A DNA stretch of 42,782 bases from a virus: IMG/VR virus record IMGVR_UViG_3300035670_000458, positions 1-42,782 of that record, one strand, 5' to 3'. Below the pieces are notes generated by a model. That model was not told the DNA's origin, ran no database searches, and worked only from the letters and a program-made list of their open reading frames with translations. Made by a program: the position numbers and the translations under genes. Below are positions 1 to 42,782 of this stretch, one piece after another. How positions within the stretch are numbered: the stretch's first letter is position 1; the number at the start of each line of letters is the position of its first letter.

Positions 1-849
1 ATCTTCAGCGAAACCTTTTTCTATAATTTTAGCAGGATTAATACCCAATCTTTCAACTTGAGCTTCAGCACCTCCCACAACGGAACCATACAATCCGGCC
101 TGAGTAGGAGAGTATCCTTGGTCAAGTTTTTCTTGAGCAGACCTGCCGGCTGCCAAAGTTCCAAACCCCGCCAATCCGGCAGGAGTAAAAGCTATCAAAG
201 AGGACCCTATACCTTTTGATACATCTTCAGCAACTTTCCCGACAAAAGGCTTTTGTTCATATAGTTCCTGATTCCTCTGTTCATACCCCTGATAATAAGG
301 ATTTTCATCAATAAGATTTTCATTCTCCGACGGATAAACCCCCGTTATTTTCTGCCTTATATCCCGCATACCGGGAGAACGATAAAAAGTATTAGCGATA
401 CCCCTAACACCCTCATTAACCATCTGCCTGACTCCCTCTTTAACATCATCTAAGAAAGGAGTTTTATTTTCAGCGGCAGCTTGCCCCTTTTTAAATAATT
501 TCTGTTTAGCAGAAGGCGGCTCTTCAGCGAGAATCTTTTTATACCAAGGCAAATTTTTATAATACTCCTCATAAGGTATGATCTCACCCGAAGCAAACGG
601 ATACGGATTTGAATTCCCGGTCAAAGCAGATTCATTTGTCGTCGGCATAGCTGAAGCTTGCTGCCTGTACAATTCCTCTTCCTGCTGCCTAAATGCCCGA
701 GAAGCCTGCTTATTTTTTTTAAGTAACGGACTTTCCTCCATTTCAAAAACAAAATCATCCCAAGTTTTTATTTTATTTTCGAAAGAATTACCGGTTGAAT
801 TTTCTTTATTGCCTGCCTCTAAAACATAGTCATTCCAACTTTTGCTCAT
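1..849 (-). CDS. Giant polyvalent virion protein, N-terminal part (runs off window start)
   Basis: The frame opens with ATG at 849 behind a GGCGGTGA ribosome site and stays open for 283 codons to base 1. It begins 22 bases after the stop of the upstream late gene. The N-terminus is hydrophilic and Gln/Glu-rich; an E-S-P-L motif sits near residue 41. From about residue 215 it becomes glycine/alanine-rich and probably membrane-interacting. The last residues lead smoothly into the frame at the other window end (36919-42782): helices followed by a G-K-K-N-I-G-N-M segment and an EALEEM helix, a pattern familiar from large phage internal proteins. I infer that this is the first eighth of a protein of about 2,240 residues carried in the capsid and ejected with DNA. 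No enzymatic motif is visible in this part. Confidence 0.8.
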   Translation of the reverse strand, partial: MSKSWNDYVLEAGNKENSTGNSFENKIKTWDDFVFEMEESPLLKKNKQASRAFRQQEEELYRQQASAMPTTNESALTGNSNPYPFASGEIIPYEEYYKNLPWYKKILAEEPPSAKQKLFKKGQAAAENKTPFLDDVKEGVRQMVNEGVRGIANTFYRSPGMRDIRQKITGVYPSENENLIDENPYYQGYEQRNQELYEQKPFVGKVAEDVSKGIGSSLIAFTPAGLAGFGTLAAGRSAQEKLDQGYSPTQAGLYGSVVGGAEAQVERLGINPAKIIEKGFAED

Positions 850-870
850 AGATTCACCGCCTTAGTCAAT

Positions 871-2817
871 CTAATTTTTATCAGATGTTAAATACTTGCT
901 TAAATCAATATCAGTTTTATATTGATTAGTTCCTCTGAGGATATCAATAAATGCCTTCAAATCGCCTTTCCCGTTTAATACTTGAGCATTACTGTACCCG
1001 TTCGAATTAATTTTCTTAAACCATTCTTCGGGTTTTAATCCTGACTTAAGAAAATCATCATAAGCAGCCGAAATTCTCTCTGACCTTTCAGCCTCTATTC
1101 CAATTTTTGAAATATTAGCTTTAGCGGTAGCAGCCGCAGTATTTGCGTTCATCCTTGAAGTTTCGGCATTCTGTTGAGAAATTCCGATTTGAGCTTTACT
1201 TTCTGTAATCCTCTGCCGTATTTCTTCCATCTTCAAGGAAGCTTCAACAGGCCCATACTTTTTAGCAATATCAATTTCCTGCTTCATTTTTTCTATAGTC
1301 AATTTAGCTTGTTGCAATTTTGTTCCTGTCAACTCTTTAGCCAATTCTTTTTCAAGAGCTTTAATCTCGTTTTCAATTTCCTGAGATTTAACAATAACCG
1401 ACTGTTTGATTTGGTCCATAGTAGGGATTATCTCTGCCGACGAGTCGATAGTATTTCCATATTTAGCCATAAGTTCAGGACTTTTCCTAATTTTATCATT
1501 CCTGAAAGCCATCAAGATGCCTTTTAAAACAGGGTCATCAGTTTTATTTATAACTGCCGCATAATCCGGAATTGACCTGAGGTAACTAAGGGTGGTTTCC
1601 GGCAAAGTACTTATTACGGTCCTAACCGGTATATAACCTGTCTCTCGACCAACGGCAATCTGGTTTTGTAACTGACGTTGCTGTTCTTGCACTGTAGGTT
1701 TACCGTCATATTGTCCGGTTACATTTGATTGCGTAATACTATTTCCAAATTGCCTTTGCTGTTCCTGTACCGTTGGTGTGTTATTATAAGAACCGGTTAT
1801 ACTCGCCTCATTCACCCCTCTGTTAAAAGCAGTTTGAGCAGCATCCTGCCCGAGTCCATAAGCTGTCAAATAATTTTTCTGATTCTGCAATTGTTGATTC
1901 TGTTGCAGCTGTTGATTCTGAGCATACTGATTATAAACATTATTTTCCATGCCTTGTAATGCGTTTAACTGTGCAAACTGAGCGTTCCTGTCCGCGTTGA
2001 ATTGATTCATTGCCGTGTTGTAATAGCTTGGAATGAGTCCCTGCGCCGCTTCCTGCTGTTTTATCCCCGTAAACGTGTCAAAAACTCTTGTGCCTCTCTT
2101 CGCCATATCTTTTAGTACCGTTTCTTTAGCCTGCTTTTGTGCCTGCTGTAAAGCAGCATCATTGTTCGGGTCATAATTAAACTGCATACTTCTAATTTTT
2201 GCGAGTTGGTCGGCCAATTGCGCATTATACGGACTTTGATATGGCTGTACAGGAGTAAGCTGCGGCATATTAGCCGACAACTCTGCACTTACCATTTTTG
2301 CTAATTTCATGTAGTCAATGTTTCCGGTATTGTTTGTATTAATACTGGTATTTCCCGTATTCCCTGTACCAACACCAATATTACCCGTATTCCCTGTACC
2401 AACACCAATATTACCCGTATTCCCTGTACCGACACCCGTATTACCGGTATTAGTAAAAACAGGTTGACCTCCGACATAGTTTATGCCTATATCGGAAGGA
2501 TTCCCGCTTCCGATTTTACTTCCACCTGCAAATCCACCTGCAAATCCACCCGCAGGGATAGGATTAGGCGCAATGCCATTCGCCGCTAATGTATTATTAT
2601 TAGCCTGCCATTCCAAAGCCGTCATTGTCGGCGCAGCCGTAGACCCCGGAACACTTACATTTGCTGTCGGTACAGCAGGTGTAGCGACTGAACCCGGAAC
2701 ACCCGCAACAGGAGCAGGCGCATATTGAGCCGCCTTATCAAGATATGTTTGCGGATTACCTCCGTTTTTCGCCGCTAAATTTGCAAGATTCATATAAACA
2801 CTGTATTTATCTGCCAT
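871..2817 (-). CDS. Putative internal/ejection-type virion protein with repeat-rich N-terminus and coiled coils
   Basis: The start is ATG at 2817 (M-A-D-K), behind GGAGAG; an upstream in-frame methionine at 2904 has no such site and would overlap the preceding gene. The product is 648 aa. Residues about 1-70 are Ala/Pro/Val-rich. Residues about 120-180 carry a Gly-Asn-Thr tandem repeat encoded by 30-bp DNA units. The middle is Gln/Asn-rich with degenerate direct repeats around a V-Q-E-Q-Q-R-Q motif seen twice. Residues about 480-600 are a long charged coiled coil. It lies between the needle/fibre-like gene and the giant protein, the place where P22-type phages carry ejection proteins. I recognise no family; the ejection role is inferred from position, size and composition. 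A tail-fibre-like role is possible. Confidence 0.75.
   Translation of the reverse strand: MADKYSVYMNLANLAAKNGGNPQTYLDKAAQYAPAPVAGVPGSVATPAVPTANVSVPGSTAAPTMTALEWQANNNTLAANGIAPNPIPAGGFAGGFAGGSKIGSGNPSDIGINYVGGQPVFTNTGNTGVGTGNTGNIGVGTGNTGNIGVGTGNTGNTSINTNNTGNIDYMKLAKMVSAELSANMPQLTPVQPYQSPYNAQLADQLAKIRSMQFNYDPNNDAALQQAQKQAKETVLKDMAKRGTRVFDTFTGIKQQEAAQGLIPSYYNTAMNQFNADRNAQFAQLNALQGMENNVYNQYAQNQQLQQNQQLQNQKNYLTAYGLGQDAAQTAFNRGVNEASITGSYNNTPTVQEQQRQFGNSITQSNVTGQYDGKPTVQEQQRQLQNQIAVGRETGYIPVRTVISTLPETTLSYLRSIPDYAAVINKTDDPVLKGILMAFRNDKIRKSPELMAKYGNTIDSSAEIIPTMDQIKQSVIVKSQEIENEIKALEKELAKELTGTKLQQAKLTIEKMKQEIDIAKKYGPVEASLKMEEIRQRITESKAQIGISQQNAETSRMNANTAAATAKANISKIGIEAERSERISAAYDDFLKSGLKPEEWFKKINSNGYSNAQVLNGKGDLKAFIDILRGTNQYKTDIDLSKYLTSDKN
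2354..2443. repeat. 30-bp tandem repeat, three copies, inside a late structural gene
   Basis: Three consecutive 30-bp units begin at 2354, 2384 and 2414. The first two are identical and the third has diverged in its second half. They encode the Gly-Asn-Thr-rich 10-residue repeat of the 648-aa protein. The length is a multiple of three, so copy-number change keeps the frame. Confidence 0.85.
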
Positions 2818-2842
2818 GCTATCACTCTCCTTGTTATAACTC

Positions 2843-3520
2843 TTATATTGAGGTTGCAGATACAACACCCGCATTATCAACCGTGATACGCCAACTTGTA
2901 CCATCCGGGGATTTCACTACCGGACCTTTGGAGCTGTCAAAAGTTAAATCTCCCGTCATATTATCGCCTGAATCATTTACGGGCGTATAACCTAAAGCAG
3001 CTTGTTTCCCGTTGAATGTAGACCAATCGTTTTTATCCAAATAACCATCATGAGTAGCATCGGCTTTAGGTATAGATACCGTATTTACAAGCCTCCCCAA
3101 TGGCGTTGAAAACGTCAAAGGGTTTTCGTAATCTGTCCCGGCCGTAGCTGCTCCAACACTTCCTGCTGTACCTTTTAATATTCCCGCTAAAGAACCGATA
3201 GTCATTCCGGCAAACGTCGGGCTTGCTGTTGAGTCCAAATCTTGCGGGCCCGAAAGCGTAATTGTACCGTCACCATCATTAGTCACTGTAACCCTTTTCG
3301 CCGTGCCGGCAATCCAACTCGTCAAATCCGATACACTTTCCAAACTGCCTGATGCATTGGTAGAAACAATCCTGCTTGCAGACAATCCCAAAATAATACT
3401 CGAAACATCAATATGCCTTAACAAATGCCTCAAGCGTCTTTCAAGTTCAATCTTATACTGAAGAATATCTTTAGCCGGGTCGCCTGTATTCGGAATAGAA
3501 ATATTTGGTAACATCCCCAT
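2843..3520 (-). CDS. Tail needle or head/tail fibre-like protein
   Basis: The start is ATG at 3520, with GGAGGG spaced about 7 bases upstream; an earlier GTG at 3526 sits on the ribosome site itself. The product is 225 aa. The N-terminus has an amphipathic, probably coiled-coil, segment (residues about 18-40). The middle contains an S-A-S-P-T-F-A-G-M-T-I-G type segment common in trimeric phage fibres. The C-terminus (about residues 170-225) ends in a D-G-T-S-W-R-I-T-V-D-N motif typical of small fibre tip domains. It follows the hub-like gene directly (12-base gap), where P22 encodes needle gp26. Needle versus head fibre cannot be settled by eye. Confidence 0.65.
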   Translation of the reverse strand: MGMLPNISIPNTGDPAKDILQYKIELERRLRHLLRHIDVSSIILGLSASRIVSTNASGSLESVSDLTSWIAGTAKRVTVTNDGDGTITLSGPQDLDSTASPTFAGMTIGSLAGILKGTAGSVGAATAGTDYENPLTFSTPLGRLVNTVSIPKADATHDGYLDKNDWSTFNGKQAALGYTPVNDSGDNMTGDLTFDSSKGPVVKSPDGTSWRITVDNAGVVSATSI

Positions 3521-3532
3521 AAGCACACCCTC

Positions 3533-4930
3533 CTAATCGTGTATTCTTCCGTGAATCTCTAAATAATGCAGCTTGCTCGGTCCTGTACCCGATACTTTCA
3601 ACCTATTCCACTTAACCGCATTTAAAGTCGTTGAAGGTATCCTCACCCTCTGATTCTGTTCATTTGCACTCGTAGAAAACGTATACAAAGTAGCCCAATC
3701 ATTATTATCCACAGTTTCCGAATAACTTAGTATAAGCGTGCTGCCGCTTGGCAAGTCGACAATTGCATAAATATCCGATATAGTTTTTAGATTCTTAAGC
3801 GGTACAAAATTCATAACTCCCGTTTCATGGCTCCACGTAATAGCCGTAGAATCATCAGCAGTTCCTTGATTGAGCTTTTGCACAATGCCGCCCGTAGTTA
3901 TACCGTATAAATCTTGTCCTGCCGTAAAAAAGTTAACAAACCCGACATTCCAGACATACCACATCTTCAAATCTACATCATACTCAAGTGTTAGGTTATT
4001 TGTCGTTTGGGCTGCACCGTAGGGAAACGACAAATATATGTATTTCCCCCATTGCCCGGCACAAATATTTTGCTTATAGGTATAGTTAATATTTTCAAGA
4101 TAAGACTTAACTTTCTGACTGACATCAATAGGCAACCCTCCTGTAAATGCCAAAAACTTACCGTAATCAAGCCAATATAAAACTCCCGTTTGGCCGTGTA
4201 TAATCGTTGCTCTTTGACTGACATTCCCTACCGGTATAGGCTCACTCGGGTCAAAATCATCGGAGGTTTTCCCATAGACGATGTGCATACTCTGGTCACT
4301 CCATCCGATTGTCATATCATTGTAAACGGCTAAGGCCGTTTCGGTTCCAATCATACCATACAACCCGATTTGGTCTGCATCCCCTGTAGTCCAATTAGTT
4401 ATATCCCCAACATCACTGGCATATATAGTAGCATTAAGCAACGCAAACATACGATTATCCGAAGCCGCCATAAGCTTTGTCGCAGGCATAGCCGTAAGAT
4501 TAGCAGCCGCCGACCCGTTCCAAGATTTCTTTTCAGTCCCATTTGAGAATATCGTATACTTTGTACTCCCGTCGGTAAACTCAATAAACTCGGCTTTAGC
4601 ATTAGTCAATCCCGTAGCAACATTAACATAAGCACTCGTACCCGCATTCCAATACTTCCAAGTCGTACCGTCCACGACATGAAAAACACTTGCCCCCCTT
4701 GCCGTAGCACCGTTTACGGCTGTCAACGGAGTCCCTCCCGACCCGTACATTGCGACAGTCCCGGGCCTCGGAGCAAGCGCAGGATAGTACCTATTCGAAA
4801 CATTCAATTGAGAAACGCCTTCAGACAATTTAATCTCGAAGGCGTTTACCCCTGTGTTTACACCATCACCCAATTTCAGTATAACGGGTTTCATTTTATT
4901 CGGAAGCGACCTAACGCCCCAATAGGCCAT
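3533..4930 (-). CDS. Tail hub / packaged-DNA stabilization protein (P22 gp10-like)
   Basis: 465 aa, ATG at 4930 with GAGGGAGTG upstream. The sequence is beta-rich with repeated short W- and Y-containing blades (for example W-K-Y-W-N, N-W-T-T-G-D, Y-D-V-D-L-K-M-W-Y-V-W-N), consistent with a beta-propeller. The N-terminal L-G-D-G-V-N-T segment followed by an L-N-V-S-N-R-Y-Y pattern resembles podovirus proteins that cap the adaptor ring. It follows the adaptor-like gene by 17 bases, matching the gp4-gp10 order of P22. The role is inferred from order and fold-like features; no catalytic residues are expected. It would sit at the neck and hold packaged DNA in place. Confidence 0.65.
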   Translation of the reverse strand: MAYWGVRSLPNKMKPVILKLGDGVNTGVNAFEIKLSEGVSQLNVSNRYYPALAPRPGTVAMYGSGGTPLTAVNGATARGASVFHVVDGTTWKYWNAGTSAYVNVATGLTNAKAEFIEFTDGSTKYTIFSNGTEKKSWNGSAAANLTAMPATKLMAASDNRMFALLNATIYASDVGDITNWTTGDADQIGLYGMIGTETALAVYNDMTIGWSDQSMHIVYGKTSDDFDPSEPIPVGNVSQRATIIHGQTGVLYWLDYGKFLAFTGGLPIDVSQKVKSYLENINYTYKQNICAGQWGKYIYLSFPYGAAQTTNNLTLEYDVDLKMWYVWNVGFVNFFTAGQDLYGITTGGIVQKLNQGTADDSTAITWSHETGVMNFVPLKNLKTISDIYAIVDLPSGSTLILSYSETVDNNDWATLYTFSTSANEQNQRVRIPSTTLNAVKWNRLKVSGTGPSKLHYLEIHGRIHD

Positions 4931-4947
4931 ACAACATCACTCCCTCA

Positions 4948-5607
4948 TCAATATTCTTCAACTTGTCTTGCTTTAAGCGGCGCAGTATCAAACTTATCCT
5001 GCAAATCCTTTAAAGCGGTTGTCATTTCTCCATCATATTTCCGCTGCCAATAGTCCGCAATAGTAGCATCCGGATTATCCCCGATACTCGCACAATTCTG
5101 AATCAACCCGTATTTAAGCAAATTATGATACTTTGCATCCACTTCGGGAATATCCGTAGTAGCAGATATAGCCGTAATCTCACGATAGTAATACCACCTT
5201 ATTTCTAAATTAGTCGTCTGCAATGCCGCCCCGTCTTTAACAAGCATAACAGTATTGTTACCGATAAACGTATAATAACACCCGTCGTCAATCTCTCTGC
5301 TGTCATTAACCCCCACATACTCGAATGTATCCCAAACAGTATCATCATCAATGCTCCCTGTAGCCTCTTGAGAAACCATAATCTTAATAATCTGCTCGGG
5401 CTTGCAATCGCTCGGCAAGCTGTATGTAAGTTGGTCGTCTATCGAGTATGACGTATAATAATCATGTTCCCAACGCACTCTTAAAAGCTTATTATCAATT
5501 TCATCAAGTATCTGATTCAATATGATAATCTTATTTGCACTCGACACATCTGCCGTCCGTGGATACATTAATTCCGCATAACTTATAATTTGTGCAACCG
5601 TAGCCAA
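4948..5607 (-). CDS. Head-tail adaptor (P22 gp4 / T7 gp11-like)
   Basis: 219 aa, ATG at 5607. The N-terminal half is helical, with a segment around residues 20-40 (I-I-I-L-N-Q-I-L-D-E-I) followed by a W-E-H-D-Y-Y-T motif and a beta-region containing Y-S-L-P-S-D-C, a pattern typical of phage adaptor proteins that bind below the portal. A C-terminal helical segment contains Y-W-Q-R-K-Y-D. Size is close to P22 gp4 (166 aa) and T7 gp11 (196 aa). It is the first of the adaptor, hub, needle series in this operon. The assignment rests on pattern and position and could be confirmed by profile search. Confidence 0.65.
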   Translation of the reverse strand: MATVAQIISYAELMYPRTADVSSANKIIILNQILDEIDNKLLRVRWEHDYYTSYSIDDQLTYSLPSDCKPEQIIKIMVSQEATGSIDDDTVWDTFEYVGVNDSREIDDGCYYTFIGNNTVMLVKDGAALQTTNLEIRWYYYREITAISATTDIPEVDAKYHNLLKYGLIQNCASIGDNPDATIADYWQRKYDGEMTTALKDLQDKFDTAPLKARQVEEY

Positions 5608-5620
5608 ATAATATCACCCC

Positions 5621-6205
5621 CTACACCAACAAGGTTTTTGAAAAGTCAGCCTGCTTTAAATCATCAATAAAATTAAATATATTATCACAATCACCTGTAG
5701 AGGGTTCATTCCCTGACCCAAACATTGTTGTCAAGTCAACAACTAAAACTTCTTTAACTTTCATCACTTTTCCATTTGCTGTGGCCGCATCAGCGTATCG
5801 TGGATATATCACAAATTTTATATTCCCCGTTTCGACGGCTGTTAATGTAACAATCCCCGTAAGTTTATACCATGTATCTATAGTTGGTACAGTTTGATTT
5901 TTTGCTACTTGCTGTCCCCCTGTTGTACCTTGTATAACAGTAAATATATTAAGTGCTGATGAATTTGTTACTTGAGCCAAACAGGCAACATATAATTTTT
6001 TCCCTGTAGCACAAGCCGTCAATGTGCTTTTATTTGCTTCAGGGTATGCGCCCCCGCCGTTACCTGTAACACTTAATATATTATTAGAAGCTGATATTGC
6101 TGAATTATTTACGCCCCATCCTGTTGTATCTACAAAATTCCCATTGGTTAAGAGATTTGTATACGTAAATACGCATAACTGTTTACTAAAATTTATTAGT
6201 TTCAT
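5621..6205 (-). CDS. Tail-associated carbohydrate-binding-like protein
   Basis: 194 aa, ATG at 6205. After about 15 residues it enters a jelly-roll-like domain that begins with N-L-L-T-N-G-N-F and a T-T-G-W motif, the usual opening of galactose-binding/CBM-like modules in phage tail proteins. It ends with a D-L-T-T-M-F-G-S-G-N-E-P segment, a signature often found after such modules in Bacillota phage tail proteins. It is only 15 bases from the tailspike gene. I infer a role in host-surface sugar recognition, possibly as an accessory to the spike. No catalytic residues are evident. Confidence 0.7.
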   Translation of the reverse strand: MKLINFSKQLCVFTYTNLLTNGNFVDTTGWGVNNSAISASNNILSVTGNGGGAYPEANKSTLTACATGKKLYVACLAQVTNSSALNIFTVIQGTTGGQQVAKNQTVPTIDTWYKLTGIVTLTAVETGNIKFVIYPRYADAATANGKVMKVKEVLVVDLTTMFGSGNEPSTGDCDNIFNFIDDLKQADFSKTLLV

Positions 6206-6220
6206 AATACAACTCCTTTT

Positions 6221-7840
6221 TTAGTTAAGAGCTACCCAATCTGTATTAGTAAGACCTATCGACTTATACCAATCGCTGTTTGTAGAATCAAAAACTTCTT
6301 CACCTATAAATCTGGGAGTCAAAACTCCGCTTGGGCTTCCTGCATTTGTCCTATATCCTATCTGAGAGAATTCATACCACGTACCTTGAGAAATAGTTAT
6401 TGTTTGGCCTGTGACAGTTACTTTTACAGACGGGTCAACTTCAAATGTTCCTGCGACATAATCAATTGCATCAATAACAGCATATAATGTGGCAGGCCCC
6501 GTATCTGCACCGGGTATTTCTACGTAATCCCCCAATTGAAATTTAGTTATATCTGTCGGCGTTACGGTATTAGTAGTTGAATCAGCATCACAGCCGGCGT
6601 CTGTAACCGCAGTAGATTTATTGAATCCCCACGTAGCTGCACCCAAAAAATACCACCCTACAGGATCACCGATAGCCCTATTTGTGTTATAACATATAGA
6701 CCCGTGCTTATATCTTCCTGATGTTGGTTTTGCAGACGCATAAGTAATGATTTGACCGTCAAGAATTGTTCCGTATTCGTCTCCTGACATGCTAACAGAT
6801 TCGGCTACCTCTTTTGTTGATGAACGATAAGGATAAGCTATCTTATAAGTCGTCGAAAGATACCTATTGTTGTTAATGATTAACATATCAAGATAGCATT
6901 CAAGAGCATATATTGCAAATTTTGTAATCGTATTAAAATAATTGTTGTTGATGGTTATGTTTTTAAAATCGTCACCGTCAAAATATATTCCATAAGGAGC
7001 GTCGTACATAAGATTGTTTCTAAATGTTACATTATGTACAGCACCTTCTAAATACCAACAATAATCATTCGATGGTGATTCAGTGTGATTTCCGGTTACT
7101 TCAACATTATAGCATCCATTACCAATATGACTTCCGACATTATCAAGCACATTATCAGCAATAACTAATGTTTCAACCTGAGTTCCGGCTGAATAATTAG
7201 TTAAACCCGTTTCTCCAATGCTTATATTATACGTATCATTATCCCATAAAGTATTATTTTTGATGTATATAGTTGTTGAAGCGTTTACTTCGTCGCTTCT
7301 CTTATAGCAAGCAATACCCCTCGTACAATCATTTATATTGTTGCCGATTACATATGTTGTCCATGCACCGGAAATCATTATGCCGGTTGCCAAATTGCGC
7401 AGTGTATTACTTCTAATATAAATCTTTCTGCTCGTACCGTGTACATATATACCTGTGCCAACATTTGTGCCATTTGACCTGATATTAAGATCTTCAATTT
7501 CCAACCCGATAACATTATCAATATCAATACCTGTCATTGAACCTTCAAGCAATATATTACTACCATCAGCATAGTTTACGCCTATTAATTTTGTATCATT
7601 ATAGGCTATGCTTAAAGCTGATGTTATGTAATACGTACCTTGCGGGAAAAATACAATAGCTCCGCCGGCAGCAACAGCCGCATCAATGGTATCCTGTATA
7701 GATTCGGTATCATCCGTTGTACCATCGCCAACAGCACCATAGTTCTTAACACTTAGAATACCAAACTTATCACTTTCCAATAAATTGCTTAATTCAGATT
7801 GTGCCGTCAAATACGCTATCTGTTCAGCCATTGTAGTCAT
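6221..7840 (-). CDS. Tailspike with right-handed beta-helix (pectate-lyase-like) domain
   Basis: 539 aa, ATG at 7840 behind GGGGGTG. Residues about 28-90 hold the classic entry motif of pectate-lyase-3 / tailspike helices: V-K-N-Y-G-A-V-G-D-G-T-T-D-D-T, then F-F-P-Q-G-T-Y-Y-I. This is followed by about 250 residues of I-x-N-N-x-x-type beta-helix rungs (I-I-N-N-N-R-Y-L, I-T-I-N-N-N-Y-F, N-V-T-F-R-N-N). The C-terminal third is beta-rich and probably a trimer or receptor domain. The family binds, and often cleaves, surface polysaccharides; the catalytic residues cannot be placed by eye. It neighbours a CBM-like gene, supporting a glycan target. Confidence 0.85.
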   Translation of the reverse strand: MTTMAEQIAYLTAQSELSNLLESDKFGILSVKNYGAVGDGTTDDTESIQDTIDAAVAAGGAIVFFPQGTYYITSALSIAYNDTKLIGVNYADGSNILLEGSMTGIDIDNVIGLEIEDLNIRSNGTNVGTGIYVHGTSRKIYIRSNTLRNLATGIMISGAWTTYVIGNNINDCTRGIACYKRSDEVNASTTIYIKNNTLWDNDTYNISIGETGLTNYSAGTQVETLVIADNVLDNVGSHIGNGCYNVEVTGNHTESPSNDYCWYLEGAVHNVTFRNNLMYDAPYGIYFDGDDFKNITINNNYFNTITKFAIYALECYLDMLIINNNRYLSTTYKIAYPYRSSTKEVAESVSMSGDEYGTILDGQIITYASAKPTSGRYKHGSICYNTNRAIGDPVGWYFLGAATWGFNKSTAVTDAGCDADSTTNTVTPTDITKFQLGDYVEIPGADTGPATLYAVIDAIDYVAGTFEVDPSVKVTVTGQTITISQGTWYEFSQIGYRTNAGSPSGVLTPRFIGEEVFDSTNSDWYKSIGLTNTDWVALN

Positions 7841-7852
7841 GAGCGCACCCCC

Positions 7853-8443
7853 TTAGTCTTTTAAAACTTTAATTTGCGCCGTACTCCCGGAAGTATCACC
7901 AATCAGATATATAAATCCATTCCCCGGAACTTTCATATCTTCTGCCATTCCCGCAGTATACTTAAACGAATTATTAGTTGTCGGATAAATAAGCTTATTG
8001 TTTGCATTAACCCAAGTATTCCCGCTAATATTGTGAAACAAAATATTCTTTCCTGCAAGCATAAATCCGACTGAAGCCCTACTTCTGTTACCCGCCGTTA
8101 TAGTCCCTATCGTAGCGTTACCGCTTGCTTCCCTCACCGTAATAGTTCCGACAGCAACGGTACTGAATCTGCCGTATATATCACCCAAGAAAAACCCGTA
8201 CACATTATTCCAAGCAGTTTCAACAGTAGCCGCCTGACTCGTCCCCAACATAGTAACAGTTTCATACATCAATACATTAGTCCCGTATTTAGTCCCGATA
8301 ATCGTCAACATATTCACATCGCTTGCACTGTCAGATATAACCTCGACCCCGTCATTAGCCGGCATATTGGCCAATGCCGACCCTCCAATTTGGAATAACG
8401 GGATGCAGTAATCTTGCTCTTTAAACTGAGGAAATGATAGCAT
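7853..8443 (-). CDS. Structural protein of unknown role
   Basis: 196 aa, ATG at 8443. The sequence is rich in small and hydrophobic residues with alternating beta patterns and several Gly-Thr-Ile-Thr type strands, typical of virion proteins. There is no signal peptide, membrane segment or known motif. It lies 12 bases before the tailspike gene within the late operon, so it is probably a head decoration, spike-attachment or tail accessory protein. I do not recognise the family. Confidence 0.7.
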   Translation of the reverse strand: MLSFPQFKEQDYCIPLFQIGGSALANMPANDGVEVISDSASDVNMLTIIGTKYGTNVLMYETVTMLGTSQAATVETAWNNVYGFFLGDIYGRFSTVAVGTITVREASGNATIGTITAGNRSRASVGFMLAGKNILFHNISGNTWVNANNKLIYPTTNNSFKYTAGMAEDMKVPGNGFIYLIGDTSGSTAQIKVLKD

Positions 8444-8449
8444 CTATAA

Positions 8450-8719
8450 TCACCCTTTCTTGAGTTTTTTTCCGCAATTAACAATATCAATCGTTTTTTT
8501 GTGATAGCCGCTACAGTGCTTGCAGAACAGCCCCGTAACCGCTGAAGTTTTACTTTCGGTTAGATTTGATAACTCTTCCGCTTGCGCAAACGGTACAGTA
8601 GCGGCTAAAACACCATTCGAGTCCGACAACGCTTGGTTTAAATTCTTGAGTTCCTGCCAAATGTTATACAACAATTGTTCTTTCAAATCCATTCGTGCTT
8701 CCCGTTTTATTTCAAACAT
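8450..8719 (-). CDS. Small zinc-binding-like late protein
   Basis: 89 aa from ATG at 8719 (M-F-E-I-K-R-E), which overlaps the end of the preceding coiled-coil gene by 8 bases and has AGGTG at suitable spacing; ATG at 8725 is an alternative. The N-terminal half is helical. The C-terminus carries C-K-H-C-S-G-Y-H followed by a further Cys, a possible zinc knuckle. The function is unknown. Position among head/tail genes suggests a virion-associated or assembly role. Confidence 0.6.
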   Translation of the reverse strand: MFEIKREARMDLKEQLLYNIWQELKNLNQALSDSNGVLAATVPFAQAEELSNLTESKTSAVTGLFCKHCSGYHKKTIDIVNCGKKLKKG

Positions 8720-8945
8720 TTTCATCACCTGTGATTTCGTTCTCATCAGCTTTTATATCGGTGCTGGTATCACTGTCTCTTTCCAACTCCTTCAATGCTT
8801 CAATTTTACCCCTCAAAAAATTAGCATGTGCCGCCAACTCTTCACCTTTCTTGTTGAAAATAACGATTTGTTCTCTTACATTCTGCATAGCCTTCATGGT
8901 ATTGTGTAAATCAACTTCAACTTTCGCAATCTTAGTTTTCAACAT
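8712..8945 (-). CDS. Small coiled-coil late protein
   Basis: 77 aa, ATG at 8945 behind GGAGGG. Residues about 5-55 form one continuous amphipathic helix with heptad-like hydrophobic spacing, followed by an acidic tail (D-S-D-T-S-T-D). No family was recognised. The gene follows an intrinsic terminator by about 27 bases and overlaps the next gene, so the two are probably co-translated. Confidence 0.65.
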   Translation of the reverse strand: MLKTKIAKVEVDLHNTMKAMQNVREQIVIFNKKGEELAAHANFLRGKIEALKELERDSDTSTDIKADENEITGDENV

Positions 8946-8969
8946 AATATCCCTCCATAAAATTTATAA

Positions 8970-8992
8970 AAAGGGGGATTATCTCCCCCTAC
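8970..8992 (-). terminator. Intrinsic terminator inside the late operon
   Basis: On the minus strand the sequence reads AGGGGG, then AGATAAT, then CCCCCT followed by four more T: a 6-bp GC stem with a U-tract. It starts about 12 bases after the stop of the repeat-rich structural gene (9004). Downstream late genes must be reached by readthrough, antitermination or another promoter. Confidence 0.8.
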
Positions 8993-9003
8993 AACAAAAT
9001 AAA

Positions 9004-10086
9004 TCAACTGCAAGCAGTAACAATCCCCTTGACAATCGTAATCGAAGTAACGGCCCCCGGACCAAAATCAACACCTGCAACACCGCCAACAGTATAAGCG
9101 TTTGCTTCGCAAGTATCGCCCAAATCTGCGCTACCTACAATAATAAGCTTATCTGCCGACTCATCCCACAACATGTATTTACCCGTTGTAGCACCAAAAA
9201 ACTTGACATCATATCCGGTGTCATCAACTCCGACAGTGATTGTACCGTGCTGCGTTGTATTTATTACATTTCCTGCGGCACCGATATCAAAATCACTTGA
9301 AGCAGCAACACTTGCCATTAGTAATTTTGTAGCGTTCCAAACAATACTTATATCTCCTGCCGCACCCGCACCTGTACCAAAAACAAGGTAATCATTATCC
9401 TTAAACTGCAAGTCAACTCCTGTAGTATAAATCAAATTAGCTGAAGCATCAGCATACAGATATGAGGCGCCGTTAGCTTCATTCCCATACCATTTTAGGT
9501 CAAATGATAATTGAGTAGCAGCACTATCACCAATTTCAATGAGAGTATCGTCGGCAACAGCATTAATTATTAAATTAGTGCCGTCCCAAAGAATACTTAC
9601 ATCTCCTGCTGCACCGGCTCCCGTACCAAAAACCAAATAATCACTATCTTTAAACTGCAAATCAATCCCGGTAGTATAAGCCAAATTTGCGCTTGCATCA
9701 AAGTAAATATAACTTGCACCATTAGACTCATTTCCGTACAACTTAACATCAAAACTTTTTTGCGTTGCTGAAGCATCTCCAATTTCAATTAAACTATCAT
9801 CAGCAGCCGCCGCGACAATCAAATTTGTACCGTCCCATTGCACAACCACATCAGACCCCGTACCAAACGTAAAAGTCTCGCTATCAGCCAGCGCAATATT
9901 ATCCGCATTAAATGTCCCGTCAAGCGACAACGTACCGACAACATATAACGTATCTGCTGACGCATCCCAAAAAACATATTTACCCGTAGTATCCCCACAG
10001 GCCTTAACATCATGCCCTTTGGTATCCTTCCCGAAATGAGAATACTTAAAACCAAAATCCCTGCCGTGTTCTTGTGGTTTGCCCAT
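9004..10086 (-). CDS. Repeat-rich virion surface protein
   Basis: 360 aa from ATG at 10086 (M-G-K-P-Q-E); an ATG two codons earlier (10092) is too close to the GGAG site. The protein is built of tandem beta-rich repeats of roughly 80 residues, each containing D-A-S-A-N-L-x-Y-T-T-G, Y-L-V-F-G-T-G-A-G-A-A-G-D and W-D-G-T-N-L-I. Two central copies are nearly identical; first and last copies are degenerate. It directly follows the major capsid gene and has its own hairpin upstream and terminator downstream, which suggests its level is set separately. Likely a capsid decoration or head-fibre protein; this is inference. Confidence 0.75.
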   Translation of the reverse strand: MGKPQEHGRDFGFKYSHFGKDTKGHDVKACGDTTGKYVFWDASADTLYVVGTLSLDGTFNADNIALADSETFTFGTGSDVVVQWDGTNLIVAAAADDSLIEIGDASATQKSFDVKLYGNESNGASYIYFDASANLAYTTGIDLQFKDSDYLVFGTGAGAAGDVSILWDGTNLIINAVADDTLIEIGDSAATQLSFDLKWYGNEANGASYLYADASANLIYTTGVDLQFKDNDYLVFGTGAGAAGDISIVWNATKLLMASVAASSDFDIGAAGNVINTTQHGTITVGVDDTGYDVKFFGATTGKYMLWDESADKLIIVGSADLGDTCEANAYTVGGVAGVDFGPGAVTSITIVKGIVTACS

Positions 10087-10110
10087 CGACATTCACTCCT
10101 TTCGTATTAA

Positions 10111-10139
10111 GGCCGGGGATGTAGTGAGTCACCCCGGCC
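10111..10139. other. GC-rich hairpin between capsid and repeat-protein genes
   Basis: Perfect 8-bp arms (10111-10118 GGCCGGGG and 10132-10139 CCCCGGCC) enclose a 13-base loop. On the minus strand the stem is followed by TTAATACG, which lacks a U-tract, so it is not a standard terminator. It may stabilise the capsid mRNA end or weaken readthrough. Confidence 0.7.
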
Positions 10140-10181
10140 CGCTTTAATATTTTTTTTACAGTTTAGCTTCTTGCCTTGTGA

Positions 10182-11090
10182 TTAAGCCGGGTTATTCCCA
10201 TAGCACCAAAACCAATTATCCCAGCCATAACCCCATCTGCCGACAGCCTTCCACTTCAAGGTCTCAGCATCAAAATCCGAATCTCTCTCAAGCTTCCTTG
10301 GGTCTTTTCTCATGACCCAATTGAGACCTTTTCCACCCTTCATAACTTTTGTGCTGACAACAAACCATTTTCTTCCTGTGATCCTTGGTACGCACATATA
10401 CTTCAAAACTTCACCATTCTGCAGCTGAGTAATCGTGTTTTTCTGATTATCTGCAGTAAAAGGTTCCAGCTCCGACCCGACGATTTTCTTTCCGGCCTCT
10501 CTCCAATAGTTCCCTGAAATAATCAAGTTCCCTTGAAGGCACATCTGATTGCCCCTGTCATTATTCCATTCATTCATTCTTGTCAGCACCGTGTCCACAT
10601 TAGTAACATTCATATCTAATGTATCAGTATTAGATTGCGTGTCGTCTCCCGCAACAAGGTGATGAGAAGCCGAACATAAAGCAACGCCATCAGGACCGGT
10701 ATAACTTGAAGAAAACGCATTGTTGAAAACGCTTGCAGCATCGTATTGGAGAGTGTCGTGAATAGCATCAAGCAACGCATTTGTTTCGCCCTTTATGCTA
10801 TCATATTCTTCATCTTCATACATATCGGCATCGATTTCCAGACCCTGCGAAAATTTGCCGGGCCTGTACTCTTTTTCATACCCATCCGCTAATGTATCAT
10901 AAAAAACATTACCGTTCCAAGGCTGCATACGTCCAAAAGCCCCTCTACCTCTGTGCAATTCGCGCGCTCTGGTAGATTTTATTACATTGAAAAGCAACGG
11001 TATGTAATCCGTGTTTTCCTTGAAATAACTATGAGATATAACTTGAATATTAGCTTCTAATGCTCTGAATTGAGCTTCAGTTAAAGCCAT
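10182..11090 (-). CDS. Major capsid protein
   Basis: 302 aa, ATG at 11090 behind a GGAGTTG site. It lies after portal, scaffold and decoration-like genes, the canonical place. The sequence fits the HK97-fold group related to Mu-like head subunits: an N-terminal helical arm with aromatic residues, a T-L-Q-Y-D-A-A-S-V-F-N-N-A-F segment near residues 110-125, an L-C-S-A-S-H-H-L motif near residue 140, and a C-terminal D-F-D-A-E-T-L-K-W-K-A-V-G-R-W-G-Y-G-W-D strand. A separate scaffold gene is encoded upstream, so no fused delta-domain is needed. No protease gene was recognised. Confidence 0.85.
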   Translation of the reverse strand: MALTEAQFRALEANIQVISHSYFKENTDYIPLLFNVIKSTRARELHRGRGAFGRMQPWNGNVFYDTLADGYEKEYRPGKFSQGLEIDADMYEDEEYDSIKGETNALLDAIHDTLQYDAASVFNNAFSSSYTGPDGVALCSASHHLVAGDDTQSNTDTLDMNVTNVDTVLTRMNEWNNDRGNQMCLQGNLIISGNYWREAGKKIVGSELEPFTADNQKNTITQLQNGEVLKYMCVPRITGRKWFVVSTKVMKGGKGLNWVMRKDPRKLERDSDFDAETLKWKAVGRWGYGWDNWFWCYGNNPA

Positions 11091-11155
11091 ACAATCAACT
11101 CCTTCTTATTTGTGATTTTGAAAAAAAAATCAACCGGTAATTAAATTATTACAGT

Positions 11156-11851
11156 TTAAATTGCAACAGGTTCATTGGCATTCTGATGCAATCTCAAGTT
11201 GACGAAAACAGTAAATGTTTCCGGCGCAACATCATCAATTCTAAGACACTCCCCTGCAGAAGCATCTTCCCAATTGATATCAATTCCATTTGAATCAAGA
11301 TTCCAATGCTTCGTACCAATAGCCTGATTACCCGGGCATAAATACGCCGTATCACTTGCAGCAATCGCAGCCGCTAAAGTTTCACTCAGAGTAATAGTCC
11401 CGTTAGTGGCGTTGAAATCTGATATTTTAACAAGTTTTCCGTTCAGCGAACTGTCCGCTGCAACAGATACCAATTTCAGATACCCGCCGTTAAACATATC
11501 ATCATAATTGCTCGCCATTGTTCCCGTTTTCAGATTATCAACTACAAATGTAGTCGTGCTCCCACCGCTGGCTGTTATAACCTGAGTCGGCTTTAATGCA
11601 AACACATCATCGGGATGGTCGAAAACTAATATTTCCGTCCCGCTCTGTCTGCCTGCCGTAGCACCGTCATGCGGCTCAGCCGCAACTCCGAGATAAGGGT
11701 CATCTTGGTCTGTATCCCCAACTGCAACAACTAATCCGTTAACGAGTTTTACAACTTCACCCATTTCAATTGCCGTTGTTGTAGCAATTTTATATTTACG
11801 TGATTGACCGCTTTTTTTACTTCTGTTGTAAGCCCACTTAAGGTAAGACAT
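11156..11851 (-). CDS. Decoration/stabilising head protein (putative)
   Basis: 231 aa from ATG at 11851 with GGAG eight bases upstream; the TTG one codon earlier is less well spaced. The protein is beta-rich with conserved-looking G-E-V-V-K-L-V-N-G and Y-L-G-V-A-A-E segments near residues 30-60, the pattern of capsid decoration proteins encoded between scaffold and coat genes. It follows the scaffold stop directly. No catalytic motif is seen. Alternatives include a head-closure protein. Confidence 0.6.
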   Translation of the reverse strand: MSYLKWAYNRSKKSGQSRKYKIATTTAIEMGEVVKLVNGLVVAVGDTDQDDPYLGVAAEPHDGATAGRQSGTEILVFDHPDDVFALKPTQVITASGGSTTTFVVDNLKTGTMASNYDDMFNGGYLKLVSVAADSSLNGKLVKISDFNATNGTITLSETLAAAIAASDTAYLCPGNQAIGTKHWNLDSNGIDINWEDASAGECLRIDDVAPETFTVFVNLRLHQNANEPVAI

Positions 11852-11855
11852 CAAA

Positions 11856-12869
11856 TCATCTCCTCTTTTTTAATTTTTCTTGCTCTCTCATTATTTTGGC
11901 AACCACCTGCGGATCATTGCCAAAAACATTAGTAAGTTTCATGTCTTGTCTTGTCAAAATAGCGCGCGGGTCAACAGTTTGTTTGTTGTCATTATCCCCT
12001 CCGGAAATAATTCTTCGTCTGTTTCTATCCTGTATATCAGCAATCGTTTGTTTTTGTACCCGCTGCACTTCCTTTTTTGTGATCTCATCAGACTTACCGC
12101 TTACCATCAATTCCCCAACATAAAATTTATATGCCGCATCAATATCAGCTCCGGGATAAGTGTTTATGTACGCATCGACTTGCTTTTCAACTTCATGCCA
12201 GTAAGGTTTGTTGCGATATGACTCTTTACGTATTTCATTCATTTCGATATTTCTTTTAGCGTTTTCGATTTCCTTTTCTGCCGCAAGCTTAGCACTGTTA
12301 TTTAGTACTTCTTTTGCTGCTTCTTCAGGCCATCCTTTTTCATAAGCCAGCTCTGTTATCTTCTCAGGGGTAACCGCATCAAAATGCTTTCTCTCGATGT
12401 TATACCTCATCATTTGCTGACTCTGCTCATTAAGCCTCTTTTTGTCGGCCTCCAAAGCTTCCCTGTCTGCCTGATACTTTCTTTTCACTTCCTCTTCTGC
12501 TTTTTGTCTCATCTTCTGAAAGATGACATTATCATTGTAACTTTGCTTCGTCTTATCCGTTTCGGCGACCTCCGGATCTCTACTGCCTGTATCAAACTCA
12601 GCATCATTACCTGTCAGGTCAAGGGTATCTTTTTCATCGTCAAAAAAATTACCTGCAGAAAATTCGTCAGCGGCATCCGCATTATCAAACTCATTTCCCG
12701 TGTCATTATCAGAATCAAAATTATCCCCGCCTAATTTATTTCCATTTACACGGTCCACGACTCCGTCTTGGGTCTCGACGACATCCTTACCCTCGTTTTT
12801 TTCCGCAAACAACTGTAGGTTTGCTTTTACAAGTTTAAGCCCGTCGTTTTTACCTTTTAATTTCAACAT
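11856..12869 (-). CDS. Scaffolding protein
   Basis: 337 aa, ATG at 12869. The N-terminus carries the N-L-Q-L-F-A-E motif (about residues 17-23; DNA 12801-12821) seen at the start of many Bacillota phage head proteins. The rest is acidic (about residues 25-95) and then strongly helical and charged (Q-K-M-R-Q-K-A-E-E-E-V-K-R-K-Y), as in phage scaffolds. The C-terminus is basic (K-L-K-K-R-R), matching scaffold ends that touch the coat protein. Its place between portal and coat genes is canonical. Confidence 0.8.
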   Translation of the reverse strand: MLKLKGKNDGLKLVKANLQLFAEKNEGKDVVETQDGVVDRVNGNKLGGDNFDSDNDTGNEFDNADAADEFSAGNFFDDEKDTLDLTGNDAEFDTGSRDPEVAETDKTKQSYNDNVIFQKMRQKAEEEVKRKYQADREALEADKKRLNEQSQQMMRYNIERKHFDAVTPEKITELAYEKGWPEEAAKEVLNNSAKLAAEKEIENAKRNIEMNEIRKESYRNKPYWHEVEKQVDAYINTYPGADIDAAYKFYVGELMVSGKSDEITKKEVQRVQKQTIADIQDRNRRRIISGGDNDNKQTVDPRAILTRQDMKLTNVFGNDPQVVAKIMREQEKLKKRR

Positions 12870-12898
12870 ACAAAACCCTCCAAATTTTAAATTAATTT

Positions 12899-14923
12899 TT
12901 AATATAAATTCTGCTGCATGCCTTGTTGCATGCCTTGTTGCACGCCCTGTTGTGACATTGCTATGCTCATTAAAACACTCTGTATTGACTGTTGTGTAAC
13001 CTGCATTACTTGTTGCTGTATTTCCGGCGGTAAATTACCGATTTGAGCAATTAACTGCTTAACTGAATCTTGTGCATACAAATGCTTTAAAATATCTTCC
13101 TTACAAGGAAACTTTCCTTCTTCAATGGTGTACCACAAATCTTCCCCCGTCATTAACTGTCGTGCAAACATTTCAAAAGCAACCGACGTGTAATAATTTC
13201 TGTCGGTAGGCTTTTCACTCAAAATCGTGACTTTTATGTCGAACTCAGGTACAAACTTTTCTTTCCTATACAGCTTTGTACCATCTTCGCCTAAAATGAA
13301 ATTACCCTCGTTATCCGTCAAAGGCTCTCTATCCCACTGCATATACATATCATCTGCCCGTAGCGTACCTTCTTTCATTTTGCCGTCCGTGCCTTTAATT
13401 CGATAATACCTGTCCTCTGTATAATATTGGGCAAACAAAGCAACTCTCTGTTTGTTTACACGCACCAACAAATCTTCTAGCTTTTCGACCGTTTTTTTTG
13501 TTCGGGTATCCGTCCGAGCCCCCAGCTCAGCAATAGCTTTATAAGGCATATTTGCATATTCAGCCCTACCCTGGAAAGTAGCAGTTACTTGAGAAACAGT
13601 TTCGATAACTCTTTGCTTATGCTCTTTATATCCTGTTACGGAAGCAGGAACATTTACACCTGTACGGTCTTTGATTAGATTAACATTGTCAACCTCAAAA
13701 TACATACCGCCTTTACCCGCATTTTTCAGTATGTTATCCAATTGTTTGGGATTAATTGCGCCTTTCTGATATTCTTTGCCTCCAAGCCCCTGCCTTGACA
13801 TGGCTTCAATTTCGATTTCATCGGCCTTATTATGCAACACTTGAGGTATTTTGATGTTTCTTACTTCTCCAAAGCCCCATGGGCAATTTTCATCGTAATA
13901 ACACGTCGCCACCTCGAAAGGATACTTGCCGTGCTCTGAAAAGTACGGCACATACTCAAGAACCACGTTATTACTGATATAAGCTAAATGAATACCCTCA
14001 AGCTCCCCTTTGGCACTGTTAAAATAATCTTGAGCCTTATAAAAATCTCCTTCCTCTTGAAGCCTTAATGCTTTTTCTTTTAGTTCTTTAGCTCTATCTT
14101 TTGGCATGTATTCAGGATAGCCTCTATGCCAATACTCATACACATAGGCAAACTGAGGATCCGACCCTTCATTTTGGTATTCATCATCATCATCTCTTGC
14201 TTCTTGAGTAACAAACTTACCTCTTTTCCCCCAGCGGCTCTTTATAAAATCAATTTTTTTTCTTAATCGCCTGATATGAAACGTACCTTCCTGAAGATTC
14301 TCTTCCAAATCATCGACAGCAGGATCAGGAAAAAAATCTCTTTTCTTAATTCGAGTTACTCTTACATCCCCAATCCATCTGTTAGGACCTGTCCCGCCTT
14401 CCCACTTCGAATCCCAATACACCATCAAGATTGCAGGACCGTAAGCTGTAAAATCATGCACAATTTTTTTGTATGTCTCCTTAAACTTATTACGCTCATC
14501 GTTGAACCTGCTTGCAAATGTTACTTTATCCGCAATCTCTCTATCACCGTATTCGACTCCCTGTATTGACACTTCGGGAGTATTGATTGTAATATTTGCA
14601 TTTTGAGCCGTCAGCGTGTTAAAAACAAAATTATCTTCAGAGTTGGGCCTTATCTGCCTGTCCCTTTTCGTCCGGTATGCAAGATTTGTAGCCCACTGCA
14701 AGCCTCCGCCCTTATAAAGCTTTTCCTCGTCTTCCCATATTTCTTCTATACTATAACCTAACTCATCTATTTCGGCTCCCTTTGCTGCCCGTGAATCTTC
14801 AAAGTTTCGAGTCACCTTTGCGGCTAAGTTGCTTTCATCTTCATTGTTGGGATTATAGCTAACGTTTTGAATCTCAGCATCTGTCTTATCAGGCTTACTA
14901 CTTTTCTTAAAGATTTCAAACAA
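12899..14923 (-). CDS. Portal protein
   Basis: 674 aa, ATG at 14923, of the same size class as P22 gp1 (725 aa). It lies between the terminase cluster and the scaffold. Visible features include an N-terminal W-E-D-E-E-K-L-Y-K-G-G-G-L-Q-W segment, a central F-F-P-D-P-A-V-D-D stretch, and a long helical region with an R-A-E-Y-A-N-M-P-Y-K-A-I segment near residue 460 that would line the channel. The C-terminus is a Gln/Met-rich tail with repeated Q-Q-G-M units, encoded by imperfect 12-bp tandem repeats near 12915-12950. It forms the DNA entry ring at the capsid vertex. Confidence 0.85.
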   Translation of the reverse strand: MFEIFKKSSKPDKTDAEIQNVSYNPNNEDESNLAAKVTRNFEDSRAAKGAEIDELGYSIEEIWEDEEKLYKGGGLQWATNLAYRTKRDRQIRPNSEDNFVFNTLTAQNANITINTPEVSIQGVEYGDREIADKVTFASRFNDERNKFKETYKKIVHDFTAYGPAILMVYWDSKWEGGTGPNRWIGDVRVTRIKKRDFFPDPAVDDLEENLQEGTFHIRRLRKKIDFIKSRWGKRGKFVTQEARDDDDEYQNEGSDPQFAYVYEYWHRGYPEYMPKDRAKELKEKALRLQEEGDFYKAQDYFNSAKGELEGIHLAYISNNVVLEYVPYFSEHGKYPFEVATCYYDENCPWGFGEVRNIKIPQVLHNKADEIEIEAMSRQGLGGKEYQKGAINPKQLDNILKNAGKGGMYFEVDNVNLIKDRTGVNVPASVTGYKEHKQRVIETVSQVTATFQGRAEYANMPYKAIAELGARTDTRTKKTVEKLEDLLVRVNKQRVALFAQYYTEDRYYRIKGTDGKMKEGTLRADDMYMQWDREPLTDNEGNFILGEDGTKLYRKEKFVPEFDIKVTILSEKPTDRNYYTSVAFEMFARQLMTGEDLWYTIEEGKFPCKEDILKHLYAQDSVKQLIAQIGNLPPEIQQQVMQVTQQSIQSVLMSIAMSQQGVQQGMQQGMQQNLY

Positions 14924-14933
14924 CTAAACCACC

Positions 14934-15194
14934 TCACTTGAAAAAATAATTTGTATTATCGTTCTTTTCTTCATTTTGCCGAGCTTTCTCCCACTGCTTC
15001 ATATCTCTCGCCTCTAAAATGTCTGACAAATTTTTGAACATACTCGTTTTTTTTTGCATAAAAAAAGAACCTTTTGTTTTGTTCTTTGGTTCCTTTCGAT
15101 ACTCAAGATATTTTTTCTCCCCTGTTTTAAGCCCCAAAAAAAAGATTAGAACACCAACAACCATATATATAACAGCTATCACATTATCACTCAC
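14934..15194 (-). CDS. Small membrane protein in the packaging cluster
   Basis: 86 aa from GTG at 15194 behind GGAGGTG, overlapping the upstream stop by 4 bases (GTGA). Residues about 4-23 form one transmembrane helix (V-I-A-V-I-Y-M-V-V-G-V-L-I-F-F), followed by a basic and then mixed-charge tail. Function unknown. It precedes the portal gene, so it may be a late membrane-active protein or a morphogenesis accessory. Confidence 0.65.
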   Translation of the reverse strand: MSDNVIAVIYMVVGVLIFFLGLKTGEKKYLEYRKEPKNKTKGSFFMQKKTSMFKNLSDILEARDMKQWEKARQNEEKNDNTNYFFK

Positions 15195-15484
15195 GCATCT
15201 AACACCTCCGAGCAATCATTTCTCTGTTTTTCCTCTTGCACTGTATTTGACTTAATAACTGCTTCCATCTCCGGCGTAATCTCAATTTGTTGTAACATTT
15301 GTAGCGGATACGGCTTATCGGTTGTCTCTTTATAGCCGCACTTAGGGCATTTATGTGTATACCTTTTAGGCGCACCCGGAGCAAGAGATATAGAAGGTGC
15401 GTGTGGAATCATTTCAACATTTTCACACTTATTACAAAACAATCTTTCCATTCTTATTGCTGTTATTTCAAAAGTTCTAACCAT
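15191..15484 (-). CDS. Zinc-ribbon protein in the packaging cluster
   Basis: 97 aa, ATG at 15484 with GGAG seven bases upstream (GTG at 15487 is an alternative). It has two CxxC pairs about 30 residues apart (C-N-K-C and C-P-K-C-G-Y), a typical zinc ribbon. Such small ribbons are frequent near phage terminases. The role is unknown: nucleic-acid binding or assembly. It sits between terL and the membrane-protein gene. Confidence 0.7.
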   Translation of the reverse strand: MVRTFEITAIRMERLFCNKCENVEMIPHAPSISLAPGAPKRYTHKCPKCGYKETTDKPYPLQMLQQIEITPEMEAVIKSNTVQEEKQRNDCSEVLDA

Positions 15485-15513
15485 CACAATTCTCCTTTTT
15501 TATTTTTTATTTT

Positions 15514-17328
15514 TTAATTAAAAAACGAATCAAAATCATACGCCCCTTTATCATCCTCATCGTCATCATCATAATCCGATTCTTTCGCCGCATCTACAAA
15601 CGTAGTTTGCTGATTGCTTATTGCATCTGCAATCATATCAGAAAATAACAAATCATCATGCTTACCCGGCTCTGCATCGTATCTTCCATCCTTATCCTTC
15701 ACGAATGTCAGCATCTCATCCAGAGTATTGATATCATTATAATTTTGGATGTTTTCATCGACATTTGTAATAGCCTTTTCGATGATATATGCCCTTGTGT
15801 TTCCGTCAGTTTTCCACCCGTAAGCTTTCTTAACATCTTTCGTTATACTATCAATTTTTTCCCGCATGTACTGGCGCGGATAATGCCATTCAGATAACAA
15901 CTCAACCGGATAAGTGTTGAAATTGATTTCGACGCCTACCAGAGCCTCATTATAATAACTTGCCAACGCCCACATCTGAGCAGTATAAGGCTTTGACTTC
16001 AGCCCTTGCATATGCAATGTAGCAGCTCTATTGCCATTATTATTATTTTTTACCGTCCCGGCAAACCAGTCCGACCCGTCACCTTTGGTATCACCCCCGC
16101 AAGTGTAAGGAACCCCCGGTTTAACATCCTCGTATATCTTGATGCACCCGTCCACGCTATCAACCCAAACAAACGATACGGGAAAATCCATTCTGTCAGG
16201 GTCATTCCATGTAACAAGAAAATAGCCTCTCTTATAAGGCTTTTCTCTGTATAGTTTTTGTAAATAATCTTTCCTCTGTATTATCTTTTCCTTGTTAAAT
16301 ATGCAGCTGCCTGACGCAAGAAACGCCTCATCAGGAGAACACGGATATTCTTGTCTTATTGTGTCTTTAATTAGATATCCCGCCCACTTATTGTAGTACC
16401 AATATACTTGCTCCCAACTAAGCTTTTTTTCGTGTACAAGCCACCGACAACGAACATGAATCCAATCTGTACCCGTTTCAATTTTCTCTTTAAAATCATT
16501 CTTACGTACACCACTCTCGAAATCATATCTATACTCAGGTGTCAGCCACCACTCATAAAAACAATTTTCCCATGCTCCCGAATCCCAAAGGTCCTTATAT
16601 TCGTTATACCCGTTTGCCGTACTCTCCAATATCTGAATAGCATCTTTCGTCATAGCCTCCCCAAGTCCTGCTTGCACCCCGCTTATCCCATCTTTCCAAA
16701 ACGCCGCTTCGCTGCCGTGAAAAAAGTTTATAGTCCTCGAACGCCCCATATTTTTAGATGCTGTCTTAACTTCCCAAGAAGAATGCAGCTCCTCGAAGAG
16801 CAACTGCTTTTTATTATTATATTTTTCAACCGGCTTGATTTCATCCGGAAGCAGCGAATAAACATACTTACCTTTGTTTTCGAATATGGCTGCCGTATTA
16901 GCATCCTCATCTGCTGCCGTAAATCCTTCGAAGTTTTTGCGAGTAATTGTACAGGCAAGCTGATATGCCGTTATACAAGAAGTAAATCCCGCTTGTCGTC
17001 CCTTAAGAATAAGAAAACGTATGTGCAGCCTTTTCCCCGTTTTGTATTCTTCTTTAGCCCTGCCGACCCGCTTTATAAAATCAAGCTGAACCACATTGAA
17101 GAAAAAAGGGACCGTAGCCTTATCCTTATCCACGATATGAAACAGCATTTCAACCAGATACTCCGGACTGTCCTGAATCTCTCTCTGCAGCTCAGGGTTA
17201 TTAAGCATATAATCTGCAACTGCTTTAACATATTTTCTGTCACTCTCAATCCCGCATCCGTCCGCCCACATTTTTTTTCTCTTCTCGATAATCTCAACTG
17301 CAGTAATTTTTTTCTCAGCTTTTGCCAT
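15514..17328 (-). CDS. terL: Terminase large subunit
   Basis: 604 aa, ATG at 17328, three bases after the small subunit's stop. The ATPase half shows a Walker-A-like L-K-G-R-Q-A-G-F-T-S (about residue 108), a Walker-B-like F-F-H-G-S-E-A-A-F-W (about residue 205) and the coupling motif E-S-T-A-N-G. The nuclease half shows acidic clusters G-G-D-T-K-G-D-G-S-D-W, V-G-V-E-I-N-F-N and a terminal H-D-D-L-L-F-S-D. These match the family's ATP-driven packaging motor and RNase-H-like nuclease. The C-terminus is an Asp-rich tail. Full length appears intact. Confidence 0.95.
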   Translation of the reverse strand: MAKAEKKITAVEIIEKRKKMWADGCGIESDRKYVKAVADYMLNNPELQREIQDSPEYLVEMLFHIVDKDKATVPFFFNVVQLDFIKRVGRAKEEYKTGKRLHIRFLILKGRQAGFTSCITAYQLACTITRKNFEGFTAADEDANTAAIFENKGKYVYSLLPDEIKPVEKYNNKKQLLFEELHSSWEVKTASKNMGRSRTINFFHGSEAAFWKDGISGVQAGLGEAMTKDAIQILESTANGYNEYKDLWDSGAWENCFYEWWLTPEYRYDFESGVRKNDFKEKIETGTDWIHVRCRWLVHEKKLSWEQVYWYYNKWAGYLIKDTIRQEYPCSPDEAFLASGSCIFNKEKIIQRKDYLQKLYREKPYKRGYFLVTWNDPDRMDFPVSFVWVDSVDGCIKIYEDVKPGVPYTCGGDTKGDGSDWFAGTVKNNNNGNRAATLHMQGLKSKPYTAQMWALASYYNEALVGVEINFNTYPVELLSEWHYPRQYMREKIDSITKDVKKAYGWKTDGNTRAYIIEKAITNVDENIQNYNDINTLDEMLTFVKDKDGRYDAEPGKHDDLLFSDMIADAISNQQTTFVDAAKESDYDDDDEDDKGAYDFDSFFN

Positions 17329-17331
17329 ACC

Positions 17332-17772
17332 CTACTCCTTAAAAAACTCTTCAAGTTTAATCGCACCTTCATGTTTAATTTCTTTCGTGTCTCTCCACTC
17401 TTTAGGCTTCCTGTTTTTCAACCAGAATATCTGTGCAGTATTTGACGGAGGCATAGTTTTCTTGACACGCTTAACACAAACCTCCACAAATTCTTTCTTT
17501 ACATCATGCCAATGCGTTTCAAACGTTTCTTCGTAATACTCATAACCTAAGGCACTTTTCAAAAGTGCGTTTTCTACTTCGTAGTCAATGACTTCACGCC
17601 CTCTTTTTAAGGCGTTAACCAAGTCCGGTTGAGTCTTTTTGTACTCGCTCAATGATGCCCTCGATACACCAAGCTTCTTAGCAATGTCCTCTTCGATGTA
17701 TCCGTCGCGTGCCCAGGCTTCGATTAGAGCAAGTTTCGGCTTCACATAATCATCGTATTTGCATTTTGGCAC
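17332..17772 (-). CDS. terS: Terminase small subunit
   Basis: 146 aa, ATG at 17772. The N-terminal 60 residues contain a helix-turn-helix (E-E-D-I-A-K-K-L-G-V-S-R-A-S-L-S-E-Y) as in many small terminases that recognise pac/cos DNA. The middle helical region would oligomerise, and the C-terminus (W-L-K-N-R-K-P-K-E-W-R-D) is a motif common in this family. It is the first gene of the late operon, 36 bases after the leader terminator and just before terL. Confidence 0.9.
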   Translation of the reverse strand: MPKCKYDDYVKPKLALIEAWARDGYIEEDIAKKLGVSRASLSEYKKTQPDLVNALKRGREVIDYEVENALLKSALGYEYYEETFETHWHDVKKEFVEVCVKRVKKTMPPSNTAQIFWLKNRKPKEWRDTKEIKHEGAIKLEEFFKE

Positions 17773-17801
17773 GTTACATCACACCTTTCTCTGTAAAAAG
17801 T

Positions 17802-17828
17802 AAAAAAGCAGAGCTTTTGGCTCTGCTT
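17802..17828 (-). terminator. Leader terminator between late promoter and terS
   Basis: On the minus strand AAGCAGAGC pairs with GCTCTGCTT (9 bp) around a CAAAA loop, followed by a T-run and a second T-run nearby. It lies about 35 bases after the predicted late start site and before terS. Late transcription must therefore pass it, as in antitermination-controlled phage late operons. Confidence 0.85.
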
Positions 17829-17861
17829 CTCAAAGGGGAAATTCAATTTCAATTTTTCCAT

Positions 17862-17924
17862 TGTAAAGATTATAGCACATTCAAATACAAGTTACAAGGA
17901 CAGTTTTTGGACACGGTTTGGACA
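17862..17924 (-). promoter_or_regulatory. Late promoter with three phased activator-like repeats
   Basis: Minus-strand -35 TTGTAA (17892-17897), a 17-base spacer, then extended -10 TGC-TATAAT (-10 at 17869-17874); start near 17862. Three GGACA (plus-strand) repeats at 17898, 17909 and 17920 are exactly 11 bp apart, on one helix face, and abut the -35. The ArpU-like regulator gene ends directly upstream at 17930 and is the obvious candidate to bind them. Confidence 0.75.
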
Positions 17925-17929
17925 AAAAA

Positions 17930-18481
17930 TTATAAACTTTCCGCTCCATATAACCTTAGCATGATCTTCTCAACAAGCCTGTTCTTATGCCTTCTTACCG
18001 TTCTTTCATCACAATGCATAAGATTTGAAATAGCATCATCTTTTTCCCCAAAAAAATATTTATAGGCGATTATATGTTTCCACGGATCCGAATCAATACC
18101 CAACAAAGCATACTCAATTTCTTTAATTTCTGCCTCATCATTTTTTATCCTTGTTTCTATTGTTGCTATTTTTACAATTAATTTTTCTTCAGGTGTCAGT
18201 CGTATTCCTCGTATATTGTTATACACAACATCTTTAGCCCTGCCGGAAGCTCCTATGCGGGTCTCCTTCTTCAAATCTTCGATGTCTTTCGAATATTTTT
18301 CAACATTTTTTCTCAGTTCAGGATAAGCTCTTAGCCGCTGTTCAGTGTGTCCGAAAAGATGTTGCCGAGATTTCTTTCCCTGTTCATAACCGTGTCCGTA
18401 TCCATGCACTAACCCTGATTTAACACTGCGTTCGATAACATCTTGGATTATTTTTTCAAACTGCTTTGATACTTTTGACAC
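17930..18481 (-). CDS. ArpU/RinA-like late transcription regulator (putative)
   Basis: 183 aa from GTG at 18481 behind GAGGAGGAG, overlapping the previous gene by 26 bases. The N-terminal half is basic and helical. The C-terminal third (about residues 125-180) resembles a sigma-region-4-like helix-turn-helix: W-K-H-I-I-A-Y-K-Y-F-F-G-E-K, then D-A-I-S-N-L-M-H-C-D-E-R-T-V-R-R-H-K-N-R-L. This is the layout of ArpU/RinA-type phage regulators, which lie just before terminase genes and switch on late transcription. The phased repeats at 17898-17924 would be its target; this is inference from position. Confidence 0.75.
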   Translation of the reverse strand: MSKVSKQFEKIIQDVIERSVKSGLVHGYGHGYEQGKKSRQHLFGHTEQRLRAYPELRKNVEKYSKDIEDLKKETRIGASGRAKDVVYNNIRGIRLTPEEKLIVKIATIETRIKNDEAEIKEIEYALLGIDSDPWKHIIAYKYFFGEKDDAISNLMHCDERTVRRHKNRLVEKIMLRLYGAESL

Positions 18482-18836
18482 GGCGGCTCCTCCTCTCAGT
18501 ATCTATATCCACAATAAATTTTCCGTCTTGGTGTTGTATGTCGATATTAAGTCCTCTGCAGGTTTCAATAAGTAATTCAGGGTCAATAGTGCCGTCTTTA
18601 AGCCCTACTATTTGGTCAAAGAAAAGCCGCATAAAAAGCCCGACTCTTTTCTTGCCAAAATTAAACGGCGGTGCACTCAAAGCGCAAGCACTTGCCGTTG
18701 TATATAACATGTCGTATCTGCTTTGAGATTCAGCCACAAGACGAGCCGCAATCTTCATGCACTCATCGTAAGTAAATAATCTGTTTTGTAATTTTCTGTC
18801 AAGTAATTCCTTATTACGTTTATCTCGCCTATTCAT
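18456..18836 (-). CDS. Hypothetical protein of early/middle region
   Basis: 126 aa from ATG at 18836 behind GAAGGAGG, one base after the preceding stop; an upstream in-frame start lies inside that gene. The N-terminus is very basic (N-R-R-D-K-R-N-K). The middle (L-F-T-Y-D-E-C-M-K-I-A-A-R-L) is helical, and the C-terminal 40 residues form a small alpha/beta region ending in a basic tail. No family was recognised. Its location before the late regulator suggests a regulatory or DNA-metabolism role, but nothing specific is visible. Confidence 0.7.
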   Translation of the reverse strand: MNRRDKRNKELLDRKLQNRLFTYDECMKIAARLVAESQSRYDMLYTTASACALSAPPFNFGKKRVGLFMRLFFDQIVGLKDGTIDPELLIETCRGLNIDIQHQDGKFIVDIDTERRSRRVKSIKAV

Positions 18837-18837
18837 C

Positions 18838-19317
18838 TTAATCCTCCTTCTGTTTAACCTGCACTGAGACAACTACTTTTTTATTTTTCACAAAGCTGTC
18901 AAAAGCCCCTAACAAATTTAGCAGTTCCTTAACATTTGTTTCAACATTCAGCAAAGTCAGATTTACTCTGCTTGTGCAAGACTCTTTTTTCTTATCGGCT
19001 TTTTTTTCGAAAGGTAAGAAAGCCTCAGTCGGTGCCTCTAAAGCTTCCATAATCTCATGCACAGTCGGAACGCCCGTATCAAGTTTTGGAGGTTGCTCTT
19101 GCTCCTTTTTTCCTTCGACATACCAAACTCTTCCTTTTCTAATAACGGACAACCCTTCAGCTTCCAATTCTCTGATTGCATCTTGAACATAGCAATGCGG
19201 ATTTGCGACTTGAATGCCTGCATCTTTTATTGCTTTTGTAATGTTCGGTTGGCTCCCGATGTTTTCCATAGCTGCAGCCTTGATGACATCAATACACTTT
19301 CGCGATAAAGTTGACAT
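18838..19317 (-). CDS. Winged-helix-like hypothetical protein
   Basis: 159 aa, ATG at 19317 behind GGAGG. Residues about 5-70 look like a winged helix: helical segments, then an A-I-R-E-L-E-A-E-G-L-S-V-I-R-K-G-R-V-W-Y-V wing. A charged linker rich in Lys/Glu follows, then a C-terminal helix and a beta-strand-like end (K-K-V-V-V-S-V-Q-V). This fits a small DNA-binding adapter. The family is not known to me. Confidence 0.65.
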   Translation of the reverse strand: MSTLSRKCIDVIKAAAMENIGSQPNITKAIKDAGIQVANPHCYVQDAIRELEAEGLSVIRKGRVWYVEGKKEQEQPPKLDTGVPTVHEIMEALEAPTEAFLPFEKKADKKKESCTSRVNLTLLNVETNVKELLNLLGAFDSFVKNKKVVVSVQVKQKED

Positions 19318-19320
19318 AGA

Positions 19321-19545
19321 TTAGACCTCCTTCAAATTGAATTTTTTCATATAGAGTTGCCGTTCATTTTCCGTTGCAATGTCCCACAGCTCTCCTAAAC
19401 GTTTAACAATTTTTATTAGCGTTTTTTCTGCCCATTCTTTTCCTTCCAAGGTATCATTCATATACTTTGTTTTTTCGTACCTTTCAGCTGCCTTGTATCG
19501 TTGAATAAGCTCTTCAAATTCCTTTTTTTGTTCAGGCGACAACAT
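19321..19545 (-). CDS. Small helical hypothetical protein
   Basis: 74 aa, ATG at 19545 immediately after the RusA stop. Entirely helical and highly charged (E-E-L-I-Q-R-Y-K-A-A-E-R-Y-E-K-T). No domain was recognised. Co-transcribed with the RusA-like gene. Confidence 0.65.
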   Translation of the reverse strand: MLSPEQKKEFEELIQRYKAAERYEKTKYMNDTLEGKEWAEKTLIKIVKRLGELWDIATENERQLYMKKFNLKEV

Positions 19546-19944
19546 TTACACCAGCTCCTCAATACAGATATAAATACCGGGATTGTCACTATAGAACTTT
19601 TCGATAATTTCCGAGGTTACCAGCGCATCATCTTTCCAGAAATGTAAGTCAGTCATTATATCAAAGAGCAACTTATTCATATTGTGGGTGTCAGGCTTAG
19701 TAGCTTTCCATTCCCCGTGATGATGTTTTCCGGTTAGTGGGAAACACCACTTTGTAATTACTCTTACTGCGCGGGTATATTCTTTTTCAGGGACATGTTT
19801 TGCGAGGTGTGCCGATAACTTTGCTCTTGCAGCTTTAAGGTCGTCCGGTTCGTAAAATTGAGGTTTGCCATTCCTGACAGTTACTTTCTTTTTTTGATGA
19901 GTAGTCTCTGGGGGGAGCATTGCCATAAAGAATTCAGATTTCAT
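19546..19944 (-). CDS. rusA: RusA-like Holliday-junction resolvase
   Basis: 132 aa, ATG at 19944 behind GGAGG. The C-terminal half has the family block: a W-K-A-T-K-P-D-T-H-N segment (Asp85) followed by K-L-L-F-D-I-M and F-W-K-D-D-A-L-V. The usual second acidic residue of K-P-D-x-D-N is His87 here; I think this variant is common in Bacillota phages, so loss of activity should not be assumed. RusA proteins are dimeric, Mg-dependent endonucleases that cut four-way junctions, resolving branched DNA before packaging. The gene is the first downstream of the iteron region. Confidence 0.85.
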   Translation of the reverse strand: MKSEFFMAMLPPETTHQKKKVTVRNGKPQFYEPDDLKAARAKLSAHLAKHVPEKEYTRAVRVITKWCFPLTGKHHHGEWKATKPDTHNMNKLLFDIMTDLHFWKDDALVTSEIIEKFYSDNPGIYICIEELV

Positions 19945-20015
19945 CGTATACCTCCATATTTTTACATTTATTTTTTATCTGTCAGTTTTCTTTTTGTAAG
20001 TGGGTCGTGTCATAA

Positions 20016-20047
20016 GTCATAAGTGCAACGTTAAATGCACTTATGAC
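20016..20047. repeat. 12-bp perfect inverted repeat next to the iterons
   Basis: GTCATAAGTGCA (20016-20027) and TGCACTTATGAC (20036-20047) are perfectly complementary around an 8-base centre. Weaker similarity extends outward on both sides. There is no T-run, so a terminator is unlikely. It flanks the AT-rich tract and iterons and is probably a protein-binding site of the origin. Confidence 0.8.
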
Positions 20048-20075
20048 ATACACACTTACACGAACAAAGTGAGAG

Positions 20076-20339
20076 GGTGTCAAAAAAAATATTTATATAT
20101 TTATATATGTGTTTTTTGACACCTATTTTGACACCTGTTAAAAAACGAAAAACATGTTTTTTGATACCCATTTGACACCCTGACTGTCAAATGCGTTTTT
20201 TGACACCCTCAAATAACATAAATTGTGTTTTTTGACACCTATTTTGACACCTGTTAAAATTTCGTTACCTGTCAAAAAATCAAATTTGACACCTGTCATT
20301 TTTTTAAGTGTCAATGTCATTTTCTTGTTTTTTGACACC
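20076..20339. repeat. Iteron array (TTTGACACC), probable replication origin
   Basis: The 9-mer TTTGACACC occurs in the same orientation at 20115, 20127, 20171, 20199, 20231, 20243, 20285 and 20331; a one-base variant lies at 20160 and an inverted copy at 20076-20084. A 36-bp block with two iterons is repeated exactly at 20108-20143 and 20224-20259. An AT-only stretch (about 20083-20106) could be the unwinding element. The array lies just downstream of the primase-helicase gene and runs into its last codons. It accounts for the gene-free stretch 19945-20303. Confidence 0.8.
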
Positions 20340-22547
20340 TTCAATTTTCTTAATAATTCCATTTATTACCTCGTAGCCACCATGTTCTTTTATTCTGCTT
20401 TTTACAGCGTTCTTGGATAATCCCATGTATTCTTCGAGTGCTTTTACTGTGATTTCTGCTTCAATGCCACACGCTTCGATAGCAGTTTCGATTGAAATAA
20501 CTCGTTCTTTTTTCTTTTTTTCTTTAGGTTTTCGCTTGTCTATTGCTTTTTTCCAAGAAGGTTTTTCGCTTTCACTTTGAAGGTCTGTAAGACTTCCTAT
20601 ATCGTCAAGAACATGAACAGGAAACTTAAACCACACATTTACCGGCTTAAACTTAGGAAATTCTCTTAATGTTCCTTCAATACGCCATGCTGTCCGAAGC
20701 TCGACTTGCTTTTCAACTTCAAACAAATCCTTTTGCATTTCCAGATACTTATAATGGGGAATTAATTTTTTGGAATATTCAAGCATTTTCATTTGTGAGC
20801 ACATATCGTCTTGGCCGGCTTCATCACGCCAACCCTGAGCGTATTTATCAAGCCACTGCTCACATACTTTGCAAATAGCTTTATTTTTTTCCTGCTTGAG
20901 AATTTCATCTGTCAGCTCCAATTCGATTAAGTCAAGAAGTGCATCCGGGTCACGTGCAAAAACCCCGGAGCCGGATGCTCTGTCCATAGACCTTTTACTC
21001 CCTTGAGAACCTTTACTGTGATGATGGCAATAGATAACTGCAGCATTAAGCTCATTACAAACTAAATCAAACTGATTACAAAAGTTTGCCATCTGATCCG
21101 CGCTGTTTTCGTCTCCGGTAATGACCTTATAAATTGGGTCGATTATGATAGCAGTATAATTCTTTTTTGCTGCTCTGCGGATAAGCTTGGGGGCAAGTTT
21201 GTCCATAGGAACCGACTTACCTCTTAAGTTCCATATATCAAGATTTTGCAGAGATTTTGGAGCCCATCCCAATGCGTTATAAACGTCCTTAAACCTATGA
21301 AGACAACTTGCTCGGTCAAGTTCCAAATTAATGTACATAACTTTGCCTTGGGCACATTCCCAACCCATCCAGTGTTTACCTTCAGCTATGGCAATACATA
21401 GTTCAATCAATGCATAGCTTTTCCCGGCTTTTGATGGACCGGCAATAAGCATTTTGTGACCTTGCCTTAAAACACCCTGTATTAATGGAGGAGACAACTC
21501 CGGTAAGTTATTCCATATTGAATCCATACTCTCAGGAGCCGGAAGATCATCATTAATACCCTCTATCCATTCTTGCCATTCTTTCCAAGATTCTTTGCCG
21601 ATGTTGGTATCGATAAGGAACTGCTTATGACCTTTCCTCATTATTCCCGGCATCCTTGACAATCTTGAGGGGTTCTTGTTTTGGCTGTCAACCTTAAGCC
21701 CATTCTTCTGGCAGACTGCATATAGATACTCAACCCGTTTGCGATACTCTTCATATGTACCAGCGTCAATTCTAACAATTGCATGTAGACTTTTACCCCC
21801 GGAATGTACCAAGCAGGCCACAGGCAACTCCAGCTCTCGAATAATTGCGTTTTGTTGGTCGATGTCGATTATATCTGACTCCACAAGTGCAAATCTGAAA
21901 TCAGTGACGTTCTCATTTTTACAGCCTTTTCCGTCCATCGGGTTAAATCGTATCCATGCTCCTGCCTCTTCTTTGTAATCTCCCAGTACTGAACCAATGT
22001 CCCCATTACATTTGTTAAGATCATGTATGAGCTGCCCTGCTGTCCTGTCCCAACATCCCTTGCTTGGCAAAAATTTTCCTTCTTTTTCCCATGATTCCGT
22101 TACATATCCGACGTTTTCAGAAGCTTCAAAAAGTGTTTCAAGATATTTCACAAGCTGTCCTGCAGGATTCCATTTTTCCGGCTCGTTAACTTCTCTCCCC
22201 TCAACCCATCCTTTTTTAATAACAACAAGATCGTCTTTTCCTCCGATTACAGCATCCCATTCAAGCTCATGCCCGAGGTCTTTTTGCGCCGGATACCATC
22301 CGTTATCTTTTGCCATTCGAACAATCGTTCCCCCGGTTACTGGGGTCCCGGTACCATGGAAAGTATTCCATTTTTTTTCACATTCCCCTGGATGATAACG
22401 GCTGTCATTTCTACTCCAGCTATCCCAATCAATTACAGAATAGCCTTCATACTTAAGAGCCATCCCGACATTTATCCAATCTTGATAATCTAAAGAAGAG
22501 GGAGAAATATATTTAAGTAAATCTCTTAAATCGTATTGATTATCCAT
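20304..22547 (-). CDS. Bifunctional primase-helicase (PriCT-2 / primase / RecA-like ATPase)
   Basis: 747 aa, ATG at 22547 behind AAGGAG. Residues about 5-85 match the PriCT-2 type domain (Y-Q-D-W-I-N-V-G-M-A-L-K-Y). Residues about 190-320 resemble an archaeo-eukaryotic-type primase core, with acidic E-S-D-I-I-D and H-S-G-G-K-S-L-H-A-I-V motifs. Residues about 355-600 are a RecA-like helicase with Walker A G-P-S-K-A-G-K-S near 370, and Walker B I-I-I-D-P followed by C-H-H-H-S-K-G-S. A small helix-turn-helix lies at the C-terminus. It would prime and unwind phage DNA at the neighbouring iteron origin. Confidence 0.85.
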   Translation of the reverse strand: MDNQYDLRDLLKYISPSSLDYQDWINVGMALKYEGYSVIDWDSWSRNDSRYHPGECEKKWNTFHGTGTPVTGGTIVRMAKDNGWYPAQKDLGHELEWDAVIGGKDDLVVIKKGWVEGREVNEPEKWNPAGQLVKYLETLFEASENVGYVTESWEKEGKFLPSKGCWDRTAGQLIHDLNKCNGDIGSVLGDYKEEAGAWIRFNPMDGKGCKNENVTDFRFALVESDIIDIDQQNAIIRELELPVACLVHSGGKSLHAIVRIDAGTYEEYRKRVEYLYAVCQKNGLKVDSQNKNPSRLSRMPGIMRKGHKQFLIDTNIGKESWKEWQEWIEGINDDLPAPESMDSIWNNLPELSPPLIQGVLRQGHKMLIAGPSKAGKSYALIELCIAIAEGKHWMGWECAQGKVMYINLELDRASCLHRFKDVYNALGWAPKSLQNLDIWNLRGKSVPMDKLAPKLIRRAAKKNYTAIIIDPIYKVITGDENSADQMANFCNQFDLVCNELNAAVIYCHHHSKGSQGSKRSMDRASGSGVFARDPDALLDLIELELTDEILKQEKNKAICKVCEQWLDKYAQGWRDEAGQDDMCSQMKMLEYSKKLIPHYKYLEMQKDLFEVEKQVELRTAWRIEGTLREFPKFKPVNVWFKFPVHVLDDIGSLTDLQSESEKPSWKKAIDKRKPKEKKKKERVISIETAIEACGIEAEITVKALEEYMGLSKNAVKSRIKEHGGYEVINGIIKKIEGVKKQENDIDT

Positions 22548-22559
22548 TGTGCAATCTCC

Positions 22560-24203
22560 TTATCTACTTTCAAGTTCTGCTTGCACTATATAACTTGCGG
22601 TGACTATGTTTAAATTATTAGGTTTATACTCTGAAGGATTGATATGTGACGGAACTCTCCAGCCGTTCGCAGCAATTCTGTCTATTAATTTTTTTGCGTC
22701 TTCAAACTGCCATGTTCCGACATGATTAAATCCTTTGCCTTCAAGAAATCTGATTTGTTTTGGAGTTGTTAAACCTTCAATTCTTCTTTTGTCAAGTCTT
22801 TCGAGTAATTTTACTGCTTTTCCGGCATTATCTATTTCGTCCGGGAAAATTCCGTATTTCTCAAGAGTTGTTCTTTGATTTTCAGTAGCAGGAGCCATTT
22901 CCCAACCAAAACTCGGGATATAGTCTACCAAATCTTCTGATTGGATTGACATTTCAAACTGCAGAGGATCGACTAATTTTCTTTTTCGGCTTTTCATTTC
23001 GGATAGCTTTTTAGCAAGAGCTTCTTCTCTTTCTGATATTACATCTTTAGTAGCTTTTGCTTCCGCTTGCTCTAAATCAATAGGACAGGCTGCATTATTT
23101 ATATTTTCTGTCATTTTTTTTGCCACTTCCTGATTTTCACAAATCAAATGAGCCGGTCGGCATAATTCATGCTTTTCAGTATTCCAGAGGAAGTCTAATA
23201 ACAATAAATGGTCCTTTCCGGGATGTAATCGCGTTCCACGCCCTACCATTTGCGAATAAAGAGCACGTGATTTTGTTGCCCTTAATACCACGATACAATC
23301 AACAGACGGGCAATCCCATCCCTCAGTCAACAACATTGAATTACACAATACATTATATCTGCCCTTATCAAAGTCTTGAAGAATTTGTGTTCTATCTGCA
23401 CTGTCACCGTTTACTTCAGCAGCTTTAAACCCTTTTCTTTCTAAAATGTCTCTAAACTTTTGACTGGTTTTAACAAGCGGTAAAAAAACAACTGTTTTTC
23501 TATCTTTACATATGTTTGCCATTTCATCTGCTATTTGATATAAATAAGGGTCTAATGCTGTACCTAAGTCTCCTACTTTATAGTCGCCAGCCTGAGTTCC
23601 CACCCCTGTTAAGTCAATCTTAAGTGGTATCGTTTGCGCTTTAATTGGAGATAGGTATCCTTCTTTAATTGCTTTTGGTAAAGTATATTCATAGGCTAGA
23701 GATTCAAAGTATTGACCGAGGTTTTTCATATCGGATCGGTCAGGAGTAGCCGTAACCCCCAAAACTTTTGATTCGTTAAAGTGTGATAAAACTTTTTGAT
23801 AACTATCAGAAATGCAATGATGAGCTTCGTCAATTATGATTGAATCAAAGTAATCGTTTGAGAATTGTGAAAGTCGTTTCTCTCTCATAAGAGTTTGTAC
23901 ACTACCGACTACTACCCTGTACCAACTGCCAAGACAAGATTCTCCTGCTTTTTCTATAGCACATCCTAATCCTGTTGATTTTATAAGTTTATCAGCAGCT
24001 TGGTCAAGTAATTCACCTCGGTGAGCAAGTACTAGAACTCGCTCACCAAATCGGACACAATCCTCAATTAATTTACTGAAAACAATTGTTTTACCTAACT
24101 AACCGCACCCTGTCGGAAGTACCAACAGGGTGCGATGAACTCCTTTCTGCCATTCATTTTGAACAGCTTCTTTTGCTTGGATTTGATATGGCCTTAATTC
24201 CAT
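22560..24203 (-). CDS. DEAD/DEAH-box helicase with an in-frame UAG inside the P-loop (recoded or broken)
   Basis: The start is ATG at 24203 behind GGGAGG, two bases after the upstream stop. The frame is a superfamily-2 helicase: Q-motif-like M-E-L-R-P-Y-Q, P-loop, D-E-A-H near residue 125, V-T-A-T-P, and a C-terminal Q-M-V-G-R-G-T-R-L. The P-loop reads P-T-G-C-G, stop, L, G-K-T: nine extra bases split the expected P-T-G-C-G-K-T. The stop is TAG at 24099-24101, flanked by GGT (24102-24104) and GGT (24093-24095). Everything else is intact, so loss is recent or the ribosome skips the insert. Without recoding, the part after the stop could restart only after the Walker A motif. Confidence 0.85.
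24104..24134. other. Perfect 10-bp hairpin abutting the P-loop stop codon
   Basis: CGCACCCTGT and ACAGGGTGCG (mRNA sense) pair perfectly around an 11-base loop; plus-strand arms are 24125-24134 and 24104-24113. The 3' arm ends in the first base of the GGT codon before the TAG. No T-run follows, so it is not a terminator. It is coding sequence in helicase motif I. Confidence 0.85.
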
Positions 24204-24205
24204 GG

Positions 24206-24655
24206 CTAAAACCTCCCTGTTTGAAAGTCCGGCTTATCAAGAGCTTCATAAAATTTCTTTACTTCATTTGACTGCATATCCTTCCCCTCGTCATTGGTCC
24301 ATTTCCTAATACCAATCTTAACCTTTCCTTTTGAACCGACAACTTTATTCCAATTCATTGTAAGTTTTTCACCTTTTTTACGCTGTCCGATTGATGTAAA
24401 AAAAGCACACAACATTCCTTCCGTTATAGTGTGCAAAAACAAATTATGTTTAATAGTAGTAGTTCCTTGTGGAGCATCAATCTTTATGTAAATAATTGCT
24501 TTGTTACAGGGAGGAAGCTTATCGCTTCCATTATGCCTTGCTCTTTCAAAATTAACGACCTCAAAATCATAATCACCTTCCGGAATGATAACAAATTCAG
24601 GACTATCCTTTTCTATAACATCATCCCATCCTAATTCTCTGCCTTCTATGCTCAT
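24206..24655 (-). CDS. DUF669 family protein (ssDNA-binding/recombination accessory)
   Basis: 149 aa, ATG at 24655 behind AGGAGG. The N-terminal W-D-D-V, the I-P-E-G-D-Y-D-F-E-V segment and a later G-K-V-K-I-G-I-R-K-W are the usual DUF669 marks. In Bacillota phages this family sits beside Sak4-type ATPases and helicases and is thought to act with single-stranded DNA. It lies between the Sak4-like gene and the helicase, whose start is two bases after this stop. The exact activity is inferred. Confidence 0.8.
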   Translation of the reverse strand: MSIEGRELGWDDVIEKDSPEFVIIPEGDYDFEVVNFERARHNGSDKLPPCNKAIIYIKIDAPQGTTTIKHNLFLHTITEGMLCAFFTSIGQRKKGEKLTMNWNKVVGSKGKVKIGIRKWTNDEGKDMQSNEVKKFYEALDKPDFQTGRF

Positions 24656-24686
24656 ACTTATTTCCTCCTATTAATTAATTTTTTTA

Positions 24687-25787
24687 TTAAAATGGTAACT
24701 TCCTTAATTCTTGAATCAAAGTGAACACTTGCGGCCACGCTGCAATAAGAACTCCATTAATAAACTGAGGATCATAATTGCTAATTGGCGTATTAAATGG
24801 ATAATATCTTTTATCTGCTACGGCTTTTTGAATTTCTTCGGGTAATACGTTATTAGCTTTCATTAAATCGGCCAAAGCTTTCGGAATCCCAACTAATACT
24901 TCCTCGTTTATTGGTGGATGCTCCTGCTCCTGCTCTTGCCCCTTCTCTTTCTCTTGTATGGACTCCGGCTTATCTAATGGCTTCGGTGCTGATTGATTTT
25001 GATTTGCAATATATTCAGTAACTACAGGCTGTAATGGAACAATAGATGAGTGTATGTTTTTTGGCTCATTAAGTGGTAATGATGGAAAACAATGAGCAAT
25101 TTGAGCAAATTCAAATGGTAATTCATCCGGCAGCCCATATCTGTTTTTTGCATCCCAGCAGGAGTGATGGGTAGTATACATTACCCTTTTACCTCCCTGG
25201 GCTTTGTTTTTCTTATCGTCTGTTTTGACGACATAAGTTTTGTAATTTGCAAAAATCACAGCATCTGCCCATTCTTTCAATAGTGGAGCTGTCTTTTTCA
25301 TCAGTTTTAATTCCCACCTGTCGTATGCTCCCATTTCATCCGGCTGTTCAAACTTCCGCATTTGTGCATGAGCCGTAAAAACTACATTAATTCCTAATGG
25401 CAATAAATCACTACAAAGATTTAGGAAGCGTCCAAATTCTTCTTCTAGGTAAACATAACCTTTTCCATACCCAAAATCCTCAATTCCATCTTTTTTTGAC
25501 TTTGAGCATATATGTTCGGCACAAAGTTTTTCTGCCCAATCGGCGGTATCAATAACCCATGTACGGCACTTATCAGGATTGTTTTTTAAATATTGAGCTT
25601 GTTGAATTAACATCTCCCAACTTGTTGGCTTCGAAAATCTTGCAACATCCAATTCGTCTGTACTACCTTCTACATCAGAAAATATAACTTGTGGAAACTT
25701 CGAAACAAAAGTCGACTTTCCTATTCCTTCCGGACCATATACAATAATTTTTTGTGCTCTTTTGTTTTTGCCTGTTGTTATTTCCAC
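24687..25787 (-). CDS. Sak4-like RecA-fold ATPase (AAA_24)
   Basis: 366 aa, GTG at 25787 sharing one base with the preceding stop. The Walker A is G-P-E-G-I-G-K-S-T at residues 18-26; a W-V-I-D-T-A-D-W Walker-B-like block lies near residue 80, and a V-V-F-T-A-H-A-Q-M-R block near 135. This matches phage Sak4-type single-strand-annealing/recombination ATPases. The C-terminal 110 residues are a low-complexity Pro/Gln/Glu linker plus a helical end. With the DUF669 gene and SMC-like ATPase it forms a recombination cassette. Confidence 0.85.
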   Translation of the reverse strand: MEITTGKNKRAQKIIVYGPEGIGKSTFVSKFPQVIFSDVEGSTDELDVARFSKPTSWEMLIQQAQYLKNNPDKCRTWVIDTADWAEKLCAEHICSKSKKDGIEDFGYGKGYVYLEEEFGRFLNLCSDLLPLGINVVFTAHAQMRKFEQPDEMGAYDRWELKLMKKTAPLLKEWADAVIFANYKTYVVKTDDKKNKAQGGKRVMYTTHHSCWDAKNRYGLPDELPFEFAQIAHCFPSLPLNEPKNIHSSIVPLQPVVTEYIANQNQSAPKPLDKPESIQEKEKGQEQEQEHPPINEEVLVGIPKALADLMKANNVLPEEIQKAVADKRYYPFNTPISNYDPQFINGVLIAAWPQVFTLIQELRKLPF

Positions 25788-27046
25788 TAAAATTCACCTG
25801 CTTTCCATTTTTTTGTTTCGTTATCTGACTGCACAATATATCCATCTGATATAATTATACTGCACTCTTCACCTGTCGAAACTCTTGTTGCTATGGCTTG
25901 TAGTTTTTCTTGTTCTAGCCATAAGCCAAACTCTTTCAAAGTATCAACATCCATTTGTTCAAGCTTATCTAAAAGGACAAAACCGCAATTTGGATTAAGC
26001 TTTCTGACTATAGCTGTGGATACTTTAAGTTGTTCTGATCCGCTCATGCAATCCCACTTTTTACCTTTATATGTAAGTTCGCCATCCGAAACAGATAACT
26101 CCGGAAGAGGAAGATTTACATTTTCCAATAACTCTTTTTTGGCCTGTTTTATTTCTTCAATTTGACCCGTGAGAGTTTCATACTGTCGAAAGTATTCTTT
26201 TGCTTCTTCTTCAGCCTTTTCTTTGTCAAGATTAGCTCTAACTTTGCGGTTAATTTCTTCGATGTTTTCAATATTTTTCTCAAGCTCTTCTGTTGATTCA
26301 TCGTGTAAGTCTAATGCTGATTTTTGAGCAATCTCTAAATCCTTAACGTATATATTGAGCTGCTTTTGTAATTCTGTAATCTGATTAGTGAGACTTTCAA
26401 CTTTTGACCGGATAGACTGTAAATTCTGACGTTTCCTTTGATTCTCTCCGTTTTTTGCAAGTATATCTTGTTGTTGCTTGATTAAATCAGAAGCGGAAAC
26501 TAAATCTTTCGGAGCATCCGGATGTGATATCATTTCTTTAGTAAACTTTGTTTTTTGGTCTGCTATTTGCCCGATAGCATGGCGCTTGTTATAAAGCTCG
26601 TTATATTTTTTTTCCAGATTGAAAAGAACGTCCTCAACTCCAATTATTTTTAAAAGTGTTTTTGCCTTTTCAGAATTGGAAGACTGTGTAAACTTAGGAA
26701 GGTCTAAGGCAAGTTGTTCCACAAACTCATTTAGGAGCTGCTGCCCTCCTTTTTTGCCTGTCGGGTCCATTACTTTTAAATCGCTATTTTTGCCTTTTCG
26801 TTCAACTATAATCCCATTTGAAAGAGTAATATGCAATGAGGGAGGTATAATAGATCCTTCTCTTTGTGCATCAGATGGGCGATATTTTTCACCACCTAAA
26901 GCCCATGCAATAGCATCTAATACAGAAGTCTTGCCCTGATTATTATTTCCTCCCAATATAGTAAGCCCTGATTCTGATAATTCTACTTTTACTGCTTTTA
27001 CTCTTTTTATGTTTTCAATTTCGAGTTTATTGATTTTTATGCTCAT
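25787..27046 (-). CDS. RecF/SMC-like AAA ATPase
   Basis: 419 aa, ATG at 27046 behind AAGGAGG. The N-terminus has the RecF/SMC opening (I-N-K-L-E-I-E-N-I-K-R-V) and Walker A G-G-N-N-N-Q-G-K-T (residues 32-40). The middle, about residues 150-305, is a coiled coil. The C-terminal lobe has a signature-like S-G-S-E-Q-L-K and a Walker-B-like F-V-L-L-D-K-L-E-Q-M-D. Such short Rad50/RecF-like proteins accompany Sak4/DUF669 in phage recombination modules. It is preceded by a terminator, so it may have its own promoter or depend on readthrough. Confidence 0.85.
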   Translation of the reverse strand: MSIKINKLEIENIKRVKAVKVELSESGLTILGGNNNQGKTSVLDAIAWALGGEKYRPSDAQREGSIIPPSLHITLSNGIIVERKGKNSDLKVMDPTGKKGGQQLLNEFVEQLALDLPKFTQSSNSEKAKTLLKIIGVEDVLFNLEKKYNELYNKRHAIGQIADQKTKFTKEMISHPDAPKDLVSASDLIKQQQDILAKNGENQRKRQNLQSIRSKVESLTNQITELQKQLNIYVKDLEIAQKSALDLHDESTEELEKNIENIEEINRKVRANLDKEKAEEEAKEYFRQYETLTGQIEEIKQAKKELLENVNLPLPELSVSDGELTYKGKKWDCMSGSEQLKVSTAIVRKLNPNCGFVLLDKLEQMDVDTLKEFGLWLEQEKLQAIATRVSTGEECSIIISDGYIVQSDNETKKWKAGEF

Positions 27047-27083
27047 TTTTTTGTATGCCTCCTTAATTTTTGTTTTCTTATGA

Positions 27084-27107
27084 AAAAGGACCCCTTAGAG
27101 TCCTTTT
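27084..27107 (-). terminator. Terminator at the end of the small early-gene cluster
   Basis: On the minus strand AAAAGGAC pairs with GTCCTTTT (8 bp) around TCTAAGGG, with a further T. The stop codon of the upstream gene lies within the loop. It separates the small-gene cluster from the recombination cassette. Confidence 0.75.
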
Positions 27108-27496
27108 AGCCTTTTTTCTGCCTCCAACCTTGCAGCGTAGATTTTGACGCATAAGCCCATAATTTCAGCAAGTTCTTTTGGCAATTCTCGTGCAATAAAT
27201 TCCTCACCTTGTTTGATTATTTCTTGTAACATATCTTTAGTACTGTCCCCTTTTGGTCTAGCCGACAGTAGTTCATTAACAGCTTCAGCTCCTCCCAACC
27301 GGGCTTTTTCATATGTTTCGGCAATTTTAGCGCATTCACTTTTAATAACCTTACCTATTTTACACACTTGACAATCACACTCTTTTGAATCTAACCTTTT
27401 TAGTTCTCCTGTTTTGCGGTTGTATTGAAATGCACCTGATTCAAACTCGCCTTTTTCAATTGCGTCAATAATAGACTTTAAAAATTCCTTATTCAT
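27095..27496 (-). CDS. Hypothetical protein with Cys pair
   Basis: 133 aa, ATG at 27496, overlapping the upstream gene by 8 bases. A C-D-C-Q-V-C cluster lies near residues 39-44, with the rest helical and charged. The cluster could bind metal. No family was recognised. Its stop lies inside a terminator loop. Confidence 0.65.
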   Translation of the reverse strand: MNKEFLKSIIDAIEKGEFESGAFQYNRKTGELKRLDSKECDCQVCKIGKVIKSECAKIAETYEKARLGGAEAVNELLSARPKGDSTKDMLQEIIKQGEEFIARELPKELAEIMGLCVKIYAARLEAEKRLKGL

Positions 27497-27899
27497 TTGG
27501 CACCTCTTCTTTTATTTTTTTTAATTTATCTTGCAATTTTCGGCTTAATTCGGTAAAATTAAGCCACAAGTTGTTTTGTTTCTCAACCGGAGCTTCAGGA
27601 AGCTCCTTTTCTGTTTCCAGAGATTTCTTAATAAGATTCAGCTTCTTTTTCGCAAACTCAAATCGTATAATAGCCATATCAAGATGTTCATGGTCAGCAC
27701 AGTTTAAGTCCTGCAAAGCCAGGTAGTATGCTTTTAAAGCATTCTTATATTGCTCAAATCTATTAACCGTTTCAAGGTTAATGTTGTGTTTCATCTTTAT
27801 TTTTCTTCTAATAATTCTTGCAAACAGAATATTTTCAAGTCTCCCAGTCCTCAATGCACGTTTCACAATGTCGTCATATCTTTCCAGCAGTTCAGACAT
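27489..27899 (-). CDS. Helical hypothetical protein
   Basis: 136 aa, ATG at 27899 behind GGAGGTG and overlapping nothing but the adjacent TAA region. It is nearly all helix, with a basic N-terminal third (R-I-I-R-R-K-I-K) and a charged coiled-coil-like C-terminus. No domain recognised. It may bind nucleic acid, but this is only a guess from charge. Confidence 0.65.
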   Translation of the reverse strand: MSELLERYDDIVKRALRTGRLENILFARIIRRKIKMKHNINLETVNRFEQYKNALKAYYLALQDLNCADHEHLDMAIIRFEFAKKKLNLIKKSLETEKELPEAPVEKQNNLWLNFTELSRKLQDKLKKIKEEVPNE

Positions 27900-28061
27900 T
27901 TATAGCACCTCCAACCATTTGTATATTGTTATAACTACCATTACGCAAACGCCTATGTAAGCTGCTTTCACCCTTTTCAAATACCAAACATCATTGTCCT
28001 TCAAAAAGCCGTACAGGCAAAGCAGAAAAACAATCAGAATAAGCGTTGCTAATATAATCAT
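27900..28061 (-). CDS. Small two-helix membrane protein
   Basis: 53 aa, ATG at 28061 behind GAGGAGG, overlapping the upstream frame's TGA (ATGA). Residues 2-19 and 33-47 are hydrophobic, giving two probable transmembrane segments around a charged loop. It is followed directly by the 136-aa gene. Function unknown. Confidence 0.65.
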   Translation of the reverse strand: MIILATLILIVFLLCLYGFLKDNDVWYLKRVKAAYIGVCVMVVITIYKWLEVL

Positions 28062-28198
28062 TTGTCCTCATCCTCCTCAAAGTGAAATTTTCGTTTAAAC
28101 CCTTCTACCCAAGCCCAAATCATCAGAAACAAAATAACTGCTGCAAAAATTACGCCAAGAGCTGCAAAAAAGTGTAGTAGTGTAAATTGTAAGGCTTG
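28058..28198 (-). CDS. Open frame for a membrane segment without its own start, possibly reached by -1 frameshift
   Basis: The frame is open from the TAA just above 28198 to TGA at 28058. It encodes F-A-A-L-G-V-I-F-A-A-V-I-L-F-L-M-I-W-A-W, a clear transmembrane helix, then a charged tail (F-E-E-D-E-D-K). No ATG/GTG/TTG precedes the helix, and the only ATG lies within it. It overlaps the end of the 49-aa gene in the -1 frame, where a T TTT TTG heptamer lies in the correct phase (28165-28171). Either the two form one frameshifted product or this is a decayed fusion. Confidence 0.4.
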   Translation of the reverse strand, partial: QALQFTLLHFFAALGVIFAAVILFLMIWAWVEGFKRKFHFEEDEDK

Positions 28199-28299
28199 TT
28201 ATCTTTGTAAGTTTCATGCTTTTCGAACGAATGCTTGCAAAAAAGAGGTTTGAGCTTAATCAGCATATCAACCAAATATACATATATATGTTCCATCAT
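28150..28299 (-). CDS. Small Cys/His-containing protein
   Basis: 49 aa from ATG at 28299 behind GGAGGAGG, overlapping the upstream stop by 4 bases (ATGA). The N-terminus is hydrophobic, followed by a C-K-H-S-F-E-K-H-E-T-Y motif seen in small phage proteins. It ends abruptly; a -1 shift near its end would add a transmembrane helix (28058-28198). Confidence 0.55.
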   Translation of the reverse strand: MMEHIYVYLVDMLIKLKPLFCKHSFEKHETYKDNKPYNLHYYTFLQLLA

Positions 28300-28997
28300 G
28301 ATGTTGCCTCCTCCAAAATTTTTTGATATTTCATTGATACGACAGGTAGCCAATATCGATTTGTTTTCTGAGGATCATTGGCGGCTCCAACGGGACAATA
28401 TTTTTTTTGAATCTCCGATAAGCTTGTTAGCCCTTTGTCTATGTAGTTAGTTTTCAAAAGCTTTGAAGTATAATCTATTCCTTCTTCTAAACTCCGAAAA
28501 CTAATCAGCCCCTTATTCCCCATTATCCCACCCGGATTGTTTAATTTTTTTACGGCATATGATGTCCCGCAACCCGTCTCATGCGAAAAAATAGCGGCTA
28601 ATAGCATCGGATTTACATTGAAGTTTTTTGCAGAAAAAAAGATGTATTCAGCCTTTCCTGCAAATACACCTTTAAGATTGTTTGCTATTGCCGCTATTAT
28701 TTTTTCGTCTTTTATTCTTTTTGCTCTTGCAAATTCAAATTTCAATTGTTCTTCTCGCTCAAAAGCTTCCATAATACTCTTTAGTTTTTCAACTTCTTGT
28801 CGGCTAGATTTCAATTCATCTTGCGTTTTTTTTATACTATCGTTTAAGCCGGTGTACTCGTTTATTGCATATGCTTCTATCGGCTGTCCTTGTGTAAGTT
28901 CTTTCAGCTTCATATTTCCCATGCAAGCAGCTACTATCATTGCGCTTACTCCTACAACCGCAAAAACCTTACTGTATAAACTTGTTTTCCTCCTCAT
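28296..28997 (-). CDS. Membrane-anchored glucosaminidase-like (lysozyme-fold) protein
   Basis: 233 aa, ATG at 28997. A basic start is followed by a transmembrane or signal-anchor segment (about residues 10-27). Then comes a coiled coil (about 50-95) and a lysozyme-like domain (about 100-230) with F-S-H-E-T-G-C-G-T-S (Glu140 a likely catalytic acid), N-N-P-G-G-I-M and a C-P-V-G-A-A-N-D-P end region. This resembles bacterial glucosaminidase domains that cleave peptidoglycan glycan strands. Unlike the endolysin it lies among early genes, so a role at infection or in lysogeny is possible. Confidence 0.75.
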   Translation of the reverse strand: MRRKTSLYSKVFAVVGVSAMIVAACMGNMKLKELTQGQPIEAYAINEYTGLNDSIKKTQDELKSSRQEVEKLKSIMEAFEREEQLKFEFARAKRIKDEKIIAAIANNLKGVFAGKAEYIFFSAKNFNVNPMLLAAIFSHETGCGTSYAVKKLNNPGGIMGNKGLISFRSLEEGIDYTSKLLKTNYIDKGLTSLSEIQKKYCPVGAANDPQKTNRYWLPVVSMKYQKILEEATS

Positions 28998-29115
28998 ATC
29001 TTACCATCCTTTCGTTTTCACGTTTTTCGGATGCCAAAACTCTGCGGTACTCTCCTGCCAGTGCTGCTAATGCCGCTATGCTAAGTAAAAAGAACAGAAA
29101 GTAATGTATCTTCAA
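28969..29115 (-). CDS. Small single-pass membrane protein
   Basis: 48 aa from TTG at 29115 behind GGGAGAGGTG; the TTG overlaps the upstream TGA. Residues 4-22 form one transmembrane helix, followed by a charged helical tail (S-E-K-R-E-N-E-R). It overlaps the start of the glucosaminidase-like gene by 29 bases, so the two are coupled and may act together. Confidence 0.6.
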   Translation of the reverse strand: MKIHYFLFFLLSIAALAALAGEYRRVLASEKRENERMVRYEEENKFIQ

Positions 29116-29318
29116 TCTCTCACCTCTCCCTTCACTATTATATGTTTCCATTTTTCGTAAAACTCAACCCCTGCAACAACCTGATTCAAAATGTTCTCAT
29201 TACTAACTGTCATTCCACGGTCAATAACGACCTGATTCTTCGCCGCCATTGCGTCAAATGCAAAACGGTAAGCCTCATCACTTACCGTTCCTATTTGCTT
29301 CTCAATCAGCTTTTTCAT
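29112..29318 (-). CDS. Small hypothetical protein
   Basis: 68 aa, ATG at 29318 with GAGGAG about ten bases upstream. Mixed helical sequence with no recognisable motif. Overlaps its neighbours on both sides (17 and 4 bases) in a tight series of small genes. Confidence 0.65.
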   Translation of the reverse strand: MKKLIEKQIGTVSDEAYRFAFDAMAAKNQVVIDRGMTVSNENILNQVVAGVEFYEKWKHIIVKGEVRD

Positions 29319-29460
29319 TGGGTCTTTGCTCCTCTTCCCAGATTTTAAAATCTTGCGCTAAAAAATTTAAAAACTCTTCTGTGTTTGCTGTGCGATTTAA
29401 AATTTCAGTATTCACGGGCTTCATGGTTTTGCGGTCAAGTGTTATTCTCATGCATTTCAT
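29302..29460 (-). CDS. Small hypothetical protein, 52 aa
   Basis: ATG at 29460 behind GAGGTGAAAG; a second ATG three codons on (29451) is possible. It overlaps the end of the repeat-protein gene by 26 bases and the next gene by 17. The N-terminus (M-R-I-T-L-D-R-K-T) is beta-like, and the rest is helical and acidic with E-E-E-Q near the end. No family recognised. Support comes from the ribosome site and tight overlaps. Confidence 0.6.
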   Translation of the reverse strand: MKCMRITLDRKTMKPVNTEILNRTANTEEFLNFLAQDFKIWEEEQRPNEKAD

Positions 29461-30283
29461 TTTCTTTCACCTCACTACACACATACGTTCCCAATATAAT
29501 ATTTTTTGGCTCTTCTTTTGCTTTTATAGTTGCAAATTCTTTCTTTCTGCTGATTTTTATTTTTAGCCCGGCGTATATACCGTGATCTTCGCCAGCTTTG
29601 ATTCCCCAGCCAGCTTTGATTCCCCAGCCAGCTTCGATTCCCCAGCCAGCTTTGATTCCCTCGCCAGCTTTGATTCCCCGGCCAGCTTCGATTCCCTCGC
29701 CAGCTTTGATTCCCTCGCCAGCTTCGATTCCCCAGCCAGCTTTGATTCCCTCGCCAGCTTCGATTCCCCGGCCAGCTTCGATTCCCTCGCCAGCTTTGAT
29801 TCCCCAGCCAGCTTCGATTCCCTCGCCAGCTTTGATTCCCTCGCCAGCTTTGATTCCCCAGCCAGCTTTGATTCCCCAGCCAGCTTCGATTCCCCAGCCA
29901 GCTTTGATTCCCCAGCCAGCTTTGATTCCCCAGCCAGCTTCGATTCCCCAGCCAGCTTTGATTCCCTCGCCAGCTTCGATTCCCCGGCCAGCTTTGATTC
30001 CCCGGCCGCTGATCAAACATTTAGCTACTTTAATTGCACCTTTTACAAAAATTTTTCCTGCGAAGAAAATTGATGCTTCCGTAACAAGCTCGTCCACTTC
30101 CAAAACTGTGTTAGTCGAGCCTGCGTGTTGAAGTAACCACATTGCCCAGTTGTTTCTATTTTCGATTGCAAGCTTATCAAGGACTTTCTGATATTCCCCT
30201 CCTTCCGGAAAGGCATTACAAAACCATTTCAGTCCGCCATTACAAGCTTGTTTTTCTTTTAAAAATTCAATTGTAATTTTCAA
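29435..30283 (-). CDS. Hexapeptide tandem-repeat protein
   Basis: 282 aa from TTG at 30283 (K-I-T-I-E-F-L) with AAAGGAGAG six bases upstream; longer starts lack a site. Residues 1-75 are a small domain with W-F-C-N-A-F-P-E-G-G-E-Y and N-R-N-N-W-A-M-W-L-L-Q segments, seen in several phage proteins with similar repeats. Residues about 94-231 are 23 perfect hexads G-I-[K/E]-A-G-[W/E/R]. A basic, Lys-rich C-terminus follows. A six-residue period fits a beta-solenoid, perhaps a left-handed beta-helix. Function unknown. It lies between rha and the small early genes. Confidence 0.75.
   Translation of the reverse strand: MKITIEFLKEKQACNGGLKWFCNAFPEGGEYQKVLDKLAIENRNNWAMWLLQHAGSTNTVLEVDELVTEASIFFAGKIFVKGAIKVAKCLISGRGIKAGRGIEAGEGIKAGWGIEAGWGIKAGWGIKAGWGIEAGWGIKAGWGIKAGEGIKAGEGIEAGWGIKAGEGIEAGRGIEAGEGIKAGWGIEAGEGIKAGEGIEAGRGIKAGEGIKAGWGIEAGWGIKAGWGIKAGEDHGIYAGLKIKISRKKEFATIKAKEEPKNIILGTYVCSEVKENEMHENNT
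29591..30004. repeat. 18-bp tandem repeat, 23 units
   Basis: On the plus strand each unit is a triplet CCA, CTC or CCG, then GCCAGCTT, then T or C, then GATTCC. Only the triplet (Trp, Glu or Arg codon) and the single T/C (Lys or Glu codon) vary. The remaining bases are invariant, apart from TTC in place of CTC at the plus-strand edge. All three frames of both strands are mostly open here, giving false ORFs. Confidence 0.95.
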
Positions 30284-30658
30284 ATTAATCTCTCCTTTTT
30301 TTGTAAATTTGTTATAAAGTAAAGGCCTAAGAGCATACCACACTGATAAAAAATTACAATACTAATTTTAACTTCTTCGCCTCCTACCGCTCCACCCCTA
30401 CTCCTCACTTTCGGAATGTCTAACGTGCTTTCGCCAACTCGTTCATCGGAGACTCGGCACTGACTGCGTGCCTTATTTAGTTTTTCTTCTTGCAGCCTTG
30501 CCTTACAATTACTTTTAGTGCGTTGAATTACGGGGACTACTAAAATAACTAACAAAAACTGACTTCTGAAAAACTAAATGTTTGTTAATTGTGTCAATTG
30601 CTTTATTTGTAAATACGTGGTAAATTTACTGCAGGTCTTTGAAAAGTTAATAATTTAG
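30284..30658. other. Gene-free interval with a GC-richer core
   Basis: No credible gene. The core (about 30380-30540) is clearly GC-richer than its surroundings and contains a short GGCAC/GTGCC stem on the minus strand. A minus-strand TTGACA (30592-30597) lacks a convincing -10. A 91-codon open frame here starts at TTG without a ribosome site. A structured RNA or decayed insertion is possible. Confidence 0.5.
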
Positions 30659-31381
30659 TTAACAGGCAATTGCTTTGATGCTTAAGGTTCTGAATTTACT
30701 TGTGAGTTTTTCTTTGCGTGTTTCATAGTCAAGCCCTGCTTCGATAAGACCTATGTCAAGGCGTTGCAACTTGCGTATTGCTTCAATTTGAAAATTACTC
30801 AGGTACGGACGAATACTTGCGGTTTCTGCCGGGATGTTATTGACCTCTTTAAACTTCTTTGCCGGCATGCCGAGAACAATACGGTTTATCATGTCAATTT
30901 CGTTGCTAAAATGGTAAGGTCTTGGCTCTTCATGAGCAGCCTGTATAGCTTCTGTGAACTCAGGGAATTCAACTTTTGCCAAAGAAATGTTTTCGATAAA
31001 CTCTTCCATCTCGTTAAAACGATTGACATATGCAATTTTGAACTTTAAAGCTTTATCTCCTGTAAATCCCATAGCTAACAACGCAAATCCATCACGGCTC
31101 ATTTCATACATAGGTAATTTTCTTCCAGTGGAATCTTTGTAATTACTCAGCGTAAAATTCCGCTCAGTAAAATTTTTACTCACCCCAAAATTGGGGGCAG
31201 TGATTTTTTCTGAGGTGTCCTCATTTTTGAGGAGTCCTTCGATTATTTCTTGGATATCTCTTAAAACATGGTCATGCCTTTTTTCAAAAATCTCTGCTAC
31301 TTTTAAGCTGGTAACGATTGCCTTACCTTTTTTCTCAGTTACTCCGTAGATATCATTGAAGCTTGCTATATTGGTAGACAT
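30659..31381 (-). CDS. Rha-family phage regulatory protein (antirepressor type)
   Basis: 240 aa, ATG at 31381 behind GAGAGGAG. Residues about 20-120 fit the pRha domain: S-L-K-V-A-E-I-F-E-K-R-H-D-H-V-L-R-D-I, then Y-E-M-S-R-D-G-F-A-L-L-A-M-G-F-T-G and A-L-K-F-K-I-A-Y-V-N-R-F-N-E-M-E. The C-terminal 100 residues look like a further helical DNA-binding or oligomer domain. The family interferes with phage growth in some hosts and often acts as an antirepressor. It is the second gene of the early leftward operon after the Cro-like gene. Confidence 0.85.
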   Translation of the reverse strand: MSTNIASFNDIYGVTEKKGKAIVTSLKVAEIFEKRHDHVLRDIQEIIEGLLKNEDTSEKITAPNFGVSKNFTERNFTLSNYKDSTGRKLPMYEMSRDGFALLAMGFTGDKALKFKIAYVNRFNEMEEFIENISLAKVEFPEFTEAIQAAHEEPRPYHFSNEIDMINRIVLGMPAKKFKEVNNIPAETASIRPYLSNFQIEAIRKLQRLDIGLIEAGLDYETRKEKLTSKFRTLSIKAIAC

Positions 31382-31464
31382 GGTTATGCTCCTCTCAATT
31401 GTTTAAGATAGAAATGATTTTTCAGTGGTGCTCATATTGTCCGGTAAAGATGGCATCTGATTTA

Positions 31465-31719
31465 TTAAGCTCCTTTCTGTTTTTTTGTTATCATTTTGTG
31501 AACTTCAGGATCAAAAAAAATATCGGTGACAGACACATTAAGAAATTTAGATATTAAATACATTTCATTTTCATTAAATCTTCCGTGTCCATTAATTTTT
31601 AAACTAAGATTGCTTTTTGGGGTTCCGATAGCTTCTGCAACTTCTGTCATAGTTTTACCGGCTAAAGCAATTGCTGCTTTTAATCTTAAATTAACCGGCC
31701 TTTTAGATTTAGATTTCAT
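31465..31719 (-). CDS. Cro-like XRE-family regulator
   Basis: 84 aa, ATG at 31719 behind GAGGTG. An XRE helix-turn-helix occupies residues about 10-65 (M-T-E-V-A-E-A-I-G-T-P-K-S-N-L-S). It is the first gene leftward from the switch and divergent from the CI-like gene, which is the Cro position. Its own promoter (31763-31791) overlaps two operator-like palindromes. Its last codons contain an exact 16-bp copy of the operator region sequence (31488-31503). Confidence 0.85.
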   Translation of the reverse strand: MKSKSKRPVNLRLKAAIALAGKTMTEVAEAIGTPKSNLSLKINGHGRFNENEMYLISKFLNVSVTDIFFDPEVHKMITKKQKGA

Positions 31720-31747
31720 TATTATTCACCTCACTTTTAGTTATCAT

Positions 31748-31786
31748 TTTGTGAACAACTATATTGTATTATAAATTTGTGAACAA
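31748..31786. promoter_or_regulatory. Operator pair TTTGTGAACAA
   Basis: Two identical 11-mers with a TTGT-GA-ACAA dyad lie at 31748-31758 and 31776-31786. The first is just downstream of the early -10 and the second between -35 and -10, ideal for repression. A weaker TTTGTGTAC lies at 31816-31824 toward the repressor gene. Confidence 0.75.
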
Positions 31787-31791
31787 GTCAA
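31763..31791 (-). promoter_or_regulatory. Early leftward promoter (PR-like)
   Basis: On the minus strand: -35 TTGACT (31786-31791), 17-base spacer, -10 TACAAT (31763-31768). It transcribes cro, rha and the early genes and overlaps both operator copies. Confidence 0.8.
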
Positions 31792-31828
31792 TGTGTTTTT
31801 GAAAAATATTATAATTTTGTGTACTTTG

Positions 31829-31857
31829 TTTTGTTTAGAATAATTTTACTTTATAAT
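31829..31857 (+). promoter_or_regulatory. Repressor promoter (putative)
   Basis: A perfect -10 TATAAT lies at 31852-31857, with a weak -35-like TTTTGT at 31829-31834 (17-base spacer). The resulting leader before the repressor's ribosome site would be very short. The weak -35 is compatible with autoregulated maintenance transcription. Confidence 0.55.
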
Positions 31858-31878
31858 AAATTGGAAAGGAGAATATCA

Positions 31879-32433
31879 ATGGCCACATTTGGAGAGCGTT
31901 TTAAGCAATTAAGAAATGAATACGATAAAACATTAGATGAAATGAAGGATGTACTTCAAACTACTAAGTCAACACTAAGCCATTACGAGAATAACCATAG
32001 AACTCCAAAAATAGATTTTGCAAAAAAAGCGGCGGAATATTTTAATGTGACAGTTGATTATATAATGGGTGAATCTGATATAAAACGTTCAAATAATAAA
32101 GAAGAAAACGCTTCCACAGAAGTGAAGGAACTGCTAAGTGTATTTAATAAATTAACCGGGAAAGAGAAGAAATACGTAATAGAGGACCTGCGCGGCATCC
32201 AAGCAAATAAGGCTCCTTATTATTACTTTATATTAGAAAAGGATGAATATGAAGATATAACAGACCCTAAAATGAGTACGACTGAAAAATTGGATTTCAT
32301 TTCAAAAAACAATACGTTTGAAAATTTACTGTCAAAAGAGCCTACAAGAATACCTGACAACATGTTTCTTTACTCTCTGAATAAGGATATTGTAGATGAT
32401 TACTTAGCCAAGAAGCACAAACCCAATAAATAA
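31879..32433 (+). CDS. CI-like repressor (XRE family)
   Basis: 184 aa from ATG at 31879 behind AAAGGAG; an upstream in-frame start lacks a site and lies within the promoter. Residues about 5-65 are a helix-turn-helix (L-D-E-M-K-D-V-L-Q-T-T-K-S-T-L-S) ending in the F-N-V-T-V-D-Y-I-M-G hallmark. The C-terminal 110 residues are helical and charged and lack a LexA/S24 peptidase (no S-x-M or Lys pair), so SOS self-cleavage is unlikely; the neighbouring Rha-type antirepressor may provide induction. It is the first gene of the rightward lysogeny operon. Confidence 0.85.
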   Translation: MATFGERFKQLRNEYDKTLDEMKDVLQTTKSTLSHYENNHRTPKIDFAKKAAEYFNVTVDYIMGESDIKRSNNKEENASTEVKELLSVFNKLTGKEKKYVIEDLRGIQANKAPYYYFILEKDEYEDITDPKMSTTEKLDFISKNNTFENLLSKEPTRIPDNMFLYSLNKDIVDDYLAKKHKPNK

Positions 32434-32653
32434 TATTTTCGTATTTGGGTACCGAATCATCGGAGGCGATTATACTTAGTGGCTGGCACAGAACCCCGCC
32501 TTGATAATCTTTGTTTATATACACGACTGATTCTGTCTCTATGCTTCTTAAAGAGGGATGCCTGTCTTCATCAGGAAGATATTCAATTTTTTTGTTCGGT
32601 ATGTGCTCATTTGGTAAATTTACATGCGTTATCGTAATTTTTGGATTCAACAT
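32342..32653 (-). CDS. Possible small antisense-side gene converging on the repressor
   Basis: A 103-codon minus-strand frame begins at ATG 32653 with AAGGAG ten bases upstream and overlaps the 3' end of the repressor gene by 92 bases. Its first 75 residues (N-P-K-I-T-I-T-H-V-N-L-P) look protein-like, while the overlapped part may be a shadow. It fills the otherwise empty interval 32434-32698. No homology recognised; it could be non-coding. Confidence 0.3.
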   Translation of the reverse strand: MLNPKITITHVNLPNEHIPNKKIEYLPDEDRHPSLRSIETESVVYINKDYQGGVLCQPLSIIASDDSVPKYENIIYWVCASWLSNHLQYPYSESKETCCQVFL

Positions 32654-32698
32654 AAACAACACACTCCTTAAATAAAATTTTTGAAAGGACTTGATAAT

Positions 32699-32974
32699 AT
32701 GGATAACGAAACTTTTAAATTTTTAGAACAATTAGCTGCAAAAATGGATGCAGGATTCAATAAGGTAAATGAAAAAATTGATAGTTTGGAAACCAAAGTT
32801 CAAAAAGTTCAACTTGAGATTGAAAACAAAATAAATCCCAAGCTTGACACCCTTTTCGAGGAGGTTATCGGAATCAAGGAAAAACTTGTTAAACACGACT
32901 CTCGATTCGATGCCATAGAATCAAAGATTGAATCACAGGACTTTGAAATTAAGGTACTTAAAAAAGCTAAATAA
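32699..32974 (+). CDS. Small coiled-coil protein A of the immunity operon
   Basis: 91 aa from ATG at 32699 with GAAAGGA eight bases upstream; the TTG six codons earlier overlaps the site. The whole protein is a heptad-patterned coiled coil (F-N-K-V-N-E-K-I-D-S-L-E-T-K-V) ending in V-L-K-K-A-K. The next gene has the same type of end and a similar leader, suggesting tandem duplication. Function unknown; similar small coiled coils are common in Bacillota prophages. Confidence 0.7.
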   Translation: MDNETFKFLEQLAAKMDAGFNKVNEKIDSLETKVQKVQLEIENKINPKLDTLFEEVIGIKEKLVKHDSRFDAIESKIESQDFEIKVLKKAK

Positions 32975-33025
32975 TACATAAAAAATACACTCCTTAAATA
33001 GATATTTGAAAGGCAGGTAAAGCGA

Positions 33026-33253
33026 ATGGAACAAATATTGAAAGAAATATTAGCAAAACTTGGAGAACTGCAAGCAGGTCAAGAGCGAATAGAAACTAAA
33101 CTTGATGCTGTGTATGACCAAACTGCAATTTTAACCGAATTCAGAACAGAAGTTAATTCCAAGCTTGAAAATTTGCAAAGCGACTTAACTACTCTTGAAG
33201 CTATTTCGGGTAAAAACTTAAATGACATTGCTTTGTTAAAACGAGCTAAATGA
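33026..33253 (+). CDS. Small coiled-coil protein B of the immunity operon
   Basis: 75 aa, ATG at 33026 behind AGGTAAAG. A heptad coiled coil (L-K-E-I-L-A-K-L-G-E-L-Q-A) ending in L-L-K-R-A-K, like the upstream gene. It is preceded by a second copy of the ACACTCCTTAAATA leader motif. Function unknown. Confidence 0.7.
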   Translation: MEQILKEILAKLGELQAGQERIETKLDAVYDQTAILTEFRTEVNSKLENLQSDLTTLEAISGKNLNDIALLKRAK

Positions 33254-33309
33254 CACATAACACACTCCTAATATAAATTGATGAACATTGATAAAAGAAT
33301 AATTTTTGG

Positions 33310-33521
33310 CCCTGAACAGTGTCCCCTTTAGGAAGGGGGTGATACATACGTGAATAAAAAACAAACATCAAAGAAAGTTGCGTCAACAGCTTCTAAGATA
33401 TTAAAAGATAAACGATTTAGCGATTCAGCTAAGACGGTTGCAGGTTCAGCTTTGTCGCAAACCAAAACAAATAAGAATAAATAATTAATACATAAATTAT
33501 ACATTTTAATACTGTTCAGGG
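33310..33521. repeat. 11-bp inverted repeat flanking the 44-aa gene
   Basis: CCCTGAACAGT at 33310-33320 and its exact complement ACTGTTCAGGG at 33511-33521 enclose the small gene and its ribosome site. This could be a pair of protein sites or the ends of a tiny cassette. Confidence 0.6.
33350..33484 (+). CDS. Conserved small basic protein, 44 aa
   Basis: GTG at 33350 behind AGGAAGGGGGTG. The product is Lys/Ser/Ala-rich: S-K-K-V-A-S-T-A-S-K-I-L then S-A-K-T-V-A-G-S-A-L-S-Q. I recall this pattern from a widespread family of tiny proteins of unknown function in bacterial genomes and islands. No catalytic feature. It is isolated within an 11-bp inverted repeat. Confidence 0.65.
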   Translation: MNKKQTSKKVASTASKILKDKRFSDSAKTVAGSALSQTKTNKNK

Positions 33522-33596
33522 TCAATATGTATCGAAAACTAAACATAAAAAATACACTCCTCAAAATAAAATAAATATTTTTCATTGGTAATATAT

Positions 33597-33605
33597 GGGG
33601 GGGGG
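33597..33605. repeat. Run of nine G
   Basis: A G9 homopolymer in an AT-rich stretch, about 200 bases before the TPR gene. Such tracts are prone to slipped-strand length change. It lies in the gene-free interval 33485-33803 together with the CGACAA repeats. Confidence 0.8.
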
Positions 33606-33681
33606 TGAATAGTACTATAACAACGTTTGCGACTAATGCAAACATAATATTATAATTTCAGAACCGTTTCAAGCCTTTTTT

Positions 33682-33733
33682 CGACAAAATTTTCCGACAA
33701 ATTACGACAACAAGATTCGACAAATTACGACAA
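33682..33733. promoter_or_regulatory. CGACAA direct-repeat cluster upstream of the TPR gene
   Basis: CGACAA occurs at 33682, 33695, 33705, 33718 and 33728, with spacing 13, 10, 13, 10. A 16-bp block is thus duplicated exactly (33695-33710 and 33718-33733). It ends about 70 bases before the TPR start. Probably an array of protein-binding sites. Confidence 0.75.
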
Positions 33734-33803
33734 AACATTGCCGGAAACAACAGGTTGATTTTTTACAAACATTGTGTATTCTTGAAGTGAGGAGGTGTTT
33801 AAT

Positions 33804-34505
33804 ATGCAGATAAAAAAGATTTTAGCGTTAATATCAGTTCCCGCAACTTTTACTCAAATGCAGAGACATTGTTTTTGTTTAGAAGCGACCTCCAGCTCAG
33901 GCATTGAAATTGAAATTTTAAAGAATAAGCTCGATTCATCTTTAACTTGGTTGAATGTAATAATGACCTCAGGAAGCTTTTTACTCTCCGTTGTCGGAAT
34001 TCTTTTGGCCTTAATTGGTTTCATCAATTTGACCAAAGCACATAAAATTGTAGACAAAAGGATTAAAGGGAAATTGGAAGAACTTAAACTCCATTTTGCG
34101 GATGAATTTTCAAAAGTGCAGGAAGCCACCCAAAAGATGATCGCCGGCTACACTTGCCAAACTCAAGGGGATGTTGACAGAGCAATCGAATTATACACAT
34201 CCGCCGTAAAAATTTTTCCGCAAGTTTTTAACGGATATACATCATTAGGATATGCGTACCATCAAAAACAAAACTATCCGTCAGCCTTGTTAGCTTTTAA
34301 CAAAGCTGCGGAACTTTTCCCTAAAAGAATCGAAAGTTATAACGATTTGGCCAGAATATATGCTCTTCTGAACAACAAGGCCGAATGTGTTAAGAATATA
34401 AAGAAAATGGCAGCTATAGACGTTAATTCAAAAGGATTTATAATAAACGACAACACCCTAACATCTTTGCTGACAATGATTGAGATAGATGATTTATATA
34501 GTTAA
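33804..34505 (+). CDS. Membrane-anchored TPR protein (lysogeny-region cargo)
   Basis: 233 aa from ATG at 33804 behind GGAGG; the GTG at 33795 lies on the site. Residues 1-25 may be a weak signal-like segment. Residues about 52-75 are a transmembrane helix (F-L-L-S-V-V-G-I-L-L-A-L-I-G-F). A basic coiled region follows, and from about residue 125 come at least two TPR units (A-I-E-L-Y-T-S-A-V-K-I-F-P, A-L-L-A-F-N-K-A-A-E-L-F-P). It directly precedes the recombinase gene, whose ribosome site overlaps this stop. Expressed from the prophage, it might act in exclusion or sensing; this is inference. Confidence 0.75.
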   Translation: MQIKKILALISVPATFTQMQRHCFCLEATSSSGIEIEILKNKLDSSLTWLNVIMTSGSFLLSVVGILLALIGFINLTKAHKIVDKRIKGKLEELKLHFADEFSKVQEATQKMIAGYTCQTQGDVDRAIELYTSAVKIFPQVFNGYTSLGYAYHQKQNYPSALLAFNKAAELFPKRIESYNDLARIYALLNNKAECVKNIKKMAAIDVNSKGFIINDNTLTSLLTMIEIDDLYS

Positions 34506-34515
34506 AGGAGATTAT

Positions 34516-36051
34516 ATGAAAGCGGCAATATATGCAAGATACTCAAGCGACAATCAAAGAGAAGAATCCATCGAAGCCCAAATAAGAGCAATACAAGAAT
34601 ACAGTCAACGCAATCAAATACACATAGTTAAAATTTACACTGATGAAGCCAAGTCAGCTACTACAGACAACAGGCCTCAGTTTTTGCGAATGGTTAATGA
34701 TAGCAAACTCGGTCTTTTTGAGGCCGCTATTGTACATAAACTTGACAGGTTTGCCCGTAACCGTTATGACTCTGCACACTATAAAAAAATGCTTAAAGAT
34801 AACGGAGTAAAGCTTATATCCGTGTTAGAAAATCTTGATGATTCTCCCGAATCTATTATTTTGGAAAGTATGTTACAGGGGATGGCCGAATACTATTCCG
34901 CAAACTTGTCTCGTGAGGTCATGAAAGGGATGCGGGAAACTGCATATAAGGGAAAACACAACGGTGGAATTCCGCCCTTAGGATACGGGATTAATCTCGA
35001 CAAAACTTATCATATCATAGAAAACGAAGCTAAGACAGTTAGCATCATTTTTGAGCGTTTTTTATTGGGGCAGGGTTATCAATCTATCGCTAACGAATTA
35101 AACGGGTCAGGAAAAACAACCAAGCAGGGGAAACAATTTAAAAAGAATACAATTCGGGATATTCTCTTGAATGAAAAATACACCGGTACATATGTATTTA
35201 ATAGAAGAGCAGACGGGAAAACCTTAAACAAAATTAAGCCTGATGAGGAGATCATCCGGGTAGAAAACGCATTGCCGGCAATAATAACGAAAGAACAGTT
35301 CGAGAAGACTCAGAATCGTATAAACGGACAAAAAACAGGAAGGAGAATAAGAGTTATGCATTATTTATTAACAGGAAAATTATTTTGTGGGGAGTGCAAT
35401 AAACATTATACCGGAGCGGGACACGTAAAAGGCCGTGACAGGTCCGACGATAACCCGACAAAATATTACAGGTACGCATGCACAGGAAAAAAGGGAGGCT
35501 GTCAGAATAAGCCTGTTCGAAAAGAAACAATTGAAGACGCCGTGATAAATGAAATAAAAGATAAAATATTAAACGACGAGAAGATCCCGATGTGGGTTGA
35601 ACAGTTGCTGGAGAAAATTAAAGAATCCAAATCCGAAAATACAAACAGGATATCGGAAATTGGAAAAGAAATTACAAAGTTAAAAAATCAAATAGATAAG
35701 GATTTTCAGTTGTATTATGATGATTTAATGGATAAAACTATTCTCGCCGAAAAAGTAAATACAAAGAAAGAAAAAATTTCTTTGTTGGAAAACGAATTAA
35801 TAATCTTAAACACGAGAAACTATGCTCCAAATAAAGACATGATTATAGCATATTTGCATACTATGAAAAATAACCTTGAGTCCGGAGATGTGAACCGGCA
35901 ACAAAAGGTTATTGATACATTAGTACAATGCGTTGTCGTCTACCCTGACCGAATCGATATAGATATCGGAATAGACGATTCAGGGGACAGTGATAAGGGT
36001 ACTGGAGGCGAGCCACTCCTAACCCTATCACTGTCCATTTTAAGACCTTAA
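34516..36051 (+). CDS. int: Large serine recombinase (phage integrase)
   Basis: 511 aa from ATG at 34516 behind AAAGGAG. The resolvase domain (residues 1-150) has Y-A-R-Y-S with catalytic Ser10 and L-D-R-F-A-R-N-R (Arg78, Arg81). A recombinase domain follows, then a zinc ribbon (Cys291, Cys294, Cys322, Cys329) and a coiled coil (about 360-440). It joins attP to attB through a Ser-DNA link. The last codons pass through a 52-bp dyad (35985-36036), the likely attP, so the C-terminus (after about residue 490) looks unlike the rest. The stop overlaps the end of endolysin tail to tail. Confidence 0.9.
   Translation: MKAAIYARYSSDNQREESIEAQIRAIQEYSQRNQIHIVKIYTDEAKSATTDNRPQFLRMVNDSKLGLFEAAIVHKLDRFARNRYDSAHYKKMLKDNGVKLISVLENLDDSPESIILESMLQGMAEYYSANLSREVMKGMRETAYKGKHNGGIPPLGYGINLDKTYHIIENEAKTVSIIFERFLLGQGYQSIANELNGSGKTTKQGKQFKKNTIRDILLNEKYTGTYVFNRRADGKTLNKIKPDEEIIRVENALPAIITKEQFEKTQNRINGQKTGRRIRVMHYLLTGKLFCGECNKHYTGAGHVKGRDRSDDNPTKYYRYACTGKKGGCQNKPVRKETIEDAVINEIKDKILNDEKIPMWVEQLLEKIKESKSENTNRISEIGKEITKLKNQIDKDFQLYYDDLMDKTILAEKVNTKKEKISLLENELIILNTRNYAPNKDMIIAYLHTMKNNLESGDVNRQQKVIDTLVQCVVVYPDRIDIDIGIDDSGDSDKGTGGEPLLTLSLSILRP
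35985..36036. other. Candidate attP site for the serine recombinase
   Basis: An imperfect 52-bp dyad centred between 36010 and 36011. Outer arms GGACAGTGATA and TATCACTGTCC match perfectly (11 bp). Twenty of 26 half-site positions are symmetric overall. The central dinucleotide GA is non-palindromic, as needed to set direction. Size and layout match attP sites of large serine integrases. It overlaps the recombinase 3' end and lies between recombinase and endolysin. A terminator hairpin is the alternative; only ATTTT follows. Confidence 0.6.
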
Positions 36052-36656
36052 TTCACAATATTAGCCATGTTTAAAATCAATTTGCGAACATACTCACCTT
36101 TACACGTTTTTCCGTCCTGCGCATTTAACAACCAATACTCCGGAGAACTTACTACCTGCTTTTCACGCAGCACCTTGAGAGCGGCCATAAGCTTTTTGTC
36201 TCCTAAATTGATATCCGATAACACAGCACACATCGGAAAGAACTTACCGGGGCACTCGGTATTAACTAATTGAGAATGAGGCATAACAATAACTTTACCC
36301 GGGAATCGTTTCAAATGGAAATGAACCCGTTCCATCAAGGCATTATATTGTGCCGGAGGCATCCCGATTCGTGTTGAGTAATTACCTTCGCAGCATATTC
36401 CATAACTGCGGCTGTTGTACCCCTGACATTGCGCTCCTATGTTATCTCCTCTCATGATATACACATCACCGTTTTTTGCAATATATTCGTTGTAACCGGC
36501 ACAGTTCCACCCGTTAGCTTTGTGATCATCATTGCATTGTTCCCATGAATAATTATCAGCTTCCGCATGGTGGAGAATAAGATACTTAACAGCCGATAAA
36601 TCTAATGGAATTAAAGGTTTGGTAGGATTTAGTTTGTCCGTAATATTAAATATCAT
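36048..36656 (-). CDS. Endolysin, N-acetylmuramoyl-L-alanine amidase (Amidase_2)
   Basis: 202 aa, ATG at 36656 overlapping the holin stop by 4 bases. The catalytic domain spans residues about 20-150. Likely zinc ligands are His29 or His30 in L-I-L-H-H-A, His127 in M-P-H-S-Q, and Cys135 in E-C-P-G-K. It cuts the amide bond between N-acetylmuramic acid and L-alanine in peptidoglycan. The C-terminal 50 residues are a small helical region, possibly for wall binding. It follows the holin and ends the late operon. Confidence 0.9.
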   Translation of the reverse strand: MIFNITDKLNPTKPLIPLDLSAVKYLILHHAEADNYSWEQCNDDHKANGWNCAGYNEYIAKNGDVYIMRGDNIGAQCQGYNSRSYGICCEGNYSTRIGMPPAQYNALMERVHFHLKRFPGKVIVMPHSQLVNTECPGKFFPMCAVLSDINLGDKKLMAALKVLREKQVVSSPEYWLLNAQDGKTCKGEYVRKLILNMANIVN

Positions 36657-36871
36657 TTTCTTCCAACCTCCTTACAGTTTGCCCGATTTGCAGATAGAAT
36701 GCCGTGACCGTTACCAAAAACATAACCCAAACACGCTGTTATGAGTCCAACAGTCGCTTCACTGCTAATGCTTTTCATACTTCCGAGTATCATTGCCGCA
36801 AGAATCACCAGCACACACACTATAAGTTTTGTCAACTCGCCCACACTGATATTTTGCTTGATTTCGGACAT
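36653..36871 (-). CDS. Holin
   Basis: 72 aa from ATG at 36871 behind GGAGGTG; the upstream in-frame methionine has no site. Two hydrophobic segments (about residues 14-29 and 36-50) are separated by a short loop, and the C-terminus is charged. It overlaps the endolysin start by 4 bases. Size, topology and position are those of small phage holins that permit endolysin release. The subfamily cannot be given by eye. Confidence 0.75.
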   Translation of the reverse strand: MSEIKQNISVGELTKLIVCVLVILAAMILGSMKSISSEATVGLITACLGYVFGNGHGILSANRANCKEVGRK

Positions 36872-36889
36872 AATACACCTCCAATTTTT

Positions 36890-36913
36890 AAGGGCCGGAA
36901 TAATCCGACCCTT
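36890..36913. other. Hairpin between the giant gene and holin
   Basis: AAGGGCCGGA (36890-36899) pairs with TCCGACCCTT (36904-36913), 10 bp with one wobble and a 4-base loop. On the minus strand A residues follow, so it is not a good terminator there. Perhaps an mRNA stability or processing element setting lysis-gene levels. Confidence 0.6.
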
Positions 36914-36918
36914 CAGAA

Positions 36919-39900
36919 TCATTTTTTCATTTTCTTCTGTATATACTCTTTGATGATGTATTCCCTTGCTGTTTCATGAGATTTTTTTACGATATCACTT
37001 AAAATTTTAGCCTTAACCTCAAACTCATTATCGGTACCCGACAATTTTTTATACTCATCGGATGCAATAACCTTACCCGCCGTCTCCGTTAATAACTTCC
37101 CGCTAAGCTTCTGATAATTAATATACTGCTGCGCATCAAGCGTTAACGGATACGTAGTCCCCTGATAAGTCCACCGTATAACATCATCAGCAACGGCAGG
37201 CAGCACGTTAACATTATTCGTTTGAGCGAACACCTTCGAGATTTCCGTTTGCACAGGATTTTTTTCAACATCTTTCAGGAATAACGGATTAATCATAACA
37301 TTCACAACATTATTAGCATCGTCATAACGTTTAATTTTATCCCCGTAGACATCGACTTGTACCGGCAATGTTCTGCTAAACCCGGGTAACTTGCTTATGT
37401 ATTGTTTTACTATCTGCTTAACAGGATTCGGATCATACACCTCTCTTACATATTCATCCGATATATCAGATAATTGCCGGATAAATGTCGGTTCAGTTTG
37501 CCCGATTGCACTCCTAAACAATTTCGTTAAAGCAGTATTAACACTACCGTTAGACCCTCCGACAGAAGCTATAATATCAACAGCATTACGCATGAATGAC
37601 AATCTTACAAAAGTATTTCCTGCAGCGTCAAACCCTGCTCCGATGGAAGCTAAAAACCCCGCCTTGTCTTTCGACTTTTTGTAAGCATCAACACCCATAG
37701 CCAGAACTCCACCTATCGGTTGTAAAGAATCAAAACTATACCATTTCCCGCCTATTTTAATCGAATAAGCTTGACTTGTGGCTTTTTCATGCTGCCTGAC
37801 CCGTTCCCGTTTATCCTCTCCACCTGCAGCCAGCCCTAAAGCCGCTAACACACCTCCAAGCAAAGCAATTCCCGTTCCGGTCAAACTCCTTGCAAGCCTG
37901 TCAACAAACACCTTTTGGTCAAACTCGCCCTCAGCGATTTTCTTTATTCTCCTGTTATTACTAAGCTTCCCGAGTTCGGACAAAGCTTTTCCCATGCCGA
38001 CCGGAGTATAATCCAACAACTTGTCAAACACATTAGCCGGAGTTTGAGTAAACGGAACAACTATATCACCGACAATACCCGCAGCATCTTTAATTTTTGT
38101 CAATCTCTTAGCAAGCTCGCTGTTATTCTGAAATACCCTATCCATAGCATACAACTTGGCAAGCATATCGACATCGGCATCAGGCTTATTCAATCCCCTA
38201 ATTTTCATCAATTCCTTAAGCCGCATATTATAAGCAGCTTCAAAAAATGGCCTGTCCCCAAACTTCAGAAAAGTTTTAACGGCATTATCCAAAAAATTTA
38301 AAGTGTCGTTGTCAAATACTCGCCCTTTCCTCAATTCGTATCTTCCGCCCGTAATACTCACAAGCTGATTTTTACCAAGGTCATATCTTTCATTCATGTT
38401 TGCAGTATTAACCAACTGAAATGTCTTCAGGTTTTTCACAATCTCTTTCCAAGACATCTGACGATTAAATTGTTTCTCAAAAGAATACTGCAGGTCCAAA
38501 ACACTTTCTTTAACCCCCGTCTTCAACCCCTCAGCCTGCCACTTAGCTTTTTCAACCGGATTAAACAAAGTAGTCCTTTCGCTCCCCCTTATTTTACTCA
38601 GAAAAGCATCAATCGGAGCTCCAAACAGATCCTTTAAATTTTCGGTTGAATTCAAAATAACGTTCCCTGCAATATTCCGAATATTAGTTTTAGGGTTTAA
38701 TAGCAGCCAAATTCTCTGAAGCCCCTTAATCTTATCCCTAACATTAGCAGGAACCTTATTTGACATGATCAGCTCAATCTTATCCGTAAGCATCCGATAT
38801 AAATAACTGTCCGGTTGTAGCAGATTTCTAGCTTCAACAGCTTTAATAATCGCCTCAATATCTTCATTTTCCAAAACAGGCAAATTATTTTTTTGCTTAA
38901 TAATATCCCTGATAGCCGGGATTGAATAAGCATCAAGATTAATCAATTCCATAACCTTATCAACCATTCGTTTCCTTACCTTAGGACTTGCAGCCTTGAG
39001 CATACCCTTTAATATTCGTTCTCTCGCTAAAGTTGCTTGCTCATCAAATACTTTTTTTGCAATCGTAGCCACCTTTTCAGCATCCGCCTGACTGATATTA
39101 ATCTTATCCTTAAGAGCTGCAATAAAAGCATCCCTCACAAATTCCGTCTTATTTTTCCCAAGTTTGACCAACTCATGTATTCTTATACCTGCAGTTCTTA
39201 TCAAGGTCCTTATCTTCGGGTCCAACTTATCATTAACCCGGTTAGAATAATTCTGATTAAGAAAAATATCCGCATTAACAACCGAGTCAATAAATTTAAC
39301 TGCATTAGCTTCCCTGTCAGCAGCAGAAGCAGGCCGCACCCTATACACCTGCTCCAAATAGTTTTCGGCATATTCTTTTTTCCACGTCTTGAACTTATTA
39401 TCCACATAGTTAGCCAAAACATTAATCTCATCATCCGTAAACTCTTGAAGCTTTGCCTCGGCCTTCAAAAACTCGACAATATTAACTCTTTGCTGTGCCC
39501 CCGTAGCATAATAATTTTTCACCATATCCGAAAGCTTATAATCAAGCTTCTTCATAACCTTCTTAATTGCAATATCCGCAGTTTTTTCGGAAAATGGCGG
39601 CTTAGTCCCCTTACCAAAATACTCTTCCAAAATATCAAGAGCGAAAGTATCATCCGAATAAAATTCCCTAACTATCTTCTTTGCCTCCTGCCAAACCTTA
39701 TCAGACACATCTTTATTTTTTACCGCATCAAGAAACTCTTGGATCTTATCAGGAGGTATCTTTTTAGGAATGTCCTTCTCATCAACTTGTTCCCTAAACT
39801 TAGCATACAATTCATTGACCATCTGCATTACAACATCTTTTTCTTTTGCTTTTGGGCCTTTCAAAGTCTTCTTAATTTTTTCAGCAAGCAGCTCAGCAGG

Positions 39901-42782
39901 ATCGGCTTCTTCATCCTCTTCTACTTCTTCTAAATTTTCGTCAACTTCTTCATCCGTGGCAGCATCGTTGGCTTCAGATTGATTCCCGGTTTTTTTACTC
40001 GAAGTCTTTCTTTTTTTCTTTTCTCTATTTTCTTGAGTCTCTTCTTCCTTCTTAATCTCATCAACCGTCTCATCGGCCGCCTTTTTATCGGTTTCCTCAA
40101 GCACCTTCTCGACGACTTTAGCCTCATTGTCGATTTCTTCAATCATCTTTGGATGAGCTTTCTTAGTTTCCTCTTCAACATCATTAACAATTTTTTGAGC
40201 CTCAATAATAATCTGCTCAGGCGACCTCGAATACTTTGCTAAAGCTTGAATAGCTCTTCCCATGTCAGTAAAATTATCCCTTCGAATTATTGATGTCCAT
40301 TCAATCATTTTAGAATAATCGCCTGTTTTCCTGCCTTCCTGCTTATAAACTTCCAGTATACCCATAGCAACGTCAGTATCGACGCCCGTTTTAATACCAT
40401 TTTTCCTGATATTCTCAACTTCCCCGTCAAAATCTTTAGAAAGTCTTTTTACAGCTTCCGTATAGCTTTTCTCTTCCGAAACCCTGTCATACACATAATC
40501 TTCGGCATTAAACATTTTCTTTTCTTCATCCGTCAAATCCTTATGATTCTGCAAAGTATTCTCATAAAACTTAGATATAGCCTTAAGCCTGTTAAGTTTC
40601 TTCTCAGCCTCCGCAAAAAGCTGCAGATTGACCTTTATACCTTTACGCTTTTTATCCCTCATAAAAGACACCATATCCTCCAGCTCATCAATGGTGTTTG
40701 GCAGTTGATCACGACTTTTAATATTAGTAAATTTTGTTATATTGGAGTAAAATTTTTGAGCAACGAGCCTAAATTTATTTACTGTATCATCGTCTAACAC
40801 TTGATTTATTTCTATTGAATTATCAAAGTTTTTAATAGCAAGCATCATATTTGCAAACTCATTTGCTAATAACTCATCAACAACCGTAATGTCTGTTTCT
40901 TTAAGATATACTTTATAATCTTCATCTTCAAACGATTTTACAAAATCATCTTTAGCCTTTAAAAACTCGGGAGTTTTGATAAAATCATTATAAAAATAAT
41001 CAAAGGTATCAAAAAACAATTCCTTATTTGTTTTTCTCAAATAATGGAATGTTTCATGGTGATAAGCTGTGGTTTGGCCGTATTCAGTTTTATTCCCGAT
41101 AAATATTTCAAAAGGAGCTTCCGAAGATGTCAAAGCTGAAATATTAAAGCCTGTATTGTCAAAAAAGTTTACAGGAGCTCCGACAGTTCTTTCCGAATCT
41201 TCTCTAATTCTTCTTTCGTCGACCGTTCTCTCATCTCTTGTAGAGATTTTTCTAATTGCGGCTTCTTCTTCATAAGCTCTTCGTTTGAAAATTTCCTTTT
41301 TGTTTCGGCTGATTCTTCCGGCGTTTGTGGTCTCAAGCCCTGATTCTTGAATAACATTTTCATTCACCTCACCACTCGAAGTTTTTTCAACATTACTATT
41401 ATCGGACAAATTACCGGCTTTTTCAATGGCATTATTTGACTTATCATAAATAATCGAAACCTTAACATCCGTAGCCTGAGATTTACCTCCTATTTTTTCA
41501 ACTTTCAGTATTCTCGTAACATCATTAATTGAAGATGGTGTTTTGGTCTTATAAAAACTTTTGGTCCTGTCAGTGCCTTCTTCGACTGTTCTTTCAAAAG
41601 GATTCTCAGGATTATTTTGTACTTCGATGATATACCCGACATCAGATTTACTTTTAAACAGATAAGTTTTAGCTATTTCACGGCCAAACCATGCCGGCAT
41701 TTTACTTTTTGTTTTTACGACTCCCGAATCAAATATATCTTGGATAGCAGCAAAATCTTTCACGGCTCTGTAATAGTGGCCATCCTTTTTTTCGCCCAAT
41801 TGGTCCATAACAGGGCTATAACTCGAAGACAGATTAATCGTTTTTGTATAGCTTTTACCTTCAGTTTGGGCCTTATTTATTTGAGATTCAGGTGTATTTT
41901 GCGTTTGAGCAAGTTGGCCTTCTTGTACTTGAGACAAATTTAAAGGCGATTCTGTAACAAAATTACCTATTTTATTAATCTCATTTTGATTATTGCTAAC
42001 AATATTCCCCGTTTCAGATAATGCAGATTCATTTGGCACAGTGTTTACAATCATATTCCCAACATCACGAAATTGACTTATATCCTGCATTTGCGGTTGT
42101 TGTGGTTGTATTGTTTGTTGTTCTTGTTGTGTTTGCAACGGTGATTCCGTAATAACTTTAGCCATCCCGCTTTTACCCTGCAAAGCTTCTTTATACGGGA
42201 AAACATTACTTAAACTATTTTCTAATTCCATAACATTTAAGGGTGACTCCTGAATACCCCCGCTAATATTTTCTTGTGCATTCCCCAATATACTTTCCTG
42301 AATACCCCCCTGCTGTTGCTCTTGATTATTAACCTTAGGTATCTCATTTTTTAAATTTTTCAGCAACTCATTATACTGCCCGAAAGTAACTGATTCAGGG
42401 TTTTGAGCATATTCCAATGCCAATTGAAAAGACTCGGTTTGTTCCGGCATATTCAACCCGACTTTAAGGTCCTCATATAAATTATTTTCCATTTCCTGCT
42501 GAACTTGCTTCGATGCCTCATATTGTGAAGGTAATCCCGCTCCCCCCATAGCGACACCCGCCAAACCTCCGACTAATCCGCTGTAAAGAATTTGTTTTGG
42601 GTCGATAACGCCGCCTTCTCCAAACCATTTCCGATTTGTGTCAGCAATAAGCTTATCTGCTAATCCTGAAATCGGCTCCATAAGCATTTCTTCAAGAGCT
42701 TCCTGCCCGCCCACATTCAAAAGATTTTTTAACATATTCCCGATATTTTTTTTCCCCGCCAAGGTAAAAGTTTTAATAATAT
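36919..42782 (-). CDS. Giant polyvalent virion protein, main part, with zincin-like HExxH motif (runs off window end)
   Basis: The frame is open from 42782 to the stop at 36919, about 1,953 codons. TTG at 42762 is probably internal; 1-849 supplies the N-terminus. Numbering from 42762: Gln-rich linker with four E-S-P/I-L motifs (about 155-280); a small alpha/beta domain opening Y-Y-R-A-V (about 325-430), toxin- or ADP-ribosyltransferase-like; H-E-T-F-H at 569-573, a zincin-type metallopeptidase motif; N-L-Q-L-F-A-E at 712-718; acidic-basic linker (about 870-975); helical regions; and a C-terminal module (about 1340-1947) like the LPD38-type domains of phage polyvalent proteins, with a hydrophobic helix near 1625. 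Inferred to be packaged and ejected with DNA. Confidence 0.85.
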   Translation of the reverse strand, partial: IIKTFTLAGKKNIGNMLKNLLNVGGQEALEEMLMEPISGLADKLIADTNRKWFGEGGVIDPKQILYSGLVGGLAGVAMGGAGLPSQYEASKQVQQEMENNLYEDLKVGLNMPEQTESFQLALEYAQNPESVTFGQYNELLKNLKNEIPKVNNQEQQQGGIQESILGNAQENISGGIQESPLNVMELENSLSNVFPYKEALQGKSGMAKVITESPLQTQQEQQTIQPQQPQMQDISQFRDVGNMIVNTVPNESALSETGNIVSNNQNEINKIGNFVTESPLNLSQVQEGQLAQTQNTPESQINKAQTEGKSYTKTINLSSSYSPVMDQLGEKKDGHYYRAVKDFAAIQDIFDSGVVKTKSKMPAWFGREIAKTYLFKSKSDVGYIIEVQNNPENPFERTVEEGTDRTKSFYKTKTPSSINDVTRILKVEKIGGKSQATDVKVSIIYDKSNNAIEKAGNLSDNSNVEKTSSGEVNENVIQESGLETTNAGRISRNKKEIFKRRAYEEEAAIRKISTRDERTVDERRIREDSERTVGAPVNFFDNTGFNISALTSSEAPFEIFIGNKTEYGQTTAYHHETFHYLRKTNKELFFDTFDYFYNDFIKTPEFLKAKDDFVKSFEDEDYKVYLKETDITVVDELLANEFANMMLAIKNFDNSIEINQVLDDDTVNKFRLVAQKFYSNITKFTNIKSRDQLPNTIDELEDMVSFMRDKKRKGIKVNLQLFAEAEKKLNRLKAISKFYENTLQNHKDLTDEEKKMFNAEDYVYDRVSEEKSYTEAVKRLSKDFDGEVENIRKNGIKTGVDTDVAMGILEVYKQEGRKTGDYSKMIEWTSIIRRDNFTDMGRAIQALAKYSRSPEQIIIEAQKIVNDVEEETKKAHPKMIEEIDNEAKVVEKVLEETDKKAADETVDEIKKEEETQENREKKKRKTSSKKTGNQSEANDAATDEEVDENLEEVEEDEEADPAELLAEKIKKTLKGPKAKEKDVVMQMVNELYAKFREQVDEKDIPKKIPPDKIQEFLDAVKNKDVSDKVWQEAKKIVREFYSDDTFALDILEEYFGKGTKPPFSEKTADIAIKKVMKKLDYKLSDMVKNYYATGAQQRVNIVEFLKAEAKLQEFTDDEINVLANYVDNKFKTWKKEYAENYLEQVYRVRPASAADREANAVKFIDSVVNADIFLNQNYSNRVNDKLDPKIRTLIRTAGIRIHELVKLGKNKTEFVRDAFIAALKDKINISQADAEKVATIAKKVFDEQATLARERILKGMLKAASPKVRKRMVDKVMELINLDAYSIPAIRDIIKQKNNLPVLENEDIEAIIKAVEARNLLQPDSYLYRMLTDKIELIMSNKVPANVRDKIKGLQRIWLLLNPKTNIRNIAGNVILNSTENLKDLFGAPIDAFLSKIRGSERTTLFNPVEKAKWQAEGLKTGVKESVLDLQYSFEKQFNRQMSWKEIVKNLKTFQLVNTANMNERYDLGKNQLVSITGGRYELRKGRVFDNDTLNFLDNAVKTFLKFGDRPFFEAAYNMRLKELMKIRGLNKPDADVDMLAKLYAMDRVFQNNSELAKRLTKIKDAAGIVGDIVVPFTQTPANVFDKLLDYTPVGMGKALSELGKLSNNRRIKKIAEGEFDQKVFVDRLARSLTGTGIALLGGVLAALGLAAGGEDKRERVRQHEKATSQAYSIKIGGKWYSFDSLQPIGGVLAMGVDAYKKSKDKAGFLASIGAGFDAAGNTFVRLSFMRNAVDIIASVGGSNGSVNTALTKLFRSAIGQTEPTFIRQLSDISDEYVREVYDPNPVKQIVKQYISKLPGFSRTLPVQVDVYGDKIKRYDDANNVVNVMINPLFLKDVEKNPVQTEISKVFAQTNNVNVLPAVADDVIRWTYQGTTYPLTLDAQQYINYQKLSGKLLTETAGKVIASDEYKKLSGTDNEFEVKAKILSDIVKKSHETAREYIIKEYIQKKMKK

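Follow-up and report, generated by a model that had tools for sequence, protein, structure and literature searches.

Recurrent stop-containing inserts beside a hairpin in the P-loop codons of phage helicases: a candidate variant of programmed bypassing

The helicase gene of a temperate tailed phage is interrupted in its P-loop codons by a nine-base insert that opens with an in-frame TAG, and at least five other distinct phage helicases (L145, L146, L149, L150 and L151) carry different inserts at exactly the same site. Judged from sequence, these helicase junctions represent a candidate variant of programmed bypassing, to which an insertion scar is a serious rival; a new type of translational bypass (stop-hop) in the helicase P-loop, assisted by the hairpin, lies, in our judgement, just on the probable side. 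The window, i.e. the whole stretch of 42,782 nt that was analysed, is a virus record with genes for a serine integrase, a cI-like repressor, a Rha/Ant-type regulator, a terminase, a portal and a major head protein, and its replication module is ordered AAA-Sak4-DUF-helicase-primase-RusA. At the end of the record (36919-42762, minus strand) lies a 1947-aa open frame without a PHROG match.

On the minus strand, motif I of the window helicase is encoded as PTGCG, then TAG TTA GGT, then KT (Table 1), which confirms the reading of the first-pass annotation; the remainder of the 547-codon frame is likewise intact, with a single internal TAG and no other stop or frameshift. Each of the three frames meets a stop within about 12 nt of the insert, so that no simple frameshift would rescue the gene, and the next in-frame start, an ATG at 23888, lies past motif I. 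Reassignment of TAG, as in a TAG-recoded phage, was rejected because TAG is an ordinary stop at the end of 7 of the 41 window genes and the window holds no tRNA gene. None of 183 near-invariant columns deviates in one alignment of the window helicase and one of 160 does in a second; the further lesions or lost conserved residues by which a pseudogene is recognised were not found in it.

Table 1. Coordinates of the window helicase features and junctions of the six interrupted helicases
Feature	Position	Strand	Sequence or description	Insert (nt)	Open codons downstream
Helicase gene	ATG at 24203, frame end 22560	-	547 codons and stop, one internal TAG		
First open frame	24102..24203	-	34-codon N-terminus MELRPYQIQAKEAVQNEWQKGVHRTLLVLPTGCG; last codon is the take-off Gly GGT		
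Weaker upstream stem	24149..24167	-	GCTGTTCA-AAA-TGAATGGC, inside the shared GAATGGCAGAAAGG stretch		
Hairpin	24104..24134	-	CGCACCCTGTTGG-TACTT-CCGACAGGGTGCG; 13 pairs, one U.G; 3' arm ends on first base of take-off codon		
Proposed take-off codon	24102..24104	-	GGT (Gly)		
Insert	24093..24101	-	TAG TTA GGT, missing from 111 ordinary homologues	+9	
In-frame stop	24101-24099	-	TAG, adjoining the take-off codon		
TTA of insert	24098-24096	-	TTA		
Proposed landing codon	24093..24095	-	GGT, same as take-off codon; adjoins P-loop Lys-Thr		
Codon after landing codon	24092-24090	-	AAA (Lys)		
Second open frame	22560..24092	-	KTIVFSKLIED..., 510 codons; remaining SF2 (ResIII/Helicase_C) helicase, no further lesion		
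Window junction			TGC GGT / TAGTTA GGT / AAA ACA	+9	510
L145 junction			TGC GGG / TA GGG / AAA ACC	+5	500
L146 junction			GGC / TAAAA GGC / AAA ACT	+8	365 (end of piece)
L149 junction			GGC / TAACC GAT / AAA ACC	+8	503
L150 junction			GGA / TAAA AGA / AAA ACG	+7	392 (contig end)
L151 (= L158) junction			GGT / TA GGT / AAA ACC	+5	516

The comparison with ordinary homologues covered 114 related loci (80 viral and 34 bacterial contigs). Motif I was present in 111 of them and reads PTGxGKT or a close variant every time, with neither insert nor stop in any. Concomitantly, 113 homologous frames run through the position of the window's stop, and the real replication genes show no other lesion, the other apparent stops in this comparison being spurious antisense or overlapping ORFs. 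Taken alone, the absence of the insert from all 111 homologues suggests a private defect in the window. An exact search for the window junction, or for an ungapped near-copy, gave no match, and a scan for PTGxG-stop-xG-KT with an in-frame nine-base insert gave no TAG match; its five TAA or TGA matches were due to chance, their frames not being helicases.

Looser patterns brought out the other cases. A scan of viral contigs for the hairpin upstream of the stop, with free wobble positions and nothing required after it, returned six helicases, of which L145, L146, L149 and L150 are interrupted while L147 (identical to L009) and L148 are not. A second scan left out the 5' arm of the hairpin and required only PTGCG, UAR and AAAAC further on; the same four interrupted genes came back, together with L151 (= L158), and all interrupted helicases carry the hairpin. 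A third one, in which the Cys position was left free and either Lys codon was accepted, found no additional interrupted helicase and none without the hairpin. According to the first-pass annotation, homologues lacking the nine bases, with this genome the sole exception, would refute bypassing. The ordinary homologues do lack them (0 of 111), but insert and hairpin recur in five other helicases, so that the window is not the sole exception and the proposed refutation fails in its second half.

The helicase of L151 is 32% identical to that of the window, and the fetched part of its phage shares no other replication gene with it; where interrupted helicases occur, the neighbouring replication genes of their phages are intact. 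On contig 3300044987 (L175, 11544-13061, minus strand), a helicase about 32% identical to that of the window, in a phage that lacks the other replication genes, carries a 5-nt insert and the same hairpin DNA of 31 nt (G015:43101-43131). We also observed that the ~60 nt before the site are near-identical in L148 (1970-2001) and L149 (5117-5148), with an insert in L149 and none in L148. Matches from scans with longer gaps (L152-L157 and L159-L162) were chance matches and not helicases. Neither the hairpin nor an interrupted helicase was found in 391 genomes of the Alkalibaculum class, and cultured phages and plasmids gave no interrupted case, with one partial, uninterrupted match in phage Javan173. 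An assembly or sequencing artefact at a strong hairpin would agree with the fact that every case is an environmental virus contig, with none among the cultured phages or the 391 class genomes; we consider it very improbable given six distinct sequences from different data sets, inserts that are patterned (UAR after Gly, GGN repeat) and an identical L151 sequence in two records.

The junctions share a common arrangement. An in-frame UAR directly follows a GGN codon in all six interrupted genes, a feature that was no part of the scan pattern by which L145, L146, L149 and L150 were first found, and the codon before KT equals the take-off Gly codon in four of the six, being unmatched in L149 (GAT) and L150 (AGA). 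Of the six inserts, five have lengths not divisible by three, yet 365-516 codons remain open downstream with helicase motifs present. Stop readthrough or -1 frameshifting, giving a product that keeps extra P-loop residues, might be envisaged from the window insert, which is a multiple of three, and from the -1 frame, which is open across the insert in four other genes; the products would be PTGCG-X-LGKT in the window (still GxxxxGKT) and PTGCG-V/L-GKT by -1 in L145 and L151. This is unlikely, as L150 would need +1 and the whole set three different frames, no obvious slippery site is present, and one to three residues would be added within motif I, with the LTDKT of L149 losing the last glycine of the loop. 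Besides, -1 frameshifting would not be expected to be stimulated by a hairpin that lies upstream of the site.

The hairpin itself is the most constant element. The first-pass annotation had placed its 3' end on the first base of the take-off codon, which proved correct, and the perfect 10-bp core that it described extends to 13 pairs, i.e. ten unbroken Watson-Crick pairs, one U.G and two G-C. The predicted energy in the window is -25 to -28 kcal/mol (z -5.35 for a 101-nt region), and predicted folds leave the insert and the stop unpaired. A coincidence of codons, first suggested by an ungapped near-copy in L009, was ruled out by simulation: of 20,000 synonymous recodings of HRTLLVLPTGCG made with the codon usage of the window phage, the most stable reached -25.7, against -27.7 observed. 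All six interrupted genes have 12-13 hairpin pairs, and the two pairs that vary among them are always U-A or U.G, whereas the ungapped L009 has a T-T mismatch there; a covariation test was uninformative, the pairs hardly varying. An Rfam search gave no match. A repeated or copied origin of GTTAGTTAG in the window was rejected, a search for a second copy within the window finding the single one only.

Further upstream, the weaker stem listed in Table 1 is a possible second element, on weak evidence. The block from -69 to -40, in which GAATGGCAGAAAGG lies, shows a weak enrichment, its value being reached by 91 of 5000 random sets. The GAATGGCAGAAAGG stretch (window 24149-24170) also occurs in L145, L146 and L148, with one mismatch in L149, and in no further one of the 112 ungapped genes; a part of the stretch may base-pair with an upstream GCTATTC.

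All 6 interrupted genes have the hairpin, against 2 of 113 uninterrupted ones (p about 8e-9); L145, L146, L149 and L150 were first found via the hairpin, and they and L151 were also found by the gap pattern without the 5' arm. Synonymous identity in the hairpin codons is 0.74 among five interrupted genes versus 0.26 among ungapped ones, with 0 of 5000 random sets as high, a figure that is partly a product of the search. Among the hairpin carriers of the first scan, with the window left out, four of six are interrupted, the reverse of what is expected for rare recent knock-outs of a normal gene. The matching take-off and landing codons, the UAR after the take-off codon and the stable hairpin recur as bypassing predicts. 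Several observations count against it: the landing codons of L149 and L150 are unmatched, the interrupted genes are scattered on the tree and form no clade, the helicases evolve somewhat faster than the primases, L148 is an uninterrupted gene with a perfect hairpin, and neither a KKYK peptide like that of gene 60 nor a stem-loop enclosing take-off codon and stop is present. The scattering on the tree implies that the element was gained repeatedly or has moved. We tentatively propose, a little short of thinking it probable, a mobile or convergently evolved mini bypass element, made of a ~31-nt hairpin in the P-loop codons and a 5-9 nt insert (UAR and usually a copy of the Gly codon), which would sit in the helicases of unrelated phages and be skipped by hairpin-driven tRNA hopping.

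The main rival is a recurrent insertion scar, in which the P-loop hairpin is a hotspot where GGN, TA... and GGN are left behind, by a nuclease cut with a 3-nt stagger or as the footprint of a lost mobile element, the gene being dead and each case recent. The GGN-TA...-GGN pattern also fits an insertion with a 3-bp duplication. Six inserts at one site, four of them with an exact GGN repeat and scattered on the tree, are consistent with such a scar, as are the two unmatched repeats, which are expected of a scar that drifts, the ordinary homologues without insert and the mildly raised helicase pN. The ratio of helicase to primase pN is 0.69 in pairs without an interrupted gene, 0.80 when one member is interrupted and 0.92 when both are, and a separate comparison gave a similar picture. 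Against the primase, non-synonymous change is raised in L173, L172, L177 and the window (22560-24092); conserved columns are mostly kept in the interrupted helicases. This mild excess is compatible with some loss of constraint, and the pattern with either a functional gene whose product is made at a lower level or a very recent inactivation each time. The scar leaves unexplained, however, why an improbable hairpin persists in the codons of unrelated helicases, why a UAR comes straight after Gly every time, why more of the hairpin-bearing genes are interrupted than intact, and why six long downstream frames hold no second lesion. By a rough estimate, had the excess of amino-acid changes accumulated in dead genes, several nonsense codons would be expected in four interrupted helicases, and none is seen. 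We rate the scar as the less probable explanation, at about one chance in three, and as one to be taken seriously.

Under the bypass reading, a ribosome would synthesise MELR...PTGCG and halt when peptidyl-tRNA-Gly sits on GGT and the A site contains UAG. Just behind the P site lies the 3' arm of the 13-bp hairpin, which would re-form and pull the mRNA; the arm would be covered by the ribosome at take-off, so that folding would presumably occur only as the ribosome slides forward. The tRNA would then quit GGT and re-pair with the next GGT 9 nt downstream, decoding would restart at AAA ACA, and the exact PTGCGKT loop would result, while landing in L149 and L150 would require a one- or two-base mismatch. 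The hop, its efficiency and the role of the hairpin are what we infer here. A possible benefit would be regulation, or a defence of the conserved P-loop site against a homing nuclease. For T4 gene 60, the origin that has been proposed for the gap is linked to such a nuclease. No HNH homing nuclease was found in the window; the L149 phage has an HNH domain (G012:C1:38203-38340; L178) about 7 kb from its interrupted helicase.

The junction had first been likened to T4 gene 60, in which a 50-nt gap lies between GGA followed by UAG and a second GGA, with a 5' stem-loop (PMC11194080). The likeness stands for a Gly take-off codon followed by UAG, an identical landing codon, an upstream RNA hairpin and a location in a phage DNA-metabolism gene, features that recur across the set, with UAR as the stop and the codon match in four of six. 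It is a resemblance of logic only: the helicase inserts are 5-9 nt long, and their hairpin lies wholly 5' of the stop, with no take-off stem-loop over it, while in gene 60 the take-off codon and the stop are within the stem-loop and a KKYK nascent-peptide signal is required (PMC11194080); no KKYK was found in the 34-aa leader of the window. Stop-hops on synthetic constructs (Weiss et al. 1987, cited in PMC5009743) decode 9 nt as one residue, according to that 2016 review, which knows of no natural in-frame stop-hop; in the helicases a conserved hairpin accompanies a span of 12 nt for the window and of 8-11 nt for the other genes. The same review describes bypassed inserts at 81 sites in the mitochondria of Magnusiomyces capitatus, said to be independent of mRNA context (PMC5009743). 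These are likewise short inserts in conserved genes, skipped in translation there and proposed to be skipped here, but the helicases have one site tied to one hairpin. A likely bypass in the terminase of Streptomyces phage Hau3, also a short coding gap in a phage, is linked to UUA, and the accessible part of the review describes for it no UAR or hairpin of the helicase kind (PMC5009743).

No report of bypassing in a phage helicase was found in the open-licence literature. Natural programmed bypassing in bacteria and phages is, to our knowledge, almost confined to one proven case, T4 gene 60. Should bypassing be refuted, an ATPase motif that is widely conserved would be left with an unexplained insertion hotspot at a hairpin. 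If it is true, the helicase junctions would be a case of programmed bypassing in nature across a very short gap, and would make up a phage family of bypass elements with several members. From its six natural variants, with 5-9 nt inserts, different Gly codons and a hairpin in common, the necessary parts could be recognised, in elements small enough for one plasmid reporter.

Follow-up and report, generated by a model that had tools for sequence, protein, structure and literature searches.

The virus record IMGVR_UViG_3300035670_000458 of IMG/VR, which was analysed over its full length of 42,782 nucleotides (hereafter termed the window), contains a gene in which a short coding unit is repeated many times, with two amino acid positions varying in a seemingly shuffled order and with hardly any silent change. 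We asked what kind of protein is encoded by this locus, how its units could be kept nearly identical at the level of DNA while remaining diverse in two codons and what this diversity might serve. An initial annotation, made from the sequence itself, had proposed fast recombination or slippage among variant units, combined with selection for charge and aromatic diversity on one face of a solenoid.

The array gene and its position in the phage genome

The array consists of 23 contiguous, in-frame units of 18 bp encoding the hexapeptide G-I-x-A-G-y. Residue x is Lys in 14 and Glu in nine units, and y is Trp in 11, Glu in nine and Arg in three, in exact agreement with the initial annotation, whose limits of 29591-30004 were displaced by one codon (Table 1). 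The unit is throughout encoded by GGA ATC [A/G]AA GCT GGC [TGG/GAG/CGG], and the single silent edge change that had been noted was recovered as GAA in place of GAG in the last unit, with none elsewhere in the window array. A Tandem Repeats Finder (TRF) score of 631 for 23.2 copies with 89% matches demonstrates that the array is not a product of chance; its GC content is 0.59 compared to 0.39 in the window. As judged by comparison with related sequences, the reading frame of the gene is the real one, since the GI[KE]AGy peptide is maintained in relatives that use other silent codons and since the TTG start, which is preceded by GGAGAG, corresponds to the start of these relatives. Other open frames across the array were rejected as by-products of the 18-bp period.

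Table 1. Positions of the array gene, its parts and selected neighbouring genes in the window.
Feature	Position	Strand	Evidence and remarks
Array gene	29435..30283	minus	282 codons and stop; TTG start at 30283 corresponds to the MKIT/MQIT start of relatives
Likely ribosome-binding site GGAGAG	30290..30295	minus	Sequence; upstream of the TTG start of the array gene
N-terminal helical head, YdhT type, residues 1-55	30119..30283	minus	AlphaFold pLDDT >90; weak NCBIfam YdhT match; hhalign
Solenoid lead-in strands, residues 56-94	30002..30118	minus	Predicted strands E60-92; conserved FFAG motif
23-unit hexapeptide array GI[KE]AG[WER], residues 95-232	29588..30001	minus	TRF; unit reading; AlphaFold model
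C-terminal cap GIYAGLKIKIS...KNIILGTY, residues 233-282	29438..29587	minus	Conserved with relatives; low model confidence
Cro-like HTH protein	31465..31719	minus	PF01381, E 1.6e-6
Phage regulatory protein Rha	30659..31381	minus	PF09669, E 1.8e-32; directly upstream of the array gene except for one short ORF
AAA_24 ATPase	24687..25787	minus	PF13479, E 1.8e-64; downstream in the early region

Searches with the encoded protein returned no match in Pfam (at E-values up to 10) or in PHROG, and a weak match of the head to YdhT together with one compositional match in NCBIfam. Family databases probably miss these proteins because their repeats are of low complexity. PADLOC found nothing. The structures 9e5c and 5vj4 of the PDB, which emerged from a sequence search with the family alignment, were rejected as their alignments reflect low-complexity A/E/G composition. 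We also rejected a relationship to the FapA beta-solenoid (PF03961), which matches three of 13 relatives with a best E-value of 0.0029 and does not match the window protein, and an assignment as collagen-like, since Gly does not recur at every third residue and is instead found at positions 1 and 5 of a period of six.

The virus is a temperate phage whose array gene is located beside the lysis-lysogeny switch. In its early region, a cro-like HTH gene is followed by Rha, the array gene and then by genes for AAA_23, AAA_24, helicase, primase and RusA. The AAA_24 protein is by inference a Sak4-like recombination ATPase. Related genes occupy comparable positions, directly after an antirepressor in phiKX1, directly after the N antiterminator in Edwardsiella phage GF-2 and downstream of PD-DExK, AAA and RusA genes in phage ctKR88, and a sample of 80 neighbouring proteins includes RecT, ERF, AAA_24, PD-DExK, helicases, Rha and KilAC domains. 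This early-region context makes an intracellular early role likely and a role as tail or receptor protein unlikely. About three units into the array, the gene of ctKR88 (MW202524, L242:7001-7412) appears to be truncated or to carry a frameshift.

Elsewhere in the window, a 30-bp tandem repeat coding for GNTGNTGVGT-like units is found at 2349-2451 within the ORF 871-2904 and a tandem repeat of about 23 bp at 33682-33739. Very long ORFs on the minus strand run off both ends of the record (36919-42780 with 1953 residues and 1-849 with 283 residues); they may represent parts of a single giant gene, with the genome being circularly permuted, and their frames do not join exactly.

Uniform silent codons, polymorphic replacement sites and array turnover

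In a scan of viral contigs at the protein level, 137 stretches were confirmed, of which 79 loci were kept, and a degenerate DNA pattern of three units detected at least 119 viral stretches and 44 in genomes of bacteria and archaea from many phyla, among them Halegenticoccus and a Thaumarchaeota MAG. After removal of duplicates, the matches listed comprised 181 distinct arrays, with 2,482 units in total, which derive from contigs of phages as well as from genomes of bacteria or archaea. The design of the window array is thus found, with another shuffling of its units, in well over a hundred further phages and prophages. Most of these arrays originate from short-read metagenome contigs, many of which stop inside the array. 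Arrays contain between 4 and 37 units with no preference modulo 3, and are preceded by two kinds of N-terminal regions, either a YdhT-type head as in the window or a short 'FDGHIEIEADLGWVRF' lead; a scan of viral contigs with the head as sole query provided no confirmed relative. A limited literature search, encompassing few subscription papers, found no description of the peptides, of DUF7666 or of phage arrays with high internal conservation.

Within each array, there is nearly one silent codon per position, and phages differ in their choice of this codon. The first base of the x codon, which distinguishes Lys from Glu, is polymorphic in 128 of 134 arrays, compared to eight of 134 for the silent third base. 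In arrays of at least eight units, additional residues were counted when they occurred two or more times; there are 142 of them at x and 281 at y, as opposed to four and two additional silent codons, respectively, in these two codons. The scarcity of silent differences that characterizes the window array is thus equally found within the arrays of its relatives, and both comparisons support the proposed selection for diversity at x and y. Hence, the array is homogenised for silent codons within each phage, whereas x and y are kept polymorphic in a near-random order. Such homogenisation implies that units were repeatedly copied from one another. In some phages, variation is also found elsewhere, with the first Gly replaced by Ser, Asp or Arg and the second by Asp, and structure rather than a mutator therefore appears to determine where variation occurs. 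An exceptional array of Paraburkholderia antibiotica (L212/L296) carries Glu at x in every matched unit, with y being mostly Gly, Arg or Glu.

The order of units is close to random, and the excess of repeated words is weak (0.42 with a standard error of 0.07). We compared these properties with simulations, which are toy models serving as illustrations and not as fits. Neutral concerted evolution leads to similar values for replacement and silent polymorphism, and block duplication and deletion alone produce too many repeated words, with an excess of about 1.3. The closest simulations are those in which uniform arrays are selected against and short tracts are exchanged; simulated silent polymorphism (0.12-0.20) is somewhat above the observed values (0.06-0.09). 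Of the processes initially invoked, fast recombination among variant units is retained, whereas slippage between adjacent units alone does not fit, since there is no autocorrelation at lags 1 and 2 and the excess of repeated words is only weak. Short-tract exchange together with block deletion fit better.

A direct view of array turnover is provided by contigs whose flanking regions are 96.5-100% identical. As read from their unit strings, their arrays differ by block deletions, encompassing nine units each in the pairs L239/L222 and L054/L170, ten units in L116/L119 and four units plus one replacement in L048/L070, in comparisons of flanks that cover up to 400 bases, often on one side, with many contigs ending in the array. 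The values of four and ten led us to reject the idea that deletions occur in multiples of three units. Relatives with 88-92% identity in their flanks have no common unit order, so that the order is not fixed between relatives and change in the array outpaces that in its flanks. Block duplications can be recognized in a few arrays (L049, L216, L002), and identical arrays recur across different samples (L004-L006, L046/L047), which argues against pure assembly noise. A possible laboratory counterpart is found in an evolution experiment with Serratia symbiotica, where one of 21 mutations is a 54-bp deletion in 'ydhT_1' at position 782,372 (PMC12505973, Table 2). This gene is located inside a mitomycin-inducible prophage at about 772,000-819,000, and repeats were not discussed by the authors (PMC12505973). 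As 54 bp correspond to two 27-bp or three 18-bp units, the deletion fits the observed turnover.

A predicted solenoid and its YdhT-type head

In the order of units, a signal is found at x, where identity at lag 3 is depleted to 0.472 compared to 0.521 expected from shuffling of units within arrays (z -3.4, 72 arrays), and to 0.459 compared to 0.523 (z -3.7) in a second set of 109 arrays. Both sets are disjoint, with no common five-unit words, and lag 3 was tested in the second set after all lags had been scanned in the first. Within-array shuffling did not reveal any signal for x at lags 1, 2 and 4-12. The effect is modest (0.47 compared to 0.52), with identity being below expectation in 70 of 93 arrays. 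This self-avoidance of Lys and Glu is expected from Lys-Glu ladders if unit i stacks on unit i+3, with 18 residues per turn, and it fits a beta-solenoid with three hexapeptides per turn. The geometric part of our interpretation, a probable stacking at a distance of three units, is supported by this signal and by weak fold matches to LpxD and GlmU (see below), and the avoidance of like charges provides a readable geometric rule.

The AlphaFold model of the window protein shows a four-helix head with pLDDT >90, followed by an array with strands in 'GIxA' and turns in 'Gy' at every six residues. The pLDDT is 73-87 through most of the array and confidence drops below 50 near its end and over the C-cap. 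The model lends support to the solenoid that had been suggested and disagrees with the placement of x and y on one face, as x is located on a strand and y at a turn. It agrees with the independently predicted phage relative A0A6J5SK54 (rmsd of 2.5 over 183 columns), and for the short relative L051, confidence over the array is low and no useful fold match was obtained. Foldseek searches with the window model identified weak local matches to LpxD, GlmU and LpxA (E above 0.01, TM about 0.2). Like these left-handed beta-helix proteins, the array is predicted to have six-residue strands and probably three of them per turn. The window protein differs from them in not being an acyltransferase and in its sequence, since the unit I-[KE]-A-G-y-G, with y being mostly Trp or Glu, departs from the classic motif [LIV]-[GAED]-x2-[STAV]-x and has no hexapeptide match in Pfam.

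The head of the window protein matches the NCBIfam family YdhT (NF007410) with an E-value of 3.6e-4 over residues 23-74 of the longer ORF, at 20.2 bits compared to an equivalog cut-off of 300 bits. A comparison of window-type heads with those of the YdhT/nonapeptide type by hhalign (probability 99.5, E 5.5e-23) supports homology to the head of E. coli YdhT. The same architecture is found in ORF-55 of GF-2, an equally early gene annotated as collagen-like, where a YdhT-type head is followed by the nonapeptide array G[DS/DR/ND/YY]A[Q/R]IGSS, which lacks a Gly at every third residue despite its Pfam collagen score. Nonapeptide arrays occur in about 40 viral loci (L247-L288; L246:3001-4047), on YdhT or DUF7666 heads (PF24703, E 4.3e-33). 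Their 27-bp unit G[DNY][SYDG]A[QRK]IGSS resembles the hexapeptide unit in its homogeneous scaffold codons, with variation being confined to three codons, and differs in its length and in the absence of a lag signal in 31 arrays. In these 31 arrays with 426 units, we counted 42, 38 and 31 replacement variants at the three variable codons and seven silent variants over the whole unit.

A different situation is found in chromosomal copies. E. coli ydhT (UMNK88, L291:2802-3614), which is present at ≥95% identity in 5,388 of 5,426 complete E. coli genomes, encodes a homologous head that is, as in the window protein, followed by a repeat region. As opposed to the homogeneous 18-bp array of the window, latter is a fixed, degenerate array of the nonapeptide type. 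No match at the DNA level was found between GF-2 and E. coli genomes. Similarly, the large replicon pMTS1 of Cupriavidus sp. P-10 (L243, ORF about 4861-5600) encodes a degenerate hexapeptide solenoid that is combined with the same head and C-cap, and this gene is also found in four other Cupriavidus records. These degenerate arrays suggest that chromosomal copies have drifted unit by unit, whereas phage copies stay uniform and shuffled. The core E. coli gene ydhT resembles a member of the phage array family that has degenerated and become frozen, which would link a gene of unassigned function to phage early genes.

Explanations for the mixed surface

Our results suggest that the gene product would be an early-expressed intracellular phage protein composed of a YdhT-type helical head, a hexapeptide beta-solenoid rod and a C-cap. 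Homologous exchange among the 18-bp repeats would add, delete and reshuffle units, probably with help from phage recombination functions, and arrays that have turned uniform would be removed by selection. At x, this selection may be partly structural, with Lys and Glu stacked three units apart. For y and the variable sites of the nonapeptide (Tyr/Asp/Asn, Ser/Tyr and Gln/Arg/Lys), the simplest reading would be a diversified binding surface, which might be directed early in infection towards an intracellular partner that varies, for example a protein of host defence or regulation. Binding of variable partners is suggested by the combination of diversified exposed residues, an early rod and two unrelated repeats, which resembles fungal NLR sensors. 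We regard the conjunction of a solenoid, concerted evolution and selection for a mixed surface as likely, and the full account, in which these processes act on an early intracellular binding rod, as the best overall explanation and reasonably probable; the role as diversified binding surface, taken by itself, is a tentative proposal.

Almost as likely as binding to variable partners is a purely structural need, where the solenoid requires mixed charges and turns, any mixed order would work and the rod would act as spacer or scaffold without specific partner. The avoidance of identical x residues at a distance of three units is what a stacking rule gives, and this reading explains the x rule well. 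As only x obeys this rule, with Lys opposite to Glu three units away, part of its diversity can be a folding requirement. The otherwise random order, the independence of x and y within a unit (z -0.12) and array lengths without preference for multiples of three are equally in line with such a need. However, sets of three or four residues at y, which differ between phages, exceed what mixing requires, the nonapeptide repeat with its Tyr, Asp, Asn and Ser residues shows the same pattern without lag signal, and the degenerate chromosomal versions indicate that near-identical units are dispensable for a rod.

Two processes without selection for diversity were also weighed. Programmed hypermutation of the x and y codons, by a diversity-generating retroelement or a local mutator, would account for the near-even proportion of Lys and Glu and for the concentration of variation in the same codons in every phage, and a toy simulation in which x and y are hypermutable and selection is absent likewise produces much polymorphism at x and little at silent sites. 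Diversity-generating retroelements likewise cause targeted-looking variability at few codons, which is here placed inside a tandem array. Yet no reverse transcriptase (PF00078) was found in 28 viral records, of which the window is one and some are fragments, in a search that was positive in control genomes. Moreover, y codons vary at several bases and not only at adenines, with silent third-base variants of y being nearly absent, the simulated excess of repeated words is too high and the lag-3 rule is left unexplained. We thus consider hypermutation as very improbable. A neutral minisatellite, in which leftover variants would persist after recent expansion by slippage, deserves next to no credence. 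Tandem repeats of 18 bp are expected to expand and contract, and block duplications are seen in three arrays, but replacement polymorphism is sixteen times as frequent as silent polymorphism in the x codon of the 134 arrays, where neutral simulations give similar values for both, and there is no similarity at lag 1. This explanation is already refuted by the ratio of 128 to 8, unless silent changes are strongly selected against.

With respect to the preferred account of concerted evolution and selection for a mixed surface, the data point to a widespread family of hypervariable early proteins in phages that has apparently not been described. If the reading as binding surface is true, the partner of the rod would be a rapidly changing factor of the host or of a phage. 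In a far-reaching version, which we regard as doubtful, the family would constitute a combinatorial early rod in temperate phages from many phyla of bacteria and possibly also in archaeal viruses, with at least two unrelated repeats on common heads, whose surface code is recombined and held diverse by selection. It would serve in recognition or counter-recognition inside the cell independently of retroelements, and E. coli YdhT would be its frozen and domesticated descendant.

The initial annotation knew of no described mechanism for this family. While the family itself appears undescribed, its mode of evolution has a precedent in fungal NLR sensors carrying repeats of high internal conservation, such as the WD40 repeats of the HNWD family including het-d and het-e of Podospora (PMC12222747). 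These share with the phage arrays near-identical units, concerted evolution, gain and loss of units, few hypervariable sites with diversifying selection and a high variability among alleles (PMC12222747). They differ in forming a WD40 propeller within an immune receptor with the known target HET-C, compared to a six-residue solenoid unit in an early protein, and a NACHT or NB-ARC domain was not detected by Pfam in the window protein. Both the type of fold and the mode of evolution are thus precedented, whereas their combination, the location in the phage early region and the breadth of the distribution appear to be new. The features defining high internal conservation are all found in the phage arrays: repeats with more than 80% identity (89% matches in the window), concerted evolution with gain and loss of units, as seen in uniform silent codons and block deletions, and few hypervariable sites with an excess of replacements, as seen in the x codon. 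Phages thus evolve these proteins in a way that is known from allorecognition receptors of fungi.

Follow-up and report, generated by a model that had tools for sequence, protein, structure and literature searches.

A candidate attP inside the large serine recombinase gene of a phage and its predicted recombination with the 3' end of host ssrA

The 52-bp dyad at positions 35985-36036 of virus record IMGVR_UViG_3300035670_000458, the whole analyzed stretch of which (42,782 nucleotides) is referred to here as the window, is very probably the phage attachment site (attP) of the large serine recombinase (LSR) encoded at 34516-36051. We put at about 0.93 the probability that this site, located inside the gene of its own recombinase, recombines at a central GA with the 3' end of the host ssrA (tmRNA) gene, thereby inserting the phage. 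As judged from their genome sequences, relatives show the mapping of attL and attR, an empty attB, a 12-bp identity that ends at GA and read-through of the recombinase frame, and we infer that the host of the window phage would also be hit at ssrA.

Results

The dyad and its genomic setting

The window derives from a phage, with portal, terminase, primase and tail-spike families present, and no tRNA or tmRNA gene lies within it. The gene adjoining the dyad (34516-36051 in the free-form frame, plus strand, with an alternative start at 34489) encodes the catalytic, recombinase and zinc-ribbon domains of a large serine recombinase (Resolvase, Recombinase and Zn_ribbon_recom; PHROG integrase, E 3e-118). 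It is met by a convergent gene for an amidase-type endolysin (36048-36656, minus strand; Amidase_2 domain, E 5e-15), which would adjoin attR of the prophage. The site thus sits between recombinase and endolysin, just as a preceding sequence-only reading had proposed: the endolysin open reading frame ends at 36048 and the recombinase stop codon occupies 36049-36051. Repeated CGACAAATTACGACAA-like units at 33675-33740, upstream of the recombinase operon, are possibly regulator sites. Since large minus-strand open reading frames reach both ends of the window (1-848 and 36919-42782), the record may represent a circular or permuted genome whose ends fall within a single very long gene; the two frames do not join exactly.

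A repeat search of the window returned the inverted repeat 35985-36001/36020-36036. The left half of the dyad (GGACAGTGATAAGGGTACTGGAGGCG) and its right half (AGCCACTCCTAACCCTATCACTGTCC) meet at the axis, with G36010 on one side and A36011 on the other. Over the outer 11 bp the repeat is perfect, as had been claimed: the arm of the P half-site, GGACAGTGATA (35985-35995, plus strand), recurs in attL of a Clostridium bowmanii element (locus L007) and in the phage contig L087, each time 18 nt from TGGAGG, and the arm of the P' half-site, TATCACTGTCC (36026-36036, plus strand), recurs in the C. bowmanii attR. Our recount gives 19 symmetric positions out of 26 per half instead of the 20 stated earlier. 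A site of about 50 bp, built from two inverted half-sites around a non-palindromic central dinucleotide, is what large serine recombinases use as attP. The window contains no second 52-nt stretch with perfect 11-bp outer arms, the expectation being 0.017 per shuffled window (mean over 60 shuffled windows). If symmetric positions are counted without regard to the arms, an AT-rich stretch with its centre at 20099 reaches 20 and surpasses the 19 of the dyad; this AT-rich dyad (20073-20124, 20 of 26 positions symmetric) is situated between the primase region and the next genes.

The codon map places the dyad within the last 22 codons of the recombinase, in agreement with the sequence-only reading. 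The axis falls into a glutamate codon (36010-36012), which is followed by twelve codons, PLLTLSLSILRP (36013-36048, plus strand), and the stop. The earlier proposal put the codons replaced upon integration at some 13; those following the axis codon, which would give way to host-encoded ones, number twelve.

Half-sites of the dyad at opposite ends of an element in C. bowmanii

The recombinase of C. bowmanii DSM 14206 (L007) is 48% identical to the window LSR and belongs to an element with 65.7 kb between its two junctions, one of which is located at the 3' end of ssrA. At this ssrA-side junction (attL) GGACAGTGATATGGTTGGTGGAGGCGA is followed by GGGGTGTCGAACCCC, while at the far junction (attR), 65.7 kb off, TTGTTTATGTATGGTGGAGGCGA is followed by ACCGTACCTAACTATATCACTGTCCATTATAAG. 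The attP joined from the two, GGACAGTGATATGGTTGGTGGAGGCGAACCGTACCTAACTATATCACTGTCCATTATAAG, closely resembles its window counterpart, GGACAGTGATAAGGGTACTGGAGGCGAGCCACTCCTAACCCTATCACTGTCCATTTTAAG, around the same GA axis, and the identity between the attachment sites of C. bowmanii, 12 bp in length, stops directly after GA. A pattern search with the P half-site hit one of 391 Clostridia genomes, exactly at the C. bowmanii attL, and window positions 35960-36060 matched one of 291 genomes, exactly at the C. bowmanii attR (E 1.5e-6, covering window positions 36003-36053); neither search uses symmetry and both agree on the C. bowmanii ends. The half-sites are thus found parted at attL and attR in a relative, which bears out the description of the dyad as a strong attP candidate. 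The observation named beforehand as speaking against it, namely prophage ends of relatives mapping elsewhere, was looked for as well; the ends fell on the dyad instead. No attL or attR of the window phage itself was detected among the genomes searched. The C. bowmanii element was also considered as a prophage; it has few phage families among its large proteins and is therefore called an integrated element here.

The probable host target

The core TGGAGGCGAG (36003-36012, plus strand) equals the antisense 3' end of Clostridium ssrA and is common to ssrA ends, such that attP and attB are identical across the central dinucleotide. The identity of TGGAGGCGA in the dyad with the antisense ssrA terminus had gone unmentioned in the sequence-only reading. 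In three other genomes of the C. bowmanii genus the reconstructed attB is uninterrupted (95-98% identity); a terminator-like hairpin is located just downstream of ssrA in these genomes, and the same sequence was seen by eye at the far junction in C. bowmanii. Within this genus (G031-G046) the 3' end of ssrA is often split by elements with the same 12-bp overlap: in many genomes the site is divided into query pieces 1-34 and 23-113, overlapping in exactly TGGTGGAGGCGA. Since a close relative of the recombinase occurs in only one of the 13 split-site genomes searched, other elements use the same spot.

A recombinase profile search provided 80 genomic loci and 80 loci in viral contigs. In 41 of them, a few elements being present in two collections, the recombinase gene has its 3' end directly against, or overlapping with, that of a tmRNA (22) or tRNA gene (19) on the opposite strand, the tRNA targets being tRNA-Ala, -Leu, -Met, -Arg, -Gln, -Glu, -Gly and -Pro. 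In Moorella phage MCACPph1, too, the recombinase frame extends into apparent antisense ssrA. In Paenibacillus sp. NEAU-GSW1 (L202), three tandem attachment-like sites at about 958, 3206 and 5017 lie beside ssrA, some 2 kb apart and with P' arms resembling one another, suggestive of an accumulation of small elements.

The predicted crossover position across relatives

The best symmetry axis falls between GGCG and A in 17 of 26 intact or reconstructed attPs, the arm sequences of which differ between clades. In the reconstructed sites this symmetry is partly built in because the search for attR made use of it; the directly read free sites, i.e. those of the window, L003, L087, L113, L115, L125, L133, L136, L154 and L158, are without that bias. 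By a joint score of core and P' arm, attR was clear in L007, L008, L018, L027, L039, L043 and L089 and weaker in L035; by this score it was not found for the tRNA-targeting L020, L021, L023, L037 and L147, nor for L030, L040, L080 and L093. Two free phage contigs (L087 and L088) carry the same dyad inside the recombinase gene, and a DNA search of phage records gave no match. Apart from these two contigs, the viral pattern search gave only L169 and L171, which were judged to be chance matches, as were most of those from a scan of viral contigs for core plus P' pattern, in which L221, L240, L251, L258 and L269 proved useful. The axis found in 17 of the 26 attPs, together with the end of attL/attR identity right after GA, makes GA (36010-36011, plus strand), already suggested as the centre from the window alone, a well supported prediction for the crossover dinucleotide.

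Two C-termini for one recombinase

With attP inside the recombinase gene, integration would swap the C-terminus of the enzyme; the earlier statement that it differs between free and integrated states is a consequence of the geometry, and many integrated relatives show the difference. In these, as is predicted for the window, the recombinase frame crosses the attachment site and continues into the antisense strand of tmRNA or tRNA. In the relatives it closes after 2 to more than 50 residues; the common tail is GGGEGSRTPVRK..., the tail from antisense ssrA reading EGCRTPVRKP in C. bowmanii and EGSRTPVRK... in many others. Recombinases annotated or predicted to have ends such as GEGSRTPVRK... (for example L008, L017, L025, L101 and L126) terminate in antisense tmRNA or tRNA sequence, and database entries of this group thus carry host-encoded tails. 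A varying reading frame had been expected, as the mark of a meaningless tail; instead the frame through the core is mostly conserved, being identical for 69 of the 89 rows, a count that includes near-duplicates.

Several clades have a conserved free-form tail, as read directly in phages or from attR (EPYQTKVTINIEYYRHRTTA, EPYQSKITTDISGYRHKIYSR, EPYRMKCTISIEDYRHKR). In a clade using another frame the tail reappears, shifted by about ten residues towards the C-terminus (EPFKMRISIAIGDYRHQTK), and its motif EP[YF]..K.TI.I..YRH reaches past the P' arm. Third codon positions carry an excess of the differences in three of the four clades examined (15/14/40, 64/61/91 and 14/15/26 at positions 1/2/3, the pairs not being independent). 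An AlphaFold2 model of L125, of moderate confidence, ends in a beta-hairpin whose turn contains the axis and whose second strand, together with a short helix, is formed by the tail. Conservation of the free-form tail at the protein level thus holds for several relatives. For the window recombinase the evidence is weak: its tail is shorter, with a weak codon signal (17/8/16) and low confidence in the structure prediction, for which the L006 row, from the annotated phage collection, was left out of the alignment.

Discussion

Integration is proposed to start with recombinase dimers binding to the P and P' half-sites. The central GA would then recombine with the 3' end of host ssrA (attB, antisense TGGTGGAGGCGAGGGG...), resulting in insertion of the circular phage genome with the recombinase against ssrA at attL and the endolysin side at attR. 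The predicted attL of the window phage consists of GGACAGTGATAAGGGTACTGGAGGCGAG joined to ssrA, and attR of the 3' flank of ssrA joined to TGGAGGCGAGCCACTCCTAACCCTATCACTGTCC. The integrated recombinase would presumably end in an antisense-ssrA peptide in place of EPLLTLSLSILRP.

A dyad between convergent genes for a recombinase and an endolysin could be nothing but a bidirectional terminator, as had been envisaged before, and a strong hairpin is indeed predicted on both strands (about -30 kcal/mol, z -5 to -6). Intrinsic terminators combine a G+C-rich hairpin with a subsequent T-run, but such a run is lacking on either strand and a terminator scan does not call the dyad. Moreover, a mere terminator leaves unexplained why the halves occur at two ends of an element and why the centre is that of an ssrA end. 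We therefore reject this explanation as highly improbable; a secondary terminator role of the dyad may exist. If the dyad is an attP, its target in the window host could still be a tRNA gene or another locus. The use of several tRNA genes by related recombinases fits this assumption, and so does the window core at 36000-36012, GTACTGGAGGCGAG, which lacks the TGG (encoding the tmRNA CCA end in most relatives) in front of TGGAGG. It is nevertheless an unlikely alternative, because the attP closest in sequence, that of C. bowmanii, resides in ssrA and TGGAGGCGAG matches the ssrA end. With ssrA as the target, the missing TGG implies either a host ssrA without encoded CCA or loss of the CCA upon integration.

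We lean slightly towards regarding the exchange of C-termini as a passive by-product of a compact genome that leaves the enzyme unaffected: tails of integrated forms range from 2 to more than 50 residues, the window tail shows little codon signal and low predicted confidence, and McMurdie et al. (2011; PMC3146451) considered it unlikely that antisense ssrA codes for a functional part of the recombinase DsiB. Against this stand the recurrence of the tail motif past the P' arm with another frame and offset, the third-position excess and the predicted terminal beta-strand in L125. These features would suit a family of self-editing phage serine recombinases directed to tmRNA and tRNA genes, in which a gene cut in the hairpin turn exchanges a conserved beta-strand end for an antisense-tmRNA peptide, such that integrating and prophage enzymes differ. 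We regard this as a tentative and rather doubtful proposition, and a difference in activity between free and integrated enzyme is a hypothesis. As the site lies within its own gene, it becomes testable whether carrying out the reaction alters the serine integrase itself.

The attP/attB pair described here is base-precise and stands for a widespread group of serine recombinases using the ends of tmRNA and tRNA genes, which are candidate integration tools with a conserved target. A survey from 2015 (Islander; PMC4383910) knew only tyrosine integrases to target tRNA and tmRNA genes, whereas a serine precedent already existed in Dehalococcoides (McMurdie et al., 2011; PMC3146451). Passages of the latter work describe ssrA islands whose serine recombinase DsiB has the features predicted for the window LSR, namely a position next to attL, the use of ssrA for integration and a 3' end that overlaps attL and crosses the site into antisense ssrA, and consider DsiB perhaps fully functional only on the circle. 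Unlike the window, these are genomic islands, not phages; they also carry DsiA, a second recombinase of small size, and a CcrB-like integrase, and the same passages report neither an attP dyad nor a conserved free-form tail (PMC3146451).

The integrases of Bxb1, A118/LI and SPbeta are built like the window LSR and likewise use half-sites paired about a central dinucleotide; the best structural matches of the window LSR are SPbeta (YokA), Bxb1, phiC31 and LI structures. In Bxb1, A118/LI and SPbeta, attP is located beside the integrase gene and is not known to lie inside it, and ssrA is not known to be targeted. The counterpart with attP inside the integrase gene, IntP of Myxococcus phage Mx8, is a tyrosine integrase; site and phage are different from those of the window, where the enzyme is a serine recombinase. 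Passages on Mx8 describe a new C-terminus and altered recombination behaviour after integration (Tojo, 1996; PMC6070905), and Islander, citing Mx8 among the tyrosine integrases, notes that Mx8 and SSV integrases extend across attP (PMC4383910). By sequence, the window LSR shares with IntP an attP within the reading frame and, as the antisense tails of relatives indicate, C-terminal residues that would be renewed on integration. In mycobacteriophage BPs, attP also lies inside a coding gene and the C-terminus depends on integration, but according to passages on its integration-dependent immunity the edited gene is the repressor (PMC4557955), while here it is the integrase. The literature searched, with its incomplete coverage, yielded no report of a phage LSR gene containing a defined attP dyad and none of conservation in a free-form tail. 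In view of DsiB and Mx8 our finding is a variation on known themes; the defined attP, the position of the crossover and the conserved free-form tail are what it adds.
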